64,000 nucleotides of DNA from Arcobacter roscoffensis. Lineage in GTDB: Bacteria; Campylobacterota; Campylobacteria; Campylobacterales; Arcobacteraceae. This document shows positions 1 to 64,000 of this stretch, in pieces. The notes under the pieces were generated by a model. It ran no database searches and was not told the origin of the DNA. It was given only the letters and a program-made list of their open reading frames with translations. Each line of letters starts with the position of its first letter. Positions within the stretch are counted from its first letter, which is position 1. A program made the translations under genes and the position numbers. Where the stretch lies: NCBI RefSeq assembly GCF_024267655.1, contig NZ_CP100595.1, forward strand, positions 2,046,001 through 2,110,000. The letters run 5' to 3'.

Positions 1-156
1 GCATAAATAGTTTTGCACTATAATTAGAAGTGTTATTCATATAAAGTATTCCTTATAGTTTTAGCAGTTGAAAACTAGGATTATTTATAATAAATAATAA
101 TCTTTGAGTTTCTCGTGTATTAGATATATTATAGTGAAAAAATTCTATTTATAGTA

Positions 157-504
157 TTATTCACCATTCAAAACTGACATTACTGTAGCTCTACTTGTTT
201 TAAGTTCACTTGTTATCTTTGATATATTTATATCTCCACTTGAAGTATAATATTCTTCATCATCTAGCATACGTAAAATCACATCTTTTTTTTCAAGTAC
301 TTGTTGTGATGTTGACTTTTTTTGAAAAGTGAAATCCTCTTCACTCATAGTTTCTAAGGCTTCTAAATCTCTTTTTATAGTAGGTACTGTAACCTTTAAC
401 TCTTTTGCTAAATCTTTTGGCTCTTCAATTCCTCTATTTATAAGCTCACGCAAAGCTATTCTTCTTGTTTTTATTTTTCTTCTTCTATGATATGAAATCT
501 TCAT
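157..504 (-). CDS. Small DNA-binding protein with two HTH-like segments
   Basis: A 115-residue basic protein that I do not recognise as a named family. The N-terminus is rich in Arg and Lys (RRRKIKTRR). Residues about 27-50 (PKDLAKELKVTVPTIKRDLE) read as a classic helix-turn-helix of the kind found in DeoR/replication-initiator-like regulators. A second, weaker HTH-like segment lies at the C-terminus (ISKITSELKTSRATVMSVL). No enzymatic motif or membrane segment is visible. It is transcribed divergently from the djlA-like gene, so both may share the 111-bp spacer as control region. The role as a transcription factor is inferred from the HTH only. Confidence 0.7.
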   Translation of the reverse strand: MKISYHRRRKIKTRRIALRELINRGIEEPKDLAKELKVTVPTIKRDLEALETMSEEDFTFQKKSTSQQVLEKKDVILRMLDDEEYYTSSGDINISKITSELKTSRATVMSVLNGE

Positions 505-615
505 TTTTCTTTATTCCATAAGTTTTTTTCTATTATATCATCAAAAATAAACAGCAAAATTAAAAAAATAAGGTTAAGAAGATATAATTTTATAAACATA
601 ACTACGGACGGATAA

Positions 616-1422
616 ATGAACTTAAAAAAATGGATATTCATAGCAGTACTTTTAGTGATATTTTACTATGCCTTTATTGTTAATTTTTTTATTACTCTTT
701 CAATTATTGCTTCTTTATATGTGGCATTTAGAGTATATAAAATTTATGCAAGAAAAAAGCTAAATAAACTATCAGCTTCAAAAGAGGTATTTAGAGCAAG
801 TGAACTTGGACACTTTATAGCACTTGTAGCAAAAGTTGCAAAGGCAGATGGAAGAGTTGATGAACTTGAAGCGCAACTAATCAGTATGATGTTTGATGAT
901 ATAACAAAAGTTTTTGATGAAAAAGACAAAACAAGAGCTATCATGAAAGAAATCTTCAATGAAGAAAAACAAAAAGAAGATGATACAAAAGAGATAGCAC
1001 AATCTTTAAATCAGTTGTTAGGTAAAGGTTTACATAAAAGAAAACAATTTGTAGGTTTTTTGATTCAACTTGCCTTTATAGATAATGGAATAAGTAAAGA
1101 TGAAGATAAAGTCTTAAGAATCATCACAAATGAACTTGGAATTTCAACAGAAATATATGAATCTATCATAAGAAACTTTGAAAATAAGATGAAAAATAAA
1201 CAGCAAACTATGAATCCGCAAGAAGCCTATAAAATTTTAGGTGTAAGTGAAAGTGATGATATGAATACAATCAAAAAAGCTTATAGAAAACTAATAAGAG
1301 AATACCATCCAGATATAATAAGTTCACAAAATAAAGATGAAGCTTACATAGAAGAAGCTACAGCAAAAACTCAAGAAATAAACCAAGCATATCAACTTAT
1401 AAAAGACTTAAAAGGGAAATAA
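616..1422 (+). CDS. DjlA-like membrane-anchored J-domain co-chaperone
   Basis: A 268-residue protein with a hydrophobic N-terminus (about residues 5-42, one or two membrane passes), a helical TerB-like middle (about 55-190, beginning ASELGHFIALVAKVAKADGR) and a C-terminal J domain (about 200-268) that retains the HPD tripeptide at H231-P232-D233. This order, membrane anchor then TerB then J domain, is that of DjlA, which stimulates DnaK ATPase from the inner membrane. The start at 616 is followed at once by the hydrophobic segment. The stop codon lies inside an inverted repeat that probably ends transcription. The family assignment is firm; the specific client or stress is unknown. Confidence 0.85.
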   Translation: MNLKKWIFIAVLLVIFYYAFIVNFFITLSIIASLYVAFRVYKIYARKKLNKLSASKEVFRASELGHFIALVAKVAKADGRVDELEAQLISMMFDDITKVFDEKDKTRAIMKEIFNEEKQKEDDTKEIAQSLNQLLGKGLHKRKQFVGFLIQLAFIDNGISKDEDKVLRIITNELGISTEIYESIIRNFENKMKNKQQTMNPQEAYKILGVSESDDMNTIKKAYRKLIREYHPDIISSQNKDEAYIEEATAKTQEINQAYQLIKDLKGK

Positions 1423-1434
1423 ACTCCCTTTTAA
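1408..1434. terminator. Inverted repeat between convergent genes
   Basis: A perfect 10-bp stem, TTAAAAGGGA / TCCCTTTTAA, with a 7-base spacer, overlaps the stop of the djlA-like gene and the end of the convergent gene at 1431. It is placed to serve both strands. There is no long T run after the stem beyond the stem's own Ts, so strength is uncertain. Confidence 0.55.
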
Positions 1435-1901
1435 ACAACTATATATTTGCAGTTGTAAGAATCATTAGATAGTATTTTCATTGCAGATTTATGCAATACA
1501 GCAGGATAAACTATCGCATATCTAAACTCTACTTCTTTATCATCTAAATCATTTGTTTTAATATAATTCTTTGCATCATTAATAAAATCTTTTATATCTT
1601 CTGCTAAGATTGATTTTGATTCATTTGCATTATTACATTTTATAAGTAGTATTTTATTGGCTTTGAAACAGTATACATCTAGCCCTTGTTCTTTATCATA
1701 TGAAATCTCATACCCTAAATCTTCGTATTTTTTACCTACACGAGATTGTAAACTTAAACCTTGTTTTTCATGTTCTTCACTAATTTTAATTCTTCGTTTT
1801 TTGTCTTTTGAATTTAGTAACTTTCTAAATAGTATAATACCAATAATTATCGGTATTATGTGCCAGATTTTTAAAAAAGATGCGATTACCATATCAAGCA
1901 T
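1431..1901 (-). CDS. Membrane-anchored protein with restriction-endonuclease-like fold
   Basis: A 156-residue protein with one N-terminal membrane segment (about residues 5-28), a charged linker, and a C-terminal domain starting near residue 55. The run GKKYEDLGYEISYDKEQGLD followed by ILLIKCN has the spacing of the Mrr/PD-(D/E)XK nuclease core (Asp of GLD, then x-K of LIKC), but the acidic residue normally two before the Lys is replaced by Ile. Activity is therefore doubtful. The preceding gene ends only 15 bases upstream, so the two are probably co-transcribed. It could be an inactive nuclease-fold scaffold; no function is assigned. Confidence 0.6.
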   Translation of the reverse strand: MLDMVIASFLKIWHIIPIIIGIILFRKLLNSKDKKRRIKISEEHEKQGLSLQSRVGKKYEDLGYEISYDKEQGLDVYCFKANKILLIKCNNANESKSILAEDIKDFINDAKNYIKTNDLDDKEVEFRYAIVYPAVLHKSAMKILSNDSYNCKYIVV

Positions 1902-1916
1902 TTTATTTCTCTTTTA

Positions 1917-2054
1917 TTATTCTTGTGATTCAGTAGAATCTTCAGGATCTTTGTTTTCTTTTGCAGCTTGTTTCTTAAGACGTTTTTCTTCTTTTTTCTT
2001 TTGTTTTTCTATCTCTCGAGCTCTTTTTTCGTAGTTGTAGTTTGGTTTAGCCAT
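1917..2054 (-). CDS. Small conserved basic/acidic protein, 45 residues
   Basis: A short reading frame starting MAKPNYNYEKRAREIEKQKK and ending in an acidic tail (DPEDSTESQE). The AKPNYxYEKRxRE start resembles a small protein I have seen annotated as hypothetical in many Proteobacteria. It is almost wholly charged and probably helical or disordered, with a Lys/Glu-rich middle that could contact nucleic acid or ribosomes; that is a guess. The start codon follows AAAGGAAATAA, a good ribosome binding site. It sits 15 bases upstream of the nuclease-fold membrane protein, apparently in one transcript. No function is known to me. Confidence 0.75.
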   Translation of the reverse strand: MAKPNYNYEKRAREIEKQKKKEEKRLKKQAAKENKDPEDSTESQE

Positions 2055-2204
2055 TTATTTCCTTTTTTCTATTTAATAAATAGAACAATTAATAATCTCT
2101 AATAAAAGGAATATACCAAATGCCCTAAAAACTAATGTTTTCGCGTTATTACTGAGTATAACAAAGTTTTTAATATTTCATCTTAATCAAAATACAATTT
2201 TTCT

Positions 2205-3152
2205 TTAATAGCCTTTTTTTTCATCTACAAAGCTTGGATTTATTCCCTTATCATAATACTCACAGATATGCTTAGCAGCTATTTTTGAAGCACTTCTCAT
2301 ATTTGTAGGAGCTGAAATATGAGGTAAGACTGTAATATTTTCATTTTCCCATAAAGCAGAGTCTTTATGCAGTGGTTCCTCGTGAAATACATCTAAAACA
2401 GCATGAGACAATTCAGCTTTTTCAATTTTTTCAAGTAAATAATCGTAATCAATAATTGCACCTCTTGCAAAGTTGATAAGACTAGCACTTGATTTAAGTA
2501 AATCTAGTTTTTCTTTATTTAATAAGTTCTTTGTTTCACTTGTAAGAGGTAATAAACAAACTACTATATCAGCACTTTTCAAAGATTGCTTTAAACCCTC
2601 ATTTCCATGATAAATAGTAATACCATCAATATCTTTTTTAGTTCTAGCCCATCCAGATACACTAAAACCATTACTTTTAAGTTTTAAAGCACTTTTAAGA
2701 CCTAATTTACCTAAACCTAAAATCAAAATATTTTTCTCTTCAGGAAGTAATTCTAAGTGTTGTTTCCATAGTTTTTGGCTTTGTTGTTTTCTATATAAAG
2801 GCATATTTTTATGTAAGTATAAAGTCCATGCTAAAACTGATTGAGCCATAGTATCTGCTAGTATGGGGTCTGTCATACGAGCTATTTTAAAAGAAGCATT
2901 TGGAATGTCTAAAAGAAGTTTTTCAACTCCCGCCCAAAGACTTTGAACCCAAACTAAGTTTTTCATTTGAGCTATTTCTGAGGGCTTTGGGTTTGCTACT
3001 ATTGCAACTTGGGCATTTTGTATTTGAGTTTCTGATAAATCTTTAAAGGGTACTATTTTATACTCTATCATTTCTTTTTGTAAGTACTTTAACCATAGAG
3101 AAGTTGAAACTTCATCTATATCACTTACAAAAGGTATTACTTTTTTTATCAA
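2205..3152 (-). CDS. D-2-hydroxyacid dehydrogenase, GhrA-like
   Basis: A 315-residue NAD(P)-dependent dehydrogenase of the D-isomer 2-hydroxyacid family. The Rossmann motif is ILGLGKLGLKSALKLKSNGF near residue 145. The catalytic triad positions are visible as Arg in NFARGAIID, Glu in FHEEPL and His in LPHISAPT. The WVQSLWAGVEKLL stretch near residue 70 is typical of the glyoxylate/hydroxypyruvate reductase A subgroup, so reduction of glyoxylate or hydroxypyruvate in the cytoplasm is the likely reaction. It follows cheV by 8 bases and is probably translated from the same message; I see no functional link between the two. The exact substrate is not settled by sequence. Confidence 0.85.
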   Translation of the reverse strand: MIKKVIPFVSDIDEVSTSLWLKYLQKEMIEYKIVPFKDLSETQIQNAQVAIVANPKPSEIAQMKNLVWVQSLWAGVEKLLLDIPNASFKIARMTDPILADTMAQSVLAWTLYLHKNMPLYRKQQSQKLWKQHLELLPEEKNILILGLGKLGLKSALKLKSNGFSVSGWARTKKDIDGITIYHGNEGLKQSLKSADIVVCLLPLTSETKNLLNKEKLDLLKSSASLINFARGAIIDYDYLLEKIEKAELSHAVLDVFHEEPLHKDSALWENENITVLPHISAPTNMRSASKIAAKHICEYYDKGINPSFVDEKKGY

Positions 3153-3160
3153 AATTCACT

Positions 3161-4066
3161 CTATTCTAAATGGTTTTTGATAACAGTGTAAAGTCTATCA
3201 ATATCAGTTTTACCAACAAAACTATCAACACCTATTTGAGCCATTCTACTTTTTACTGCATTTGTTGTCATTGAAGAGTTTATTATCACTGGAATGTTTG
3301 AATATTTACTATTTTGTTTTATAAAAGAGGCAACCTCATAACCATCTGCACCAGGCATTTCAATATCGCTAATAATTACACCAACATCATCTAAATTAAT
3401 ATTTTCTACTCTGTTTATAAGTGATTTACCGTCATTGTATATTTCATAATTTGCTTTTATTTTTTCTAAGAAATCAATAATTACACTTCTAGCAATAGCT
3501 GAATCTTCTGCAACTAGTATCTTCTTTTTTGATTCTAATACAACATTTTCATACTTTTGTATTTCTTTTGTTACATTTTTTTCTAAACCAATATCTTGAA
3601 GAAGTTGCTCTGCATTAAAAACAGTACATAAAATAGGTTCTTTCTCAATATCTACATATGTTGTATTCGTAACTTTGGAAGTTCTCTCTTCTGAATATCT
3701 TAGTTCATTTGTAGCTTTCTCGATAATATTTACCATATCTTTTACTAATAAACCTACTTTTTTATTACTAAACTCACAATAAACAATAAGTTTATACTCA
3801 GAGATATCTCGGGCTTTATTTCCTAACCAAACATCTAAATTTACTAATGTTATAGGTTCACCTCTTATGGTTGCAATTCCTGCGATGACATCACTATCTG
3901 AGGGGGTATCATTTATAGAGACATCAGAAGTAATTATAAAAGCTTTTACTTTTGCAATATTTATAGCATATACGCTATCGTCACCTGTATAAAATACTGC
4001 AAATTGCTGAATAACATTTTTTAAAACTTTATTTCCATTTTTATTTTTATCTAATGAACTTAACAT
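3161..4066 (-). CDS. cheV: Chemotaxis coupling protein CheV
   Basis: A 301-residue protein with an N-terminal CheW-like domain (about 15-165; GIATIRGEPITLVNLDVWLG) and a C-terminal response-regulator receiver domain (about 180-301). The receiver retains the acidic pocket in KILVAEDSAIA and the phospho-acceptor Asp in VIISDIEMPGADGYE, then the conserved Ser/Thr and Lys. CheV couples chemoreceptors to CheA and may dampen signalling when phosphorylated. Campylobacterota commonly have several CheV paralogues. The first gene of a two-gene unit with the downstream hydroxyacid dehydrogenase. Length and domain order match the family. Confidence 0.95.
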   Translation of the reverse strand: MLSSLDKNKNGNKVLKNVIQQFAVFYTGDDSVYAINIAKVKAFIITSDVSINDTPSDSDVIAGIATIRGEPITLVNLDVWLGNKARDISEYKLIVYCEFSNKKVGLLVKDMVNIIEKATNELRYSEERTSKVTNTTYVDIEKEPILCTVFNAEQLLQDIGLEKNVTKEIQKYENVVLESKKKILVAEDSAIARSVIIDFLEKIKANYEIYNDGKSLINRVENINLDDVGVIISDIEMPGADGYEVASFIKQNSKYSNIPVIINSSMTTNAVKSRMAQIGVDSFVGKTDIDRLYTVIKNHLE

Positions 4067-4160
4067 GAAAACCCCTTTTTATTATCTTATACAAATATTA
4101 TATCGATTTTGACTTCAAGTTATTTTATTTAAAGAGTATATTTTATATTTTTCTTTTTTA

Positions 4161-4718
4161 TTAATTTAATGCATCATTAACATCAGGTAGACAAACAACT
4201 TCTGCAGGTAACAAATCATCAATATGAATATCACCAATTCGAACTCTAACTAATCTCAAAGTAGGAAAGCCAACAGCAGCAGTCATTTTTCTAACCTGAC
4301 GTTTTTTACCCTCGCATACCGTAATAGATACCCAACTAGTTGGACCATGTCTTGAATCACGAATATTACGTCCACGATTAGGCAAGTTAGGCTCACCTTT
4401 TAAAGCAAAGGATTTACAAGGAAGTGTTAGATACTTTTTCCCACTTACAGTAATCTCCACACCATTTTGTAGCTTCGATACTGCTTCTTCTGTAATCACT
4501 CCATCAACTTGAGCGTAATACTCTTTTTCTATAGATTTGTTTCTTACCTTATGACTTGTTACACCATCAGTTGTAAGTAATAGTAAGCCTTCTGAATCAT
4601 GGTCTAACCTACCAATAGCCATAGTTCCTTTGGGAAAGTCGTAAAAATCACCAAGTAGGCTTTTGTTTTTCATCTTTTCTTGAACAAACTGACTTAAACA
4701 GCCATGTGGTTTAAACAT
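4161..4718 (-). CDS. rluE: 23S rRNA pseudouridine synthase RluE-type
   Basis: A 185-residue RsuA-family pseudouridine synthase without an S4 domain, the RluE arrangement, which modifies 23S rRNA. The catalytic segment GRLDHDSEGLLLLTTDG (Asp in RLD) is intact, as are KEYYAQVDG, RHGPTSWVSITVCEGKKRQV and LVRVRIG. The first ATG at 4718 falls inside the motif that normally reads x-F-K-P-x-G-x-L-S-Q-F; the in-frame codons upstream (SKQEKKHYHFK) continue the expected N-terminus. They are preceded by AAGGA and a codon ATC at 4752-4754, so translation may begin there with a rare start codon, giving 197 residues. No canonical start exists upstream before the stop at 4758. Confidence 0.88.
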   Translation of the reverse strand: MFKPHGCLSQFVQEKMKNKSLLGDFYDFPKGTMAIGRLDHDSEGLLLLTTDGVTSHKVRNKSIEKEYYAQVDGVITEEAVSKLQNGVEITVSGKKYLTLPCKSFALKGEPNLPNRGRNIRDSRHGPTSWVSITVCEGKKRQVRKMTAAVGFPTLRLVRVRIGDIHIDDLLPAEVVCLPDVNDALN

Positions 4719-4909
4719 CTTAAAGTGATAGTGTTTTTTTTCTTGTTTTGAGATAGTTTATTCCTTAAGGTAGTTTTGTTGTTAATAAAAAATTGAATTT
4801 TTAATAGTTTTATTTTCTAATGATCTTTTTTGCTTCTTGTTTTGGTGCAGTCATAATTTACTCTAATCTTTGTCCATTAGATTTTGAATTATAATGGTTT
4901 ATAGAAATT

Positions 4910-4940
4910 GGAAACTCAACACCTGACCTATTTCAGGGGA
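4910..4940. repeat. Short repeat copy 1 beside toxin gene
   Basis: Begins GGAAACTCAACACCTGACC and continues TATTTCAGGGGA. It matches the copy at 5548-5575 in the same orientation, and part of it recurs inverted at 5511-5528. The copies enclose the toxin-antitoxin pair. This looks like a mobile-element boundary sequence; I recall similar GTCAGGT motifs near REP-associated transposases, but cannot confirm this. Confidence 0.55.
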
Positions 4941-4958
4941 GTGCTAATCATAAGCTTG

Positions 4959-5240
4959 TTATCTATGTTTAAAATCAACAACTGCAATAATTAGTTTATC
5001 ATCTTCGATAAGATAAAAAAGTCTATAATTTCCAATCCTATATCTATAATAACCTTCAAGATTATCTTTTAACTTTTTAATATTTGTTCCATAAAAAGGA
5101 TTTTCTCTAAGCTGAGGATAAACAAAGTTTACAATTTTTGAATATAGCTTTTTATCTATCTTTTTTTTAACTTTTTCAAAAGTTTTAGTTTCAGCAATTT
5201 GATACTTAGACAATTGTGTAATCACCATTTTTAAAGTCAT
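4959..5240 (-). CDS. RelE/ParE-family toxin
   Basis: A protein of up to 93 residues with the RelE/ParE pattern: two N-terminal helices (FEKVKKKIDKKLYSKIVNFV), then YPQLRENPFYGTNIKKLKDN, and the beta core YYRYRIGNYRLFYLIEDDKL ending IIAVVDFKHR. The Arg of YRYRIGNYR and the C-terminal HR are the usual candidates for RNA contact. The frame overlaps the antitoxin gene by 35 bases; the internal Met at 5228 is an equally good start. It probably cleaves mRNA on the ribosome (RelE) or targets gyrase (ParE); sequence alone does not decide. Cognate partner is the gene at 5206-5442. Confidence 0.88.
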   Translation of the reverse strand: MTLKMVITQLSKYQIAETKTFEKVKKKIDKKLYSKIVNFVYPQLRENPFYGTNIKKLKDNLEGYYRYRIGNYRLFYLIEDDKLIIAVVDFKHR

Positions 5241-5442
5241 CTAAACCATTCATTAGATTTTGAACTAGTTCTTTATCATCCATTATTTCAGCCATCTCAT
5301 CATTCTCTACAAATTGTGATGATGTTAAGTATTGTATTGTTGCAAACTCTATGAAATTTGAAAGATTTCTTTTTTGACCTTCAGCTGCAAGTTTTATCAT
5401 ATCATAAACTGAATCATCTACTCTCATAGTTACTGTTTTCAT
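5206..5442 (-). CDS. Ribbon-helix-helix antitoxin
   Basis: A 78-residue protein starting MKTVTMRVDDSVYDMIKLAA, a beta strand followed by two helices as in CopG/RelB-type ribbon-helix-helix antitoxins. The C-terminal half (EIMDDKELVQNLMNGLDDF) is acidic and would wrap the toxin. The gene lies upstream of and overlaps the toxin frame, the usual order for a type II module. A promoter is likely in the AT-rich 70 bases above 5442, where the antitoxin would autoregulate. Part of the accessory island between rluE and guaA. Confidence 0.88.
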   Translation of the reverse strand: MKTVTMRVDDSVYDMIKLAAEGQKRNLSNFIEFATIQYLTSSQFVENDEMAEIMDDKELVQNLMNGLDDFKNGDYTIV

Positions 5443-5510
5443 AGTATATCCTTTGAATATTTACTAATACTATTGTATTCAATTTTATTCAAATTGTCAA
5501 TTAAACTAAG

Positions 5511-5528
5511 GTGTTAGGTGTTGAATTG
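5511..5528. repeat. Inverted repeat copy 2 beside antitoxin gene
   Basis: GTGTTAGGTGTTGAATTG is the near reverse complement of the core of the copy at 4913-4926 (CTCAACACCTGAC). The toxin-antitoxin pair therefore lies between inverted ends about 614 bp apart, in addition to the direct repeats. Confidence 0.45.
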
Positions 5529-5539
5529 TGAATTTAGTT

Positions 5540-5647
5540 TTAAAAGTGGAAATTCATGACCTGACCCCTATTTTTCCTATTTTTATATTGCTCTTTTAAA
5601 ATTGAATTCTTTATTTCTTCATAATCTGAAGTTCTCCACATTGCCAT
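5540..5647 (-). CDS. Possible 35-residue peptide or gene remnant
   Basis: A frame starting MAMWRTSDYEEIKNSILKEQ, preceded by AGGAG nine bases upstream. It runs through the repeat copy at 5548-5575, which supplies its last residues. It follows directly after the boundary of the attC-like site at 5663-5799, where an integron cassette gene would be expected to start. It may be a genuine short cassette peptide or the 5' end of a gene cut short by the repeat. I do not recognise it. Confidence 0.3.
   Translation of the reverse strand: MAMWRTSDYEEIKNSILKEQYKNRKNRGQVMNFHF
5548..5575. repeat. Short repeat copy 3
   Basis: Begins GGAAATTCATGACCTGACC and continues CCTATTTTT; direct repeat of the copy at 4910-4940 (GGAAAxTCAxxACCTGACC shared, then TATTT). 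With copy 1 it encloses the toxin-antitoxin module. Confidence 0.55.
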
Positions 5648-5662
5648 TTACATTTGCTCCTA

Positions 5663-5799
5663 TATATAACGTCATAGTTGAAAAACAACGGTGGATTTAT
5701 ACAAGATTTATTTACTCTTTAATATATCTGACTTTATAGAGTAAATGCTTATAATTTTTGTAACGTAACCTTGTTTTTCTTCCAACGATTTGTTATATA
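5663..5799 (-). mobile_element. attC-like integron recombination site 1
   Basis: A 137-bp imperfect palindrome with attC architecture. The outer R boxes are perfect 8-bp complements (TATATAAC at 5663-5670, GTTATATA at 5792-5799). Unpaired spacers of 6 and 5 bases follow, then inner boxes (GTTG with AAAAACAACGG, pairing with CCTTGTTTTT and CAAC) that include a bulged base, as the extrahelical bases of attC do. Read on the minus strand it begins 3 bases after the stop of the nuclease-GHKL gene and ends in GTTATAT, the position of the G/TT crossover. Found by eye; no covariance model was run. Confidence 0.72.
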
Positions 5800-5802
5800 G
5801 TT

Positions 5803-7008
5803 TTATACGTGCTCTACTTTAATTCTATCTATAATACCATAGTGTTCTGCAAATCCTTCTATATAATTTTTAAAGAAAATATCTTGATTTCTTATTTTAA
5901 AAACTATATTACATGTTGTGTCATTCATAATTCTATTAATAATTTCAGCTTTATGACTAATTGCCATTTGACTTTCTATTACATCTATAACAAAGTCTTC
6001 ACATTCATTATTTTTAGATTTTTTTATAATTTCATCAATTAAAGTATTCCTAATTTCAAAATGAAATAGTTCATCTCCTTGAATCATTACTATACAATCC
6101 TCATTAATCAAATTTCTATTATTTTCAAATGTAATTATTAATTCATTTCTATTATCTTTATATTTGTATTCTAATGATAATTCCTTTATATTATTTTTTA
6201 TATGGTTTATGGTGTAACTACCTCCACCAGTTTTTTTTGATAATTCAATTAATGGATTAAATCTTTTACCATCATCAATGAATATAAAAGAATTTTGTTG
6301 TTTTATTATTTGTACATCATTTGCATAGCCATGTTTTTGTGCATTTAATAATAACTCTTGAAAAAGAAAATTTATATATTTCAATTCATTTGGAGATAAA
6401 CTATTATCATATTTTTTTAAAAAAATATTTATATTTTTTAATGAAGGTGGGCTAAAATTAGTTAAGTCAATATTTACAAATTTATTATTTGGAACTGTAT
6501 GTTGATGTATTTCATGTATTTGCAAAGCTTCTTGTATATTAAATATTGAAGAATATACCTTTTCTTGTTTTGCATAATTAATTAAAGTGCTTCCCTCTTT
6601 ATAGTCAATAACAATATTATTAAGTTTATATTGTTCAATAATACTTTTTTTCATTTTATTAAACCAAATAATCTCATCTTTGGTTAAATCTTTCGGTAAA
6701 CAGAGATACCATGCAGTTAAATTATAATCTTCATGTTCAATTGCACGAATAAGAGATTTTTTAATTTGTTGTTTTTGTGAATCATTTAAATTATTAAGAA
6801 AATATTTACATTGATAAATATCAATTGGATTAATGCCTAGGTCACCAATATAAATATCTATCCCTCCATCACCTTTATATCCTGCTTTAACCGTATGTGC
6901 ATTTTGATACTTTGATTCTAAAATTGACAAACATGACTTCTCGTAAAAATCTCTAGCTCCAACTTCACCATACATGCTTTTTAAATCATGAAAGTCTTTT
7001 TCTTCCAT
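5803..7008 (-). CDS. PD-(D/E)XK nuclease fused to GHKL ATPase
   Basis: A 401-residue protein I do not know as a described family. Residues 1 to about 150 form a restriction-endonuclease-like domain: GDGGID at 46-51 followed by IYQCK at 64-68, the D-x(n)-Q-x-K core of Mrr-type nucleases. Residues about 205-295 form a GHKL ATP-binding domain like anti-sigma-factor kinases: N-box FQELLLNAQKHG (216-227), IDDG (244-247), and GGG at 261-263. The last 100 residues (from about 300) are an alpha/beta segment, possibly STAS-like, not confidently assigned. There is no membrane segment. The gene sits alone between two attC-like sites, with 3 bases from its stop to one, so it appears to be a mobile cassette gene. 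A defence role is inferred, not shown. Confidence 0.82.
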   Translation of the reverse strand: MEEKDFHDLKSMYGEVGARDFYEKSCLSILESKYQNAHTVKAGYKGDGGIDIYIGDLGINPIDIYQCKYFLNNLNDSQKQQIKKSLIRAIEHEDYNLTAWYLCLPKDLTKDEIIWFNKMKKSIIEQYKLNNIVIDYKEGSTLINYAKQEKVYSSIFNIQEALQIHEIHQHTVPNNKFVNIDLTNFSPPSLKNINIFLKKYDNSLSPNELKYINFLFQELLLNAQKHGYANDVQIIKQQNSFIFIDDGKRFNPLIELSKKTGGGSYTINHIKNNIKELSLEYKYKDNRNELIITFENNRNLINEDCIVMIQGDELFHFEIRNTLIDEIIKKSKNNECEDFVIDVIESQMAISHKAEIINRIMNDTTCNIVFKIRNQDIFFKNYIEGFAEHYGIIDRIKVEHV

Positions 7009-7055
7009 ATTTTACTTCCTTTAAATTTAGGTATTTTAATATTTAAAAGTTCACT

Positions 7056-7192
7056 TATATAACGACTGAAGTGAGGGACGATGTAACCCTCAATCAGTTT
7101 GCTGATTTATTTTAAATAACCAATATATTCAAGCTAATTAATGCTTAAATATTCGCTGGGTTACTCGTTCCTCTCCTCTGTTTTGTTATGTA
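7056..7192 (-). mobile_element. attC-like integron recombination site 2
   Basis: A 137-bp imperfect palindrome, the same length and orientation as site 1. R boxes are TATATAAC (7056-7063) and GTTATGTA (7185-7192), complementary but for one G/T pair. Spacers are 6 and 5 bases. The inner arms (AGGGACGATGTAACCC near 7074-7089 and GGGTTACTCGTTCCT near 7158-7172) pair over about 15 bases with a bulge. Read on the minus strand, the site starts 1 base after the stop of the gene at 7194. The 160-180 bases between the two genes are therefore accounted for by this site. Confidence 0.75.
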
Positions 7193-7193
7193 T

Positions 7194-7724
7194 CTAATTA
7201 TAAAGTAAATCCGATGTTTTCTTTATATCATCAATCATTGCTTTTAATATTTCAAGTCTTGCATTGCTTAAATCTTTTATCGTATTAAAATCTTTGTTGA
7301 AATACTTTGTATATTTATTATCATTTTTACTTTCTTTTTTTTCTACATTTTTTGCATTATAGTTTAATTCTATTGCTTTATGCAGTTTAGGAATTAGTGA
7401 TACAACGCTATTCTCAAAATAAAGTAGCAACATTTGAGTTTTTGATGATAATAGGTTCATATGCTTATGATATGTAAAGGTTTTCTTTAGAACATTATTA
7501 TTAAATTTTGGATTACAATCAAGAATATTATTTTTACATATATCTATATTAGCTGATAGTTCAGCTTGTGATAATTTATAATCTTTTGCTAGAACTTCTA
7601 ATACTAATATTCCAGAATTTATTTCTTCTAATAAGTTAACTTTTCTATTCAATAATTCTTGTAGCCTTTCCTGTTTCATTCTATTTTTCCAATATTCTTG
7701 TTCAGATTCTAGTTGATAGTTCAT
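7194..7724 (-). CDS. Unknown coiled-coil protein; membrane anchor out of frame
   Basis: 176 residues, rich in Lys, Leu and Asn, mostly helical with a likely coiled coil near the N-terminus (EQEYWKNRMKQERLQELLNR). No family recognised. The frame is open upstream of the ATG at 7724 and encodes a hydrophobic stretch (IGLTEIVLTAIFTSLATLVS) preceded by Lys-Lys-Arg, which looks like a signal anchor. An ATG with a strong ribosome site (GGAG, 5 bases before) lies at 7808-7810, but 8 As after it put it one base out of frame. With 9 As the product would be a 205-residue membrane-anchored protein. Located between attC-like sites 2 and 3, so also a cassette gene. Phase variation, decay or sequencing error are all possible. 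Confidence 0.65.
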   Translation of the reverse strand: MNYQLESEQEYWKNRMKQERLQELLNRKVNLLEEINSGILVLEVLAKDYKLSQAELSANIDICKNNILDCNPKFNNNVLKKTFTYHKHMNLLSSKTQMLLLYFENSVVSLIPKLHKAIELNYNAKNVEKKESKNDNKYTKYFNKDFNTIKDLSNARLEILKAMIDDIKKTSDLLYN

Positions 7725-7799
7725 TAAAAAATATGACGAGACTAGTGTTGCAAGTGATGTAAATATTGCAGTTAAAACTATCTCAGTTAGTCCAATACG

Positions 7800-7807
7800 T
7801 TTTTTTT
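7800..7807 (-). other. A8 homopolymer at cassette gene start
   Basis: On the minus strand the start ATG (7810-7808) is followed by 8 As and then CGTATTGGA. Eight As give M-K-K-N-V-L-D-stop; nine would join the ATG to the downstream frame with its membrane anchor. The tract thus acts as a potential on/off switch by slippage. Confidence 0.6.
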
Positions 7808-7826
7808 CATATTACTCCATTTTATA

Positions 7827-7904
7827 TACATAACTAATTATTAGTACTGCATTATATATAAATAATATATAAAAGCACCTAATAGTACTACATTTTTTAT
7901 GATA
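7827..7904 (-). mobile_element. Degenerate attC-like site 3
   Basis: TACATAAC (7827-7834) on the left, identical to the complement of the right R box of site 2, and TTATGATA (7897-7904) on the right. The inner boxes TAGTACT (7842-7848) and AGTACTA (7884-7890) are perfect complements, with 7- and 6-base spacers. The right R box is a poor match and the site is only 78 bp. On the minus strand, GTTATGTA lies 16 bases before the ATG of the downstream cassette gene, where a cassette boundary is expected. Confidence 0.45.
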
Positions 7905-8175
7905 AGATACTAAATTGATATAAAGTCCTTAAATAAGCTATTTCTAGGATTTTTTTAAATAATATATTACTATATGTAATATTTTTATCATAATTTATAT
8001 ATCTGATATAATTTTCAATGTTAGACTATTAATGTATATCAGTAATAGCTTATCAAAATGATATACTAGAGTTCAAGAAAGAAAAAATATTACTGTAGTG
8101 CTTAGAATAAATAAAGCAGAAAATAAAAAATGAACTTAAAATCAGATTGGAAATTTCTAAGAAGTTTTATGTAGA
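7905..8175. other. AT-rich gap, no gene seen
   Basis: About 270 bases of very AT-rich DNA with stops in all frames. It contains several imperfect palindromes but no coding signal, tRNA or recognisable integron integrase. It separates the cassette-like island from guaA. Confidence 0.5.
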
Positions 8176-8257
8176 TTTTGCCAAGGTATGACAAAGGTGT
8201 ACTACAAGTACATCGAAGTCATACTTTGGTGAAAGATGCGCCGAAATTACGGCAAAA
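8176..8257. repeat. Nested hairpin element downstream of guaA
   Basis: Outer arms TTTTGCC (8176-8182) and GGCAAAA (8251-8257) enclose a 12-bp stem CCAAGGTATGAC / GTCATACTTTGG (8181-8192, 8218-8229; one G/T pair) with an inner stem GTGTAC / GTACAT. A separate perfect palindrome GCCG-AAATTA-CGGC lies at 8240-8253. The element begins 4 bases after the guaA stop on the minus strand and could form its transcript's 3' end, though it lacks a clear T run. Confidence 0.5.
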
Positions 8258-8260
8258 ATA

Positions 8261-9796
8261 TTATTCCCACTCGATAGTTGCTGGTGGTTTTGAAGATATA
8301 TCATAAACAACTCTGTTGATTCCATCAACTTCATTGATGATTCTTCTTGAGATTGTTTCTAAAATATCATGAGGGATATGAGCAAATGTTGCTGTCATAC
8401 CGTCAGTTGCTTCTACGATTCTAACACAAACTGTGTTATCGTAAGTTCTGTTATCACCCATAACACCTACTGATTTTACGTTTAGTAAAACTGTAAATGC
8501 TTGCCATGTTTTATCATATAATCCAGTAGCATGTAATACGTCTAACATAATAGTATCAGCTTTTCTTAAAAGCTCTAAGTCAGGCTTATTTACATCTCCC
8601 ATAACTCTAATAGCAAGTCCTGGTCCAGGGAAAGGATGTCTTCCAATCATATCTTTTGGAAGTCCAAGCTCTAAGCCTAAAAGTCTTACTTCATCTTTGA
8701 AGATTTCTCTTAAAGGCTCGATTAACTCAAATGTCATCCAATCAGGTAAACCACCTACATTGTGGTGAGATTTGATAGTTTTTGAAGGTCCTTTTACAGA
8801 TACAGACTCAATAACATCTGTATATAAAGTACCTTGTGCTAAAAACTCAATACCATCGTGCTTTTTAGCTTCTACATCAAATACTTCGATGAAAGTCTCA
8901 CCAATGATTTTTCTTTTTGTTTCAGGGTCAGTAACACCTTCAAGTCTTGAAAGGAAAGTTTCACTAGCATCAACAGTGATTAAAGGAACACCTCTTGATT
9001 TAAACATAGCTTCAACTTGTGGTCTTTCGTTTGCTCTTAAAAGTCCATTATCAACAAATACAGGGATTAGTTGGTCACCAATAGCTTCTGCTAAAAGTGT
9101 AGCAACAACAGATGAGTCAACACCACCTGATACACCACATAATACTTTTTTAGATCCTACTTGGTCTTGGATTTTTTTGATTTGCTCTTTTGCAAATGAA
9201 CCCATATTCCATGTAGATTCACATCCACAAATATGTTTTGCGAAGTTTTTAAGAAGTTTAGAACCCTCATCTGAATGGTAAACTTCAGGGTGGAATTGGA
9301 ATGCATAAATTAATCTATCAAGATCAGCAATAGCTGCATAAGGAGAGTTTTCAGAAGTAGCGATTTTTTCAAATCCTGAAGGAATTTTTTCAACTCTATC
9401 TCCGTGAGACATCCATACAGTTTGACCATCTGTTGTATCTTTGAAAATATCAGATTGCTTTTCAAAGTTTAGTTTAGCTTTTCCATACTCATGGTGATCA
9501 GCTGGAATAACAGATCCACCAAAGTGTTGAGAAATAAGCTGCATACCATAACAGATTCCTAGAATTGGAAGTCCAAGCTCAAATACAGTTGCATCTGGGT
9601 GATATGAATCTTCTGCATAAACTGACGCTGGACCACCTGAAAGGATAATTCCCTTAGGAGTTCTTGCCATAATATCTTCAATACTTTCAGAATAAGGTAC
9701 TATCTCAGAATATACACCAGATTCTCTAAGTTTTCTAGCAATAATTTGTGTATATTGACTACCAAAATCTAAAACTACTATTGGTACATGTTTCAT
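8261..9796 (-). CDS. guaA: GMP synthase (glutamine-hydrolysing)
   Basis: A 511-residue enzyme that amidates XMP to GMP using ATP and glutamine in the cytoplasm. The N-terminal class I glutamine amidotransferase domain (about 1-195) shows the nucleophile in GICYGMQL and the His-Glu pair in FHPEVYH. The ATP-pyrophosphatase domain has SGGVDSS near residue 225. The C-terminal dimerisation domain ends in KPPATIEWE, as in most family members. Length is standard. Transcribed alone; a nested hairpin element follows the stop and the nhaD terminator lies upstream. Confidence 0.98.
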
Positions 9797-9893
9797 ATTT
9801 TTATATCCTCTATGTGATTAAATAAAATCATTAATAAGAGCAGATTATATCCAAGTAGAGGTAAATTTATAGTTAAGTGAATTTTTTAAGCAT

Positions 9894-9925
9894 AAAAAAA
9901 GGCTTGGCTAAAAAGCCAAACCTTT
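9894..9925 (-). terminator. Intrinsic terminator of nhaD
   Basis: On the minus strand, AAAGGTTTGGCT and AGCCAAGCCTTT pair around a 4-base loop, followed by a run of Ts (9900 down to 9894). The hairpin lies 26 bases after the nhaD stop, a textbook Rho-independent terminator. Confidence 0.85.
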
Positions 9926-9950
9926 ATAGTTTTACAATTTGAATAGTAAA

Positions 9951-11336
9951 CTAGTGTCCTATTCCTAACATTTGATATTGTAAATACCAAACAGCGATAG
10001 AAACAAAGTATCCAATTACAATAGTCCAAGCATATTTCATATGTGCACCAAATGTATAAATACCATGTAATTTACCCATTACTCCAACACCAGCAGCTGA
10101 ACCAAATGAAATCATAGATCCACCAACACCAGCTGTTAATGTAACTAGCATCCATTGGTCAAGACCCATTGTTGGGTTTGCTTTTAATACTGCTGACATT
10201 ACAGGAATATTATCAACAATCGCAGATAAGAAACCAACACCTATATTAGACCATGTAGGACCTAATACACTTGGATCGTATACTACTGCTGCTAATGCTA
10301 ACCAACCAATAAAGTATAATGCACCAACTGCGGCTAAAATACCAAAGAAGAACATTAAAGTATTATTTTCAATTTTTGCAATTGAATGGAAGATATTAAA
10401 ATGCTCTGAACCATACTTTTTCTTAAGTCCATAAGAATAAACTTTAAGAACAGCAAGACCAAACATCATACCCCACATAGCAGGTAAATGTAATACTTGG
10501 TGAGATAATACTGCTGTTGCAATTGTAAAGATACCAAGAACCATAACTACTTTAGCACCCTCAGCCATTTCAGGTTTTTTCTCTTTTTCTGCATCAAAGA
10601 AAGGAACTTCTTCTGGTACAAACTTAGATAAAATAAATGCTGTTGCTAAATAACCAATTAATGAAGCTGGTAATAAGAATAAGAAGTCAGCAAAAGTACC
10701 TTTTCCTGCTGTCCATGCCATAAGTGTAGTAATATCACCAAATGGAGACCATGCACCCCCTGCATTAGCCGCAACTACGATATTAATAGCACCAGGAACA
10801 AGGAAGTCTTTTCTCTCTTTTTCAATTGTGATTAAAACTGTTGCTAAGATTAAAGCAGTAGTTAAGTTATCAGCAATTGGTGAAAGGAAAAATGCGATAA
10901 ATCCAGTTACCCAAAATAATTTTCTATAAGTATATCCCTTTGTTACAAGGTTATATTTAAGTCTGTCAAACACCCCCATGTGAATTAACGACTCAATATA
11001 TGTCATAGCAACAAATAAGAAGAAGAAAATACCTGCAATCTCTAAAATTAAGTGATTAACTTCATTTTCTAATAATCCTACATCTAAACCATTTAAGGCA
11101 TAATAGATAGCGATTAATATAAACATAAACGTACCAATAAATAAAGCAGGTTTTGCCTTATCGATTTCATACTTCTCTTCTGCTGCAACAAAGTAATAAC
11201 CTATTGCGAAGATAAATAAACATGCAAATCCGACCCATGTCATAGTCAGATCTGGCGTTTCAGCTGTACTAATTGCACCACCACCAGCATAAAGTGCTGC
11301 TGAAGTGAAAAGTAAAGTCAGTAAAACTTTCAACAT
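9951..11336 (-). CDS. nhaD: Na+/H+ antiporter NhaD
   Basis: A 461-residue inner-membrane protein with about 12-13 hydrophobic segments and an N-terminal signal-like region, as in Vibrio and Alkalimonas NhaD of the ion-transporter superfamily. Conserved family runs are visible, for example FFLSPIADNLTTALILATV near residue 150 and GFLSAIVDNIPVMSAVL near 370, where the Asp-Asn pairs are presumed to bind sodium. It exports Na+ or Li+ in exchange for protons, which fits a marine organism that also makes ectoine. Its ATG overlaps the nadB stop by one base, so the two are translationally coupled, and a strong terminator follows. Confidence 0.95.
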   Translation of the reverse strand: MLKVLLTLLFTSAALYAGGGAISTAETPDLTMTWVGFACLFIFAIGYYFVAAEEKYEIDKAKPALFIGTFMFILIAIYYALNGLDVGLLENEVNHLILEIAGIFFFLFVAMTYIESLIHMGVFDRLKYNLVTKGYTYRKLFWVTGFIAFFLSPIADNLTTALILATVLITIEKERKDFLVPGAINIVVAANAGGAWSPFGDITTLMAWTAGKGTFADFLFLLPASLIGYLATAFILSKFVPEEVPFFDAEKEKKPEMAEGAKVVMVLGIFTIATAVLSHQVLHLPAMWGMMFGLAVLKVYSYGLKKKYGSEHFNIFHSIAKIENNTLMFFFGILAAVGALYFIGWLALAAVVYDPSVLGPTWSNIGVGFLSAIVDNIPVMSAVLKANPTMGLDQWMLVTLTAGVGGSMISFGSAAGVGVMGKLHGIYTFGAHMKYAWTIVIGYFVSIAVWYLQYQMLGIGH

Positions 11337-12787
11337 TAATTCTCCTTGATATAGTGTGCTCCTAGAGATTTCTCCCTATTTTGAGCAGATGTTAAAATAG
11401 ATTTTGCCGTAAGCAACCTTAAAAAAAGCAGTCTACCAACATCCTCTTGCAGATATTTTTCAACCAACTCTAAGGTTTCCTTGATTTTTTTAGGGTTTCT
11501 TACAATTGATGCAGTATCCCACATCGACTTTCGTAAACAGTTCTTGATTTCTTTATCAATATCCTTGTTTCTCACATATGATTTTATATCTTTCATATAA
11601 TTTTTATATGATATTTTAAAATTATTTTTTATAGAATCCTCAACTGCAATCGATGAAAATACAACACCTTCAAGTAAAGAATTTGAAGCTAATCTGTTCG
11701 CACCATGCACCCCCGTACAAGCTGCTTCACCGATAGCATATAGGTTTTTCATACCTTTAACTTTTGCATCAAGTGTAGTTTCTATTCCTCCCATACTATA
11801 GTGAAAAGCAGGAGAAATTGGAACTTTATCATAAGGCAATTCATAACCTAAATCTTTTAAGTTTGCATAGATATTTGGAAATCTTTTTTGAAAGGCTTCT
11901 TTTTCAAAGTTTTCAAAAGATAGATATATTTTTGAACCAGTTTTTTTATGATAATCAAAAATCGATCTACTTACAACATCTCGTGGAGCTAACTCCCCAT
12001 CTTTGTGATAAGTAAATAAAAATCTATTATCTTGCTCATCAACGATAAAAGCACCCTCACCTCTTAAAGCCTCACTTAAAAGTGGCTTTCTAGCAAAATG
12101 TGTTCCTTTTACAACTGTTGGGTGAAACTGCATCATTTCCATATCTTTTAAAGATAAACCTTTTTCTAAAATGATACCTTGAATTTCACCTGCAATTGCA
12201 GTTGAATTTGTATGATATCTATAAATAGATCCAACTCCACCACTTGCAATAATTGTATTATGAGCATAGGCTACTTTTTGCTCTGTTTCACTTACGAAGT
12301 ATTGAACTCCATAACAAATATCATCTTGAATTAGTAAGTCATTTACTACTGTGTTGTTTACTATTTCATGTTTACATTGAGATAATAAGAAAGTATGTAT
12401 CATTCTTCCTGTTGCATCACCATCTGCATGTAAAATTCTGCTTCTACTATGAGCTGCTTCTTTTGTATAAGCTAGTTCACCTTTTGAATTTAAATCAAAT
12501 TGTAAACCTGAATTTATCAAGCTTTTTACTGCTTCTTGTGATTTTGCACTTAAAAGTTCAACTGCACTTTTGTCATTGTGATTAACACCTGCTGTAAGAG
12601 TATCTTGAATATGATCTTTTATATCATCATCATTTACAGCACTTGCTATTCCACCTTGAGCCCAATATGTATTACAATCAACTGGCTCTTTTTTACAAAG
12701 TATTAAAACTTTTTTATCCTCAGGAATTAATCTTGCAGCATTTAAACCTGCAATTCCTGTACCTATAATAATATAATCATAAACCAT
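11336..12787 (-). CDS. nadB: L-aspartate oxidase
   Basis: A 483-residue flavoprotein that oxidises L-aspartate to iminoaspartate, the first step of de novo NAD synthesis. The FAD-binding GxGxxG is IIGTGIAGLNAA at the N-terminus. Typical succinate-dehydrogenase-family motifs follow: YWAQGGIA, HSRSRILHADGDATG, MQFHPT, and SPAFHYSMGGIET. The Arg-rich catalytic region EALRGEGAF is present. It is somewhat shorter than the E. coli enzyme, losing part of the C-terminal helical domain. Middle gene of the tight lptM-like/nadB/nhaD unit, overlapping by one base on both sides (TAATG). No nadA or nadC is adjacent. Confidence 0.95.
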   Translation of the reverse strand: MVYDYIIIGTGIAGLNAARLIPEDKKVLILCKKEPVDCNTYWAQGGIASAVNDDDIKDHIQDTLTAGVNHNDKSAVELLSAKSQEAVKSLINSGLQFDLNSKGELAYTKEAAHSRSRILHADGDATGRMIHTFLLSQCKHEIVNNTVVNDLLIQDDICYGVQYFVSETEQKVAYAHNTIIASGGVGSIYRYHTNSTAIAGEIQGIILEKGLSLKDMEMMQFHPTVVKGTHFARKPLLSEALRGEGAFIVDEQDNRFLFTYHKDGELAPRDVVSRSIFDYHKKTGSKIYLSFENFEKEAFQKRFPNIYANLKDLGYELPYDKVPISPAFHYSMGGIETTLDAKVKGMKNLYAIGEAACTGVHGANRLASNSLLEGVVFSSIAVEDSIKNNFKISYKNYMKDIKSYVRNKDIDKEIKNCLRKSMWDTASIVRNPKKIKETLELVEKYLQEDVGRLLFLRLLTAKSILTSAQNREKSLGAHYIKEN

Positions 12788-12915
12788 TAGTTTTTTTCTT
12801 CTTTTAAATTTTGAGATTTATCACTATCGTTTATATAAACTGGATCTCCTTTGTATCCACACCCATTAAAAGATAATATAAATCCTGCTATAATAAAGTA
12901 AATTAAATATTTCAT
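12787..12915 (-). CDS. Small LptM-like lipoprotein
   Basis: A 42-residue lipoprotein starting MKYLIYFIIAGFILSFNGCG. The signal peptide ends in a lipobox at C19, followed by GYKGDPVY, close to the CGxKGPLYxP signature of LptM (YifL), which in E. coli helps mature the LptD/LptE LPS translocon. The start was placed at the ATG at 12915: the frame extends upstream to 13029, but that extension (MLEVLLLAWV...) looks like chance sequence and would bury the signal peptide. The stop overlaps the nadB start (TAATG). LptM identity is plausible from the short motif; the rest of the tail is charged and unconserved. Confidence 0.65.
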   Translation of the reverse strand: MKYLIYFIIAGFILSFNGCGYKGDPVYINDSDKSQNLKEEKN

Positions 12916-13004
12916 ATTTTTTGTTACATCCTGTGTACAATATAATTTGCTTAATGCTACTAAAGAAATACTAATAAAAACCTTATTAAAGGGGACATAC
13001 ACCC

Positions 13005-13583
13005 ATGCAAGAAGAAGAACTTCTAACATTTAAACAAGAACTTAAAAAAAGTTTTTTCACTTTTGAAGATAAAAAAGTAAATAGAAATATACCAAATTAT
13101 AGCACTTTTAAAACAACAAATAATGTACTTACTAATATAGCAAACAAAAGAGAATTCTCAGAAGTTAGAAAAAGATATAGAGTTCATAATTTTTTAGAAA
13201 AGATACTTATCAAAAAAATATTAAACTATATTTTATTCGCTTTTTATAGAAATGAGAAACTTTCAATTGCAGTTTTACACCCTGTTGCCCAAAGTGAGTT
13301 GAACTATCAAAAAAAGATGATTATGGACTATGCTAAAATGGTTCCTGATTTTAAAGACATAAAAGAAGTAGCTGTTTTTAGATATGATAAATTATACTCT
13401 TTTAGTAAAAACTTTGACAAAAAAAGCTTTGATGAATTTACTTCACCCTTTAAAGAAAAAAAAGAAAGTGAACCAGAACCTTTTTATAATGAAAGAGCCC
13501 ATGGGATTTTTCAAAATAGAATAAAAGATGAAAAGCTACATGCAAAACTTGAAGAGATAAGACAAATTATAAAAAGCTCTTAA
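13005..13583 (+). CDS. DUF721/DciA-like protein
   Basis: A 192-residue cytoplasmic protein. The segment FLEKILIKKILNYILFAFYR followed by NEKLSIAVLHPVAQSELNYQ and a helix ending in VAVFR has the order of the DUF721 domain found in DciA, the replicative helicase loader: a helix, a strand reading as a nucleic-acid-binding edge, then QSELNYQK. DciA members usually carry this domain at one end with a poorly conserved tail, as here. Similarity is weak by eye, so the call is tentative. The last 17 bases overlap the convergent ygjP-like gene. It diverges from the lptM-nadB-nhaD unit with no spacer to speak of. Confidence 0.5.
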   Translation: MQEEELLTFKQELKKSFFTFEDKKVNRNIPNYSTFKTTNNVLTNIANKREFSEVRKRYRVHNFLEKILIKKILNYILFAFYRNEKLSIAVLHPVAQSELNYQKKMIMDYAKMVPDFKDIKEVAVFRYDKLYSFSKNFDKKSFDEFTSPFKEKKESEPEPFYNERAHGIFQNRIKDEKLHAKLEEIRQIIKSS

Positions 13584-14160
13584 GTAAAGCTTCTCTTCTT
13601 TTATAATCAGGACAATACATCTCAACTAAATTCCAAAACTTTTTTGAATGATTTTTATGCTTGATATGAGCTAATTCATGTATAACCACATATTCCATAA
13701 CTTCTATGGGAAATTTACAAAGTTGGGTATTGAAGTTTAGTCCATTTTTGTAATTACATGAACCCCAAGTGTTTTTATTTTTTCTATACTTTATTGAAGA
13801 TGGGTATAGTTTCATTTTTTTTGAGTGTTTATCAACTAAATAAGGAATATACTCTTTTGAAAGGTTTTTATAATAAGTATCTAAATCTTTAACATTATAA
13901 TCTGATTTTTTTTGAACTTTCCCAAAATATAAAAACTCATCATCATTTAAACTATTTTTTTCTAGTTTTTTTAAACCTTTTAAAATCCAGTCTTTCTTTT
14001 TTTCTATTAGATTTAGTGCATCAAACTTTGTGAAGTACGTATTCGCCTTTATTTGAATACTATTTTTTGAAGTTACTCTAAGATAACAATGTTTCATTCT
14101 TTTTTTATTTAAAAGTTCAACATTTAGGCTTAAAGAATCCATATTTATTTGAAAAGTCAC
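13567..14160 (-). CDS. YgjP-like zinc metallopeptidase (DUF45/M48-type)
   Basis: A 197-residue protein with the zinc-binding signature VIHELAHIKHKNHSKKFW near residues 160-178 (HExxH, then a third His in NHSKKFW). This is the YgjP/DUF45 pattern. The upstream WGSCNYKNGLNFNTQLCKFP is also characteristic of the family. E. coli YgjP has been reported as a nucleotide-processing (UTP) enzyme, while relatives are called SprT-like peptidases, so the substrate here is uncertain. Cytoplasmic, with no signal peptide. Convergent with the DUF721-like gene and divergent from aspC. Confidence 0.85.
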   Translation of the reverse strand: MTFQINMDSLSLNVELLNKKRMKHCYLRVTSKNSIQIKANTYFTKFDALNLIEKKKDWILKGLKKLEKNSLNDDEFLYFGKVQKKSDYNVKDLDTYYKNLSKEYIPYLVDKHSKKMKLYPSSIKYRKNKNTWGSCNYKNGLNFNTQLCKFPIEVMEYVVIHELAHIKHKNHSKKFWNLVEMYCPDYKRREALLKSFL

Positions 14161-14244
14161 ACTATACCTTAAGTATTATTTTTGTATAATCTGCGAATTA
14201 TATCATAAAAATATAATGTAAATTATATGTGAGGAAGAAGATTT

Positions 14245-15414
14245 ATGAAAATTGCAAAAAGAATGGAGAATCTGTCTCCATCGGTTACTATGGCAATTAC
14301 TGCCTTAGCTAGAGAGCTTAAAGCTCAAGGTAAAGACATATTAAGTTTTAGTGCAGGTGAGCCTGATTTCAATACTCCTGATGTTATTAAACAATCAGCT
14401 ATTAAAGCTATCGAAGATGGCTACACTAAATACACTGCCGTAGAAGGAATTACCGAAACCAAACAAGCAATTATTAATAAACTTAACAGAGATCATGGTT
14501 TAGAGTATTCATTAGAACACATTGTTGTTAGTAATGGAGCTAAACACTCATTATTTAACCTTTTTCAATTACTAATTGAAGAAGGTGATGAAGTAATTAT
14601 TCCTGCTCCTTATTGGGTTACATACCCTGAGCAAGTAAAATACTCTGATGGTGTTCCTGTATTTATTGAAACTGATGATACTACTTCATTTAAAGTAACT
14701 GCCCAGCAAGTAAAAGCAGCTATTACTGATAAAACAAAAGTATTGTTATTAAACTCGCCATCAAACCCAACTGGTGCTGTATATACTAAAGAAGAGTTAT
14801 TAGCAATTGGTGAAGTTTTAAAAGGTACTGACATTTTAGTATTCTCTGATGAGATGTATGAAAAAATCATGTACAATGGTGAAGAGTTCACAGCAGCAGC
14901 TAGTGTTAGTGATGATATGTTTGAAAGAACTGTAACAATTAATGGTTTAAGTAAATCAGTTGCTATGACTGGTTGGAGATTTGGATATATAGCAACTCCT
15001 AAAACTGAGCTTGTAAGATCTATGATTAAACTTCAAGGTCAAGTTACATCAAATGTAAACTCTATTACTCAACATGCAGCAATTACTGCACTTGAAGGTC
15101 ATGCAGATGCTGACATTGAAATGATGAGAAAAGCATTTGAAGAAAGAAAAGAGATTGCTGTAAAATCTTTCAATGATATTGAAGGGATTTCTTGTATTGA
15201 ACCACAAGGAGCATTTTACTTATTTGTAAATATCAAAGAAATTACAGATAACTCTATGAAATTTTGTGAGCAACTTTTAGAAGACAAAGGTGTTGCTGTT
15301 GTTCCTGGACTTGCATTTGGTACAGAAGGGTATTTCAGATTCTCTTTTGCTACAGACTTAGCAAGTATCGAAGAAGGAATTAGAAGAATCAAAGATTTTG
15401 TAGAAAACAACTAA
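14245..15414 (+). CDS. aspC: Aspartate aminotransferase, class I PLP enzyme
   Basis: A 389-residue fold-type I aminotransferase. The start GEPDFNTPDVIKQSA, the cofactor-contacting NSPSNPTGAVY and FSDEMYEKIMY, and the PLP lysine in NGLSKSVAMTGWRFGY are all in place, with the C-terminal Arg in GYFRFSFA. This is subgroup I-gamma, usual for Campylobacterota and thermophiles, which transfers the amino group of aspartate to 2-oxoglutarate. A ribosome site (GAGGAAGAAG) lies just ahead. The fieF gene starts 5 bases after its stop, so the two form an operon with the rhodanese. Other amino acids could be accepted as well. Confidence 0.93.
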   Translation: MKIAKRMENLSPSVTMAITALARELKAQGKDILSFSAGEPDFNTPDVIKQSAIKAIEDGYTKYTAVEGITETKQAIINKLNRDHGLEYSLEHIVVSNGAKHSLFNLFQLLIEEGDEVIIPAPYWVTYPEQVKYSDGVPVFIETDDTTSFKVTAQQVKAAITDKTKVLLLNSPSNPTGAVYTKEELLAIGEVLKGTDILVFSDEMYEKIMYNGEEFTAAASVSDDMFERTVTINGLSKSVAMTGWRFGYIATPKTELVRSMIKLQGQVTSNVNSITQHAAITALEGHADADIEMMRKAFEERKEIAVKSFNDIEGISCIEPQGAFYLFVNIKEITDNSMKFCEQLLEDKGVAVVPGLAFGTEGYFRFSFATDLASIEEGIRRIKDFVENN

Positions 15415-15418
15415 TATT

Positions 15419-16300
15419 ATGACTTTACAAAAAAGAGCAACAGTAGTTTCAACTTCTGTTGCTGCACTTCTTACACTTATGAAACTTGTGATAGGTATTG
15501 CAAGTGGTTCAGTTGCAGTTCTTGCTTCTGCTGTTGACTCAGTTCTTGATATGTTCGTATCTATTTTTAACTATTTTGCAATCTCAAACTCTGAAAAACC
15601 TGCTGATAAAACTTTTAACTATGGAAGAGGAAAAGTTGAAGCCTTAGCTTCTGTGATAGAAGGTACTATTATTACAATATCAGGTCTTTTTTTACTTTAT
15701 CAAGCAGGAAGAAAAGCAATAGATGGTTCTGTGTCACAATATATGGATATATCTATAGTTGTAATGATATTATCTATGTTTATTACAATTTTCTTAGTAA
15801 TGTTTTTAAATAAAATAGCTAAAAAAACAAACTCTATGGTAATCAAAGCAGATGCACTACACTATAAAACAGACGTATACTCAAATGCAGCTGTATTAAT
15901 ATCACTTTTATTAGTAAACTTTACAGGATATGAAATAATTGATGTTATTGTAGGTGGAGCTATTGCTTTATTTATTATTTACTCTGCTTATGAACTTATT
16001 CATGATGGAGTTTTAGTTTTACTTGATAGAGCTGTTGATGATGAAATTGTTCTTGGAATTGAAAAAGTTATTAGAAATAATGACAGAGTAAATACATATC
16101 ACTTACTTAAAACAAGAGAAGCAGGTCATCAAACATTTGTTGAAGTTCATCTTGTTTTTGACTGTATTATAACCTTAATGGATGCCCACAGAGCAACTGA
16201 TGATATAGAAAGAAGAATAAAAAAACTTGATGAAAAAAGAGATTGGGTTATAAATATTCATATGGATCCATATGATGACTTTTCAATGGATGAAAAATAA
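15419..16300 (+). CDS. fieF: Cation diffusion facilitator, FieF-type
   Basis: A 293-residue CDF transporter with about six membrane segments and a C-terminal cytoplasmic metal-binding domain (from about 210). Metal-site residues are visible as ASAVDSVLDM in TM2 and ALHYKTDVYSNAAV in TM5; the TM5 His-Asp pair matches the Zn/Fe-selective group. The preserved FNYGRGKVEALA loop is typical. It expels Zn2+ or Fe2+ using the proton gradient. Located 5 bases after aspC and one base before the start of a secreted rhodanese. The metal preference cannot be fixed from sequence. Confidence 0.9.
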   Translation: MTLQKRATVVSTSVAALLTLMKLVIGIASGSVAVLASAVDSVLDMFVSIFNYFAISNSEKPADKTFNYGRGKVEALASVIEGTIITISGLFLLYQAGRKAIDGSVSQYMDISIVVMILSMFITIFLVMFLNKIAKKTNSMVIKADALHYKTDVYSNAAVLISLLLVNFTGYEIIDVIVGGAIALFIIYSAYELIHDGVLVLLDRAVDDEIVLGIEKVIRNNDRVNTYHLLKTREAGHQTFVEVHLVFDCIITLMDAHRATDDIERRIKKLDEKRDWVINIHMDPYDDFSMDEK

Positions 16301-16301
16301 T

Positions 16302-16739
16302 ATGAAACTTGTATTTAGTATTTTAATAGTACTTTATACAAGTACCCTACTTTCAAATGATGTAAACTTTCAAACTGCAAAACTTTATAAAGCTGACATA
16401 AGTGCCCAAGAAGCATATAAAATGCAACAAAATGGTGCTATACTAATTGATGTTAGAACAAAGCGTGAGTTTAATACCCTAAGAGCTAAAGACTCTCATA
16501 ACATCCCTATTTTTTATGAAAAAAACAAACAAAGGGTTTTTAATAAAAACTTTCTAAAAGAGATTTATCTATACTCTAAAAAAGACATAAACAAAGAAAT
16601 AATTCTTATTTGTAGAAGTGGTTCAAGAACAAAACTTGCTTCAAATCTACTAGCTTACCAAGGCTTTAAAAATATCTATAATGTAAAATATGGATTTGAC
16701 TTTGATTGGATTAAGCAAAAACTTCCAAGTACTAAGTAG
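16302..16739 (+). CDS. Periplasmic single-domain rhodanese
   Basis: A 145-residue protein starting MKLVFSILIVLYTSTLLSND, a signal peptide probably cut after LLS. The rhodanese domain follows: AILIDVRTKREFNTLRAKDS, then the active loop LICRSGSRTKLASNLL with the catalytic Cys intact. Such proteins carry sulfane sulfur as persulfide. The frame is open back to 16272, but that start lies inside fieF and gives no signal peptide, so the ATG two bases after the fieF stop was chosen. Third gene of the aspC operon; a link to metal handling or sulfur metabolism is possible. Confidence 0.88.
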   Translation: MKLVFSILIVLYTSTLLSNDVNFQTAKLYKADISAQEAYKMQQNGAILIDVRTKREFNTLRAKDSHNIPIFYEKNKQRVFNKNFLKEIYLYSKKDINKEIILICRSGSRTKLASNLLAYQGFKNIYNVKYGFDFDWIKQKLPSTK

Positions 16740-16866
16740 TTTTAGTCTAAGACTTACAAAATATACACTAAATAGCAATAAATAACATATAAACTTCACT
16801 CATTCAATATTTTTATTATTAAAAAAAGCTATAATATATAATAATTTTTGAATTTAAAGGAATATA

Positions 16867-19215
16867 GTGAATTTTATAAATATATTAGGAGCAAGTGGAA
16901 GTAAAACTAAAGATACAGGAACAACATCATTTCAAATATTTACAGATATTTTAATTGATGCAGGGAATGTAATTAGTGTTTTAGGTGAAGAGGCTATAAA
17001 AATAAATCATATATTTTTGACACATTCCCACTCTGATCATATTCTTGATTTGCCTTTTATAATAGAAAGTTTTTTTGAAAGTAGAAAAGAGACTTTATAT
17101 ATTTATGCTTCTAAAGAAACTATAAAATCACTAAAAGAACATACTTTCAATGACTCAATTTGGCCAGATTTTTCTAAAATAAATCTTCTAAATAGTGATA
17201 AAAAAGCACTAGAATTTATAGAAATAGAAGCAAATCAAACACTAATATTTGGTCCTTATCAAATCACAGCTTTTAATGCTAATCATATTCCAGGAGCTTA
17301 TGGTTATGAAATAATAAAAGACAAACATATTGGATATATTATAAGTGGTGATACGTACGAAAATCAAGAACTGATTGATAGAATAAATAACAACGACAAA
17401 ATAAAAGCTGTTTTAATAGAGTGTTCTTTTCCTAGTCACATGGAAAAGTTAGCCTATGATAGTAAACACTTAACACCTAAACTTGTTTCAAAAATAGTAA
17501 AACAACTCAAAAGAGATGATATTCAAATATTTTTATATCACCTAAAACCTCTTTATTATAAAAAAATGGCAGAAGAGATTAAAGACTTAGAAATACTAAA
17601 AAATGGTGGAAAAATTCTACAAGAAGGTGATGTGATTCATGTTGATAAAGGACTCTATGAAAGAGACTTAATAAGTCAATATAAATTTGAAAGAATAATG
17701 GAAGTAAACCTTGAACTATCAAGTGAAATAGACAAAGATAAGCTATTTGAAATGATTCTTACTTTAACAAGAGAGCTAACTCATTGTGAAGCGGGAACCT
17801 TATATATACTTTCAAAAGACAGAAAACACTTAGATTTCAAAGTAATTCAAAATGACCCTTTAGAAATATATATGGGTGGAACAAAAGATGAAATACAATG
17901 GGATTCAATACCATTATATTTAGAAGATGGTTCTAAAAACACAAAGATGGTAGCAACCACTTGTGCCCTAGAAAATGAAATCATTAATATCCCAGATGTA
18001 TATGATGAAGAAAAATATGATTTTCAAGGAACTAAAAAATTTGATAATAATACAGGATATAGATCAAAATCTATGTTAGTTATTCCCTTAGAAAATCATG
18101 AAAAAGATGTAATTGGTGTTTTACAACTGATAAATAAAACTGAGTCTTTAGAGAAAATCAAAGCCTTTACTAGTGAAGATGAAAAGATTATAAAAGCCTT
18201 AGCTTCGCAAGCTGCAATGGCACTTACAAATAGCTGGCTAATTAATTCACTAGAAGAATTTCTAAACAGTTTTATCACTACAATAGGTCATGCAATTGAT
18301 GCAAAATCTCACCATACAATGAACCACATTGCAAATGTAGAAAAAATTTCTCTACTTTTAGCTCAGGCTATTAATGAAGATGAAACAATATATAAAGATG
18401 TAAAGTATACAAAGAATGATTTCCAACAAATAAAAATTGCAGCATGGATGCATGATATTGGTAAAATCTCTATGCCTGAATCAATTATTGATAAAGCTAC
18501 AAAACTTTATGCCATAACAGATAGAATAAAACTTGTAAAAGAAAAATTTGAGGTTTTAAAAAGAGATAGTGAAATTGCCTACTTAAAAAATGAAATTACT
18601 AAAGAAGATTATGAAAAGCAAATCAAGCAATATGAAGAAGACTACCTATTCTTAGAAGAAACTAATATTGGTGGGGAATTTATGGATGATGATAAAATCA
18701 AAAGAATAGAACAAATCTCAAAATACACATATATAAAAGATGGATATGAGCAAGAAATACTTGATGAAAATGAAAAGTATAATCTTTCTATCAGAAAAGG
18801 TACTCTAACAAAAGAAGAGAAAGATATTATGAACAATCATGCAAAACTCTCTTTAGAAATGTTATCAAAACTTCCTTTCCCTAAAAAATATAAAAATGTC
18901 TTAGATATAGCAGCAAATCATCATGAAAAACTAAATGGAAAGGGTTATCCAAGAGGATTAAGTGATAAAGACCTTACTTTAGAAGATAGAATTATGATTT
19001 TATCAGATATATTTGAGGCTTTAACATCAAGTGATAGACCATATAAAGATGCTAAGAGATTATCAGAAGTATTTAAGATTTTATCATTTATGGTAAAAGA
19101 TTATGAAATAGATGGTCAACTTCTTAAGTTCTTCCATGAGCACGAAGTTTTAAAAAAGTATGCTAATGAAAATCTAAAACCTGCACAAATAGATAAATCT
19201 GAACTTTTATTCTAA
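16867..19215 (+). CDS. MBL-fold / GAF / HD-GYP signalling protein
   Basis: 782 residues with three domains. Residues 1 to about 260 form a metallo-beta-lactamase fold with THSHSDHILD (H53, H55, D57, H58) and ISGDTY, resembling class II cAMP phosphodiesterases or RNase Z relatives. Residues about 285-460 form a GAF domain (LTHCEAGTLYILSKDRKHL). The C-terminal part is an HD-GYP c-di-GMP phosphodiesterase, with WMHDIGKI and NHHEKLNGKGYPRGL; a charged insert of about 100 residues separates the two motifs. The start is GTG after AAAGGA. It ends one base before the adenylate cyclase gene. The pairing suggests it may hydrolyse one cyclic nucleotide and degrade another; both activities are inferred. 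Confidence 0.88.
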   Translation: MNFINILGASGSKTKDTGTTSFQIFTDILIDAGNVISVLGEEAIKINHIFLTHSHSDHILDLPFIIESFFESRKETLYIYASKETIKSLKEHTFNDSIWPDFSKINLLNSDKKALEFIEIEANQTLIFGPYQITAFNANHIPGAYGYEIIKDKHIGYIISGDTYENQELIDRINNNDKIKAVLIECSFPSHMEKLAYDSKHLTPKLVSKIVKQLKRDDIQIFLYHLKPLYYKKMAEEIKDLEILKNGGKILQEGDVIHVDKGLYERDLISQYKFERIMEVNLELSSEIDKDKLFEMILTLTRELTHCEAGTLYILSKDRKHLDFKVIQNDPLEIYMGGTKDEIQWDSIPLYLEDGSKNTKMVATTCALENEIINIPDVYDEEKYDFQGTKKFDNNTGYRSKSMLVIPLENHEKDVIGVLQLINKTESLEKIKAFTSEDEKIIKALASQAAMALTNSWLINSLEEFLNSFITTIGHAIDAKSHHTMNHIANVEKISLLLAQAINEDETIYKDVKYTKNDFQQIKIAAWMHDIGKISMPESIIDKATKLYAITDRIKLVKEKFEVLKRDSEIAYLKNEITKEDYEKQIKQYEEDYLFLEETNIGGEFMDDDKIKRIEQISKYTYIKDGYEQEILDENEKYNLSIRKGTLTKEEKDIMNNHAKLSLEMLSKLPFPKKYKNVLDIAANHHEKLNGKGYPRGLSDKDLTLEDRIMILSDIFEALTSSDRPYKDAKRLSEVFKILSFMVKDYEIDGQLLKFFHEHEVLKKYANENLKPAQIDKSELLF

Positions 19216-19216
19216 A

Positions 19217-21388
19217 ATGAAAAAACCTGATTTAAAAAAACTATTTATATATATAAATGTAGCATTGATACTCTCAGTTGCTTTATCATTTATATATATT
19301 TTTTTACCAAAACTTCCTGATTCTATTGATAATAGACTAAGAGATTATCTCTTTACAATAAGAGGTGAAATTCCCACATCACAAAATGTTGTTATTGTTG
19401 ATATTGATGAAAAATCTCTACAAGAGCTAGGTCAATGGCCTTGGTCTAGAAATAAAATCTCTCAAATACTAAATAACATGGCTGAGGCACAAGTTGCTAT
19501 AATTGGTTTTGATGTTGTGTTCGCAGAAGAGGATAGTAGCTCACCTCATAAAGTACTAAATGAACTTAATATAAAAAAAGATAATATCCCAAACTATGAT
19601 TTAGATTTTGCAAAAACAATCGCTTCAACTCCAACTATTCTTGGATACTTATTTGAACTTCAAGATAAAGAGTTTATAAATAAAGAAGCTCCAAGAATTC
19701 CTGCTATATATATAGAGAAAAACAAACAAATAGGTGATAATTTTCTTATAAATGCAAAAGGAGTTGTTATGAATATTCCACTTATTCAAGATAACTCTTA
19801 CTCTAGTGGTTTTTTTAACAATATCCCAGATGAAGCAGGAATAATAAGAAGTGTTCCTTTGGTAATTTCATATGATGATATAATTTATCCATCATTAAGC
19901 CTAGAACTTCTTAGAATTTTACTTGATACAAATAAAGTATTTATAAATTATGATGAGCAAGGTGTCTCATCCATAGCTTTAAATAATATAGAAATTCCTA
20001 CAGACAGACATGGTAGATTATTAGTAAATTTTAGAGGAAAAGAAAAAACTTTCAAATATATCTCTGCAAATGATGTATACAATAATACTTTTAATAAAAA
20101 AGACATTGAAGGAAAGATTGTCCTAATAGGAACCTCAGCAGCAGGTCTACTTGATCTTAGGGCAACTCCTTTTGAATCAGTATTTCCAGGAGTAGAAGTT
20201 CATGCAAATGTTATTGATAATATAATTCAAGGAGATTTTATATATAAAGCTTCATGGGTAGATGGGGCAAATATCTTTATAATCTTTACCTTGTCTATTT
20301 TGATTGTACTTCTAATTAAATATAGTCCTTTTTGGATGAATCCTATTATATCTGTAGTATTTTTAGTTGGAATTACTTTTATTTTATATGAAATATTATT
20401 TACATACGGAATTGTTTTAAATATCTTCTTTCCACTACTTACCATAGTTTCAGGTGCAATTTTAGCTACATTATTTGACTATTTTTATGAGATAAAACAA
20501 GAAGAAGCAATAAAGAAAAAGTTTGCATCAAAAGTATCAAAAGAAGTAATGGAAAGCCTTTTAAAAAACGTACATAGTAATGAATTTGAAGCTATGGAAA
20601 AAGAAGTTACAGTGTTTTTTAGTGATGTTAGAAGTTTCACAGAAATTTCTGAAAAAATGGCTAATGCAAAAAAACTAATTGAGTACCTAAATCAATATAT
20701 GGAACCTATGAGTAATATTATTATTAAACATGAGGGAACTATTGATAAATACATAGGTGATGCGATTATGGCATATTGGAATGCTCCTGCTGATGTAAAA
20801 AATCATGCTGATAAAGCCCTATTAGCTTCAATAGAACAAATAGAGTCACTTAAAGATTTAAATGAAAACTTAAAAAAACAAAATAAACCTCTAATTGATA
20901 TAGGTATTGGATTAAATACTGGACCTGCTGTAGTAGGTGAGATGGGAAGTGTTGGTAGAAGTGATTATACTGTAATTGGAGATGCTATTAATCTAGGGGC
21001 TAGATTAGAATCCTTATGTAAATTTTATGACTCTAAAATTAATATCTCAAATTATACAAAAGAAAAACTAGAAGGTAAATATATTTTTAGATTTCTTGAT
21101 TTAGTTACAGTAAAAGGGAAAAAAGAACCAGCTCAAATCTGGCAAGTTCATGGAAAAGGTGAAGCTTCTAAGCAACTACAAGAAGAGCTAGATATTTATC
21201 ATAAAGCTATACAACTATATAGAGACTCTGAGTTTATAGAAGCACTTGAAATCTTTAAAGATTTAGAAAAAGATGAGAACAAAAGCAATAAAAAAATATA
21301 TAAGATTTATATAAAAAGATGTGAAGAGTTTATAAAAAACCCTCCTTTGGACTTCAAAGGAGTATTTGAACACTCTACAAAAGCATAG
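19217..21388 (+). CDS. CHASE2-domain class III adenylate/guanylate cyclase
   Basis: 723 residues. One N-terminal membrane segment, then an extracytoplasmic CHASE2 domain (about 35-345; VVIVDIDEKSLQELGQWPWS is its hallmark), three further membrane segments (about 350-430), and a class III cyclase domain (about 460-650) with the metal Asp in VTVFFSDVRSFTEIS, GDAIMAYWN, and the transition-state region DYTVIGDAINLGARLE. The C-terminus has a short TPR-like tail. The substrate-specifying residues are not certain by eye, so cAMP is likely rather than proven. The 3' end of the coding region carries a CTCCTTTG / CAAAGGAG stem (21342-21362) that may serve as terminator. Convergent with the Slam-like gene. 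Confidence 0.93.
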   Translation: MKKPDLKKLFIYINVALILSVALSFIYIFLPKLPDSIDNRLRDYLFTIRGEIPTSQNVVIVDIDEKSLQELGQWPWSRNKISQILNNMAEAQVAIIGFDVVFAEEDSSSPHKVLNELNIKKDNIPNYDLDFAKTIASTPTILGYLFELQDKEFINKEAPRIPAIYIEKNKQIGDNFLINAKGVVMNIPLIQDNSYSSGFFNNIPDEAGIIRSVPLVISYDDIIYPSLSLELLRILLDTNKVFINYDEQGVSSIALNNIEIPTDRHGRLLVNFRGKEKTFKYISANDVYNNTFNKKDIEGKIVLIGTSAAGLLDLRATPFESVFPGVEVHANVIDNIIQGDFIYKASWVDGANIFIIFTLSILIVLLIKYSPFWMNPIISVVFLVGITFILYEILFTYGIVLNIFFPLLTIVSGAILATLFDYFYEIKQEEAIKKKFASKVSKEVMESLLKNVHSNEFEAMEKEVTVFFSDVRSFTEISEKMANAKKLIEYLNQYMEPMSNIIIKHEGTIDKYIGDAIMAYWNAPADVKNHADKALLASIEQIESLKDLNENLKKQNKPLIDIGIGLNTGPAVVGEMGSVGRSDYTVIGDAINLGARLESLCKFYDSKINISNYTKEKLEGKYIFRFLDLVTVKGKKEPAQIWQVHGKGEASKQLQEELDIYHKAIQLYRDSEFIEALEIFKDLEKDENKSNKKIYKIYIKRCEEFIKNPPLDFKGVFEHSTKA

Positions 21389-21404
21389 TAGGTGTTCAAA
21401 TTAC

Positions 21405-22760
21405 TTAGTCTAGATTTACATTCCAAATAAGGTTTGCTTTCATGGTATGCTTGTTGTATTCAGAAGAAGCATGACTTGAGTCTTTTTTTGTATATGAACC
21501 ACCAAGATTTAAATGTAAATCTTTTTTTAGTGGTTTTATAATAGCGATAGAAGCATCCATTTTCTTATCTCGTTTTCTTGATTGGAAGCTTGCATTTGTA
21601 TCTTTGTATAAATACTCTTTATAATTAAGTGATGTTTGAAGTAAATAATCTTCTGATAATTCATACACATTATTTAAATAAGTGTTCATATATTTATAAT
21701 TTACATCTATTCTATTACCTCTGATTCTTCTCTCTTCGCCAAGATTAAGTCCAAAGCTAAATAAACCATAGTTTGAAGATGCATATTTAGCTGAATTTTG
21801 TAACTCAAAGATATTTGCATCTCTTTCTTCATCTTTTACAAAACTTACCCTACCTGCTTTTAAACCTAAAGTATAAAGAACTTCACTATTTAAAATAGTT
21901 GTATATTTAGGATTTAGATAAATATTGTTTTGATAAGATTCATGTCCTAAATTTACTTTATCAAATAAAATAGGTAGTTCAAGCTTATACTCTTTTGATA
22001 AATAAGTAGGAGAGATGTTTAAAGATAAAGCATGAATATCTTTTTCTTTATGATTATTGTACTTCATTAACACTGCTGTAGCTGAACTATTTAATATAAA
22101 GTTATCACTATATTTATATGTATTATTAAGCTGTCCAACAACTTGATAAATTGTTGCAGATTTTTTTTCACCTGTTTGAATTTTGTTATCAAAATTATCC
22201 AAATAAAAAAAATCAACTTCTGGAGTTGAATTTATATTTGAATCGTATAAAATACCTGCAACTGCTGTTGCATTAAAGAAACTTTTCTTTTGTAGTTTCT
22301 TTATATAATCTACTTTTTCATTTACTCTTTTTTGCACTACAACTGGCAGATTTTTATCTTCTAAAACCCTATTGAACTCTTTTAAAGACTGAGTAAATAG
22401 CTTCATTTTAAAATATGTTTGAGCCATTTCAAGTCTCGCTCTTGAATTGTTTGGATTTACTATAAGTATTCTATCGTATGCACTTAAAGCAAACTCATAT
22501 TTACCTAACTCATAAGCACTTCGTCCTAAATAAAAATTATAAAGTACATCTTGCATGCTACTTAAAAACAAAGTGTTAAACTGTTCATAAGCCTTTTCAT
22601 AATTTTTTTGCCTAAAATTTTTCAAAGCTACATCATACAACTTTTTTGTACTAGAAACTACAAGAGATGAAGACTCTTTTTTATTAAAAACACTTTCATT
22701 TGCAAAAGAAGATAAACAAATAAAAGGTACTAAACTATAAATTACTACTGATTTTTTCAT
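21405..22760 (-). CDS. Slam-like TPR plus outer-membrane barrel protein
   Basis: 451 residues with a signal peptide (SLVPFICLSSFANES), TPR repeats from about 38 to 135 (VLYNFYLGRSAYELGKYEFA and RARLEMAQTYFKMKLFTQSL), and a C-terminal region from about 165 made of alternating amphipathic strands, as in DUF560/Slam outer-membrane barrels. The GILYDSNINSTP stretch at the start of the barrel is typical of that family. Slam proteins export TbpB-barrel substrates to the cell surface (type XI secretion). The upstream gene overlaps it by 4 bases (ATGA) and encodes a protein with a TbpB-like C-terminus, which fits an exporter-substrate pair. The substrate link is inferred. Confidence 0.72.
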   Translation of the reverse strand: MKKSVVIYSLVPFICLSSFANESVFNKKESSSLVVSSTKKLYDVALKNFRQKNYEKAYEQFNTLFLSSMQDVLYNFYLGRSAYELGKYEFALSAYDRILIVNPNNSRARLEMAQTYFKMKLFTQSLKEFNRVLEDKNLPVVVQKRVNEKVDYIKKLQKKSFFNATAVAGILYDSNINSTPEVDFFYLDNFDNKIQTGEKKSATIYQVVGQLNNTYKYSDNFILNSSATAVLMKYNNHKEKDIHALSLNISPTYLSKEYKLELPILFDKVNLGHESYQNNIYLNPKYTTILNSEVLYTLGLKAGRVSFVKDEERDANIFELQNSAKYASSNYGLFSFGLNLGEERRIRGNRIDVNYKYMNTYLNNVYELSEDYLLQTSLNYKEYLYKDTNASFQSRKRDKKMDASIAIIKPLKKDLHLNLGGSYTKKDSSHASSEYNKHTMKANLIWNVNLD

Positions 22761-25450
22761 TTTTTTAATGCCTTAAATACACCTTGTGCTTTGTGAGTAA
22801 TACTATCATCAGCCCCAGGGTTTTGAGTTAAATTTGAGTTAAAACTTCCACCTACACTTTTAATACTATCACTTCCGTAAAATTTACCTTCTAAATTTCC
22901 TGTAATATTTGTTCCTGATAAACTTGAAGAGAAACCTGTATTTGAAACGTTTGCACTGCTATTTATATTCATATTCCACTGTGTATTTTTTGAAGAAAAA
23001 TTCATAACACCACTTGTTAAAGCATTATCACCTGCACCTAAATCAAAGTTTAATGTAACTTTATTTGCAGTTGAACCATCTAATATAATTGACTCAATAG
23101 TTCCATTACTTCCATTTAAAACACTACCTATTACAGCACCTTCAAAAGTATATCTTGTATTAGAACTAGCATTTAATACATCATCAACTACAGAAGTTGG
23201 TGTTTCAACACCTGCTACCCATGTGGCAAAAGGTGAAACAAAGAACTGACTTCCACTTGAACTTCCATCACTAAACTTTGCAGTCCAATATCCCCATGAA
23301 CTATCATCATCACTTGTTAAAGGATTATCATTTGAATCAAATACTTTAAACTCATTATCTACGATTTTTCCATCTGGAACTGCTATTAAATACCCTGTGT
23401 TATCATTTAAATCGTATTCATCATTTCCAGCTTTATATGTACTATCACCTTTTTTAGCCATTACTCCAAAAATATCATCATTTATATAGTATGATGTATC
23501 ACTTGCAATTTCCCCATCAAAACTCATAGAAATTTGATTATCTACATCTCCTTCAGAATTATTAACAGATGCTGTTCCTGTAATCTTTCCTGTTTGAGCA
23601 TTTAGGTCTAAAGAAAGATTATTACTTGCTTTTCTCATATGAATATCGTAACTACTTGTACCATAGGTATCAGCATTTATATAACCTTTTAGATTTGAAG
23701 TTCCACTCGTTTTTGCATCAACTATTTTGTCTTTTTGTAAAAATGAAATTCCATTTGTTTGTCCTGATGTTGTACTTGAACCAAGACTATTTCCATAAGT
23801 ATTTGTTGTTTCACTATTTGATAAACTATAATTTAAAGCTTGAATATCTGAACCTAAGAAGTTTAAGTTCGCATTATTGCTTGCTGAAATATATGAGTTT
23901 AAGTTTGTAGAAGAGTTAGAATATGTAAAGTTATATTTATTTCTATATGATTTTACTTTTTCATTATTTCCTATTATAAACTCTTGTGCTCCACTTGCAT
24001 AAAAGTTTTTATTTAAATGTGTAAAAGATTTTAAATGTGAGTTATAGTATTGAAAACCCGTTGCACTTGTATCAAGTTTTGTTTCAGTATAGTGATTTGA
24101 TGAATTCTTCTTAAAACTCATACTTGCAAAATCTTTATAAACATAGATTTTTGTTTTATCTTCATTATCAACTGAGCCTTTTTTACCAAATACTATTAGT
24201 TCATTGTATTCTCCTTGCCCCTCAGATATATCAAAAACATCTCCATCATAATAAAAAGCAAAAACTTCTCCCATATTATCAGCTTCAACTTTATAATTAC
24301 CACTTAGTGTACCACTATTTGTTGTATATGAAAAAGATATAGGATTACTATTATCACTTATATCAGAGTGTCCTGTATATCCACCATCTTTAGGAGTTCC
24401 TAAAGTAAATGTTTTTTCTACTTTTTTAGATAATGTTGTATTTTCTGAGTTTGGTGATACTTTTGTTAATGTTTCATCAAATGAAATTTTAGAATCTTCT
24501 CTTTTTGCAGTAAAATCACCAACTGTACCATCAGTATCTGTTTCATCTTGATAGTTAAAACTATTAACTCTTGCATCTGAAGTTTGTCTTTCAACATATG
24601 CACCTAAAGCCTTACCAGATAAATCAAAGCTTATTGCTTCATCTTTTGTTTCAACTTCTGTGTTAGTACTATCTTCTATAACATCTTCTACTTTTTTACT
24701 TATTAAAGATGAATCATTATCAGTAGAGTCATTTGAGTTATCTAAAGAATCTAAATTCTCATTTGAAGTTCCACTATTAGTAAGGGAACTATCTTCATTT
24801 TTTGAGTTATTATTTGCTGTGTTTAGATTGTCATCTTTATTTTTGTCTGAGGAGTTGTTAGCATCTGGTTCTAACTGATTTGATAATTCATTTAAAGTCT
24901 CTTGATTGTATTCAACAGGCTTTGATAGTGTTCCATCATCTTGAATTATAGTCATTTGATTTTGAGGTACAATCACCTGTCTATTTTGAGAAGTTACACT
25001 AATCTCTCCACTTAAACAAGCAATAGCAGTTTGATTTGCTAAAATAACTGTACCTCTAATTCCAATAGTAGAACTTTTTGTTCTAAGTTTAAATTTTTCC
25101 TTATTGATTTTCCCAATATTTCCAGTTATGGCTTTAAATGCACCCTTAAAAAAATTCAAATTGGCTTTTGAATTCTTAGGAGTTTTAGTATCATATAAAT
25201 ATTCATTAACATCCAAAGCAGAATTTTTACCAAGAGTAATAATAGTATTATCTTTGAATATCAGTTGCAATTTAGAATTACTACTTGTATTTATAATATC
25301 TTTTTCAAAGATATCCAAACCAACATTTGCAATAATTTTTTGCTCACCTCTTTGAACAGTAGCCTCACCTACTACTGTTGACACCTTTGCAATACTTGCA
25401 AAAGAGATTGTGACAAAAAAGAAAAAAAGTAAAACATGTCTCATTTTCAA
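22757..25450 (-). CDS. Secreted FecR-domain protein with TbpB-like C-terminus
   Basis: 897 residues. Signal peptide (VLLFFFFVTISFASIA), then a FecR domain (about 22-165; GEATVQRGEQKIIANVGLDI and STIGIRGTVILAN), an acidic Asn/Ser/Asp-rich linker (about 185-265), then a long beta-rich region of short Ser/Thr/Asn strands. The end, from about 840, reads GNLEGKFYGSDSIKSVGGSF, matching the closing motif of TbpB-type beta barrels (G-x-F-x-G ... G-G-x-F). The start may be TTG at 25450 or ATG at 25444; the latter has better spacing to AAAGAG. Only two Cys at most are visible and no LPXTG or autotransporter end. Coupled by ATGA overlap to the Slam-like gene. Confidence 0.75.
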   Translation of the reverse strand: MKMRHVLLFFFFVTISFASIAKVSTVVGEATVQRGEQKIIANVGLDIFEKDIINTSSNSKLQLIFKDNTIITLGKNSALDVNEYLYDTKTPKNSKANLNFFKGAFKAITGNIGKINKEKFKLRTKSSTIGIRGTVILANQTAIACLSGEISVTSQNRQVIVPQNQMTIIQDDGTLSKPVEYNQETLNELSNQLEPDANNSSDKNKDDNLNTANNNSKNEDSSLTNSGTSNENLDSLDNSNDSTDNDSSLISKKVEDVIEDSTNTEVETKDEAISFDLSGKALGAYVERQTSDARVNSFNYQDETDTDGTVGDFTAKREDSKISFDETLTKVSPNSENTTLSKKVEKTFTLGTPKDGGYTGHSDISDNSNPISFSYTTNSGTLSGNYKVEADNMGEVFAFYYDGDVFDISEGQGEYNELIVFGKKGSVDNEDKTKIYVYKDFASMSFKKNSSNHYTETKLDTSATGFQYYNSHLKSFTHLNKNFYASGAQEFIIGNNEKVKSYRNKYNFTYSNSSTNLNSYISASNNANLNFLGSDIQALNYSLSNSETTNTYGNSLGSSTTSGQTNGISFLQKDKIVDAKTSGTSNLKGYINADTYGTSSYDIHMRKASNNLSLDLNAQTGKITGTASVNNSEGDVDNQISMSFDGEIASDTSYYINDDIFGVMAKKGDSTYKAGNDEYDLNDNTGYLIAVPDGKIVDNEFKVFDSNDNPLTSDDDSSWGYWTAKFSDGSSSGSQFFVSPFATWVAGVETPTSVVDDVLNASSNTRYTFEGAVIGSVLNGSNGTIESIILDGSTANKVTLNFDLGAGDNALTSGVMNFSSKNTQWNMNINSSANVSNTGFSSSLSGTNITGNLEGKFYGSDSIKSVGGSFNSNLTQNPGADDSITHKAQGVFKALKK

Positions 25451-25666
25451 ACTCTTTATTTTGATTTAATAACAATATATAACCTTTATAATACCTAATT
25501 ATTTATTAATAATATACTTATATTAACAAGTGATTTAGTTAAAATTCATATTTTATAATTTTATAAAAGACATAAATAATATTTTTTTAGTTTAAATAAT
25601 TTTAACTTACTTAATTTCTTAAAAGCCATATGTAACAAGTTTTTAGCTAATATATCTTTTATATAA

Positions 25667-25683
25667 AGCTATTTAAAATAGCT
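25667..25683. promoter_or_regulatory. Short dyad upstream of ABC-F gene
   Basis: AGCTATTTAAAATAGCT is a perfect palindrome about 25 bases before the ABC-F start and followed by ATTTTAT. It could be an operator or a small leader hairpin. Nothing else is evident in the 258-base spacer. Confidence 0.35.
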
Positions 25684-25708
25684 ATTTTATGGGAGTTATT
25701 AAAATTTT

Positions 25709-27658
25709 ATGGCACTAATCGATCTTCAAAACATAAACAAACAATACGATATTAAAACAATTTTAAAAGATGCGAACTTTACTTTAACGCAAGGTCAAAG
25801 AATTGCTGTTATTGGTCAAAATGGACAGGGGAAATCTACACTTTTTAAAATCATAATGAATCAAGTAGAACCTGATAGTGGTATACTTTCAATAGATAAA
25901 TCTTTAAAGATTGAAATGCTTGACCAACAACCAAAATTTAAATCTGGCATAAATGTAAGACAGGCTATAGAAGAGCAACTAACGGAAATCAAAAAAGCTA
26001 AAAAAGAGTACGAAGATATTACTTTACAGGTTTCAACAGATTATGAAAATCAAGACTTATTAAAAAGACAAAGCCAATTGGCAACTTTTATTGATTTTCA
26101 TAATGCTTGGGATTTAGATAATACTATTGAAAGAGTACTAAAAGAGTTTCAACTAAAACAGTATGAATTTAAAGATGTAAACCTTTTAAGTGGTGGGGAG
26201 CAAAGAAGAGTTAGTCTTGCAGGACTTTTACTGAAAAAGCCTGATGTACTTTTACTTGATGAGCCTACCAATCACCTTGATGTTTATATGGTTGAGTTTT
26301 TAGAGAGTTTACTTCTAAAAAACAATTTTACTTTACTATTTATCTCACATGATAGATACTTTATAGATAATATTGCAACATCAATTGTAGAGGTTGAAGG
26401 TGGAACTTTAAAAAGATTTAATGGTGGATATTCTTCATACCTAGAGCAAAAACAACAGATGCTTGAAAACATGCAAAAAGACCATGAGAACTTAATAAGA
26501 TTAGTAAAAAGAGAAGCTCACTGGATGCAAAGAGGTGTTACAGCTAGAAGAAAAAGAAATGAAAGAAGAAAAGCAGAATATTTTGATTTAAAGAAAAAAG
26601 CAAAATCAAACCCAGCAGCAATTAAAAAGATGAGCGTAGAACTACAAAGAGAACAAAAAGCCTTTAATAGTGAAGAAAAACAACAAAATAAAAAGAAAAT
26701 GCTTTATGAGTTAGATGATATTTGTAAAAAACTAGGAGATAAAGAATTAATCAAAGACTTTACAAGTAGGATTTTACAAAAAGACACTATTGCTATTGTA
26801 GGTCCAAATGGAAGTGGTAAATCAACTTTACTTAAAATCTTTATGGAAAAAATGCTTGTGGATAGTGGTAAATTCAAAAAAGGTGACTTCAATATAGGAT
26901 ACTTCGATCAACAAAGAGAAATGCTTGATGATGATAAAAACCTAATGGAGACATTCTGTCCAAATGGTGGAGATAGAGTAGCACTAAATGATGGTAGAAA
27001 TCTTCATGTTTATGGATATTTAAAAAACTTTTTATTTCCAAGAGAATACTTAGATAAAAAGATTGGTGTTTTAAGTGGTGGTGAGAAAAATAGAGTCGCC
27101 CTAGCCTTACTTTTTACAAAAGACGTAGATTGTTTAATCTTAGATGAGCCTACAAATGACTTAGATATTCCAACTATTAATATTTTAGAAGAGTATTTAC
27201 AAAACTTCCAAGGAGCTTTAATCTTTGTAAGTCATGATAGATACTTTGTAGATAAAATAGCAAAAAAATTATTTGTTTTTAAAGGCAATGCTCAAGTTGA
27301 AGAAAGTTTCCAAGCTTATACTGAATACTTAGAAATAGAAAAAGAACTTAGAGATTTAGAAGAGCTTGAAAGAAATACAGCTAAACAACAAACAGCACCA
27401 AAAGCTAAAAACTCACAAAAAAAGCAAACAAAACTTTCATATAAAGATCAAAGAGATTATGATAGCCTACCCCAAGAGATAGAAGAACTTGAAGAAAAAA
27501 TCGAAGAAATAAACAACTGTCTTGCAAACCCTGAATGTTATGAGCAAAAAGGAATAGTTGCTGTATCAAAAGAACTTGAAGAAACAGAAGCTATTTATGA
27601 ACAAAAAGTTGAAAGATATTTAGAGCTTGAAGAGTTGATTGAAAGCTTTAATCCATAA
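25709..27658 (+). CDS. ABC-F family ATPase, Uup-like
   Basis: A 649-residue soluble protein with two ABC nucleotide-binding domains and no membrane segments. Walker A motifs are GQNGQGKST (about 36-44) and GPNGSGKST (about 370-378); signatures are LSGGEQRR and LSGGEKNR; Walker B runs are LLLDEPTNHL and LILDEPTNDL. A charged linker lies between the domains, and a coiled coil of about 80 residues ends the protein (LPQEIEELEEKIEEINNCL), as in Uup. ABC-F proteins act on the ribosome E site and help translate difficult sequences; Uup also affects DNA transactions. Upstream of yqeY by 48 bases and probably co-transcribed. Confidence 0.92.
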   Translation: MALIDLQNINKQYDIKTILKDANFTLTQGQRIAVIGQNGQGKSTLFKIIMNQVEPDSGILSIDKSLKIEMLDQQPKFKSGINVRQAIEEQLTEIKKAKKEYEDITLQVSTDYENQDLLKRQSQLATFIDFHNAWDLDNTIERVLKEFQLKQYEFKDVNLLSGGEQRRVSLAGLLLKKPDVLLLDEPTNHLDVYMVEFLESLLLKNNFTLLFISHDRYFIDNIATSIVEVEGGTLKRFNGGYSSYLEQKQQMLENMQKDHENLIRLVKREAHWMQRGVTARRKRNERRKAEYFDLKKKAKSNPAAIKKMSVELQREQKAFNSEEKQQNKKKMLYELDDICKKLGDKELIKDFTSRILQKDTIAIVGPNGSGKSTLLKIFMEKMLVDSGKFKKGDFNIGYFDQQREMLDDDKNLMETFCPNGGDRVALNDGRNLHVYGYLKNFLFPREYLDKKIGVLSGGEKNRVALALLFTKDVDCLILDEPTNDLDIPTINILEEYLQNFQGALIFVSHDRYFVDKIAKKLFVFKGNAQVEESFQAYTEYLEIEKELRDLEELERNTAKQQTAPKAKNSQKKQTKLSYKDQRDYDSLPQEIEELEEKIEEINNCLANPECYEQKGIVAVSKELEETEAIYEQKVERYLELEELIESFNP

Positions 27659-27706
27659 AAAGATATAATTATTAAAATTGTGATTATTAAAAAATAAAGG
27701 AATATA

Positions 27707-28150
27707 ATGAGTTTAAAACAGCAACTTAAAGATGATGTAAAAACTGCAATGAGAGAGAAAAATATTGTAAAAAGAGACTCTATTAGAGCTATTAATACAA
27801 TGATTAAACAAATTGAAGTTGATGAGAGAAAAGAATTAAGTGATGAAGATATAATCAAATTAATTCAAAAAGGTATCAAACAAAGAGAAGAAGCTGTTAC
27901 TCAATATAGTGAAGCAAATAGAGAAGATTTAGTAGCAAAAGAGCAAGAACAAATTGATATATTTGTTGAGTATCTTCCAAAACAATTAACTGATGAAGAA
28001 CTTGAAAATGGTCTAAAAGAGATTATTGAGCAAGTAGGAGCTACATCAATGAAAGATATTGGTAAGATTATGGGACAAGCAACAAAGAAATTTGCAGGTG
28101 TTGCAGATGGAAAAAGAATAAACCAAACTACTAAAAAACTTTTATCATAG
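27707..28150 (+). CDS. GatB/YqeY domain protein
   Basis: A 147-residue stand-alone YqeY protein: SLKQQLKDDVKTAMREKNIV, LIQKGIKQREEAVTQYSEAN, VEYLPKQLTDEEL and IGKIMGQATKKFAGVADGKR are typical. The domain resembles the tRNA-binding tail of GatB, and stand-alone members are thought to assist amidation of mischarged tRNA or to bind tRNA. The glutaminyl-tRNA synthetase at 54339 in this window carries its own copy of this domain. Preceded by AAAGGAATATA. Middle gene between the ABC-F ATPase and a diguanylate cyclase. Confidence 0.92.
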   Translation: MSLKQQLKDDVKTAMREKNIVKRDSIRAINTMIKQIEVDERKELSDEDIIKLIQKGIKQREEAVTQYSEANREDLVAKEQEQIDIFVEYLPKQLTDEELENGLKEIIEQVGATSMKDIGKIMGQATKKFAGVADGKRINQTTKKLLS

Positions 28151-28169
28151 ATTTTAAATAAGGCCAAAA

Positions 28170-29294
28170 ATGGAAATAAATGACTTCTTAGATGATTTAA
28201 CACAAAGAGAACAAAGTGATGTTAAATTAAATCAAATAGATACATTTCCCAAGTTAGTATCACTTTTACTAAAAAGAGTATCAAAAGAAAATGTTGCTCC
28301 TTTAGCAACACTCTTAAAACAATCTGTATTACCATCTATTTGTATTGAAATAGATGATGAAATAGAACATCTTTTTATAAAAATAGATGCTAATCCTGAG
28401 ATTTTATTTGAAAAAGAAATACAAGAAAAAATTGAAGACTTTATATTTAAAAGATTTGAAGCTGATAAAAAACTTGTAGTTGAAAAAACTTCTGATATAT
28501 CTCAGGTTGTTACACTTATGGGACAATACCTAAATGATGCCATATCAAGCAGTGGGAATGGTTCTAAAAATGTTCTAACAATAAAAGAAAAGATTGAAGC
28601 AATTGACCTTTCAAAAAATGGTATTGCTGAACTAGGTGTATTACAAAAACAACTAGTTAGTGCCGCTTCATCAATTGAAAATGAAATGAACACAGTAAGC
28701 ACTAAACTAAAAACAGGTAAATCAAAAGTTGAAGAGCTTGAAGATAAAGTAAAAACCCTAGAAGAAGAACTAAAAAAATCTAGAAATGAAAGTATGAAAG
28801 ACCATTTAACAGGTCTTCTTACAAGAAGAGCTTATGAAGAAGAAGTAAAAAGAATTGACAGTAATCACAAACGCAATGGAAGTGAATACGCTGTAGTATT
28901 CTTTGATATAGATCATTTCAAAAAAATTAATGACACTTATGGGCATGACTGTGGAGATGTAGTACTAAAGATATTTGCAAAAATTCTTGAAAAAGCTACA
29001 AGAGATCATGATATAGTAGCAAGATATGGTGGTGAAGAGTTTGTTGCTCTTGTACATTTTAATCTTGCAAGAGAACTTCTTCAATACTTAAAAAGAGTAA
29101 AACAAATAGTAACTTCAAATAGTTTTATATATAAAAACAATAAAATCAAAGTTACATTCTCAGCTGGAGTTACTTTTAGAAGTAGCCATTCTTGCTATGA
29201 AAATGCTATACAAAAAGCAGATATGCTTCTTTACCAAGCAAAAGAAAACGGTAGAAATCAAATAAAATTAGAAGATGGTAGAACTATAAAGTAG
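28170..29294 (+). CDS. Cytoplasmic diguanylate cyclase (GGDEF)
   Basis: 374 residues without membrane segments. The N-terminal 150 residues are helical and unassigned. A coiled coil follows (about 160-208; KSKVEELEDKVKTLEEELKK), then a GGDEF domain starting DHLTGLLTRRAYEEE. The active-site loop is RYGGEEF, an active form, and no RxxD inhibitory site stands in the usual place. It makes c-di-GMP from GTP. It starts 19 bases after yqeY with an AAGG site and is followed by a strong bidirectional terminator. The signal sensed by the N-terminal domain is unknown. Confidence 0.93.
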   Translation: MEINDFLDDLTQREQSDVKLNQIDTFPKLVSLLLKRVSKENVAPLATLLKQSVLPSICIEIDDEIEHLFIKIDANPEILFEKEIQEKIEDFIFKRFEADKKLVVEKTSDISQVVTLMGQYLNDAISSSGNGSKNVLTIKEKIEAIDLSKNGIAELGVLQKQLVSAASSIENEMNTVSTKLKTGKSKVEELEDKVKTLEEELKKSRNESMKDHLTGLLTRRAYEEEVKRIDSNHKRNGSEYAVVFFDIDHFKKINDTYGHDCGDVVLKIFAKILEKATRDHDIVARYGGEEFVALVHFNLARELLQYLKRVKQIVTSNSFIYKNNKIKVTFSAGVTFRSSHSCYENAIQKADMLLYQAKENGRNQIKLEDGRTIK

Positions 29295-29338
29295 CAGAAT
29301 GTTATTTTTTTAATTAATTAAAAAAGTCATAAAATAAT

Positions 29339-29371
29339 AAAAAGCTTAAGTTTTTTAACTTAAGCTTTTTT
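29339..29371. terminator. Bidirectional intrinsic terminator
   Basis: AAAAGCTTAAGTT pairs perfectly with AACTTAAGCTTTT around a TTTT loop (arms 29340-29352 and 29357-29369), flanked by As on one side and Ts on the other. It can end both the diguanylate cyclase transcript and the convergent regulator transcript. Confidence 0.85.
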
Positions 29372-29394
29372 TATAAGTTTTACACACTTATTTA

Positions 29395-29805
29395 TTAGTT
29401 CATTGAGTAACCAATATTTGAATGGTTTTTAATTAAATCGTAGTAAGTCTTATCTCTTAAAGTTTTAACTTTATTTCTTAATGTAAATCTTGTCATATTT
29501 TTACCCTTCCAAGCTACATTATGGATAGTTTCAATAGAAACAATTTCACCTCTATTTTCTAATAGTAAAGAGAATAAAGCCTCTTCAATTCTAGTAAGCT
29601 TAACTTCATCATTAAAACTATTAAATAGTTTTGAATTAGCTTTGTTATAGTGAAAACCATTATCTAATTGAACAATACTATTAATATCTTTATCAATTAA
29701 CCTACTTACATATTCATCTAAAGAAACGTCCAGTTTTTGAACTTTACTTTTTAACTTTTCATTATTTTCATCTGTGATAGAGATGCTGATGTTTAAATTT
29801 TCCAT
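29395..29805 (-). CDS. Orphan RHH-plus-winged-helix regulator
   Basis: 136 residues. The C-terminal 75 residues (LTRIEEALFSLLLENRGEIV ... TLRNKVKTLRDKTYYDLIKN ... GYSMN) read as an OmpR/PhoB-type winged helix. No receiver domain is present. The first 45 residues (ISISITDENNEKLKSKVQKL DVSLDEYVSRLI) look like a ribbon-helix-helix unit, a strand and two helices, which would be an unusual N-terminal dimerisation module for this DNA-binding domain. It lies at the 3' side of the ectoine locus on the same strand, separated by a 429-base gap, so regulation of that locus is possible but not shown. Confidence 0.7.
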   Translation of the reverse strand: MENLNISISITDENNEKLKSKVQKLDVSLDEYVSRLIDKDINSIVQLDNGFHYNKANSKLFNSFNDEVKLTRIEEALFSLLLENRGEIVSIETIHNVAWKGKNMTRFTLRNKVKTLRDKTYYDLIKNHSNIGYSMN

Positions 29806-30234
29806 ACATTATCCTTTATCTTTGTTTTTTCTAAAATTATAATAACATTTTTCTGTGTAGTACTTATGTATAAAGCATTATATATTAATAAAGAAATAAA
29901 TATATGATATTTTTAAAATAATTTAAACCTAATTTAGGTCGTTTTACTAATTAAACTATGCAAAAAACATACAATTTACAAGAAAAATGTTAAAAAACCA
30001 ACACAAAATAATACTAAAATTTATCTTTTAAGCATTTTGTAACTTATTGACACATTTGTAGCATTTTTAGCTATTTTGAAAGAAGTATAGCTATTTTTGC
30101 TATAAAAGACACTAAAAAAAATGTGATTTTTATGTTTTTTTCTGAATTTTATAAAAAAATTGTTCTTTTATTATATAAGGTAAAAAAAATTTTACTTGAT
30201 AGCCATAATGTAATTATTATGGCTATAAAATTTA
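29806..30234. other. 429-base intergenic region
   Basis: Very AT-rich with no open frame of note. It holds the promoter region of the 29395-29805 regulator and the hairpin that ends the aspartokinase transcript at 30200-30225. A TTGACA hexamer stands on the plus strand near 30049, but no clear transcript follows it. Confidence 0.5.
30200..30225 (-). terminator. Hairpin after the ectoine-type aspartokinase gene
   Basis: TAGCCATAAT and ATTATGGCTA form a perfect 10-bp stem around a 6-base loop. It lies 9 bases past the stop, and a run of Ts appears about 9 bases further on the minus strand. A likely terminator of the ectoine operon. Confidence 0.65.
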
Positions 30235-31602
30235 TTAATTAGTTAAAAGTTTTGAATATAAAGTTTCTAAAGCAGCATCAGCTACATTTTGAGATACACC
30301 AATATGAAGTGATACTTTTGAAGGACTCATATCAAACATATCAAAAGAGATATTGTTCTCTTTTAAAGCAGTTATTGCATCAACTATTGCAAAAGTATTT
30401 TGCTTAAGACCTATTCCAACTAAAGTTATTACAGATAGATTGTAAGCAACATAAATATTTCTAGTTTTAAGTCTTCGCTCAATCTCTCTTCTAAACTTAT
30501 TTATATTACCTTTTAAATCTTCTTGATCAACTAGTATAGCAATATCATCTTTATCCGTTGGATAGTGATAAGTATTTATTCCAAACTCTCCAAAGATTTT
30601 AAGTAACTCAGCTGTGAAACCTATCTCATCAGCAAGCATATCTTTTTGAAGATGAATTGAAGCCATATTATCAAGTTTTGCAATACCAACTAAATCTTCC
30701 ATTGGAACTCTTTCATTTAAGATAATAGTTCCTTCATGTTCAGGATTATTTGTATTTCTAATATTAATAGGTATTTTACTTTTTTTACAATTTAGCATTG
30801 CGTCAAAGTGAAATACGTTAAAACCTTTTGAACTTAAAAGTCTTAATTCTTTAAAAGTAAGTCTTGGAATTACATTTGCATCACTAATAACTCTTGGGTC
30901 TACTTCATAAACTCCATTTGTATCAGTCCAGTTTTCATAAATATCTGCATCCAAAGCATAAGCTAATTCACCACCTGTTAAGTCAGAACCACCTCTACTC
31001 ATAACTGCAATTTCTTTATCTTTCGTAATTCCATAAAAACCAGGAACTAAATACATCTCATCTTTTTCAAATTTGAATTTATCTGCAATATTGTTATGAG
31101 TTTGTTTTTGAACTTTTCCATCTGTATAATCACTACTTAAAATAAATCCAAACTCTTCTGGAAGCATAAGTTTTACATTTAAGCCATTTTTTTTCATATA
31201 TTCTGTGATTATTGTTGCGTTATAGTGTTCACCTCTTGATAAAAAATATGCTTCTCTTTTTTCATCTTTAAAAGTATTATTTATTAAATCTTCTTCAAGT
31301 TTCTTTAAAACTACTTTTTTATCTATATTTAAATCATCACATAACTTATCAAACTTAGTTAATATTGCTGTTAAACTTTGTTCTGTTGTAACTTCTATTT
31401 TTTGTTCACAAAAATGTTTACCATTTGTTGCTAAATTTAATAAATGATCTGTGATTTTTTCATTGTGTTTATCATCTCTTCCTGGTGCTGATACTACTAT
31501 TACTCTTCTATTCTTATCACTTTTGACAATGTTAAAAACTTTTTTTATCTGGGAGGCATCTTTTACTGAACTACCTCCAAATTTACAAACTTTGATATTC
31601 AT
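30235..31602 (-). CDS. ask: Ectoine-cluster aspartokinase (Ask_Ect type)
   Basis: A 455-residue aspartokinase. The N-terminal kinase domain shows KFGGSSVKD, the RGE of FLSRGEHYNA, and MSRGGSDLTGGELAYALDAD. Two ACT-like regions close the protein (from about 320; FTAELLKIFGEFGINTYHYP). It phosphorylates aspartate to feed aspartate semialdehyde into ectoine synthesis. Specialised copies (Ask_Ect) are typically encoded with ectABC and escape normal lysine/threonine feedback, and this gene's position at the end of the ect run fits that group. An 81-base gap separates it from the upstream regulator, so an extra internal promoter is possible. Confidence 0.93.
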   Translation of the reverse strand: MNIKVCKFGGSSVKDASQIKKVFNIVKSDKNRRVIVVSAPGRDDKHNEKITDHLLNLATNGKHFCEQKIEVTTEQSLTAILTKFDKLCDDLNIDKKVVLKKLEEDLINNTFKDEKREAYFLSRGEHYNATIITEYMKKNGLNVKLMLPEEFGFILSSDYTDGKVQKQTHNNIADKFKFEKDEMYLVPGFYGITKDKEIAVMSRGGSDLTGGELAYALDADIYENWTDTNGVYEVDPRVISDANVIPRLTFKELRLLSSKGFNVFHFDAMLNCKKSKIPINIRNTNNPEHEGTIILNERVPMEDLVGIAKLDNMASIHLQKDMLADEIGFTAELLKIFGEFGINTYHYPTDKDDIAILVDQEDLKGNINKFRREIERRLKTRNIYVAYNLSVITLVGIGLKQNTFAIVDAITALKENNISFDMFDMSPSKVSLHIGVSQNVADAALETLYSKLLTN

Positions 31603-31683
31603 TCTAACGTTTCCTTATTTTAGGTTCTTTTTCAAATCATATATAGAGGCATTTAACGTAGACACTATTTTAATTAGTAAAAA

Positions 31684-32331
31684 CTATGTTACTTGATAGC
31701 CTCTATGTCTTATTGTATTTATAAAGTTATCTTCAAAAGTATTTTTAATACCTTTTCTAATGATATTTATATTTACTTCTACTACATTTTTTACAACCCA
31801 TTCAGGGTCATCCCAGATCACATCTAATATCTCATCTTTTGAGATTGATGGTCTGTGTCTATTTTTTATTAAATACATTAAAATACTAAAAGGCTTACCT
31901 TTCATAACTAATTTATTGTTGTTATGATCAGTCACAGAGTTCTCCAAAGTATCAATCCAATATTTATCTTTAAACATAAATCTTCTTTGAAAATTTTCTC
32001 TGTGTATAGATTCAAGTTTTGCTAAAATTAGCTCATTGTTAGCAGGTTCTTTTATAATCGATAAAGCTCCATACCTTAAAAGATTTTTTTCAAATTTCTT
32101 TTCACTATTATTTGAAAGTATTACTACAGCAGTTAGTCTTGGATTTACATGCTTTAATATCTGTCTTAAATTATTATATGAGTCACTTTTTATAATAATT
32201 AGATTGTAATATCTAACTTCACAGTGATATATAGCATCTTCCATATCAGTTGCTCTATCACAAATGTAAAGTTCATCATTTTCAAGTTTGTTTATTAAAC
32301 TTCTATTAATATCTAAAGATAGTAATCGCAT
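31684..32331 (-). CDS. HsrA/HP1043-like orphan response regulator
   Basis: 215 residues: a degenerate receiver (about 1-115) and an OmpR-type winged helix (about 125-215). The DNA-binding part, MKGKPFSILMYLIKNRH then ILDVIWDDPEWVVKNVVEVN and TIRHRGYQV, follows HsrA of Helicobacter (HP1043) closely, as recalled from that protein. In the receiver the phospho-acceptor position reads YYNLIIIKSD, with no Asp at the end of the third strand, so it probably works without phosphorylation, as HsrA does. The gene lies inside the ectoine cluster, 3 bases after the small protein gene. A role in controlling ect expression is a fair inference. Confidence 0.8.
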   Translation of the reverse strand: MRLLSLDINRSLINKLENDELYICDRATDMEDAIYHCEVRYYNLIIIKSDSYNNLRQILKHVNPRLTAVVILSNNSEKKFEKNLLRYGALSIIKEPANNELILAKLESIHRENFQRRFMFKDKYWIDTLENSVTDHNNNKLVMKGKPFSILMYLIKNRHRPSISKDEILDVIWDDPEWVVKNVVEVNINIIRKGIKNTFEDNFINTIRHRGYQVT

Positions 32332-32334
32332 GGC

Positions 32335-32637
32335 TTATAAATAAATCCTTTTTTTATTGTTTTCATCAAAAGTCAAAGTTAAAACTTCCCTATCTAATAA
32401 AAGTGACTCTAGGGTTTTAACATCAATAAAAGACTCTTTTTTAAAATAATCCTTTATTTCTTTAAATGCATCATCAATATTAGAGTCCTCTGAAAACTCT
32501 AGTATTAATGAATTGTCACTTAAAATAACTTTTTGATTTTGAACTCTACATTTTTTAAAACTACTGATAAATTTAAAAAAAAGAAGCTTAGATTCTCTTG
32601 GTATATTTAAATAGTTTTTTATGTATATAAAGTTCAT
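32335..32637 (-). CDS. Small protein of unknown function in ectoine cluster
   Basis: A 100-residue protein, MNFIYIKNYLNIPRESKLLF at the start, with alternating strands and helices (VILSDNSLILEFSEDSNIDD, AFKEIKDYFKKESFID). No signal peptide, membrane segment or known motif is visible. Its start follows the ectC stop by 2 bases and its stop is 3 bases before the HsrA-like regulator, so it is translated within the same operon. It could be a partner or modulator of that regulator. I do not recognise a family. Confidence 0.75.
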   Translation of the reverse strand: MNFIYIKNYLNIPRESKLLFFKFISSFKKCRVQNQKVILSDNSLILEFSEDSNIDDAFKEIKDYFKKESFIDVKTLESLLLDREVLTLTFDENNKKRIYL

Positions 32638-32639
32638 GA

Positions 32640-33035
32640 TTAATCCTCTAAAGGATATACTCCATTTTCATCATGGTGCTCTGTTCCTTTAATTGGAGGA
32701 TTAAATACACAAATAAGTCTCATGTCTTCACTTCCTCCATAAAGGTTATGGTCATCATGATTATTTAAAGCATACATTACACCATCATAAATTTCATGAA
32801 CTTCACCAGTTGCTAAATCTTCAATTTTTCCATTTCCAGCTACACAATATACAGCTTCTAAGTGATTTTGGTAATGAATATGTGTTTTAGTATTTGCTTT
32901 GATGATTGTTTCATGGAAAGAAAATCCCATCCCCTCATCTTTTAAAAGCATTCTTCTACTAATCCACTGTCCACCCTCAGCGTGAACTTCTCTATCTGTT
33001 CCCATTACATCTTTTTTTATATCTTTTACTATCAT
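32640..33035 (-). CDS. ectC: Ectoine synthase
   Basis: A 131-residue cupin-fold enzyme that closes N-gamma-acetyl-diaminobutyrate to ectoine by loss of water. The hallmark start MIVKDIKKDVMGTDREVHAE and the metal region SFHETIIKANTKTHIHYQNH LEAVYCVAGNG are present, as is MYALNNHDDHNLYG. Length matches the family (about 130). It starts 1 base after the ectB stop. No hydroxylase gene ectD is visible in the window, so the product is probably ectoine, not hydroxyectoine. Confidence 0.97.
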   Translation of the reverse strand: MIVKDIKKDVMGTDREVHAEGGQWISRRMLLKDEGMGFSFHETIIKANTKTHIHYQNHLEAVYCVAGNGKIEDLATGEVHEIYDGVMYALNNHDDHNLYGGSEDMRLICVFNPPIKGTEHHDENGVYPLED

Positions 33036-33036
33036 T

Positions 33037-34317
33037 TTAGAACTCTCCTGATAACTTTTCTTTTTTATCAGCCATTAGTCTACTAACAGCTTTTTCAAAT
33101 CTTTTTAGACCTTCAACTAAAGTCTCTTCATCAATGATTAATGGTGGTAAGAACTTAACAATTTGGTCTTCACTACCACAAGTTTCAACAATCAATTTTT
33201 CTTCAAATGCATAAGATGAAAGTTCCCCTGCAATTGAGATGTCACCTTTAATATCAAAGGCACAAGCTAAACCTCTACCTCTTACTTCTACTTCTAATTC
33301 ATCTTTGAATTTATCAGCAATTTTTTGAAGCTCTTCTTTTATAATTTTTTCTTTATATTTAACAGCATTTGTTAAATCATCATTTTGCCAATATTGTTCA
33401 ATTGCAACTTTTGCAGCAACGAAGGCTAAGTTGTTTCCTCTAAATGTACCTGTATGCTCACCTGGCTTCCATTGGTCTAAATCTGGTTTTAGTAATACAA
33501 CTGCCATTGGTAAACCACCACCAATTGATTTTGACATAGTTACAATATCTGGATTAATACCAGCAAATTCAAATGAGAAAAACTCTCCACTTCTACCATT
33601 ACCAACTTGAATATCATCAATAATTAATAAAATATCATACTCTCTACAAATTGATTCAAGTTCTTGTAACCACTCTTTAGAAGCGATATTAATTCCACCC
33701 TCACCTTGAATAGTCTCAACAATAACAGCTGCTGGAATATCTACACCACTACTACTATCTTCTAAGAATTTTCTAAAGTAAGCCATAGTATTCATATCAC
33801 CAAAGTAACCATCAAATGGCATAAATGTTGCATTTGTTCTACTAATATAACTCTCATCTCTATAGTCATTATTACCTGTAACAGAAGCTGAACCTTGAGT
33901 TAAACCATGGAAACCATTTGTAAATGAAACAACATTTGATCTTCCCTTTACAAGTCTTGCAAGTTTAAGTGCAGTTTCAACAGCGTTTGTTCCAGTTGGT
34001 CCTGTAAACTGAACTTTATAGTCTAAGTTTCTTGGAACTAAAATAGTATCTTGGAATGTTTGTAAAAAATCTTTCTTAGCACTTGTAGCCATATCAAGAC
34101 CATGAACAACACCATCTTTTTGGATATATTCAATTAATGCTTTACTGATGTGATCATTATTGTGTCCATAGTTTAGTGTTCCAGCTCCTGCAAAGAAGTC
34201 AATAAAGTCCTCACCTTGTTCATTTGTTAATATAGCACCCTTTGATGTTTCAAATATCGTTGGGAAACTTCTAATATAACCTCTAACTTCAGACTCTAAA
34301 TTTTCAAAAATTCTCAT
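33037..34317 (-). CDS. ectB: Diaminobutyrate-2-oxoglutarate transaminase
   Basis: A 426-residue class III PLP aminotransferase that converts aspartate semialdehyde to L-2,4-diaminobutyrate using glutamate. Family motifs: FIDFFAGAGTLNYGHNN, GPTGTNAVETALKLAR, LIIDDIQVGNGRSGEFFSFE, and the PLP lysine in VTMSKSIGGGLP. Length agrees with other EctB. Second gene of the ectABC run, 47 bases after ectA. Cytoplasmic. Confidence 0.97.
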   Translation of the reverse strand: MRIFENLESEVRGYIRSFPTIFETSKGAILTNEQGEDFIDFFAGAGTLNYGHNNDHISKALIEYIQKDGVVHGLDMATSAKKDFLQTFQDTILVPRNLDYKVQFTGPTGTNAVETALKLARLVKGRSNVVSFTNGFHGLTQGSASVTGNNDYRDESYISRTNATFMPFDGYFGDMNTMAYFRKFLEDSSSGVDIPAAVIVETIQGEGGINIASKEWLQELESICREYDILLIIDDIQVGNGRSGEFFSFEFAGINPDIVTMSKSIGGGLPMAVVLLKPDLDQWKPGEHTGTFRGNNLAFVAAKVAIEQYWQNDDLTNAVKYKEKIIKEELQKIADKFKDELEVEVRGRGLACAFDIKGDISIAGELSSYAFEEKLIVETCGSEDQIVKFLPPLIIDEETLVEGLKRFEKAVSRLMADKKEKLSGEF

Positions 34318-34364
34318 TTTATTCTTTTCCTTAATTTTGTTTGTTTTATTGTTTATAGTTCTAA

Positions 34365-34853
34365 TTATTTTTTAAATGGTCCTATCTTATATAGAACCTC
34401 TTCTTCATGTTGATGTTCAAAATCTTCTGCTACAAAGAATTCAAAACTTTCCATTTTTGTATCGAAATGTTTCGCAACTTTTTCAAAAACTCTAATTGAA
34501 GCATTATTACTAGGAGATACAGTTGTATGTAAATAATTAATACCTAACTCTTCTCTATTAATAATCTCCATAATTAGTCTTCTTGCAAGATCATTTCCTC
34601 TAAAATTATCATCAACAGCTACCTGCCAAATAAATAAAGTATCAGCTTCGTTTGGAATCATATATCCTGAAACAAAACCAATTACCTTATCTTCATAAGT
34701 AGCAACTGAACATAAATCTTGAAAGTGTGTTGATTGTAAAAGATATAAATATTCAGAATTTACATCCAATACCTTTGTACTCTCCACAAGTTTATGAATT
34801 TTCTTACCATCTTCTTTTCTTGGTTTTCTCAATATTATGTTACTTTTTTCCAA
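34365..34853 (-). CDS. ectA: Diaminobutyrate acetyltransferase
   Basis: A 162-residue GNAT acetyltransferase that makes N-gamma-acetyl-diaminobutyrate from acetyl-CoA. Signature segments: LRKPRKEDGKKIHKLVEST, LDVNSEYLYLLQSTHF, and the acetyl-CoA loop VDDNFRGNDLARRLIMEI. The start codon is TTG at 34853, preceded by AAGGA at a suitable distance. First gene of the ectoine operon; two tandem dyads and a TATAAT hexamer lie within 85 bases upstream, which suggests osmotic or regulator control at this point. Confidence 0.96.
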   Translation of the reverse strand: MEKSNIILRKPRKEDGKKIHKLVESTKVLDVNSEYLYLLQSTHFQDLCSVATYEDKVIGFVSGYMIPNEADTLFIWQVAVDDNFRGNDLARRLIMEIINREELGINYLHTTVSPSNNASIRVFEKVAKHFDTKMESFEFFVAEDFEHQHEEEVLYKIGPFKK

Positions 34854-34888
34854 AAGTTATTCCTTTCAAACTTTATGATTGGAATATA

Positions 34889-34936
34889 TTTACACATTTT
34901 GTGTAAACTTTTTACATAAAGTATGTCAAAATTATA
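34889..34936 (-). promoter_or_regulatory. Ectoine promoter with two tandem dyads
   Basis: Dyad 1 is TTTACACA-TTT-TGTGTAAA (34889-34907, perfect). Dyad 2 is TTTACATA-AAG-TATGTCAA (34911-34929, one mismatch). The centres are 22 bp apart, about two helical turns, and both share TTTACA(C/T)A. A perfect TATAAT on the minus strand lies at 34936-34931, and TTGACA at 34929-34924 could instead act as a -35 box. Either way a bound protein would sit at the promoter or just downstream of the start point. Confidence 0.55.
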
Positions 34937-35069
34937 TAGAAGTATTCTTAAAAAGTTCTTAACTTATATTAATTTAATGATATTAATTTGTAAATTTATG
35001 TAATAAAAATATTTAATTTGAAGTTTTTTTGTGTATTTTTTTTGAAGTTTTTGTGTTAGATTATTAATT

Positions 35070-35094
35070 ACAAAGCCTGTATATTAGGCTTTGT
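35070..35094 (-). terminator. Hairpin after the haem-GGDEF gene
   Basis: ACAAAGCCT and AGGCTTTGT form a perfect 9-bp stem with a 7-base loop, 25 bases past the stop of the gene at 35119. No T run follows on the minus strand, so it may be a weak or factor-assisted terminator. Confidence 0.45.
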
Positions 35095-35118
35095 AGTATT
35101 TAAATAAGTATATATATT

Positions 35119-36960
35119 CTAGAAGCTTTCACCTATGTCTTCATCTTTTAGAAGCTCTTGTGAAAATTTTACAACTTTATTTCTTCCCGTTTGTTTTGCC
35201 TCATAAAGACACATATCTGCAAATTTGATACATTTCCAGATACTATCACTATCAGTTGGGAACATAGAGCATCCAACACTAAGTGTTTTAGAAAAGCTCT
35301 CACCATTTGCAGTGATTTTTTCTTTTGAAAAGGCAATTCTTATATTTTCTGCTATTTTTAGTACATGACTTTCTTCACAATTATATAAAAGAACCAAAAA
35401 CTCTTCTCCACCATATCTAATTGCAATATCTGACTTTCTAATATTTGTTTTGATTACCCCAGATACTATTCTAATAGCATCATCTCCAATATCATGACCG
35501 TAAGTATCATTTATCATTTTAAAGTAATCTATATCTATCATTAAAACAGCATAACTTATTTTTGCTCTAGCTGCTTGTGGAATAGATACATCTACAAACT
35601 CATCTAAGAATTTTCTATTGTACATACCTGTAAGCTGATCTACTCTTGCCATTAGATTTAACATTTGCATCAGTTTTTTACTTACTATTGCAGGTCTTGC
35701 AGTAGTTACATAATCTTCAATATCACTAGTAAGTTCCCTTACTCTTATAGTCTCTTCTTTTGATTTTGTTACTATTGTTAAAACTAAAGTTAGTTCATTT
35801 GAAATAGTATAAGGAATACATATATACTCTTCCCCATCTTTATCATTATATAAAGAACAAGACTTTGCAAAAATACTTGAGTCTACATTTGCATGTGTTC
35901 TATTTGCTCTACACTCACCTTCAAGTATTCTACAATGACAATCATTTTTACTATAAACTATTTTTTTGCTTTTCGAGTTATTATCGATCTCAGTTAAAGT
36001 AAAATCATCAAGTTTGAAATTATATTCTAGAACATATGCAAGTCTATTATATATATCTTCAAGCTCTTTATCATTTTCAATTGTCTGCTTAAACTTATAT
36101 ATATCTGATAATCTATCAATAGTATTATTTACATTTTTTAAAGGATCACTCTCTTTTACATAGTTTTTATTTTTGATAAAAACATATACTTTTCTATCTA
36201 ACTCTTCAAGTGTATGTTGAAGTTTTTCTAGAAGAGTATTTAATAAATCAGATACATTTTTACTCTCAGGATTACTATAAGTTTGTACTCTTTGTGAATA
36301 ATCGCCTCTATAGGCTGCTCTCATAACATCTTGAATTGAATAAAAAATACTAACATATGGTTTAATAAATCTATTTATCAAAAGAAAAATCAAACTAATA
36401 AGAATTAAAGTTAAGATGACATTGTACATCAAGGTTTTAAAACTACTTGTTCTAACATCAGTAATATCCATAACCATACTAACTGTTCCTAAAACCTCTC
36501 CCTCTTTGGCATTATGACAGTTCATGCAATTTGGATTGCCAAAAGCTGATGCTTCAAAAGGAATTGTAACTCTCATTAGACTTTTTTGTGCTGTTTCGGT
36601 TACTTTTGTTATTTCTTTTCCATTTTTTAAAACATCTCTGTCAATCTTATCTCTTGGTATTTCATTATTAAAGCCCTCGCCATACTGCTTTATAACAGTT
36701 GGTGACCTTGATAACCAAAGCTGATTTATATTTTCAGCTTGCTCTATTTGCTGTAGAAAAAACTCCCTTTCTTTCATCATACCATTTACCATATGTGCAG
36801 TAAGACCTGATTTAATTACTTCTGCTGTTAAGTGTGCTTTTTTTTCTGCTGATTTAAGTCCATAATCTCTAAAGTTATAAAGTGTACTTATACTCATTGC
36901 AATAAAAAAAGAAACCAGTAATACAATAAGTGAAATTATCACTTTTTGCTTTGAATTCAT
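35119..36960 (-). CDS. Membrane diguanylate cyclase with c-type haem site
   Basis: 613 residues. A membrane segment at about 8-28, then a periplasmic domain of about 150 residues that ends near PNCMNCHNAKEGEVLGTVS, a CxxCH haem-binding motif of the Tll0287-like (DUF3365) type. A second membrane segment (about 180-200) is followed by a HAMP-like stretch, a GAF-like region with several Cys (DCHCRILEGECR), and a GGDEF domain with RYGGEEF. It probably makes c-di-GMP in response to redox state, oxygen or NO through the haem. It stands divergent from the double binding-protein gene, with a 207-base shared upstream region. Confidence 0.88.
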   Translation of the reverse strand: MNSKQKVIISLIVLLVSFFIAMSISTLYNFRDYGLKSAEKKAHLTAEVIKSGLTAHMVNGMMKEREFFLQQIEQAENINQLWLSRSPTVIKQYGEGFNNEIPRDKIDRDVLKNGKEITKVTETAQKSLMRVTIPFEASAFGNPNCMNCHNAKEGEVLGTVSMVMDITDVRTSSFKTLMYNVILTLILISLIFLLINRFIKPYVSIFYSIQDVMRAAYRGDYSQRVQTYSNPESKNVSDLLNTLLEKLQHTLEELDRKVYVFIKNKNYVKESDPLKNVNNTIDRLSDIYKFKQTIENDKELEDIYNRLAYVLEYNFKLDDFTLTEIDNNSKSKKIVYSKNDCHCRILEGECRANRTHANVDSSIFAKSCSLYNDKDGEEYICIPYTISNELTLVLTIVTKSKEETIRVRELTSDIEDYVTTARPAIVSKKLMQMLNLMARVDQLTGMYNRKFLDEFVDVSIPQAARAKISYAVLMIDIDYFKMINDTYGHDIGDDAIRIVSGVIKTNIRKSDIAIRYGGEEFLVLLYNCEESHVLKIAENIRIAFSKEKITANGESFSKTLSVGCSMFPTDSDSIWKCIKFADMCLYEAKQTGRNKVVKFSQELLKDEDIGESF

Positions 36961-37167
36961 TTAATACCCCTATTACTATTAATAATTTGTATAAAATCAT
37001 ATCTAAATTAAATTTTTATGTAAAATAACTAAAAATACTCCTAAAATAAAGATTTTCTTTTAATTTATAATAATATGTTCTAATTTTTATTTTATTTATA
37101 ATTTTTATATGTTTATTATAATAAGTGTTATATTATAAGAATAAACTATATTAAGGTAGCCTGTATC

Positions 37168-39309
37168 ATGAAGCAAAAATATTACCTATTAAGTCTCTTA
37201 GCTATATTTACTCTAATAATATATATAGCATTCACTCCTGTTGTAAAAAATACGAATCAAACCAAAAAAGATACATCTGCTCAAATAAAAGAAGATACCT
37301 ATAATCTAAGATTTGGTCATAATATCCCAACTTCTAGTATTTTACATAAAGCCTCAATTTTATATGCTAAAAAAGTTGAAGAGAAAACAAAGGGAAAGGT
37401 TAAAATAGAGGTTTATCCTGCTCAAAAACTAGGGAATGACCATCAAATGGTAGAGATGGCAAGAGAAGGAGAACTTGATATTATTTTAACTCCTACTGCT
37501 AAATTAAGTCTTGCTATGCCATCTATGCAGTATGCTGATTTACCATTTTATTTTCCTAAAAAAGAGGATTTATATACACTTCTAGATGGAAAACCTGGGC
37601 AAATATTACTTGAAAACCTTACAAAAATAGACTTAATAGGTGTGACTTTTTGGGAAAATGGATTTAAACACTTTACAGCAAATAGTAAACTTGAAACACT
37701 AGAAGATTTTAAAGATAAAAAATTTAGAATTATGAAAAGTAAACTTATAAAAGATCAATTTAATGTCCTTGAAGCAAGAGCTATTCCTATTGATTTTCAC
37801 TCAACTAAAAAAGCTTTAGAAAATGGAATTGTTGATGGGCAAGAAAACCCACTTATTGCAATCACGAGCATGGGCTTTCATGAAGTTCAATCACATATAA
37901 CTATAAGTAATCATGCATATTTAGGTTATGTATTTTCAATCAGTGGAAAAGTCTTTAAAACTCTTCCAAGTGATATTCAGGATATTTTAATAAATACAGC
38001 AAAAGAAATAACAAAATATGAAAGGCAAGAAACTGCAAAAAAAGAGAAAGAATTATTAAAAATAATTGAAAATGCTAAGCTTAATATTCATATCTTAGAA
38101 GATGAAGAAAAAGAAAGAATTGCAAATAAGATGCAAAATATTCCAAAATCTTATGAAGAGATTATTGGTTCAGATATTATCTCTAAAACAGAAGAATATC
38201 TAATAGAAAAATATCAAAATAGTGATGAATATGTATACTTAGGTTTAGATGCAGATTTATCTATGGGTGCAAAAGTATCTGGATTAGCTATAAAAAGAGG
38301 AATTCAACTTGCAATAGAAGATATAAATAATCAAGGTGGTCTTTTAGGTAAAAAAGTATTATTAATAGCAAGAGATCATAGTGCAAGGGCTCATAAGAGT
38401 TTAAATAATATAGAGTATTTTAATAAAAAAGAAAACCTTATTGGATTAATAGGAGGTCTTCATAGTGCAGTTATTTCAAGTAATTTTGAGCAAATAGAAA
38501 AGTCAGATATACCTTTTATTATACCTTGGGCAGCAGCACCAGTTCTTACAGAAAAGACTTCAAATAATATCTTTAGAGTATCTGCTAATGACAAGTATGC
38601 TTCTGCATTTATATTAGAAGAAGCCCTCAAAAAATTTGATAAGCCTGCTATTTTAGTAGAAAACTCTATATGGGGAAGAAGTAGCTTAGAAGTTATGAAA
38701 AAGATATTAGAAAAAGAATCAAAAGCTTTTTCTAAAGTTATTAAATTTAATAGAGGAGAAAAAGACTTTTTAGATGAAATAAATAAAATCAATAAAGCAA
38801 ATGCAAATGGTATTATCATGGTTTCAAATCCTATTGAGGGATCAAAGATTGTTGATGCAGTTTTTGAAACTACAAAACTACCTATTATTTCCCATTGGGG
38901 AATTTTAGGTGGGGATTTTTTTGATAAACAAAAATCCAAATTAGAAGAAATCGATTTACAATTTATTCAAAGTTTTTCATTTATAAATAATCAAAGAAAA
39001 GAAGCAAAAGATTTAGCCACAAAATATATGAATAAATATAATGTAAAAACTATAGACAAAATAAAAGCCCCAGCAGGTGTAGCACAGGCCTATGATGCCA
39101 CTATGTTATTAGCAAAAGCCATAGAAAGTGCTAAAAGTTTTGAAAAACAAAACATAAAAAATGCATTAGAGAGTATAAAAGTGTATAATGGAATAATAAA
39201 AGACTACAAAAATGTATTTACAAAAAACAATCATGATGCACTAGAGAAAAAAGACTTTTTTATGGCTAAATTTAATGAAGATGGACTTATTTTAAAAGTA
39301 GGAAAATAA
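37168..39309 (+). CDS. Fused TRAP-type and ABC-type periplasmic binding proteins
   Basis: 713 residues with one N-terminal membrane anchor or signal (LSLLAIFTLIIYIAFTPVV). Residues about 45-345 are a complete DctP-like TRAP solute receptor (LRFGHNIPTSSILHKASILY, GELDIILTPTAKLS, and the substrate-contact region FWENGFKHFTANSK). Residues about 352-713 are a complete Leu/Ile/Val-type receptor (Peripla_BP_6; YLGLDADLSMGAKVSGLAIK, IEDINNQGGLLGKKV). No transporter permease genes are nearby; the next gene, 3 bases on, is a GGDEF-EAL protein. It is therefore more likely a sensory ligand-binding protein than a transport component. Two different ligands could be read by one polypeptide. Confidence 0.85.
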   Translation: MKQKYYLLSLLAIFTLIIYIAFTPVVKNTNQTKKDTSAQIKEDTYNLRFGHNIPTSSILHKASILYAKKVEEKTKGKVKIEVYPAQKLGNDHQMVEMAREGELDIILTPTAKLSLAMPSMQYADLPFYFPKKEDLYTLLDGKPGQILLENLTKIDLIGVTFWENGFKHFTANSKLETLEDFKDKKFRIMKSKLIKDQFNVLEARAIPIDFHSTKKALENGIVDGQENPLIAITSMGFHEVQSHITISNHAYLGYVFSISGKVFKTLPSDIQDILINTAKEITKYERQETAKKEKELLKIIENAKLNIHILEDEEKERIANKMQNIPKSYEEIIGSDIISKTEEYLIEKYQNSDEYVYLGLDADLSMGAKVSGLAIKRGIQLAIEDINNQGGLLGKKVLLIARDHSARAHKSLNNIEYFNKKENLIGLIGGLHSAVISSNFEQIEKSDIPFIIPWAAAPVLTEKTSNNIFRVSANDKYASAFILEEALKKFDKPAILVENSIWGRSSLEVMKKILEKESKAFSKVIKFNRGEKDFLDEINKINKANANGIIMVSNPIEGSKIVDAVFETTKLPIISHWGILGGDFFDKQKSKLEEIDLQFIQSFSFINNQRKEAKDLATKYMNKYNVKTIDKIKAPAGVAQAYDATMLLAKAIESAKSFEKQNIKNALESIKVYNGIIKDYKNVFTKNNHDALEKKDFFMAKFNEDGLILKVGK

Positions 39310-39312
39310 TAA

Positions 39313-41583
39313 ATGATTATATCAAGTATCTTAAAACCATTTAACAAAAGTATTAAAAATAGAGTTGTACTTCAAGTCTCAGGACTTATTGCAACAGCTA
39401 TTATACTTATGATTACAATGGTTAGTTTTATGATGGTAAATAATATTAATACTGAACTTAATAAACTACTAAAAAATAAAACCCTTGATTCTCAAAAAAG
39501 ATTAGAACAAAGACTATCTTACTTAATTGAAAGTTCAATAATTTTATCAAAAAATGAACTTATTATAAACTCACTAATTGATAAACAAACAAAAGAAAAA
39601 GTTCTTAATATTTTAGTTAAAAACTATATGCAAGACAAAAGTGTAGTATCTTTAAGTGTAGTTGATTTTGATGGTAATGCAATATTTAAAAGCCTTAAAA
39701 AGATACCAAAATATAATAGTTCTACAAAGTTAAGAGCAACTCTAGCTTTAGGAGAGATAACTACATACATAAAGAATGACACAAATAATATTGTAGTGAT
39801 TGTTCCTATTTCTTACTATAATACAACACAGGGTGCTTTAATAACTGTATTTGATTTAAATGCAATTGGGAAAAATATTACACTTAAAAACAATACCTAT
39901 GACTATTTAAAACTAAAACACTTAGATAATATGATTTTTTCCTACAATTATCAAGATGATACAAAATACTATAGTTATGTTACAAAATCTCATAATAATA
40001 ATTATTATATAAAAAAGTTAGGAATTGACGTTGAGCTTGGAACACAAAGTTCTAAGTATGAAGAACCAATAAAAGAAGCTCTTATCAGACTTATAAGTAT
40101 TGGTATATTATTTATTCTAGCAGGACTTTTAATATCACAAGTGCTTGCAAAGGAGATAACAGAACCTATTTTAAGACTATATCACAAAGTTAAGTCTTCA
40201 AACAAAGATACACTTTGTAGTCCAATAGGTACAAATGATGAACTAGAACAACTTGCACAGGCCTTTGATGAGAAGTCTTTAAAACTTCAGTATCAAGTAG
40301 AACATGATAGTCTTACAGACCTTCCAAATAGGGTTTTGCTACTTGATAGAATAAATCAAGCAATTAAACACTCAAATAATATCAATAAAAAACTTGTGAT
40401 ATTTTTTATTGACTTAGACCACTTTAAAGAAATAAATGATTCCCTAGGACATACAACAGGAGATGAACTTCTAAAAAAAGTATCTATTATTTTAACTAAT
40501 ATTACAAAAGAACATACTAATACAGTAGCAAGATTAGGAGGTGATGAGTTTGTAGTTTTTGTTGAAAATATTTCTACAAATGAACAAATTATAGATATAG
40601 CTCAAAATATTATGGACTCATTTTCTTTATCCAAAATCATAAATGGCTATGAACTATTTATCTCATGTAGTATAGGTGTAAGTGTATTTCCAGAAGATGG
40701 AAAAACAACAGAAGCCTTAATAAAAAATGCTGATGCTGCTATGTATAAGGCAAAAGAACTTGGAAGAAACAACTATCAATTTTATTCAAAAGAAATGACA
40801 AAAAAAGCTATGGAGAGAGTTGAGATAGAAAAAGAACTTAGAAATGCTATTCAAAATGAAGAGTTTGAAGTACATTTTCAACCACAGATTAGTATAAAAA
40901 ATGAATCCATCATAGGAGTTGAAGCTTTAGTTAGATGGATGCATCCACAAAAAGGTATGATCTCTCCTATTAAATTTATTCCACTTGCAGAAGAAATAGG
41001 AGTAATTGAATCCATTGATAAAATTGTAATGAAAAAAGCAATGAAAAGTTTTGTTGAGATAAAACAAAAAGGCTTTGATTTAGGGACTTTGTCTTTAAAT
41101 GTCTCAATGCTTCAAATAAATAAAGACAATAACTTTATAAAAGACCTAAAACAAATCATAGAAGACACGAAAATAGATACCACTAAGATTATAATAGAAA
41201 TAACAGAAACACAAGTAATGAAAGATATTAATAAAACGATTAAAATCCTAGAAGAGATTAGAAGTTTAGGAATGAAAATAGCAATAGATGATTTTGGAAC
41301 AGGTCAATCTTCTCTTTCTTATCTAAAAAAACTTCCAATAAATAAAATAAAAATAGACCAATCTTTTATTAGAGATTTACCACAAGATAAAGATGACTAT
41401 GAACTAACAAAAGCAATCATAGCTATAGCAAAAAGTATGAATATGAATTTAATAGCTGAGGGAGTTGAAACAAAAGAGCAAGCAGAACTTCTTCTAGAAG
41501 AAGGCTGCTTTGAAGCTCAAGGGTATTACTATTATAAGCCTTTAGGAATAAAAGCCTTAAAACAAGTTATTGGATTAAGCTAA
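39313..41583 (+). CDS. Membrane GGDEF-EAL protein
   Basis: 756 residues. Two membrane segments (about 22-44 and 258-280) enclose a periplasmic domain of about 210 residues, probably Cache-type. HAMP-like residues follow, then GGDEF (about 335-490; intact RLGGDEF) and EAL (about 510-756; GVEALVRW, DDFGTGQSSLSYLKKLPINK, and LIAEGVE). Both catalytic motifs look complete, so it may make and break c-di-GMP, with one activity dominant. It starts 3 bases after the binding-protein fusion, whose product probably docks on its periplasmic domain. The balance of activity cannot be judged from sequence. Confidence 0.92.
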   Translation: MIISSILKPFNKSIKNRVVLQVSGLIATAIILMITMVSFMMVNNINTELNKLLKNKTLDSQKRLEQRLSYLIESSIILSKNELIINSLIDKQTKEKVLNILVKNYMQDKSVVSLSVVDFDGNAIFKSLKKIPKYNSSTKLRATLALGEITTYIKNDTNNIVVIVPISYYNTTQGALITVFDLNAIGKNITLKNNTYDYLKLKHLDNMIFSYNYQDDTKYYSYVTKSHNNNYYIKKLGIDVELGTQSSKYEEPIKEALIRLISIGILFILAGLLISQVLAKEITEPILRLYHKVKSSNKDTLCSPIGTNDELEQLAQAFDEKSLKLQYQVEHDSLTDLPNRVLLLDRINQAIKHSNNINKKLVIFFIDLDHFKEINDSLGHTTGDELLKKVSIILTNITKEHTNTVARLGGDEFVVFVENISTNEQIIDIAQNIMDSFSLSKIINGYELFISCSIGVSVFPEDGKTTEALIKNADAAMYKAKELGRNNYQFYSKEMTKKAMERVEIEKELRNAIQNEEFEVHFQPQISIKNESIIGVEALVRWMHPQKGMISPIKFIPLAEEIGVIESIDKIVMKKAMKSFVEIKQKGFDLGTLSLNVSMLQINKDNNFIKDLKQIIEDTKIDTTKIIIEITETQVMKDINKTIKILEEIRSLGMKIAIDDFGTGQSSLSYLKKLPINKIKIDQSFIRDLPQDKDDYELTKAIIAIAKSMNMNLIAEGVETKEQAELLLEEGCFEAQGYYYYKPLGIKALKQVIGLS

Positions 41584-42225
41584 TTATATTAAATTTTTTC
41601 TTGTGAAAAGTTCTAAGTAATCAATTAAGTCATCAACTGCTAATTGTGCTTTTTCCTTGTCTTGTTCTAAAACTTTTTCAAGTATATACTTATGTAATTC
41701 TTGACCTTTTTTATGATCTTCTTTTTTAGCATAAAAGTACCAAAATCTATGAGATAAACCTTGTACTTTTCTTAGTTCATCAAAAATAAACTGATTTTTT
41801 GTACACTTTGCAAGTACTTTATTTCTTTTTTTTAGCCAATATAAAAACTCGATATCATCTTTTTGAGCTAAAATATCTAGCAGTTCTTGTATGGCTTTTT
41901 TATCAATTTCAGTTAATCTATCAATAGCTTTTTCTATACATAATTTTAAAATAGCTCTTCTTACTTCTAGTATTTGGAGATGTGTAGAACCACTTATTTC
42001 AGGTATTAAAACCCCTATTCTTGAAACATTTACTAATGACTCATTTGCTAACATTCTTAAAGCTTCACGAACAGGAGTTCTTCCTGCACCAATCATTTCT
42101 GATATTTCTGATTCTGTTAGTACAGTACCTGGTTCTATTTCACAAAAAACAATAAGGTCTTCAAGCTTTTCATAAACTTGTTCTGTCATTGTTTTATTTT
42201 TATCTCGTTTTAATTTCTTTTTCAT
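41584..42225 (-). CDS. GntR-family regulator, FCD type (copy 1)
   Basis: 213 residues. N-terminal winged HTH (about 15-75; TEQVYEKLEDLIVFCEIEPG, ISEMIGAGRTPVREALRMLA) and a helical FCD ligand-binding domain. The HTH recognition region GAGRTPVREAL is standard for FadR-subfamily repressors. It is a clear paralogue of the regulator at 53605; the two share long runs such as FCEIEPG and GAGRTPVREAL and the RFWY motif. Last gene of the catabolic locus and 62 bases after the winged-helix gene. It probably controls this locus in response to a substrate or intermediate. Confidence 0.9.
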   Translation of the reverse strand: MKKKLKRDKNKTMTEQVYEKLEDLIVFCEIEPGTVLTESEISEMIGAGRTPVREALRMLANESLVNVSRIGVLIPEISGSTHLQILEVRRAILKLCIEKAIDRLTEIDKKAIQELLDILAQKDDIEFLYWLKKRNKVLAKCTKNQFIFDELRKVQGLSHRFWYFYAKKEDHKKGQELHKYILEKVLEQDKEKAQLAVDDLIDYLELFTRKNLI

Positions 42226-42287
42226 GTAGCTACCTAAAATATAGATTTGTTTTTCTATTATACATAAATATATTTTAAATATATTAA

Positions 42288-42716
42288 CTACACATTTATA
42301 TCGTCAATTAGTCTATATCCAATACCTTTTAAGTTCTTTAAAATACAAGGAGGTATCTTTTTCTTAAAGTTTTTTACAAAGCCTTTTACTGCATTTTCAC
42401 TAGCAAACTCACCATTCCAAATAAACCAATTCATTTGCTCATATGTAACAATCTTATTTTTGATTAATAACTTGAAAAAAGTCAACTCTCTTTTTGTTAA
42501 AAAAAAAGTCTTATTAGGACTTATAACTGCACTATTTTCTTCATCTAAAATCCAATCATCACATATATGCTTTAATTCAAACTTTTTAAACTCTTTACAA
42601 AACCAATCTATTATTTTTTGGTTTTCTAGGTTTAAAGGTATTTTTATATTTACAATATTTTCTTCATCGTTTTTGTTAAACTCTATTCCGTTATTTATAA
42701 GATTAGACTTATTCAT
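42288..42716 (-). CDS. Orphan winged-helix protein next to fdhF-like gene
   Basis: 142 residues. The C-terminal half (FLTKRELTFFKLLIKNKIVT, ENAVKGFVKNFKKKIPPCI, LKGIGYRLI) reads as an OmpR-type DNA-binding domain. The N-terminal 65 residues form a small alpha/beta unit with no receiver motif. It starts 18 bases after the molybdopterin oxidoreductase stop, so it is in the same transcript. Similar in plan to the regulator at 29395-29805. Its target is unknown; control of the upstream oxidoreductase is the simplest idea. Confidence 0.7.
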   Translation of the reverse strand: MNKSNLINNGIEFNKNDEENIVNIKIPLNLENQKIIDWFCKEFKKFELKHICDDWILDEENSAVISPNKTFFLTKRELTFFKLLIKNKIVTYEQMNWFIWNGEFASENAVKGFVKNFKKKIPPCILKNLKGIGYRLIDDINV

Positions 42717-42734
42717 AATAAACTCTTCTTTTTA

Positions 42735-44972
42735 TTAAACTTTATGTAATGTAATATCAATAAACTTATATGAAGGAGTAAAACTTTTATTATCAAAATG
42801 ATTTATAGAAACCAAAGGTGTAGCCTCAGGGAAATAAGCTGCTGAACATCCCTCTTTTATATCATAAGCTACTATTTCAAATCCATAAAGTTCTCTTTTT
42901 ATATTATCTTTAGCATGAGATTGAATATTTACTAAATCGCCATTTTTAAAGCCTAATCTAGCTATATCTTTTTCATTTAAAAAGATGATTTTTCTTTTGT
43001 TTTTTATCCCTCTATATCTATCATTTGTATCATATACAGTTGTATTAAACTGATCATGAGACCTCATCGTCATTAAAATAAGATGTTCATCTTCTATTTT
43101 TAAATCAGGTGTTTTATTTACAATAAAATTTGCTTTTTTTGTACTTGTTTCCCAAACTCTATTTTTAGCACTATTATATAACTCTAAGCTATCTTTATTT
43201 TCCATAACTTCATTGTATGAAGTAAATAAAGGCAGTACTTCTTCAATTTTTTCTCTAATCTTATTATAATCTGTAATCAAATCTAAAAAATCAACTTTTT
43301 CATTTCCAAAAGTTGCATTTGCTATTCCTGCAATTATTGCAGGTTCTGATTTTAAATCTCGTGAAGCTGGAATATTACTACCTTTTGACGCATGAACCAT
43401 ACTCATAGAGTCTTCTACAGTTACACTTTGCACTCCATTTTGTTGTATATCTAACTCTGTTCTTCCAAGACAAGGTAAAATTAAAGCTTCTTTTCCACAT
43501 ACTAAATGACTTTTATTTAAATGTGTAGAAATATGAACAGTTAAAGCACAAGATTCTAAAGCTTCATAAGTTACTTTCGTATCAGGAGCTGCATCTGCAA
43601 AATTTCCACCAAGTCCTATAAATACTTTATTTTTTTCTTTATGCATAGCTTTTATTGCATGAACAACATCATAACCATGACTTCTAGGACTTACAATATC
43701 AAATACACTATCAATCTTTTTTAGGAAATCCTCTTTAGGTGCTTCACTAATTCCTACAGTTCTATCACCTTGAACATTACTATGACCTCTAACAGGACAA
43801 GCACCAGCACCTTCTTTTCCAATATTACCTTTTATAAGTAATAAATTCATAACTTCTTCAATAGTTGCAACGCCATGTTGATGTTGAGTTAAACCCATAG
43901 CCCAACAACAAATAGTTTTTTTAGAACTTGCGTAAAGTTTAGCAATTTCAATAATCTCTTCTTCTTGAAGCGATGTTTCTTCAACTAAACTTTTCCAGTC
44001 TTTTTGTAGTATTTCATTTTTATACTCATCAAAACCTGCTGTATGCTCATTTATAAAATCTTTATCCAAAGAAGCTTCATCATTTTCTAAAATGTACTTG
44101 ATAATAGCTTGAATCAAAGCCATATCACTACCCATTTTTACTTGATAATAATGACTTGAAATTGGAGTTGCTTTATTTGTTAGCATTTGTCCTACATCTT
44201 GAGGATGAGTAAAAGATACTAAACCAGACTCTTTTAAAGGATTGATAGATATTATCTTCGCACCTCTTTTATTTGCTTTTTGTAATTCACTTAACATTCT
44301 AGGATGGTTTGTTCCTGGGTTTTGCCCAAAAATCATGATTAACTCAGCTTTATCAAAATCTTCTAAAGATACAGTACCTTTTCCAATTCCAACAGACTCA
44401 CCCATTCCTACACCAGAACTTTCATGACACATATTTGAGCAATCAGGGAAGTTATTAGTTCCTAACATTCTTCCCATAAGTTGATATAAAAATGCAGCTT
44501 CATTTGATGTTCTTCCTGATGTATAAAATATTGCATCATCAGGATTATTTAAAGCTTGTAAATGTTTTGCAACTATTTCAAAAGCACTATCCCAAGAAAT
44601 AGGCTCATATTTATCTTTTTGCTTATTATAATAAAAAGGTTCAGTTAATCGACCTTGATTTGTAATAGTATATACGTCATACTCATTTAATTGGGATACT
44701 GTTTTCTCTTCAAAAAGCTCTTTTGAAGCTCTTCTTTTTGTTGTTTCAAAAGCAATTGCTTTTACACCATTTTCACAAAACTCTGTTATTGAACGTTCAC
44801 CATCACTTGGATCAGGCCAAGCACAGCCAGGACAATCAAAACCTTTTACTTGGTTAAGACTAAAAAGAGTTTTTGAACCTTTAAAAAATCCTTCTCTCAT
44901 CAAAAACTTACCAGAGGAAATAAGAGCACCCCATCCTCCAGCAGTTTTTACATTTAAATGTTGATTTTCCAT
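42735..44972 (-). CDS. YdeP/FdhF-type molybdopterin oxidoreductase
   Basis: 745 residues, a molybdopterin-dependent oxidoreductase of the YdeP group: GFDCPGCAWPDPSDGERSI at the start with a CxxC, TSGRTSNEAAFLYQLMGRML, NMCHESSGVGMGES, and HGVATIEEVMNLLLIKGNIG. The MopB-binding C-terminal domain ends the protein (LMTMRSHDQFNTTVYDTNDR). No selenocysteine and no classic N-terminal 4Fe-4S CxxCxxxC site are evident. YdeP relatives are called formate-dehydrogenase-like, but the substrate is not established. It lies 1 base after the 804-residue protein. In this locus it might oxidise a C1 or other product of substrate breakdown; that is inference. Confidence 0.88.
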   Translation of the reverse strand: MENQHLNVKTAGGWGALISSGKFLMREGFFKGSKTLFSLNQVKGFDCPGCAWPDPSDGERSITEFCENGVKAIAFETTKRRASKELFEEKTVSQLNEYDVYTITNQGRLTEPFYYNKQKDKYEPISWDSAFEIVAKHLQALNNPDDAIFYTSGRTSNEAAFLYQLMGRMLGTNNFPDCSNMCHESSGVGMGESVGIGKGTVSLEDFDKAELIMIFGQNPGTNHPRMLSELQKANKRGAKIISINPLKESGLVSFTHPQDVGQMLTNKATPISSHYYQVKMGSDMALIQAIIKYILENDEASLDKDFINEHTAGFDEYKNEILQKDWKSLVEETSLQEEEIIEIAKLYASSKKTICCWAMGLTQHQHGVATIEEVMNLLLIKGNIGKEGAGACPVRGHSNVQGDRTVGISEAPKEDFLKKIDSVFDIVSPRSHGYDVVHAIKAMHKEKNKVFIGLGGNFADAAPDTKVTYEALESCALTVHISTHLNKSHLVCGKEALILPCLGRTELDIQQNGVQSVTVEDSMSMVHASKGSNIPASRDLKSEPAIIAGIANATFGNEKVDFLDLITDYNKIREKIEEVLPLFTSYNEVMENKDSLELYNSAKNRVWETSTKKANFIVNKTPDLKIEDEHLILMTMRSHDQFNTTVYDTNDRYRGIKNKRKIIFLNEKDIARLGFKNGDLVNIQSHAKDNIKRELYGFEIVAYDIKEGCSAAYFPEATPLVSINHFDNKSFTPSYKFIDITLHKV

Positions 44973-44973
44973 T

Positions 44974-47388
44974 TTAACTCTCTACTACCCCACCGGCATC
45001 GTTTCTTGAGCTTTCACTAGACTCAACATAAATTGCTTTTGCTACTTCTTTAAGAGCATTCCAATCCTCTAAATTAATCACAAGACCATTTTCAGAAGCA
45101 TCGTTAAATGCTTTTTTCAATTGTTTTGAGCTGATTAATTCTGAACTATCACATTTAGTCTTTATATCTTTAGTACTGATTTCAATAAACAGTGTTCTTT
45201 TATTAAAACCGTTACTTGAAGAAATACAAACCTCTGGAAATTCTTCATTTGCACCAATTAAGTAAGAAATACTTTTATCATTAGATGAATTATCCCATGA
45301 GAATCTAGCACTTAGACCTTTTTTAGCAATTCTAAGAGCCTGAGGGAATACTAACCATCTATTATGACAGTTTTTAATCTCCAATGTTACGGTATCATTA
45401 TTTGGTATAAATTCTAAAGCATATGCTATTAAAATTTGAATATGTCCTAAAATAGTATCATTATTTAAATCTACTATAATATGAGAATCTTCTGAGCTAA
45501 TATTTAATGCTGTCTTATTACTATCTTTTAAAAATTTTAAAGCATTTGCGTAATGTTTTACACCGTCTAATCCAACCATTTCAGTATCTACAACCATTTT
45601 AGAGATTATGTCAGCTTCACCTGAATCTCTTTTTAATCCATTAAAAGCATTACTACACATAGTTCTTAACTCTGTTCTTGAAACAGATATTTTTCCCTCT
45701 TCGATATTTAATCTATCATCTTTACTTTTTGGAATTTGTGGGAATAACCACTCACCATTATGAATTTCATTTGCTAAAGGTGCACTTTGGAAAAATGTAA
45801 CTTGAACCCATCTATCAGATCTTGGATCAAATTTAGTAGCTCCAAACATAGCAAGTTTTGCTCTAAGTAAATCCATAGGTAGAAAATCTTCATCTAAAAC
45901 ATTTGCTTGAATCTCACCCATTTGACAAGCACCCATAGTCCAAACTCTTCTTACAATTGCAGAATATTGAGGGTTTTCAAGTAAATACTTAGTTACTGCC
46001 TCATCATCTTCTACATTTTCTAAGGCTGCATTTAAATTAGTAACTCTTCTTGCAATATCTAAAGGAAGCTCTAATTCATGTCCTTTATCTACATTTCTAA
46101 CACCAAGTCTTGGTTCACCCTTGTCTTCTGAAACATACCAAAACCAATAGGTACTTTTTTCAGTTGAGAAGTCATAATTTAAAGCCCATGAATAATGAGA
46201 TTTTATTTTCTCTTTTAAAGCTTTGATTTTTACACCTGCTAACTCTAAAGGCTGTTCATCTACCCTCATATGATTTTGATGACAATCTACAAGTTCTGGA
46301 TATAATTCAATTATAGAAGAGATTAAAACTTCTTGAGCTTCATAAGAAGCATTTGTTGAACTTTCAATTAATTCTTTGAAAGTACTTCCAATTAACTTTT
46401 TAGTAGAATCTATAATTGATGGAAGTTCTATTGCCGCTTGAATATTTAGTTTTTTTTGATTTTCATTTATTGTTACCACATCTTCTAAATGAGTAATAGC
46501 TCTATTTAAATATCCAACTAATTCTTGAGCTTTTTCTTGAGTAATTTCTTCTAATGATACTTTTCCTAATGCTTGTTCTCTTTGATATAACCAATTATCA
46601 ACAACTTTTGGATGTCTTATTAAATAAGGAGCCATACCTAAACCTGTTGCATTTCCTATTCCTAAAAATCTTTGAATATCTTTATCTAAAGTCACGGCTT
46701 TATCACCGCCTTTATTTTTAGCAATATAATTAGCCCAATCTAAAGAAAACTGTCTTAAGATATATACAGCGCACATCTCTGCACTAAAAGATTGAGAAAA
46801 ATCAGGGTTACTTTCTAGTGCAACATAATCATTAATTCCAAACTTTCCACTACCATATACAGCAGTAGTTCTAAGGATGTAACCAACCTTAGCAACCTCT
46901 TCAATATTTGGTTGTTCACCTGAGGCTAAAGAATTAATTACATGATCAAACACTCTAACAGATTTATTAGCTCTTGCTAATACAAAAGCTCTATTAGTAT
47001 TTCTACCTGCTTCTTGTAAAGGAACGTTACTTTTAAGTACTTCTAGTAACTTATTACTAACATCACCCTTAATTAATGTAAAAGTTGTATCCCATTTTTC
47101 TGCAATTACCCTATCATTTCTTTCTTCATCTTTAATATGATTAGAAAAAATCACTACATTGTATGTATTATTTGGTGTTTTAAGTTCATAGATAGCTGTT
47201 CCATATCCATCTTTACATAAATCCCATTTTGTATTTGTTATTGTCCAGTTTTCATTTGCCATTTTTCTTATTAATGTTCTTGTAAAACTGATTCTAGATT
47301 GGTGCATTGCACCCATTCTTTTTAAATCCATTACTACACTTGGATCTCTTAATAATGGTTTTTGTGTGTTATTAATATTTTTACTCAT
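44974..47388 (-). CDS. Large protein of unrecognised family (804 residues)
   Basis: I do not recognise this protein. It has no signal peptide or membrane segment and starts MSKNINNTQKPLLRDPSVVM after an AGGAGAG ribosome site. The N-terminal third (ISFTRTLIRKMANENWTITN, AIYELKTPNNTYNVVIFSNH) is alpha/beta. The middle is helical (AQELVGYLNRAITHLEDVV). A Trp-rich stretch near residue 410-425 (YWFWYVSEDKGEPRLGV) and another near 540-565 (RWVQVTFFQSAPLANEIHNG) look like conserved core. Several Cys (TMGACQMGE, TELRTMCSNAF) could bind metal. It lies between the BCCT transporter and the molybdopterin oxidoreductase, so it probably acts in the same pathway as an enzyme or large subunit. Confidence 0.8.
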   Translation of the reverse strand: MSKNINNTQKPLLRDPSVVMDLKRMGAMHQSRISFTRTLIRKMANENWTITNTKWDLCKDGYGTAIYELKTPNNTYNVVIFSNHIKDEERNDRVIAEKWDTTFTLIKGDVSNKLLEVLKSNVPLQEAGRNTNRAFVLARANKSVRVFDHVINSLASGEQPNIEEVAKVGYILRTTAVYGSGKFGINDYVALESNPDFSQSFSAEMCAVYILRQFSLDWANYIAKNKGGDKAVTLDKDIQRFLGIGNATGLGMAPYLIRHPKVVDNWLYQREQALGKVSLEEITQEKAQELVGYLNRAITHLEDVVTINENQKKLNIQAAIELPSIIDSTKKLIGSTFKELIESSTNASYEAQEVLISSIIELYPELVDCHQNHMRVDEQPLELAGVKIKALKEKIKSHYSWALNYDFSTEKSTYWFWYVSEDKGEPRLGVRNVDKGHELELPLDIARRVTNLNAALENVEDDEAVTKYLLENPQYSAIVRRVWTMGACQMGEIQANVLDEDFLPMDLLRAKLAMFGATKFDPRSDRWVQVTFFQSAPLANEIHNGEWLFPQIPKSKDDRLNIEEGKISVSRTELRTMCSNAFNGLKRDSGEADIISKMVVDTEMVGLDGVKHYANALKFLKDSNKTALNISSEDSHIIVDLNNDTILGHIQILIAYALEFIPNNDTVTLEIKNCHNRWLVFPQALRIAKKGLSARFSWDNSSNDKSISYLIGANEEFPEVCISSSNGFNKRTLFIEISTKDIKTKCDSSELISSKQLKKAFNDASENGLVINLEDWNALKEVAKAIYVESSESSRNDAGGVVES

Positions 47389-47439
47389 TTCTCTCTCCTG
47401 AAATTTTTTATAAAAAGAAGTATTAAATACTTCTTTTTA

Positions 47440-49005
47440 CTATTTTAAACCCTGTTCATCTGCCATTTTGATAGCTATTTGTGGTGCACTCCATAGTGCT
47501 GGTAATAATACAAGTGACACTGGCACTGCTGTAATTACAATAAATGATTGTAATGCCGAGATACCACCTGATCCAATTGATATTAATATAATTGCTAATA
47601 CACCCATTAAAACTCCCCAGAACATTCTTAAGTATGGACTAGGCTCAGTACTTCCACTTACAACAACACTCATTGTATATGTCATTGAATCCCCAGTAGT
47701 TACGATAAATACTGTAGTTAAAATTAAGAACAGTATTGAAGTAACCATTGGTAGTGGTAATGATTGAGTAATTGCTAATAATGATGCAGGCAAATTAAAA
47801 CCTTTAAATGCTTCACTAATAACACCTGGTTGAGCAATTTCAAATGATAATCCAGCACCACCTACGATAGTAAACCAAAACATTGTAATTAGAGGTGCAA
47901 AAATACTCACTGCTAAAATTAACATTCTAATTGTTCTTCCTCTAGAAATTCTTGCAATGAAAATAGCCATTAAAGGACCATATCCTAAGAACCATCCCCA
48001 GAAGAACACTGTCCACCAACTTAACCATCCAGTATCACCTCTAAATGTTGCCATAGGAAGGAAGTTTTGAATAGCTGAACCTACACCTTGAATATATGAA
48101 TCAATGATAAATGCAGTTGGTCCAAAGATTAAGATAAAAAACATTAAAGCAATTGCTAAAATAATATTCCATCTAGATAAAATCTGAATACCTTTTGTTA
48201 ATCCAGTTAATGCGGAAATAGTATAGATTATAATTGCTATTATAATAATAGTCATTTGTGTTGTAAAACCATCTGCAATTCCAAATAATGCATTCAAGGC
48301 ATATGAAATTTGTAACCCTAAGAAACCAATTGGCCCAATTGTTCCTGCTGCAACTGCAACAATACAAAATGCATCAACAACAGAACCTAATGGTCCATAA
48401 ATAACTTTATCACCAAATACAGGATAAAGTAATGTTCTAGGTTTTAAAGGTAAACCTTTATCATAATGCAAATGAGATAATACAATTGCCGTTAATGTTC
48501 CTAATATTGCCCATGCTAAGAATCCCCAGTGCATAAATGATTGAGATAATGCATTTACAGCTTTTTGGAATAAATCAGTTTCGGCACCATATAATGGAGG
48601 AGGAGAAACAAAGTGTGCAATAGGTTCACCTGCTGCCCAAAAAACTCCACCACCTGCTAGTAATGTACACATAATTATTGCAATCCATTGGAAAGTACTC
48701 ATCTCAGTTTTATCCGTATTACCAAGTACTACTGAACCAGTTCTTCCTAAAGTAAGTCCAATACCTATTAGGAAGGTTGCTAATAATAAGAATTGCCAAT
48801 ATGCTCCAAAAAACTTAGTTGACCAAGCGAATCCACCATTTACAACAGCACTTAATAATTTTGAATCAACTAAGGCTAAAACAACAAAGGCCATTAAAAA
48901 TCCACTACTAAGAACTAAAGCCAATTTATCAACTTTATGATTGCCTTGATCTGATTCTTTTAAAGTCTCTTCTTTTTCTATAATGTCAGATATTTCCATC
49001 TTCAT
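47440..49005 (-). CDS. BCCT-family betaine/choline/carnitine transporter
   Basis: 521 residues with 12 predicted membrane segments. BCCT signatures are present: MCTLLAGGGVFWAAGEPIAH F near residue 115-135, SQSFMHWGFLAWAILG, and the core WWTVFFWGWFLGYGPLMAIF with the Trp-rich substrate box. Uptake of a quaternary or methylated amine (betaine, carnitine, choline, DMSP or similar) driven by Na+ or H+ is expected. The C-terminal tail is short, unlike osmosensing BetP, which favours catabolic uptake over osmoregulation. Fourth gene of the ridA-led run. Confidence 0.92.
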   Translation of the reverse strand: MKMEISDIIEKEETLKESDQGNHKVDKLALVLSSGFLMAFVVLALVDSKLLSAVVNGGFAWSTKFFGAYWQFLLLATFLIGIGLTLGRTGSVVLGNTDKTEMSTFQWIAIIMCTLLAGGGVFWAAGEPIAHFVSPPPLYGAETDLFQKAVNALSQSFMHWGFLAWAILGTLTAIVLSHLHYDKGLPLKPRTLLYPVFGDKVIYGPLGSVVDAFCIVAVAAGTIGPIGFLGLQISYALNALFGIADGFTTQMTIIIIAIIIYTISALTGLTKGIQILSRWNIILAIALMFFILIFGPTAFIIDSYIQGVGSAIQNFLPMATFRGDTGWLSWWTVFFWGWFLGYGPLMAIFIARISRGRTIRMLILAVSIFAPLITMFWFTIVGGAGLSFEIAQPGVISEAFKGFNLPASLLAITQSLPLPMVTSILFLILTTVFIVTTGDSMTYTMSVVVSGSTEPSPYLRMFWGVLMGVLAIILISIGSGGISALQSFIVITAVPVSLVLLPALWSAPQIAIKMADEQGLK

Positions 49006-49057
49006 ATCCTTTTTATGATACTTTTGATAATATCACCTAAAAGTTTTTCTTATAAGA

Positions 49058-50047
49058 TTAACTTTTAGGTTCTAAACCGTCTTTTAAGAAGCTATACCAG
49101 TTCCCGCCAAGAATTTGATTAGCTTCTTTCTCTTTAAATCCATATTTAAGTAAACCATTGTAAATATTTTCCATTCCTAACTCATCTTTAAACCAAGATA
49201 AATCATCAGGCCATCCAGAATTTGAAGCATTACCCTCTCCATAATCCATAGCTTTTGACCATTTTCCATTTCTCATCCACTCTAAAACTTCTTGTGGTTG
49301 GTTTAAACATAAATCACTTCCTATACCTAAATGATCAACACCAACTAAATCAGCTGTTTTTGCTATCATTTCACAGAAATCATCTAAAGTACAAGCACTT
49401 CCATTTGGTAAATGAAATGGATATAAAGAAAAACCTAATAATCCACCTCTTGAAGCCAATGATTTAATAACTTCATTTGATTTATTTCTTAAAGCATCAT
49501 GAGCAAAAGTAGGGTTTGCATGTGAAATACAAATAGGTCTTGATGAAATGTCAATTGCTTCAAGTGTTGAACGTTCAGCACTATGAGACATATCTACAAT
49601 CATTCCAACTCTATTCATTTCCTCAATAGCTTGTTTACCAAATCTAGTAATTCCACTGTCATTTTGTTCATAACAACCTGTTGCTAATAGACTTTGATTA
49701 TTATAAGTTAACTGCATAATAAGTAAACCTTGTTTTCTCATTACTTCAATTAAACCTATTTCATCATCTATTGGAGAGCAATTCTGCGCTCCAAAGAAGA
49801 TACCTACTTTTCCAGTAGATTTTGCCTTATGAACATCTTCCATGTTCATTACTGGCATAATCAAATCACTATTTTGTTCAAAATACTTATTCCATTGAGC
49901 AAATCTTGTTAGAGTTTCTCTCGCCATTTCATGGTAAACAAGAGTAACATGAACAGCAGTTATTCCACTTTTTTGAAGTGAAAGGAAATAGTCTCTGTCC
50001 CATTTACAATACTGTAAACCATCAATAATAATTTGATCTTTATACAT
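49058..50047 (-). CDS. Renal-dipeptidase-like (M19) protein with altered metal site
   Basis: 329 residues, related to peptidase family M19. Later ligands are visible: MIVDMSHSAERST and ICISHANPT carry the two conserved His, and LGIGSDL ends a typical strand. The first zinc motif, normally D-G-H-x-D, reads IIDGLQYCKW, lacking the His and Asp, and the bridging Glu position reads FFGAQNC. The active site is thus altered or adapted. A dipeptidase-like gene of this sort is also found with glycine-betaine catabolism genes of Pseudomonas, as I recall. Next to a BCCT transporter, a hydrolase of a methylated amine derivative is more likely than a dipeptidase. Confidence 0.78.
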   Translation of the reverse strand: MYKDQIIIDGLQYCKWDRDYFLSLQKSGITAVHVTLVYHEMARETLTRFAQWNKYFEQNSDLIMPVMNMEDVHKAKSTGKVGIFFGAQNCSPIDDEIGLIEVMRKQGLLIMQLTYNNQSLLATGCYEQNDSGITRFGKQAIEEMNRVGMIVDMSHSAERSTLEAIDISSRPICISHANPTFAHDALRNKSNEVIKSLASRGGLLGFSLYPFHLPNGSACTLDDFCEMIAKTADLVGVDHLGIGSDLCLNQPQEVLEWMRNGKWSKAMDYGEGNASNSGWPDDLSWFKDELGMENIYNGLLKYGFKEKEANQILGGNWYSFLKDGLEPKS

Positions 50048-50055
50048 GTTAATCC

Positions 50056-51504
50056 TTAATAAGGTTTTTGGTATGCAGTTTTTACGATTGTATAGAATTC
50101 TCTTGCATACGAACCTTGTTCTCTTGGTCCAAAACTTGACTCTTTTCTTCCACCAAATGGTACGTGATAATCAGTTCCAGCTGTTGGAAGATTTACCATA
50201 ACACAACCACTTTGAGCCTCTTTTTTGAAAATTGCTGCTGTTTTTAAACTTTGAGTAATAATTCCAGCTGTTAGTCCAAATCTAGTATCATTTGCCGTTT
50301 TAATAGCTTCGGCTAAGTCTTTTACTTTGATTACACAAGCCATTGGTGCAAAAACTTCTTCTTGGTTAACATCCCAATCATTTTTTGTATCAACAAAAAG
50401 TGTTGGACTCATGTAATAACCTTCTTTTTCCATTGATAGTTTTTCACCACCAAATGCAAGTTTTCCACCTAATTCTTTTGCTCTTTCAATCCATTTGAAG
50501 TTTGAATCAAATTGATTTTTATCAGAAACTGGTCCCATGAAGATTCCATCTTCTAAACAATGTCCAACTTTTAATTCAGCCATTCTTTTAACCATAGCTT
50601 CTACAAATTCATCATGAATATCTTCCATTACAATTAGTCTTGAAGAAGCTGTACATTTTTGACCAGTACCTGAGAAGGCACCAGCAATAGCTGCTTCAAC
50701 TGCAACAGAAATATCAGCATCAGATGCAACAACAAGTGAGTTCTTACTTCCCATTTCTAATTGACATTTAACAAAATTTGCTGATGTTGCTACTGCAATT
50801 TTTCTACCTGTTTCAACTGAACCTGTAAATGAAATAGCATTAATCTCTTTTGAGTTAATTAATGTATCACCAACTGTTCCACCAGAACCTAAAACTAAGT
50901 TAAATGTACCTGCTGGAATATCTTGTCTTGAGATAATTTCAGTTAAAGCAACTGCTGATGCAGGTGTTAAGTTTGCAGGCTTCCAAATAACTGCATTTCC
51001 AAAAGCAAGTGCAGGTGCAATTTTCCATGCTGCTGTTGCTGTTGGGAAGTTCCAAGGAGATATAATTCCAACAACTCCTACAGCTTCTCTTGTAACATCA
51101 ATATCAATACCTGGTCTAACAGATGCTGCATTTTCACCAATCTGTCTTAATACTTCAGCTGCATAATACTGGAAGAATTGCCCTGATCTATAAATCTCAC
51201 CTTTACCCTCAGCTTTTGACTTACCCTCTTCTCTTGCTAAAAGTTCACCTAACTCTTCACATCTTTGGATTAACTCATCACCAATTGCTTGAAGTACATT
51301 TACTTTATGCTCTAAAGGAGTTTTTTCCCATGATGGCTGAGCTGTTTTTGCAGCAGTAATTGCTTCATTTACTTGCTCTACACTTGCTTGTGCAACACTT
51401 CCGATATTTTCAGAAATATCTGATGGGTTGATATTTTCTATTGTAGAAACACCTTTTTGCCACGATCCATTGATGTATAAACCTTCTTCGTAATTATAAG
51501 TCAT
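50056..51504 (-). CDS. Aldehyde dehydrogenase, ketoglutarate-semialdehyde type
   Basis: 482 residues, NAD(P)-dependent ALDH family. Motifs: GIISPWNFPTATAAWKIAPA with the catalytic Asn, FTGSVETGRKIA, the Glu of QLEMGSKNS and the nucleophile in GTGQKCTASS. The C-terminal FGPREQGSYAREFYTIVKTA Y is typical of alpha-ketoglutaric semialdehyde dehydrogenases, which act at the end of hydroxyproline, pentose and aldarate breakdown. Located 8 bases before the dipeptidase-like gene. The true aldehyde depends on the locus substrate; a betaine-derived semialdehyde would fit the transporter. Confidence 0.88.
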   Translation of the reverse strand: MTYNYEEGLYINGSWQKGVSTIENINPSDISENIGSVAQASVEQVNEAITAAKTAQPSWEKTPLEHKVNVLQAIGDELIQRCEELGELLAREEGKSKAEGKGEIYRSGQFFQYYAAEVLRQIGENAASVRPGIDIDVTREAVGVVGIISPWNFPTATAAWKIAPALAFGNAVIWKPANLTPASAVALTEIISRQDIPAGTFNLVLGSGGTVGDTLINSKEINAISFTGSVETGRKIAVATSANFVKCQLEMGSKNSLVVASDADISVAVEAAIAGAFSGTGQKCTASSRLIVMEDIHDEFVEAMVKRMAELKVGHCLEDGIFMGPVSDKNQFDSNFKWIERAKELGGKLAFGGEKLSMEKEGYYMSPTLFVDTKNDWDVNQEEVFAPMACVIKVKDLAEAIKTANDTRFGLTAGIITQSLKTAAIFKKEAQSGCVMVNLPTAGTDYHVPFGGRKESSFGPREQGSYAREFYTIVKTAYQKPY

Positions 51505-51535
51505 CTATCTTCCTTTGTATTATTATTGATTTTAA

Positions 51536-51922
51536 TTATTTGCTAGCTTGCGCATATACTACAAACTCTACAAGCATTTCTTCTCTTGCAAGTCCAGCTA
51601 CTACAACTGCTGCCCTATTTGGATAAGGAGCTTCAAAATATTCAGCATATACTTTATTTACTGTAGCTAAATATTCCCTATCAGTAACATAAATTAACAC
51701 TTGTAACACTTCATTTGTACTAACTCCTGCACACTCTAATGTATGAACTAGGTTCTCAAAAGTTTTTCTTGTTTGAGCTTCAATTCCGCCCTCAACTACT
51801 TTTCCTGTTTCATCAATTGGGATTTGCGCTGTATATAAAGTATTATTTGCAGTAATTGCCCACTCTAATGGTGCCTTCGAAGCAAATAATTCTGTTTTAA
51901 CTGGTGTCTTTTTATTACTCAT
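51536..51922 (-). CDS. RidA/YjgF/Rid-family deaminase
   Basis: 128 residues, Rid family: GVSTNEVLQVLIYVTDREYL, ANKVYAEYFEAPYPNRAAVV and the C-terminal LVEFVVYAQA. The Arg in PNRAAV, needed for imine hydrolysis in RidA, is present. It hydrolyses reactive enamines/imines to keto acids and ammonia, or acts as a pathway-specific deaminase. First gene of the run that continues with ALDH, dipeptidase-like protein and BCCT. The palindromic operator at 51986-52024 lies 64-102 bases upstream. The presence of a Rid enzyme hints that an amine is oxidised in this pathway. Confidence 0.9.
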   Translation of the reverse strand: MSNKKTPVKTELFASKAPLEWAITANNTLYTAQIPIDETGKVVEGGIEAQTRKTFENLVHTLECAGVSTNEVLQVLIYVTDREYLATVNKVYAEYFEAPYPNRAAVVVAGLAREEMLVEFVVYAQASK

Positions 51923-51985
51923 AAATTTCCTTTTCTTTTATCTGTATATCTTATATATAAATGATATAAAAAAAGTTTACTCCAT

Positions 51986-52024
51986 GTTTACTTAATGTAA
52001 ACTTAAAATATATTGTAAGTTTAC
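51986..52024 (-). promoter_or_regulatory. Putative GntR operator upstream of ridA
   Basis: Contains GTAAACTTA (51997-52005), a 10-base spacer, and TAAGTTTAC (52016-52024), a perfect 9-bp dyad. A second overlapping dyad GTTTAC-TTAAT-GTAAAC runs 51986-52002. The same 28-bp element with one base different stands at 53433-53460. Located between ridA and the porin gene, it likely binds one or both GntR paralogues. Confidence 0.65.
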
Positions 52025-52148
52025 ATTAATATTGATTTTAATTAAAATTAGACTCTAAATCTAATAAATAAAAACTAGTTTTTATGTTTTTAAAATGAAA
52101 TATTATTTTGAAATAGTTTGTAAATAGAGAATAAAAATAAAACTTAGA

Positions 52149-52198
52149 AGACAAAACTATCATTTAAAAATTTAGGAGAACAAATGATAATTTTGTCT
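52149..52198. other. Long hairpin in the ridA-porin gap
   Basis: AGACAAAACTATCATT and AATGATAATTTTGTCT form a 16-bp stem with a single mismatch (a G-U pair in minus-strand RNA), around an 18-base loop containing AGGAGA on the plus strand. On the plus strand TTTTAAATTT follows, giving it a terminator-like shape. It could end a small RNA or sequester a ribosome site; no long frame depends on it. Confidence 0.45.
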
Positions 52199-52209
52199 TT
52201 TAAATTTAT

Positions 52210-52235
52210 ATTAATTCCTCAAAAGAGGAACTAAT
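52210..52235 (-). terminator. Hairpin after porin gene
   Basis: ATTAATTCCTC and GAGGAACTAAT pair around AAAA with one mismatch; it starts 3 bases beyond the porin stop on the minus strand. A likely terminator of the porin transcript. Confidence 0.6.
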
Positions 52236-52237
52236 AT

Positions 52238-53380
52238 TTAGAATTTATAAGATGCGTAAAGTCTTGACTGGTATTCATTACTAGCATTATCTAGCTGTCC
52301 ATGTAACCATCTTAAAGAAAGGTCTTTAGATACATTATAATCAAGTATAAAATCTGTTTCTTTTGTAGTAGAACTTGTACTTGTTTTCCAACTTATATGC
52401 ATAATATTTGCAGATAAGTCTTCTGTAAATTTATACCCAGCTTCTACTTTTGTTGCTTTCATATCTGCTGAGTATCTAGAGCCTGCATACCAACTCCATG
52501 TATAAATATAATCAGCTCCGTTTCCTAGATGCCAAGCATCAACTCCACCATCTTTTGAAACTTCACTGTATGAAGCAGCTAAAGATAAATCATTTATATT
52601 TGTTGAGGCTTTTAAAGCATAAGCATTTCCATCATTATTTGCTGCACCATTATCATCAGAACCATAATATTGAGCACCTAATTTAAAGGCATCAAAATCA
52701 TACTCAGCATTTAAATAGTAAATACTTACATCTTTAGTATTATTAGCTACTAAATCTTTTGCTTCAACATATTGACCTACTAAACTTAAATTTTCGATTG
52801 ACTTGTTAGTTGCATAAATAGAAAATACTCCATCACCTAATTTTTCAAAAGAAGGAGCACCCTCTTTTCCATCAGTTCTTCCTTGGTACTTATTTACATA
52901 CATTAAAGAAATTGAAGTATCTTTTATATCTGTATTTGTTAAAGTAGCAGCTTGAAAAGATTCTTTAAAGATTCTTGAACCAGAAGAAGCTATAAGTGGT
53001 GTTGCCAAGTATTGTCTACCTACTTTTACTGTTGTATTATCCATCTTGTACTGAATATAAGCTTGAGATAAAACTGCACCACTAACATTTTGATCTGCAT
53101 CATAAGCATTTGGATTTTCATCTAAATCTTCAGTGCCTACTGATGCACCTTGAAAAGTAAATCCTGAACTTAAACCATTGTAATCACCTGTAATATATGA
53201 AAGGTTTAAACCATTTGTCCAAATATTAACTGTTTTTGAATCACTACTCTCTTTTTGATAAAACTGTGATTTTAACTCACCTGATACCTTTCCATTTGAA
53301 AAGGCTTCTGATAAACTACCTGCATTTGCTGTATTAAAAATTGCTAATGTAGCTATTAAACTAAGACTTAATTTTTTCAC
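52238..53380 (-). CDS. OprD-family outer-membrane porin
   Basis: 380 residues. Signal peptide KKLSLSLIATLAIFNTANAG with cleavage after ANA, then GSLSEAFSNGKVSGELKSQF, the start of OprD-type porins in Campylobacterota, and a beta-barrel to the terminal RLYASYKF ending in Phe. The start chosen is GTG at 53378-53380: it has AAGGAG 7 bases ahead and gives a clean signal peptide. The ATG at 53407 would add nine residues and lacks a good site. OprD porins admit small organic substrates. The operator-like palindrome lies 53-80 bases upstream, so it is probably induced together with the ridA-BCCT run. Confidence 0.88.
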   Translation of the reverse strand: MKKLSLSLIATLAIFNTANAGSLSEAFSNGKVSGELKSQFYQKESSDSKTVNIWTNGLNLSYITGDYNGLSSGFTFQGASVGTEDLDENPNAYDADQNVSGAVLSQAYIQYKMDNTTVKVGRQYLATPLIASSGSRIFKESFQAATLTNTDIKDTSISLMYVNKYQGRTDGKEGAPSFEKLGDGVFSIYATNKSIENLSLVGQYVEAKDLVANNTKDVSIYYLNAEYDFDAFKLGAQYYGSDDNGAANNDGNAYALKASTNINDLSLAASYSEVSKDGGVDAWHLGNGADYIYTWSWYAGSRYSADMKATKVEAGYKFTEDLSANIMHISWKTSTSSTTKETDFILDYNVSKDLSLRWLHGQLDNASNEYQSRLYASYKF

Positions 53381-53432
53381 TTTTTCTCTCCTTAAAGTTA
53401 AGTTCAAAAATTTTATCCGATGATTACTTTAA

Positions 53433-53460
53433 GTAAACTTAAAATATATTATAAGTTTAC
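53433..53460 (-). promoter_or_regulatory. Putative GntR operator upstream of porin
   Basis: GTAAACTTA (53433-53441), 10-base spacer, TAAGTTTAC (53452-53460). The 28 bases differ from the ridA copy at one spacer position, and the match extends a further 6 bases (ATTAA) to the right. It lies between the porin gene and the GntR gene at 53605. Confidence 0.7.
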
Positions 53461-53604
53461 ATTAAGTTAAAGTGTAAAAAAAGTGTAATGCCTTAAAGGA
53501 TTTAGATTGAATTTTCAAGCTAATATTATCTATCGAAGCTCAGTTTTCAATAGATTTTATTGTTTTTGTAAGTTTTTAATATTTGCAGAAATATTTTTGA
53601 ATTG

Positions 53605-54249
53605 TTAAATTGAGTTTTTTTTCACGAAGTTTTCTATATAGTCTATAATCTCATCAACATATTTTACAGCATCATCTTCATTTTCATCATATACTGCTTT
53701 TAATATCTTTTTATGTAAATCTCTAACTACAATATTATCTTCTTTTTTTGAATAGTAATACCAAAATCTTCTTGATAAACCTTGTACATTTCTAAGCTCT
53801 TCATAAATAAAAAAATTCTTTGATGCCTTTGATAAAACTTCTTGTCTTTTTTCTAGCCAGTTTAAGAATTCAGGCTCTGTTAGGTCATCTACAGAGTCTA
53901 ATAACTCAGCAATATTATCTTTATCTACTTGAGTAAGTCTTTTTATGGCACATTCTACACAAGTTTTTAAAATAGGTCTTCTCATTTCTAAAAGTTGTAA
54001 TTGTATTGATGAGTTCATCTCTGGAATCATAATACCTAATTTAGAAAAGTTAATTAAAAAGCGTTTTGATAATAAAAGTAGAGCTTCACGAACAGGTGTT
54101 CTTCCAGCACCTAACATATCACAAATCTCTTTTTCTGTTAAAACACTTCCTGGTTCAATCTCACAAAAGACAATCATTTGTTCTAACTGTTTATAAACTT
54201 GTTCTGTAATTGTTTGGGTTTTAGATCTTTTTATTTTTTTTACGCTCAT
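53605..54249 (-). CDS. GntR-family regulator, FCD type (copy 2)
   Basis: 214 residues, paralogue of the regulator at 41584. Winged HTH (about 15-75; TEQVYKQLEQMIVFCEIEPG, ICDMLGAGRTPVREALLLL) and FCD domain (from about 85; MRRPILKTCVECAIKRLTQV). The two copies lie at opposite ends of the locus on the same strand. The FCD metal-binding His pattern is only partly visible, so ligand type is not predicted. It is upstream of the porin and its operator and is the most likely protein to bind the 28-bp palindromes. Confidence 0.9.
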   Translation of the reverse strand: MSVKKIKRSKTQTITEQVYKQLEQMIVFCEIEPGSVLTEKEICDMLGAGRTPVREALLLLSKRFLINFSKLGIMIPEMNSSIQLQLLEMRRPILKTCVECAIKRLTQVDKDNIAELLDSVDDLTEPEFLNWLEKRQEVLSKASKNFFIYEELRNVQGLSRRFWYYYSKKEDNIVVRDLHKKILKAVYDENEDDAVKYVDEIIDYIENFVKKNSI

Positions 54250-54301
54250 TGTACTATAGCCTATTTTATTATTTTCATTTATATGATATGTTATTAACCA
54301 A

Positions 54302-54321
54302 GGCTAGTGATAAAACTAGCC
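54302..54321 (-). terminator. Hairpin after glnS
   Basis: GGCTAGT and ACTAGCC pair perfectly around a 6-base loop, 18 bases past the glnS stop on the minus strand. There is no T run, so efficiency is uncertain. Confidence 0.4.
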
Positions 54322-54338
54322 GTGATAGTAATATTACC

Positions 54339-56603
54339 TTATTTTAAAGCTTCTGCTACTAATTTATTTACAATCTGAGGATTTGCTTTTCCACCTGTAG
54401 CTTTTAAAACTTGCCCTACAAAGAAGCCTAAAAGTTTATTATTTCCTGCTTTGAATTTTTCTACATTATCAGGATTTTTTGAAATCACCTCATCAATTAT
54501 AGGAGAAATTACAGCTGGGTCACTTATTTGAACTAAACCTTTTTCTTCTACTATTTGTTTTGGTTCTTTTCCTGTTTTTGCCATTTCTTCAAATATTTGT
54601 TTTGCAATTTTTGAAGAAATAGTTTTATCATCAAGCATAGCCACTAAAGAGGCTACTTGTTTTTCATTAAACTTTATTTCAGCTGTGTCTTGTTCTTTTA
54701 GAACTCTTGCTACTTCTGTTACTACTATATTTGCTAAACTAACTTTACTATTTTTTATGTTTTCTAAAGCTTTTTCATAAAATGAAGAAAGAGATTCATC
54801 TCTTGCTAAAGTATTTGAAACAGCATCGTTTAAACCATAGTTTTTAGTATACTTTTCATAAAGTGCTTTTTGTGCATCAGTCATAGGAGCTTCAACACCG
54901 TCAATTTGCACTTTTTTTTCTTGAGCTTTTGGTGTAGCTTTTTCTTGTGGTTTTGCTTTTTGAGTTTTCTTACCCCAAGAGTCTTTTAATCCTACGATTT
55001 TATTAAATACTGGATTTTCTTCACAATAATCAACAGGGTCAGCATAGAAATAACCTTGTCTTTCAAACTGGAATCTTTCATCAGGTTTTTCAGTAATCAC
55101 AGCAGGTTCTATCAAAGCATCTTTTATAATCTTAAGTGAAGTGGGATTTAAATCATCTAAGCTTTCAGGTGCTTCATTTTTATAAAGTCTATCATAAAGT
55201 CTTACTTCAACTTTTTTAGCCTCTTTTGCACTAACCCATTGAATAGCACTTTTTACTTTTATTCCACTTGTATCACTTCCACTTTTTGAGTCAGCGTAAT
55301 ATTGGGCTTTAATTTCAGTGATATTACCTTCATTATCTTTTACTACTTCTTTACAAGCAATAATATATCCATGTCTTAATCTTACAGGCTGTTCAGGTGT
55401 TAATCTATAAAACCCTTTTGGAGGATTTTCACTAAAATCTTCTCTTTCTATATAAAGTTCACCACTAAAAGGTATCTTTCTTGTACCTTCTTTTGGTACA
55501 TCATGAGGATAATATGAAGCTTCAAGCTCTTCACTTCCTTCATAGTTTTCAATAGTTACTTTTAAAGGATCAAGTACAGCCATAACTCTTGGAACTTTTG
55601 TATTTAAATCATCTCTAATTGAGTACTCTAACTGAGCTACATCAACCATAGAATTTGCTTTTGCAATACCTATTTGATCACAGAAGTTTAAAATAGACTC
55701 TTTTGTATACCCTCTTCTTTTATATCCAGCAATTGTAGGCATTCTAGGATCATCCCAACCACTAACATAATTTCCATCAACTAACTCTAAAAGCTTTCTT
55801 TTACTCATAACTGTATAGTTTATACCAAGTCTTGCAAACTCATGTTGATATGGTCTTGGAGGAGTTAACTCTAAAGTGTCTAAAACCCAATTATAAATAT
55901 CTCTATTATTTTCAAACTCTAAAGTACAAATAGAGTGAGTTACACCTTCGATGTAATCAGATAAACAATGAGCAAAATCATACATAGGATAAATACACCA
56001 CTTATCACCTGTTCTAAAATGATGTGCATGTCTAATTCTATATAGAAGTGGGTCTCTAAGCTTCATATTTGCTGCACCCATATCAATCTTTGCTCTTAAC
56101 ACATGTTCTCCATCTTTGAACTCACCATTTTTCATTTTCTCAAAAAGGTCTAAATTTTCTTCTATGGTTCTATTTGCATATTCGCTTCTTTTACCAGCTT
56201 GTGTAACAGTACCTCTGAACTCTCTCATTTGTTCTTCATCCACACTATCTACATATGCTTTACCCATTTTAATAAGCTGTACTGCGTACTCATATATTTT
56301 TTGGAAATAATCAGATGTAAAATATACACTTTTCCCCCAATCAAAACCAAGCCACTGTACAGCATCTTTTAATGCTTCTACATACTTTGTGTCTTCTTTT
56401 GTAGGGTTTGTATCATCCATTCTTAGATTACAATGACCATCGTAATCACTTGCAATACCAAAATTTATACAGATTGATTTAGCATGTCCTATATGAGGGA
56501 AACCATTTGGTTCAGGAGGAAATCTTGTAACTACCTCTTTATATTTACCAGCTTTTAAGTCCTCTTCTACTTTAACACGTAAAAAATCTTTATTCTCACT
56601 CAT
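54339..56603 (-). CDS. glnS: Glutaminyl-tRNA synthetase with YqeY-like tail
   Basis: 754 residues. The class I catalytic core (about 1-330) shows PHIGHAKSICINFG at 37-40 for the HIGH motif and YTVMSKRKLL for the KMSKS loop, with the GlnRS-specific YDFAHCLSDYIEGVTHSICT. The anticodon-binding beta barrels run to about 550. A C-terminal extension of about 170 residues (VSNTLARDESLSSFYEKALE, LAKQIFEEMAKTGKEPKQIV, NPQIVNKLVAEAL) is a GatB/YqeY domain, as in Deinococcus GlnRS. It charges tRNA-Gln directly. Campylobacterota studied classically use the indirect GatCAB route, so a GlnRS here may be acquired. Transcribed alone, divergent from an ABC-F gene. Confidence 0.95.
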   Translation of the reverse strand: MSENKDFLRVKVEEDLKAGKYKEVVTRFPPEPNGFPHIGHAKSICINFGIASDYDGHCNLRMDDTNPTKEDTKYVEALKDAVQWLGFDWGKSVYFTSDYFQKIYEYAVQLIKMGKAYVDSVDEEQMREFRGTVTQAGKRSEYANRTIEENLDLFEKMKNGEFKDGEHVLRAKIDMGAANMKLRDPLLYRIRHAHHFRTGDKWCIYPMYDFAHCLSDYIEGVTHSICTLEFENNRDIYNWVLDTLELTPPRPYQHEFARLGINYTVMSKRKLLELVDGNYVSGWDDPRMPTIAGYKRRGYTKESILNFCDQIGIAKANSMVDVAQLEYSIRDDLNTKVPRVMAVLDPLKVTIENYEGSEELEASYYPHDVPKEGTRKIPFSGELYIEREDFSENPPKGFYRLTPEQPVRLRHGYIIACKEVVKDNEGNITEIKAQYYADSKSGSDTSGIKVKSAIQWVSAKEAKKVEVRLYDRLYKNEAPESLDDLNPTSLKIIKDALIEPAVITEKPDERFQFERQGYFYADPVDYCEENPVFNKIVGLKDSWGKKTQKAKPQEKATPKAQEKKVQIDGVEAPMTDAQKALYEKYTKNYGLNDAVSNTLARDESLSSFYEKALENIKNSKVSLANIVVTEVARVLKEQDTAEIKFNEKQVASLVAMLDDKTISSKIAKQIFEEMAKTGKEPKQIVEEKGLVQISDPAVISPIIDEVISKNPDNVEKFKAGNNKLLGFFVGQVLKATGGKANPQIVNKLVAEALK

Positions 56604-56755
56604 TATTATTAAACCTTTTGAAACTTTTATAAGGCGGATATTTTATCAAATTAGTGCTTATATCATCTTTTCAAGACAATTTATATTTGATTTATATGTA
56701 TCTAACTGTCTATATCATATAATCCTTTTCTTAAAAAACTGCAAAAAAGAGAATT

Positions 56756-58480
56756 ATGATTGAATTAATAAATATATCAAAAAGCTATCCAACTGGGGAA
56801 CTATATAATGATTTAAACCTTAGAGTAAACCAAGGGAATAAAATAGGATTAGTAGGAAGAAATGGTACTGGAAAATCAACACTTTTTAAACTAATATTAG
56901 GTGAAGAACCACAAGATACAGGAGAGATTAAATTTCCAAAAGCTTATAGAATTGGTGCTTTAAAACAGTATTTTGATTTTACTGAGAAAAAACTAATAGA
57001 TGAAACAGCACTTGCTTTAAATGAAGATGATAAATATGATATTTACAAAGCTGAAAAAATGTTATTTGGTCTTGGATTTAGTGAAGAAGACTTAGAAAAA
57101 GACCCAAAATCTTTCTCAGGTGGTTATCAAATAAGAATAAACCTAGCAAAACTACTGCTTACTGAGCCAAATATGCTTTTACTAGATGAGCCTACTAACT
57201 ACTTAGATATTTTATCAATTAGATGGTTAAAAGCCTTTTTAAAGTCTTTTCAAGGGGAAGTTATTTTAATCACGCACGATAGAGAGTTTATGGATAGCGT
57301 GTGTACTCATACACTTGGAATAATAAGAAGAAGTGCTTTTATGGTTCAAGGTGGTACTAGAAAGTTTTATGAGCAAATCCTAGCAAATGAAGAACACCAC
57401 GAAAAACAAAAAATAGCACAAGAAAAAAAGATAAAAGATTTAGAAGAGTTTATCGCTAAAAACAAAGCAAGAGCAGCAACAGCAACACTTGCCCAATCAA
57501 AAGTAAAAATACTAGAAAAAATGGAAATCCTAGAAGATATAGACTATGATGCCAACCTAAACTTTGACTTCAACTATAAAGATACAGCAGCTAAGTTTTT
57601 ACTTGAAGTAGAAGACTTAAGCTTTGGATATACATCTGATAATATACTATTTAAAAATATCAACTTTGCCCTTTCAAAAGGTGAGACTATAGGTATCATA
57701 GGGAAAAATGGTAAGGGTAAATCTACGCTATTAAATACAATAGCAAAAGAACTTGAAGCTTTAAGTGGAAATGTAAAATACCACCCTTCATGTGAATATG
57801 GACACTTTGGACAAACAAATATTTCACATTTAAACAAAGACAACACTATCATGGATGAAATTTATAGTGTAAATCATAAACTTCCAGAAGCAGTTATTAG
57901 AAGTATATGTGGTCTTATGATGTTTAGTGGAGATAATGCAAAAAAGAAAATCTCACTTCTTTCAGGTGGTGAAAAATCAAGAGTAATGCTTGGAAAAATC
58001 ATCGCACAAGATGTAAACTTACTTTTCCTAGATGAGCCTACAAACCACTTAGATATAGACTCTATTGATGCACTTACAACAGCTATCAAAGCTTTTGAGG
58101 GTTCTTGTATGATTGTAACGCACTCAGAAGAGTTACTAAGAGCTGTTTGTGATAGACTTATCATCTTTACAAATGATGGCGCTGATTACTTCAATGGAAC
58201 ATACGATGAGTTCTTAGAAAAAGGTGGTTGGGATGATGGTCAAGATGAACCAAAGAAAAAAGCAGTAAAACCTAAAAGAAATAAAAAAGAGATTAGAAAA
58301 CTAAGATCAATTATCGTAGCTGAAAAAAGTAAAGCTACAAAACCACTAAAACTTGAAATAGAAGAGATTGAAGCTTTAGAGGGAGTTGAAAAACAGAAAA
58401 AACAAGCAAGATTAGCAGAACTTCAAAATGAACTTGAAAAACTAAATGCCGAGTTTGAAAAAAGAATGGATGAAGTTTAA
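56756..58480 (+). CDS. ABC-F family ATPase
   Basis: 574 residues, two nucleotide-binding domains and no membrane segments. Walker A: GRNGTGKST (about 36-44) and GKNGKGKST (about 317-325). Signatures: FSGGYQIR and LSGGEKSR. Walker B: LLLDEPTNYLD and LFLDEPTNHLD. The C-terminal 75 residues are a Lys/Glu-rich coiled coil (KLEIEEIEALEGVEKQKKQA). Distinct from the longer ABC-F protein at 25709. Likely a translation factor acting on the ribosome. It has a strong intrinsic terminator 2 bases after its stop. Confidence 0.9.
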   Translation: MIELINISKSYPTGELYNDLNLRVNQGNKIGLVGRNGTGKSTLFKLILGEEPQDTGEIKFPKAYRIGALKQYFDFTEKKLIDETALALNEDDKYDIYKAEKMLFGLGFSEEDLEKDPKSFSGGYQIRINLAKLLLTEPNMLLLDEPTNYLDILSIRWLKAFLKSFQGEVILITHDREFMDSVCTHTLGIIRRSAFMVQGGTRKFYEQILANEEHHEKQKIAQEKKIKDLEEFIAKNKARAATATLAQSKVKILEKMEILEDIDYDANLNFDFNYKDTAAKFLLEVEDLSFGYTSDNILFKNINFALSKGETIGIIGKNGKGKSTLLNTIAKELEALSGNVKYHPSCEYGHFGQTNISHLNKDNTIMDEIYSVNHKLPEAVIRSICGLMMFSGDNAKKKISLLSGGEKSRVMLGKIIAQDVNLLFLDEPTNHLDIDSIDALTTAIKAFEGSCMIVTHSEELLRAVCDRLIIFTNDGADYFNGTYDEFLEKGGWDDGQDEPKKKAVKPKRNKKEIRKLRSIIVAEKSKATKPLKLEIEEIEALEGVEKQKKQARLAELQNELEKLNAEFEKRMDEV

Positions 58481-58481
58481 T

Positions 58482-58514
58482 AAAAAAAGACTGGCAAATA
58501 GCTGGTCTTTTTTT
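58482..58514 (+). terminator. Intrinsic terminator of ABC-F gene
   Basis: AAAAAAAGAC and GTCTTTTTTT form a 10-bp stem, extended inward by G-T and G-C pairs (TGGC/GCTG), with the T run continuing into the flank. Confidence 0.8.
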
Positions 58515-58704
58515 GTTTATTAAGCTGCTAAACTTATAAAGTTTTCTTATATATAAAAATAACACTATAATATTATTGTTTTATTATAAAAATTCTTCAA
58601 TTATTTATCTACAAATATCTCATATTTTACATAATTTTCTTTTGAAACGATTCTTTTTAACTATTTATTGATTATAATGATAACAATAATAACAAAGGAT
58701 TAAG

Positions 58705-59667
58705 TTGGAATTCTTATCTTCTAGATTTAAAATAATTTTTGCATATGCTTTATTTGGTTCATTATGGATCTTTTATTCAGATAAACTGGTATCTATTTTA
58801 GTAAATGATATTAAAACATTAAACACAATTCAATCATATAAAGGTTGGTTTTTTATTTTTATTACGTCTTTACTACTTTTATATTTAATAAAACATTTTG
58901 AAAAGCAAAGAAATAAAATAGAAAAAAAACTAAGAGAGAAAGACTTACTACTTATACAACAATCAAAAATGGCCACAATGGGAGAAATGATTGATAATAT
59001 TGCACACCAATGGAAGCAACCTTTAAATAATATTTCAACTTGTTCAACAGGAGTAAAGCTACAAAAAGAGTTAGATATTCTTTCCAATGAAAACTTAATA
59101 AAAGAAATGACAAATATCCATGACTCAGTAAAATACCTATCAGAAACAATAGATGATTTCAGAGATTTTTTTAATACAGATAAAACAAAAAAAGAATTTT
59201 CTTTAGAAAAATGTATTGATAAAGTTTTTTTACTTGTAACTTCAAAACTTAAAAATAGAAATATTCAGATAATAAAAAACATACAAGAAGATAAGATTGT
59301 AGCTGTAGAAAATGAGATAGTTCAAGTGATTATAAATATAATAAATAATGCCATAGATGCTTTAGATAATTCTATGTATGAAAACAGATATATTTTTGTA
59401 GATACACAAAGTAAAGACAATCAAATCTATATTTCAATAAAAGATAATGCACAAGGTATAAATGAAAATATAATAGAAAAAATATTTGAATCTAGATTTA
59501 CCACAAAAAAAGAAGGAAAAGGTACAGGTATAGGACTTTATATGAGTAAAGTTATCATCAATTCATACAATGGTACAATTGAAGCTAAAAACTGTAAGTT
59601 TGAATATAAAAACAAAGAGTATGTTGGTGCAAAATTTGAGGTTTGTATTCCAATTGAGTCTAATTAA
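58705..59667 (+). CDS. Membrane sensor histidine kinase
   Basis: 320 residues, starting with TTG after AAAGGATTAAG. Two membrane segments (about 8-28 and 48-66) enclose a very short loop, so there is no sizeable sensor domain. The kinase core has the H-box NIAHQWKQPLNNISTCSTG with the phospho-acceptor His, the N-box INIINNAIDAL, the G1 box KDNAQGI and the G2 box GKGTGIGLYMSK. It is closely similar in its core to the larger kinase at 59932, with matching H-box and C-terminal KxEVxIP ends. No response regulator is adjacent, so its partner lies elsewhere. It ends in a 4-base overlap with a converging remnant. Confidence 0.88.
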   Translation: MEFLSSRFKIIFAYALFGSLWIFYSDKLVSILVNDIKTLNTIQSYKGWFFIFITSLLLLYLIKHFEKQRNKIEKKLREKDLLLIQQSKMATMGEMIDNIAHQWKQPLNNISTCSTGVKLQKELDILSNENLIKEMTNIHDSVKYLSETIDDFRDFFNTDKTKKEFSLEKCIDKVFLLVTSKLKNRNIQIIKNIQEDKIVAVENEIVQVIINIINNAIDALDNSMYENRYIFVDTQSKDNQIYISIKDNAQGINENIIEKIFESRFTTKKEGKGTGIGLYMSKVIINSYNGTIEAKNCKFEYKNKEYVGAKFEVCIPIESN

Positions 59668-59885
59668 TTTCTATTATATTCAACTCTATTTCTTCCTTTT
59701 TCTTTTGCTTCATATAAAGCTTTATCAGCACGTGCAATAAGTTCATCTATATTTTCATCTGTCCAAGTAAGATTTAAATCAATTGCTTTAGGATACTGAA
59801 TATCTTGTTTACGTATTTTACTAGTAAACTCCTCTAAGGGTCGTCCTAAATATTTTTTTATGAAATAATATATGATAAACCACAA
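59664..59885 (-). pseudogene. Remnant of a membrane GGDEF protein
   Basis: 73 residues consisting of a membrane segment (LWFIIYYFIKKYLGRPLEEF), about 20 residues of linker, then directly ELIARADKALYEAKEKGRNR, the final helix of a GGDEF domain. The catalytic GGDEF portion, about 150 residues, is missing, so an internal deletion has removed it. The open frame upstream continues as membrane sequence (ILVNSIIKTIA) into the 3' end of the kinase at 59932 with no proper start; only a TTG is available. It is a decayed gene and is unlikely to have activity. Confidence 0.8.
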
Positions 59886-59931
59886 TGCAATTGTTTTGAT
59901 AATAGAATTAACTAAGATTAAAAATATAAAG

Positions 59932-61848
59932 TTATGTATGAAGTGGTAAATCTATCTGAAAAACAGCACCTTTAAATAGTATGTTGTTATAGTTAAAAGA
60001 AGTATTATATACTTCTACTTTACCATTCATATTTTTCACGATTATCTCTCTACTCATATAAAGTCCTATACCCGTACCTTGACTTTGATGTTTTGTGGTA
60101 AAGTAAGGTTCAAAGACTCTATCTATAATATCTTCAGGAATTCCTCCTGCGTTGTCTTTAACTTGAATTTTGATTGAATTATCTTCTTTAAATACAGATA
60201 AGAAAACTATTTTTTCAAAGTTTTTATCTTTTTTAATAAGCTCATCTTTTGCATTGTTTAGAAGATTTATTATTACTTGGATAAGCTCATTTTTATATGA
60301 GTTTATTTCATAGTCTTCACTATTTTTGATGATTTCTATTTCTTTATTATGAAATGAAGTTTTTACCAAAGATATAGCATTATCAAAAGACTCTTGTACA
60401 GAAAACTGGCTTTTTTCTTTATCTGTTCTAAAAAAGTTTCTAAAGTCATCTATTGTATTTGATAAATATTGCACTGTATTATTAATATTATCAAGTCCAT
60501 CATATAAATCTTTATCATCGATGATATTTAACTCTTTTTGAAGTTTTAAACCAGTAGATACAGTAGAGATAGTTGATAGAGGTTGTCTCCATTGATGGGC
60601 GATATTTCCTATCATCTCACCCATAGCTGCCATCTTTGATTGTTGAGAAAGTAAAGTATGTTGTCTTGTGTTTTCTAAGGCTTTTTCTTCAATAGCTTTT
60701 TTATATCTTAAAAATCTTTTTTGTAAAATCTTTGATAAATAAGTAGAGATTAAAAGTAATAACACAGTTACTAAAAGTGTAACTTCCAAAGTATTTAAAA
60801 GATAGTTTTCAAATTGATTTTCTAACTGTATTTTTCTTTTTTTTATAGAACTTTTGATTTCATCTTCATAAAAGCCTGTACCTATCATCCATTGCCACTC
60901 ATTTAAGCCTTTTACATAACTTGTTTTTGTGATAGGCTCATCAATACCTGGTTTTTTATTTTGAATATAAGAATAGTACCCTTCCCCATTTTTAGAAATA
61001 TCTATTAGCTCTTCAATAACTTTTTTTATATCTACTGTATCATTGTTTGCAACTGCATTTTGATTTATAAAGTTTTTTCGAATATGACTTAAATATATAG
61101 AATCATAGTTTATGATAAAGATATAACCACTATTCCCATATCTAATCTCTCTAATATGATTTAAAACTCTTTCTTGCATCTGTTTTTCAAAATCCTGCAC
61201 ATACTCACCAGTACCTATAAACCAATCAAATGGCTCAAAGTTTCTAACTAAACCTAGCTTTTTTCTTTGTTTATCAGGATTTTTTGGATTGTACCAGTAC
61301 CATTCGTAAAAGGCTTTATCTTTTTTACTAAGTAGTGAAGTCATATCTTTTATGATGTATGAACCTTTTGCATCTTGATGTTCCCAAAAATCTTTGCCTT
61401 CAAGTTCAGGATTGTGGGGAAGAAGGATATTTTTCCCAGTGTTTTCATATACAAAATAGTAACCCCTACCATCTAAAAAACGAATATTTCTTAAAGCATC
61501 AATTATCAGCTTTTTTATTGTTTGTATATCTTTATCTTTATTTTGGTTATAGATTGTAGAAGCTATGGCATAGGCATTGTCAACCGCTTCATTTAGTGAA
61601 GATTTTAGTTCATATTCAGTTTGTTCTTGTTCTCTTTTTATAAAGTCATAAACTTCTGAAACTCTTTGTTTTATAAGTTCTTTATTTTTCTGTGAATAGT
61701 CAGTTTGTATTTTGTTTTTTTCGTTTTCAAAACTTGTTTTGGTTTTTGTGTATTGGATTAGTAAAAATATAGTCGTTACAATAATAATAAAAACTGTTGG
61801 TGCGAATTTTATTATTTTTAATAGTTTTTTTTCATCTTCAAATATCAT
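59932..61848 (-). CDS. Sensor histidine kinase with Cache sensory domains
   Basis: 638 residues. A membrane segment at about 12-32, a long periplasmic region (about 35-345) with two single-Cache units (GYYFVYENTGKNILLPHNPE and GYIFIINYDSIYLSHIRKNF, each ending in W-x-I/M-G-T-G), a second membrane segment (about 352-372), a coiled linker, and the kinase core: H-box NIAHQWRQPLSTISTVSTG, N-box INLLNNAKDEL, G1 KDNAGGI, G2 SQGTGIGLYMS. The Cache ligand is probably a small organic acid or amino acid. It is a larger relative of the kinase at 58705. No response regulator is adjacent. Confidence 0.92.
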   Translation of the reverse strand: MIFEDEKKLLKIIKFAPTVFIIIVTTIFLLIQYTKTKTSFENEKNKIQTDYSQKNKELIKQRVSEVYDFIKREQEQTEYELKSSLNEAVDNAYAIASTIYNQNKDKDIQTIKKLIIDALRNIRFLDGRGYYFVYENTGKNILLPHNPELEGKDFWEHQDAKGSYIIKDMTSLLSKKDKAFYEWYWYNPKNPDKQRKKLGLVRNFEPFDWFIGTGEYVQDFEKQMQERVLNHIREIRYGNSGYIFIINYDSIYLSHIRKNFINQNAVANNDTVDIKKVIEELIDISKNGEGYYSYIQNKKPGIDEPITKTSYVKGLNEWQWMIGTGFYEDEIKSSIKKRKIQLENQFENYLLNTLEVTLLVTVLLLLISTYLSKILQKRFLRYKKAIEEKALENTRQHTLLSQQSKMAAMGEMIGNIAHQWRQPLSTISTVSTGLKLQKELNIIDDKDLYDGLDNINNTVQYLSNTIDDFRNFFRTDKEKSQFSVQESFDNAISLVKTSFHNKEIEIIKNSEDYEINSYKNELIQVIINLLNNAKDELIKKDKNFEKIVFLSVFKEDNSIKIQVKDNAGGIPEDIIDRVFEPYFTTKHQSQGTGIGLYMSREIIVKNMNGKVEVYNTSFNYNNILFKGAVFQIDLPLHT

Positions 61849-61995
61849 TTATGCCCTTAATGTCATCATGATTATAACATATTAAAGTTATAAGTTGACT
61901 ACACTTATAACTCTTTGGGGTATATGGGTTTTTATAGATTTGTAAAATAGTGATACTTCAAACATTTCTTTTTGTTTTGAAAAATCATACAATTT

Positions 61996-62505
61996 CTAAC
62001 TTTTTTTATTTAGTATACTTTGTAATCCACTTGGAACATTTTTGTTATGTTCTTTTTGTAAAGGAAGATGCTTTAACCTAAACCTTTTATCCCAGTTTTT
62101 TGCAACACCACTTAAGTTTCTAAATGGACTTGAAATATAAATACTTTTTATATCTCTTTTAGAAACATTAAAGGTATTAACAAAATCTTCTAATTCGTTT
62201 ACTTCTAATTCTTTAAAAAACTTTGAATAAATAGTTTGTTCCTTGATAGTTCCAGCATGATAATCTTTTTTACTAAAAGCTTTTCTTATTTCATCAAATG
62301 TTGACTTTGAGTTATCATCAATATTTCTATTTAAAATACTAAAAACTCTATGATTAACTTTTTTATTTAATTTTTGTACAACATCACTTTTATCAAGACT
62401 TATCAATAACTGATATAATTTATATCTATTACTATCTTCTTTTTTCCAATCATTCAATGTTGTCAATGGTATATCTAAATATTTACTAGTTTCTGTCTGT
62501 GTCAT
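61996..62505 (-). CDS. Small HTH protein beside hsdR
   Basis: 169 residues. The N-terminus (TQTETSKYLDIPLTTLNDWK) is a helix-turn-helix of the kind found in transposon and phage regulators. The rest is helical with a conserved-looking middle (VSKRDIKSIYISSPFRNLSG) and no recognised domain. It follows hsdR by 41 bases on the same strand, so it may be an accessory gene of the restriction operon or its regulator. I do not recognise the full-length family. Confidence 0.65.
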   Translation of the reverse strand: MTQTETSKYLDIPLTTLNDWKKEDSNRYKLYQLLISLDKSDVVQKLNKKVNHRVFSILNRNIDDNSKSTFDEIRKAFSKKDYHAGTIKEQTIYSKFFKELEVNELEDFVNTFNVSKRDIKSIYISSPFRNLSGVAKNWDKRFRLKHLPLQKEHNKNVPSGLQSILNKKS

Positions 62506-62546
62506 TTGATACCCCTTTTATTGATCTGTAACTTCACTTTAACATT

Positions 62547-64000
62547 CTAATTTACACCATCCATAAATACTTCAATAAAATCTTTTATCTTATTTTTAAG
62601 TCTCTCTACTATTCTTTTTCTTTCACGATAAGAAGGTTTTTTTTCTAAAAGATTTATTATCTCGGTACTTCTTGGTTCATCTTTTTTGATTGCATAGGTT
62701 CCAATAAGCTTATTAAATCCCTCTTTATTTAGATGTTCTTTTTCACATAGAACATTTATAGCTTTTTGCTGTTCATCATCCCAATAATTCATAAATGCTT
62801 CTTCAAGGTTATCATCTTCACCAAGTTGTATTAAATGTTCATCAATAAATTTTTCAATTAACTCTTTTTTACTTCTTAATTTAGACTCTCCTAACATCAT
62901 TTTTACTACAGCTTCTTTTTGTTTATGATAATCTTCTGCTGTTCCTTTTTTCATTTTTGCTAAAAGTTCTAATATATAAGCTACATTTATTTCATCTTTA
63001 TGTAAAAGTTCAAGTTCAAAATCTACCTCATCTAATATAGATTCTTTTTCATTCTCTTGATTTCTTTTTACTTTATCTTTTAAATCAAGATATTTACCGA
63101 TATAGTCTTCAAATTCTTGTTCACTCATCCCTAAATCTTCCCATGAAAAATCAGAAAAATTTGACATAGTATTTTTAAGTCTTAATATCTCTCTAAATGC
63201 CTTAATAAACTTTAATTCATCCTTTTCATCTTTTAGTTCATCCACACTTACAACTGTAGGAGCTATCACTTTTAAAATTTCTAATGCATCTTTAAACTTC
63301 AGTAGATACTCTTCATAAGTATCTAAAAACACATCTTGCATATTTACGGTTTCATTTGCTTTTTCATCATTAAAAAGTGCTATTGCTTCATCTGTATTAG
63401 CCTTTAAGTTTCTAAAACAAACTATATTACCTTGGGATTTTTGTTCATTGTCAATTCTATTTGTTCTACTAAAAGCTTGAATCAGTCCATGATAATTTAG
63501 GTTCTTATCTACATATAAAGTATTTAGCTTTTTACTATCAAAACCAGTTAAAAACATATTTACTACTATAAGAATATCTATATTTGTATTTTTAACTTTT
63601 TTTGATATATCGTTATAGTATGTATAATAACTTTGCGTATCTTTTAATGAATGATTTGTATCAAACTGTTTATTAAAATTTTCTATAAAAGATTCTAACT
63701 TAGACTTATAAGTTTTATCTATTTTTGATTCTTGTATCTCTAGTTTTTCCTCTTCTATAAGTCCAAATGATTCTTTTGGTTCCTCATTCTGTCCATAAGA
63801 AAAAATAGTTGCTATATTTAAATTATGTTCTTGATTTTCTTTTTTTTGTTTAAATAATTCATAGTATTTTATAGCAGCATCAACACTTCCCACACAAAAC
63901 ATAGCAGTAAAGTTTCTATGATGTGTTTTTCGTCCATGTATACCTACGATATAGTCTGTAATTTTACCTATTCTATCATCAGATTCCATAGCCTCTTTTT
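62547..64000 (-). CDS. hsdR: Type I restriction enzyme R subunit, C-terminal part
   Basis: Partial: the frame stays open to the window edge (at least 483 residues seen). It covers the second helicase domain and the C-terminal region of HsdR, the motor and cleavage subunit of a type I restriction system. Helicase motif V appears as FLTGFDSKKLNTLYVDKNL and motif VI as LIQAFSRTNRIDNEQKSQGN. The C-terminal helical region (ELELLHKDEINVAYILELLA onward) binds the HsdM/HsdS methylase. The nuclease and first helicase domains, and hsdM/hsdS, would lie beyond 64000. The ATG at 63989 is internal, not a start. Confidence 0.93.
   Translation of the reverse strand, partial: KEAMESDDRIGKITDYIVGIHGRKTHHRNFTAMFCVGSVDAAIKYYELFKQKKENQEHNLNIATIFSYGQNEEPKESFGLIEEEKLEIQESKIDKTYKSKLESFIENFNKQFDTNHSLKDTQSYYTYYNDISKKVKNTNIDILIVVNMFLTGFDSKKLNTLYVDKNLNYHGLIQAFSRTNRIDNEQKSQGNIVCFRNLKANTDEAIALFNDEKANETVNMQDVFLDTYEEYLLKFKDALEILKVIAPTVVSVDELKDEKDELKFIKAFREILRLKNTMSNFSDFSWEDLGMSEQEFEDYIGKYLDLKDKVKRNQENEKESILDEVDFELELLHKDEINVAYILELLAKMKKGTAEDYHKQKEAVVKMMLGESKLRSKKELIEKFIDEHLIQLGEDDNLEEAFMNYWDDEQQKAINVLCEKEHLNKEGFNKLIGTYAIKKDEPRSTEIINLLEKKPSYRERKRIVERLKNKIKDFIEVFMDGVN

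Follow-up and report, generated by a model that had tools for sequence, protein, structure and literature searches.

A chromosomal integron at the 3' end of guaA in Arcobacter roscoffensis that has very probably lost its integrase in place

Introduction

How do attC sites come to stand together in a chromosome with no integrase gene beside them? The question is raised by a locus within a 64-kb stretch of DNA (hereafter "the window", G000:C1:2046001-2110000) from a 3.15-Mb single-contig genome of the Campylobacterota (G000), where the initial annotation had described an integrase-less attC cluster at 5663-7904 and believed such clusters to be rarely reported in the phylum. The supposed rarity holds only in part. 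In published work the Campylobacterota already figure in the list of integron-bearing phyla, and it has been proposed that CALINs can arise when intI is lost (PMC8618304); moreover, an integron integrase model was matched at E<=1e-30 in 44 of the 397 Campylobacterota genomes sampled, while no paper devoted to Arcobacter integrons was found in the literature searched.

The attC Sites

The cassette sense is the minus strand of the window, on which the order of elements is attI, gene A, attC site 2, gene B, and attC site 1. The two attC-like elements, site 1 (5663-5799) and site 2 (7057-7193), lie about 1.26 kb apart, are each 137 bp long, and share the same orientation; their R boxes are complementary and their inner arms bulged, as initially described. 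A covariance model pairing the R and L boxes (R1) was built from 45 attC sites of other Campylobacterota genomes, taken from loci that adjoin an integron integrase (alignment A1), with no sequence from G000 in its training. In the 64-kb window, this model placed site 2 well above background (43.7 bits, E 2.6e-7), and the next match, at only 16 bits (E 0.43), overlapped site 1 with the wrong right arm because the sites used to train R1 were short, at about 68 bp. Run with filters off, the short-site attC model recovered neither site 1 nor the full site 2.

Since both sites have long variable loops, a scan was added in which left-arm and right-arm matrices were scored together with the complementarity of the inner stem. 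Site 2 ranked first in the 64 kb (54.5) and site 1 second (33.7), followed by a match at 22.6, as compared with a maximum of 28.5 and a mean of 15.8 in 100 dinucleotide-shuffled windows. An array of genome G292 (L106) contains a site that shares 74% identity with site 2 over 133 bp, and an attC of the orthologous L103 integron agrees with site 1 at 27 of 31 positions of the left arm. The inner stem, covarying in site 1, is kept in ten long-loop attC sites from this and other arrays, with seven of its ten pairs changed on both sides. When the single strands were folded as DNA, the plus strand of the window, which is the bottom strand of the attC sites, gave z scores of -4.3 (site 1) and -5.2 (site 2), with none of 200 shuffles as good, against -2.75 and -4.3 for the opposite strand. 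Given the R''/R' boxes of the form AAC...GTT, the imperfect L-box pairing with an extrahelical base, and the bottom-strand fold, both elements, site 1 being the weaker, are judged to be genuine attC sites. No match was obtained from Rfam at the gathering threshold; at a relaxed threshold, a plant microRNA match to site 2 was the sole one and was judged to be due to chance.

The attI Site and the Remains of intI

The element at 7827-7904, formerly regarded as a third, weaker attC, is a real feature of another kind: its fold is near background (z -1.2 to -1.4), and it shows clear homology to attI instead. The attI site (7831-7937, minus strand) was matched at 76.2 bits and E 1.8e-22 by a profile built from 19 copies, none of them from G000, which also matched the copies at two other loci of this genome, L009 (1.3e-21) and L070 (1.3e-16). 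The crossover G lies at 7834; 23 intI-attI intervals align as far as TAG^TTA and diverge beyond, and this divergence therefore marks the crossover point. Adjoining the site is the former upstream region of intI (7938-8062, minus strand), assigned by homology to L009, the second integron of the genome, and to the guaA-locus integron of genome G428. The interval 7834-8062 aligns with its L009 counterpart, which separates the intI pseudogene from the first cassette (score 283; shuffle mean 137, maximum 179), attI and the upstream region together being 73% identical to the L009 intI-attI interval (E 4.9e-31), and identity to the G428 integron reaches 97% across the attI block, the intI upstream region included. 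Judged by such comparison, the attI of the window is identifiable although integrase-less. It contains TATAAT at 7856-7851, possibly the -10 box of a Pc promoter.

As the initial annotation had stated, no intact integrase exists in the 64-kb window; what had escaped it are two intI fragments at 8068-8170. Remnant 1 (RVQERKNITVVLRINKAEN, 8068-8124, plus strand) corresponds approximately to residues 88-106 of the IntI of L025, and remnant 2 (KIKNELKIRLEISKKFY, 8120-8170, plus strand) to residues 174-190, with single-HSP tblastn E values of 2e-4 and 2e-3, respectively, for matches of only some 18 codons each. The remnants lie collinearly in the attI-guaA interval, and their plus-strand orientation is that expected of a divergent intI. 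Against 30 IntI proteins they score 48 and 46, above shuffle maxima of 41 and 42, so that none of 500 shuffles reached the real score in either case. At the DNA level, 34 of 42 bases of remnant 1 match the orthologous intI of L103, and 21 of 23 bases of remnant 2 match the intact guaA-locus intI of L122. A 13-bp match to intI (AAGCACTACAGTA) was set aside for its wrong orientation.

A genome-wide search for intI, one of the checks initially proposed, revealed no intact copy in G000; apart from the fragments in the window, the only match was a pseudogene at C1:1033537-1034321 (L009), frameshifted near residues 95-99, internally deleted, and accompanied by its own array. Of what defines a complete integron, the window lacks an integron integrase gene with its additional domain and holds an attI beside the fragments of intI, together with attC cassettes in one orientation starting at the G^TT of attI. 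The view of the locus as an integrase-less attC cluster is thus right as to the lack of a functional integrase, but what is present is a whole integron in degraded form, with attI, intI remnants, and cassettes.

The guaA Site in Related Genomes

The chromosomal anchor is guaA (8261-9796, minus strand), whose orthologues border integrons in relatives. Between it and the intI remnants lies a hairpin region (8165-8260) native to the locus, a similar hairpin stretch being seen by eye after guaA in the orthologous L103. On the far side of the array stands a chromosomal gene for an rsuA-like pseudouridine synthase (4161-4718, minus strand; Pfam 2.4e-18), which follows guaA without an integron in L128 and L138, and within about 0.65 kb in genome G323.

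Of 104 family genomes, 99 yielded a guaA 3' end, and examination of 23 of these loci showed an integron or what is left of one in 13, a fraction that does not represent prevalence, the loci having been chosen partly for integron hits; neither attC nor attI was detected at the guaA 3' end in the other 10. The integrase gene is intact in two genomes, G292 (L121) and G429 (L122), and decayed in eight (G427, G431, G434, G442, G430, G395, G428, and G207; loci L103, L123, L124, L125, L133, L134, L101, and L126), with L103 retaining a nearly complete intI. In the remaining three, namely the window, G376, and G426, no intI was recognisable by this survey, the fragments in the window having been found separately. 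Among the closer orthologues of the window locus (G427, G428, and G207), intI is damaged in all. The attI at the two intact loci is of a clearly different sequence type (weakly matched at E 1.5e-4 in G292, with no match listed for G429), and these two integrons may represent another lineage at the same position rather than strict orthologues. Conservation of one site across related species, the mark of a sedentary chromosomal integron, is found at guaA.

The Cassettes

Cassette A (7063-7833, minus strand) runs from G^TTATGTAT to its own attC, and its 5' end GTTATGTAT is exactly complementary to the R'' box ATACATAAC that it carries; likewise, the 5' end of cassette B (5670-7062, minus strand), GTTATATA, complements its own R'' box TATATAAC. 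Such complementarity, of 9 and 8 bases in the two cassettes, is a requirement of a circularised cassette. Their compactness was correctly noted, in that the stop codon of gene A (7194-7811, minus strand) ends at 7194, 1 base before attC site 2, and that of gene B (5803-7008, minus strand) at 5803, 3 bases before attC site 1.

The product of gene A would comprise an N-terminal membrane segment and a soluble part, and has a relative in an integron neighbourhood of Rhodonellum psychrophilum (36% identity over 200 aa). Positions 7811-7724 read as ATG and eight A's, beyond which the open frame is displaced by one base. Since the relative in L171 aligns upstream of the annotated ATG at 7724, the gene is apparently frameshifted in the A8 run that follows ATG 7811, this run being a probable frameshift or slippage site.

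Gene B encodes 401 aa, of which residues 7-155 were matched by the PADLOC models of LmuA (3.5e-21) and Avs2 (2e-8); this stretch resembles the nucleases of Lamassu LmuA and Avs2, suggestive of a role in defence. The C-terminal part looks, by motif, like a GHKL ATPase with a STAS-like domain, a reading for which Pfam gave no confirmation. No homologue of the protein was confirmed in a scan of the genome contigs.

The array also reaches beyond the interval 5663-7904. After attC site 1 lies the truncated remnant of cassette C (5576-5669, minus strand), which begins at G^TTATATATAG and appears to consist of a short ORF running into REP-like sequence. The REP-like element (AGGGGTCAGGTCATGA..., 5514-5575, minus strand) is 84% identical over 62 bp to the sequence after the attC of L070, with 10 related matches genome-wide against none for a reversed control. 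It is followed by the body of cassette D (4941-5502, minus strand), a toxin-antitoxin cassette whose attC has been lost and which encodes an RHH-type antitoxin (5206-5442) and a ParE/RelE toxin (4959-5240; Pfam ParE 8.4e-10). These 562 bp share 90.6% identity with a segment flanked by two attC sites in L108 (G323), with further relatives in the arrays L058 and L045 and at the locus L123, and the homology stops exactly at the expected start of R'', where REP-like sequence takes over. Still present in the array are two cassettes that retain both ends, a third that is truncated, and the body of the toxin-antitoxin cassette.

A second REP-like element lies at approximately 4905-4940, the body of cassette D standing between the two, and both elements sit where the array lost attC sites. 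Others of the AGGGGTCAGGTCATGA type occur at G000:C1:1996028, 1997048, 1825414-1827451, and 709898, some of them paired in opposite orientation at a distance of about 1 kb.

Other Integron Loci in the Genome and the Family

The second integron of G000 extends from C1:1033537-1034638 onward (L009 9532-13240), 1 Mb from the window locus, and holds an attI and several attC cassettes, one site having a damaged R'' box. A third locus (C1:709243-709810; L070 8744-9311), flanked by a PepSY-like gene and rpsB, consists of an attI and a single attC cassette with no intI.

The number of integrase-less attI sites carried by the Arcobacteraceae came as a surprise: 45 strong sites were found in 26 family genomes, with a TIGR02249 match within 1.5 kb at only 6, a ratio biased towards the attI type of the window by the seeding of the profile from its homologues. 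A dispersed repeat of about 300 bp (L107 7290-7590; also in G376, G427, G395, G434, and G122) reaches up to 23 copies per genome.

Origin of the Locus

We hold it very probable that the locus is a sedentary chromosomal integron at the 3' end of guaA from which intI was lost in place by deletion. Sequence comparison supplies its foundation, namely attI, attC sites, intI remnants, and the integrons of relatives that occupy this site with an intact intI. Counted against it are the shortness of the remnants, the poor modelling of attC site 1, and the differing attI type at the intact loci. Recombination of attI with folded attC sites by IntI at G^TT is the established integron mechanism. At the intact stage, intI would have been transcribed divergently from attI, towards guaA; IntI would have joined circular cassettes to attI at G^TT via the folded bottom strand of attC, and a promoter in attI would have driven transcription of the first cassettes. 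Later, intI would have been cut down to two fragments. As intI is erased at guaA and broken elsewhere in G000, the array is probably frozen now and would be inert unless IntI were supplied in trans, the first cassettes perhaps still being transcribed from the TATAAT of attI. The simplest history would be a resident guaA integron whose intI was lost repeatedly; replacement by a second lineage is possible, given that the attI type differs between the intact loci and the closest relatives of the window locus.

A broader proposal would make the orphan attI-plus-cassette platforms of the Arcobacteraceae satellite capture sites, served in trans by IntI encoded elsewhere, some of them having spread without intI together with the 300-bp repeat; on this view, which is unlikely, the window locus would be one such platform. 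More narrowly, attI and cassettes might have arrived as a unit already devoid of intI, a non-autonomous mobile platform as may exist at other loci of the family. The scarcity of integrase matches near the strong attI sites is in keeping with such a unit, as is the repeat, which often lies just upstream of orphan attI, at the expected place of intI, several non-orthologous loci (L102, L104, and L111, for example) sharing an identical intI truncation next to it. No copy of the repeat exists in G000, however, whereas internal fragments of intI survive in the window, and closely related integrons occupy the same chromosomal site, L103 with its nearly complete intI; this origin is very unlikely. 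Off-target insertion, in which an IntI from elsewhere would have placed circular cassettes into an attG-like secondary site near guaA to form a CALIN, could draw on the second integron with its intI pseudogene and similar attC sites. It would bring no attI preceded by the former intI upstream region ahead of the first cassette, no intI fragments beyond attI, and no complete or decayed guaA integrons in relatives, and has consequently been rejected as having very little probability. That the locus is no integron at all, but a run of ordinary genes separated by unrelated palindromic repeats or terminators, is barely credible: the weak covariance score of attC site 1 would fit, but independent attC and attI models match, the stems covary, cassette-sized homology links the locus to other arrays, and integrons stand at the same site in relatives.

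Comparison with Known Systems

In situ decay of intI, our preferred reading, has direct precedents in Xanthomonas and Treponema. The Xanthomonas integron at ilvD (PMC12444791) likewise occupies one ancestral chromosomal site beside a housekeeping gene, with an integrase mostly inactivated by frameshifts, stops, or large deletions, and the genome has more attC clusters without an integrase at other loci; the window locus differs in phylum, in its position at guaA, and in its attC and attI types, and attI was here found in integrase-less loci too. The Treponema phagedenis remnant (PMC3607928) retains attC sites and cassettes in the ancestral location, where no intI was found, whereas the window also keeps attI and intI fragments, and relatives display intermediate stages of decay. 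The locus shares with the CALIN class of IntegronFinder 2.0 (PMC9024848) at least two attC sites within 4 kb without an integrase, a label that needs both sites to be detected; the class is operational, in contrast to a locus with an attI and a known origin by loss of intI.

One origin of integrase-less attC clusters can be followed directly at a single chromosomal site, where the integrase of one related species or another is intact, frameshifted, truncated, or nearly erased and attI is kept. The attI sites of non-clinical integrons are recognisable by comparison, which in one family exposes many integrase-less platforms that would be overlooked or wrongly labelled in searches based on integrases or attC sites. 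IntegronFinder detects no attI outside class 1 (PMC9024848), which may be why orphan attI sites have drawn little notice; no paper on orphan integrase-less attI sites was found in the literature searched.

Further Observations

Genome G129 has two copies of the ParE toxin-antitoxin cassette within one array (L058 7360-8003 and 8583-9226), and the cassette is also found in L108, L045, and L123. Several Campylobacterota arrays (L045 5652-5779, L046, L048, L051, and L058) contain repeated gene-less cassette-like units, which start at GTTATCCG and possess a very GC-rich long stem (CGGATAACGGGGGCGCGGG...CCCGCGCCCCCGTTA). Genome G443 carries tandem copies of attI about 1.1 kb apart (L109 6523-6698 and 7599-7872), with one attC after the second.
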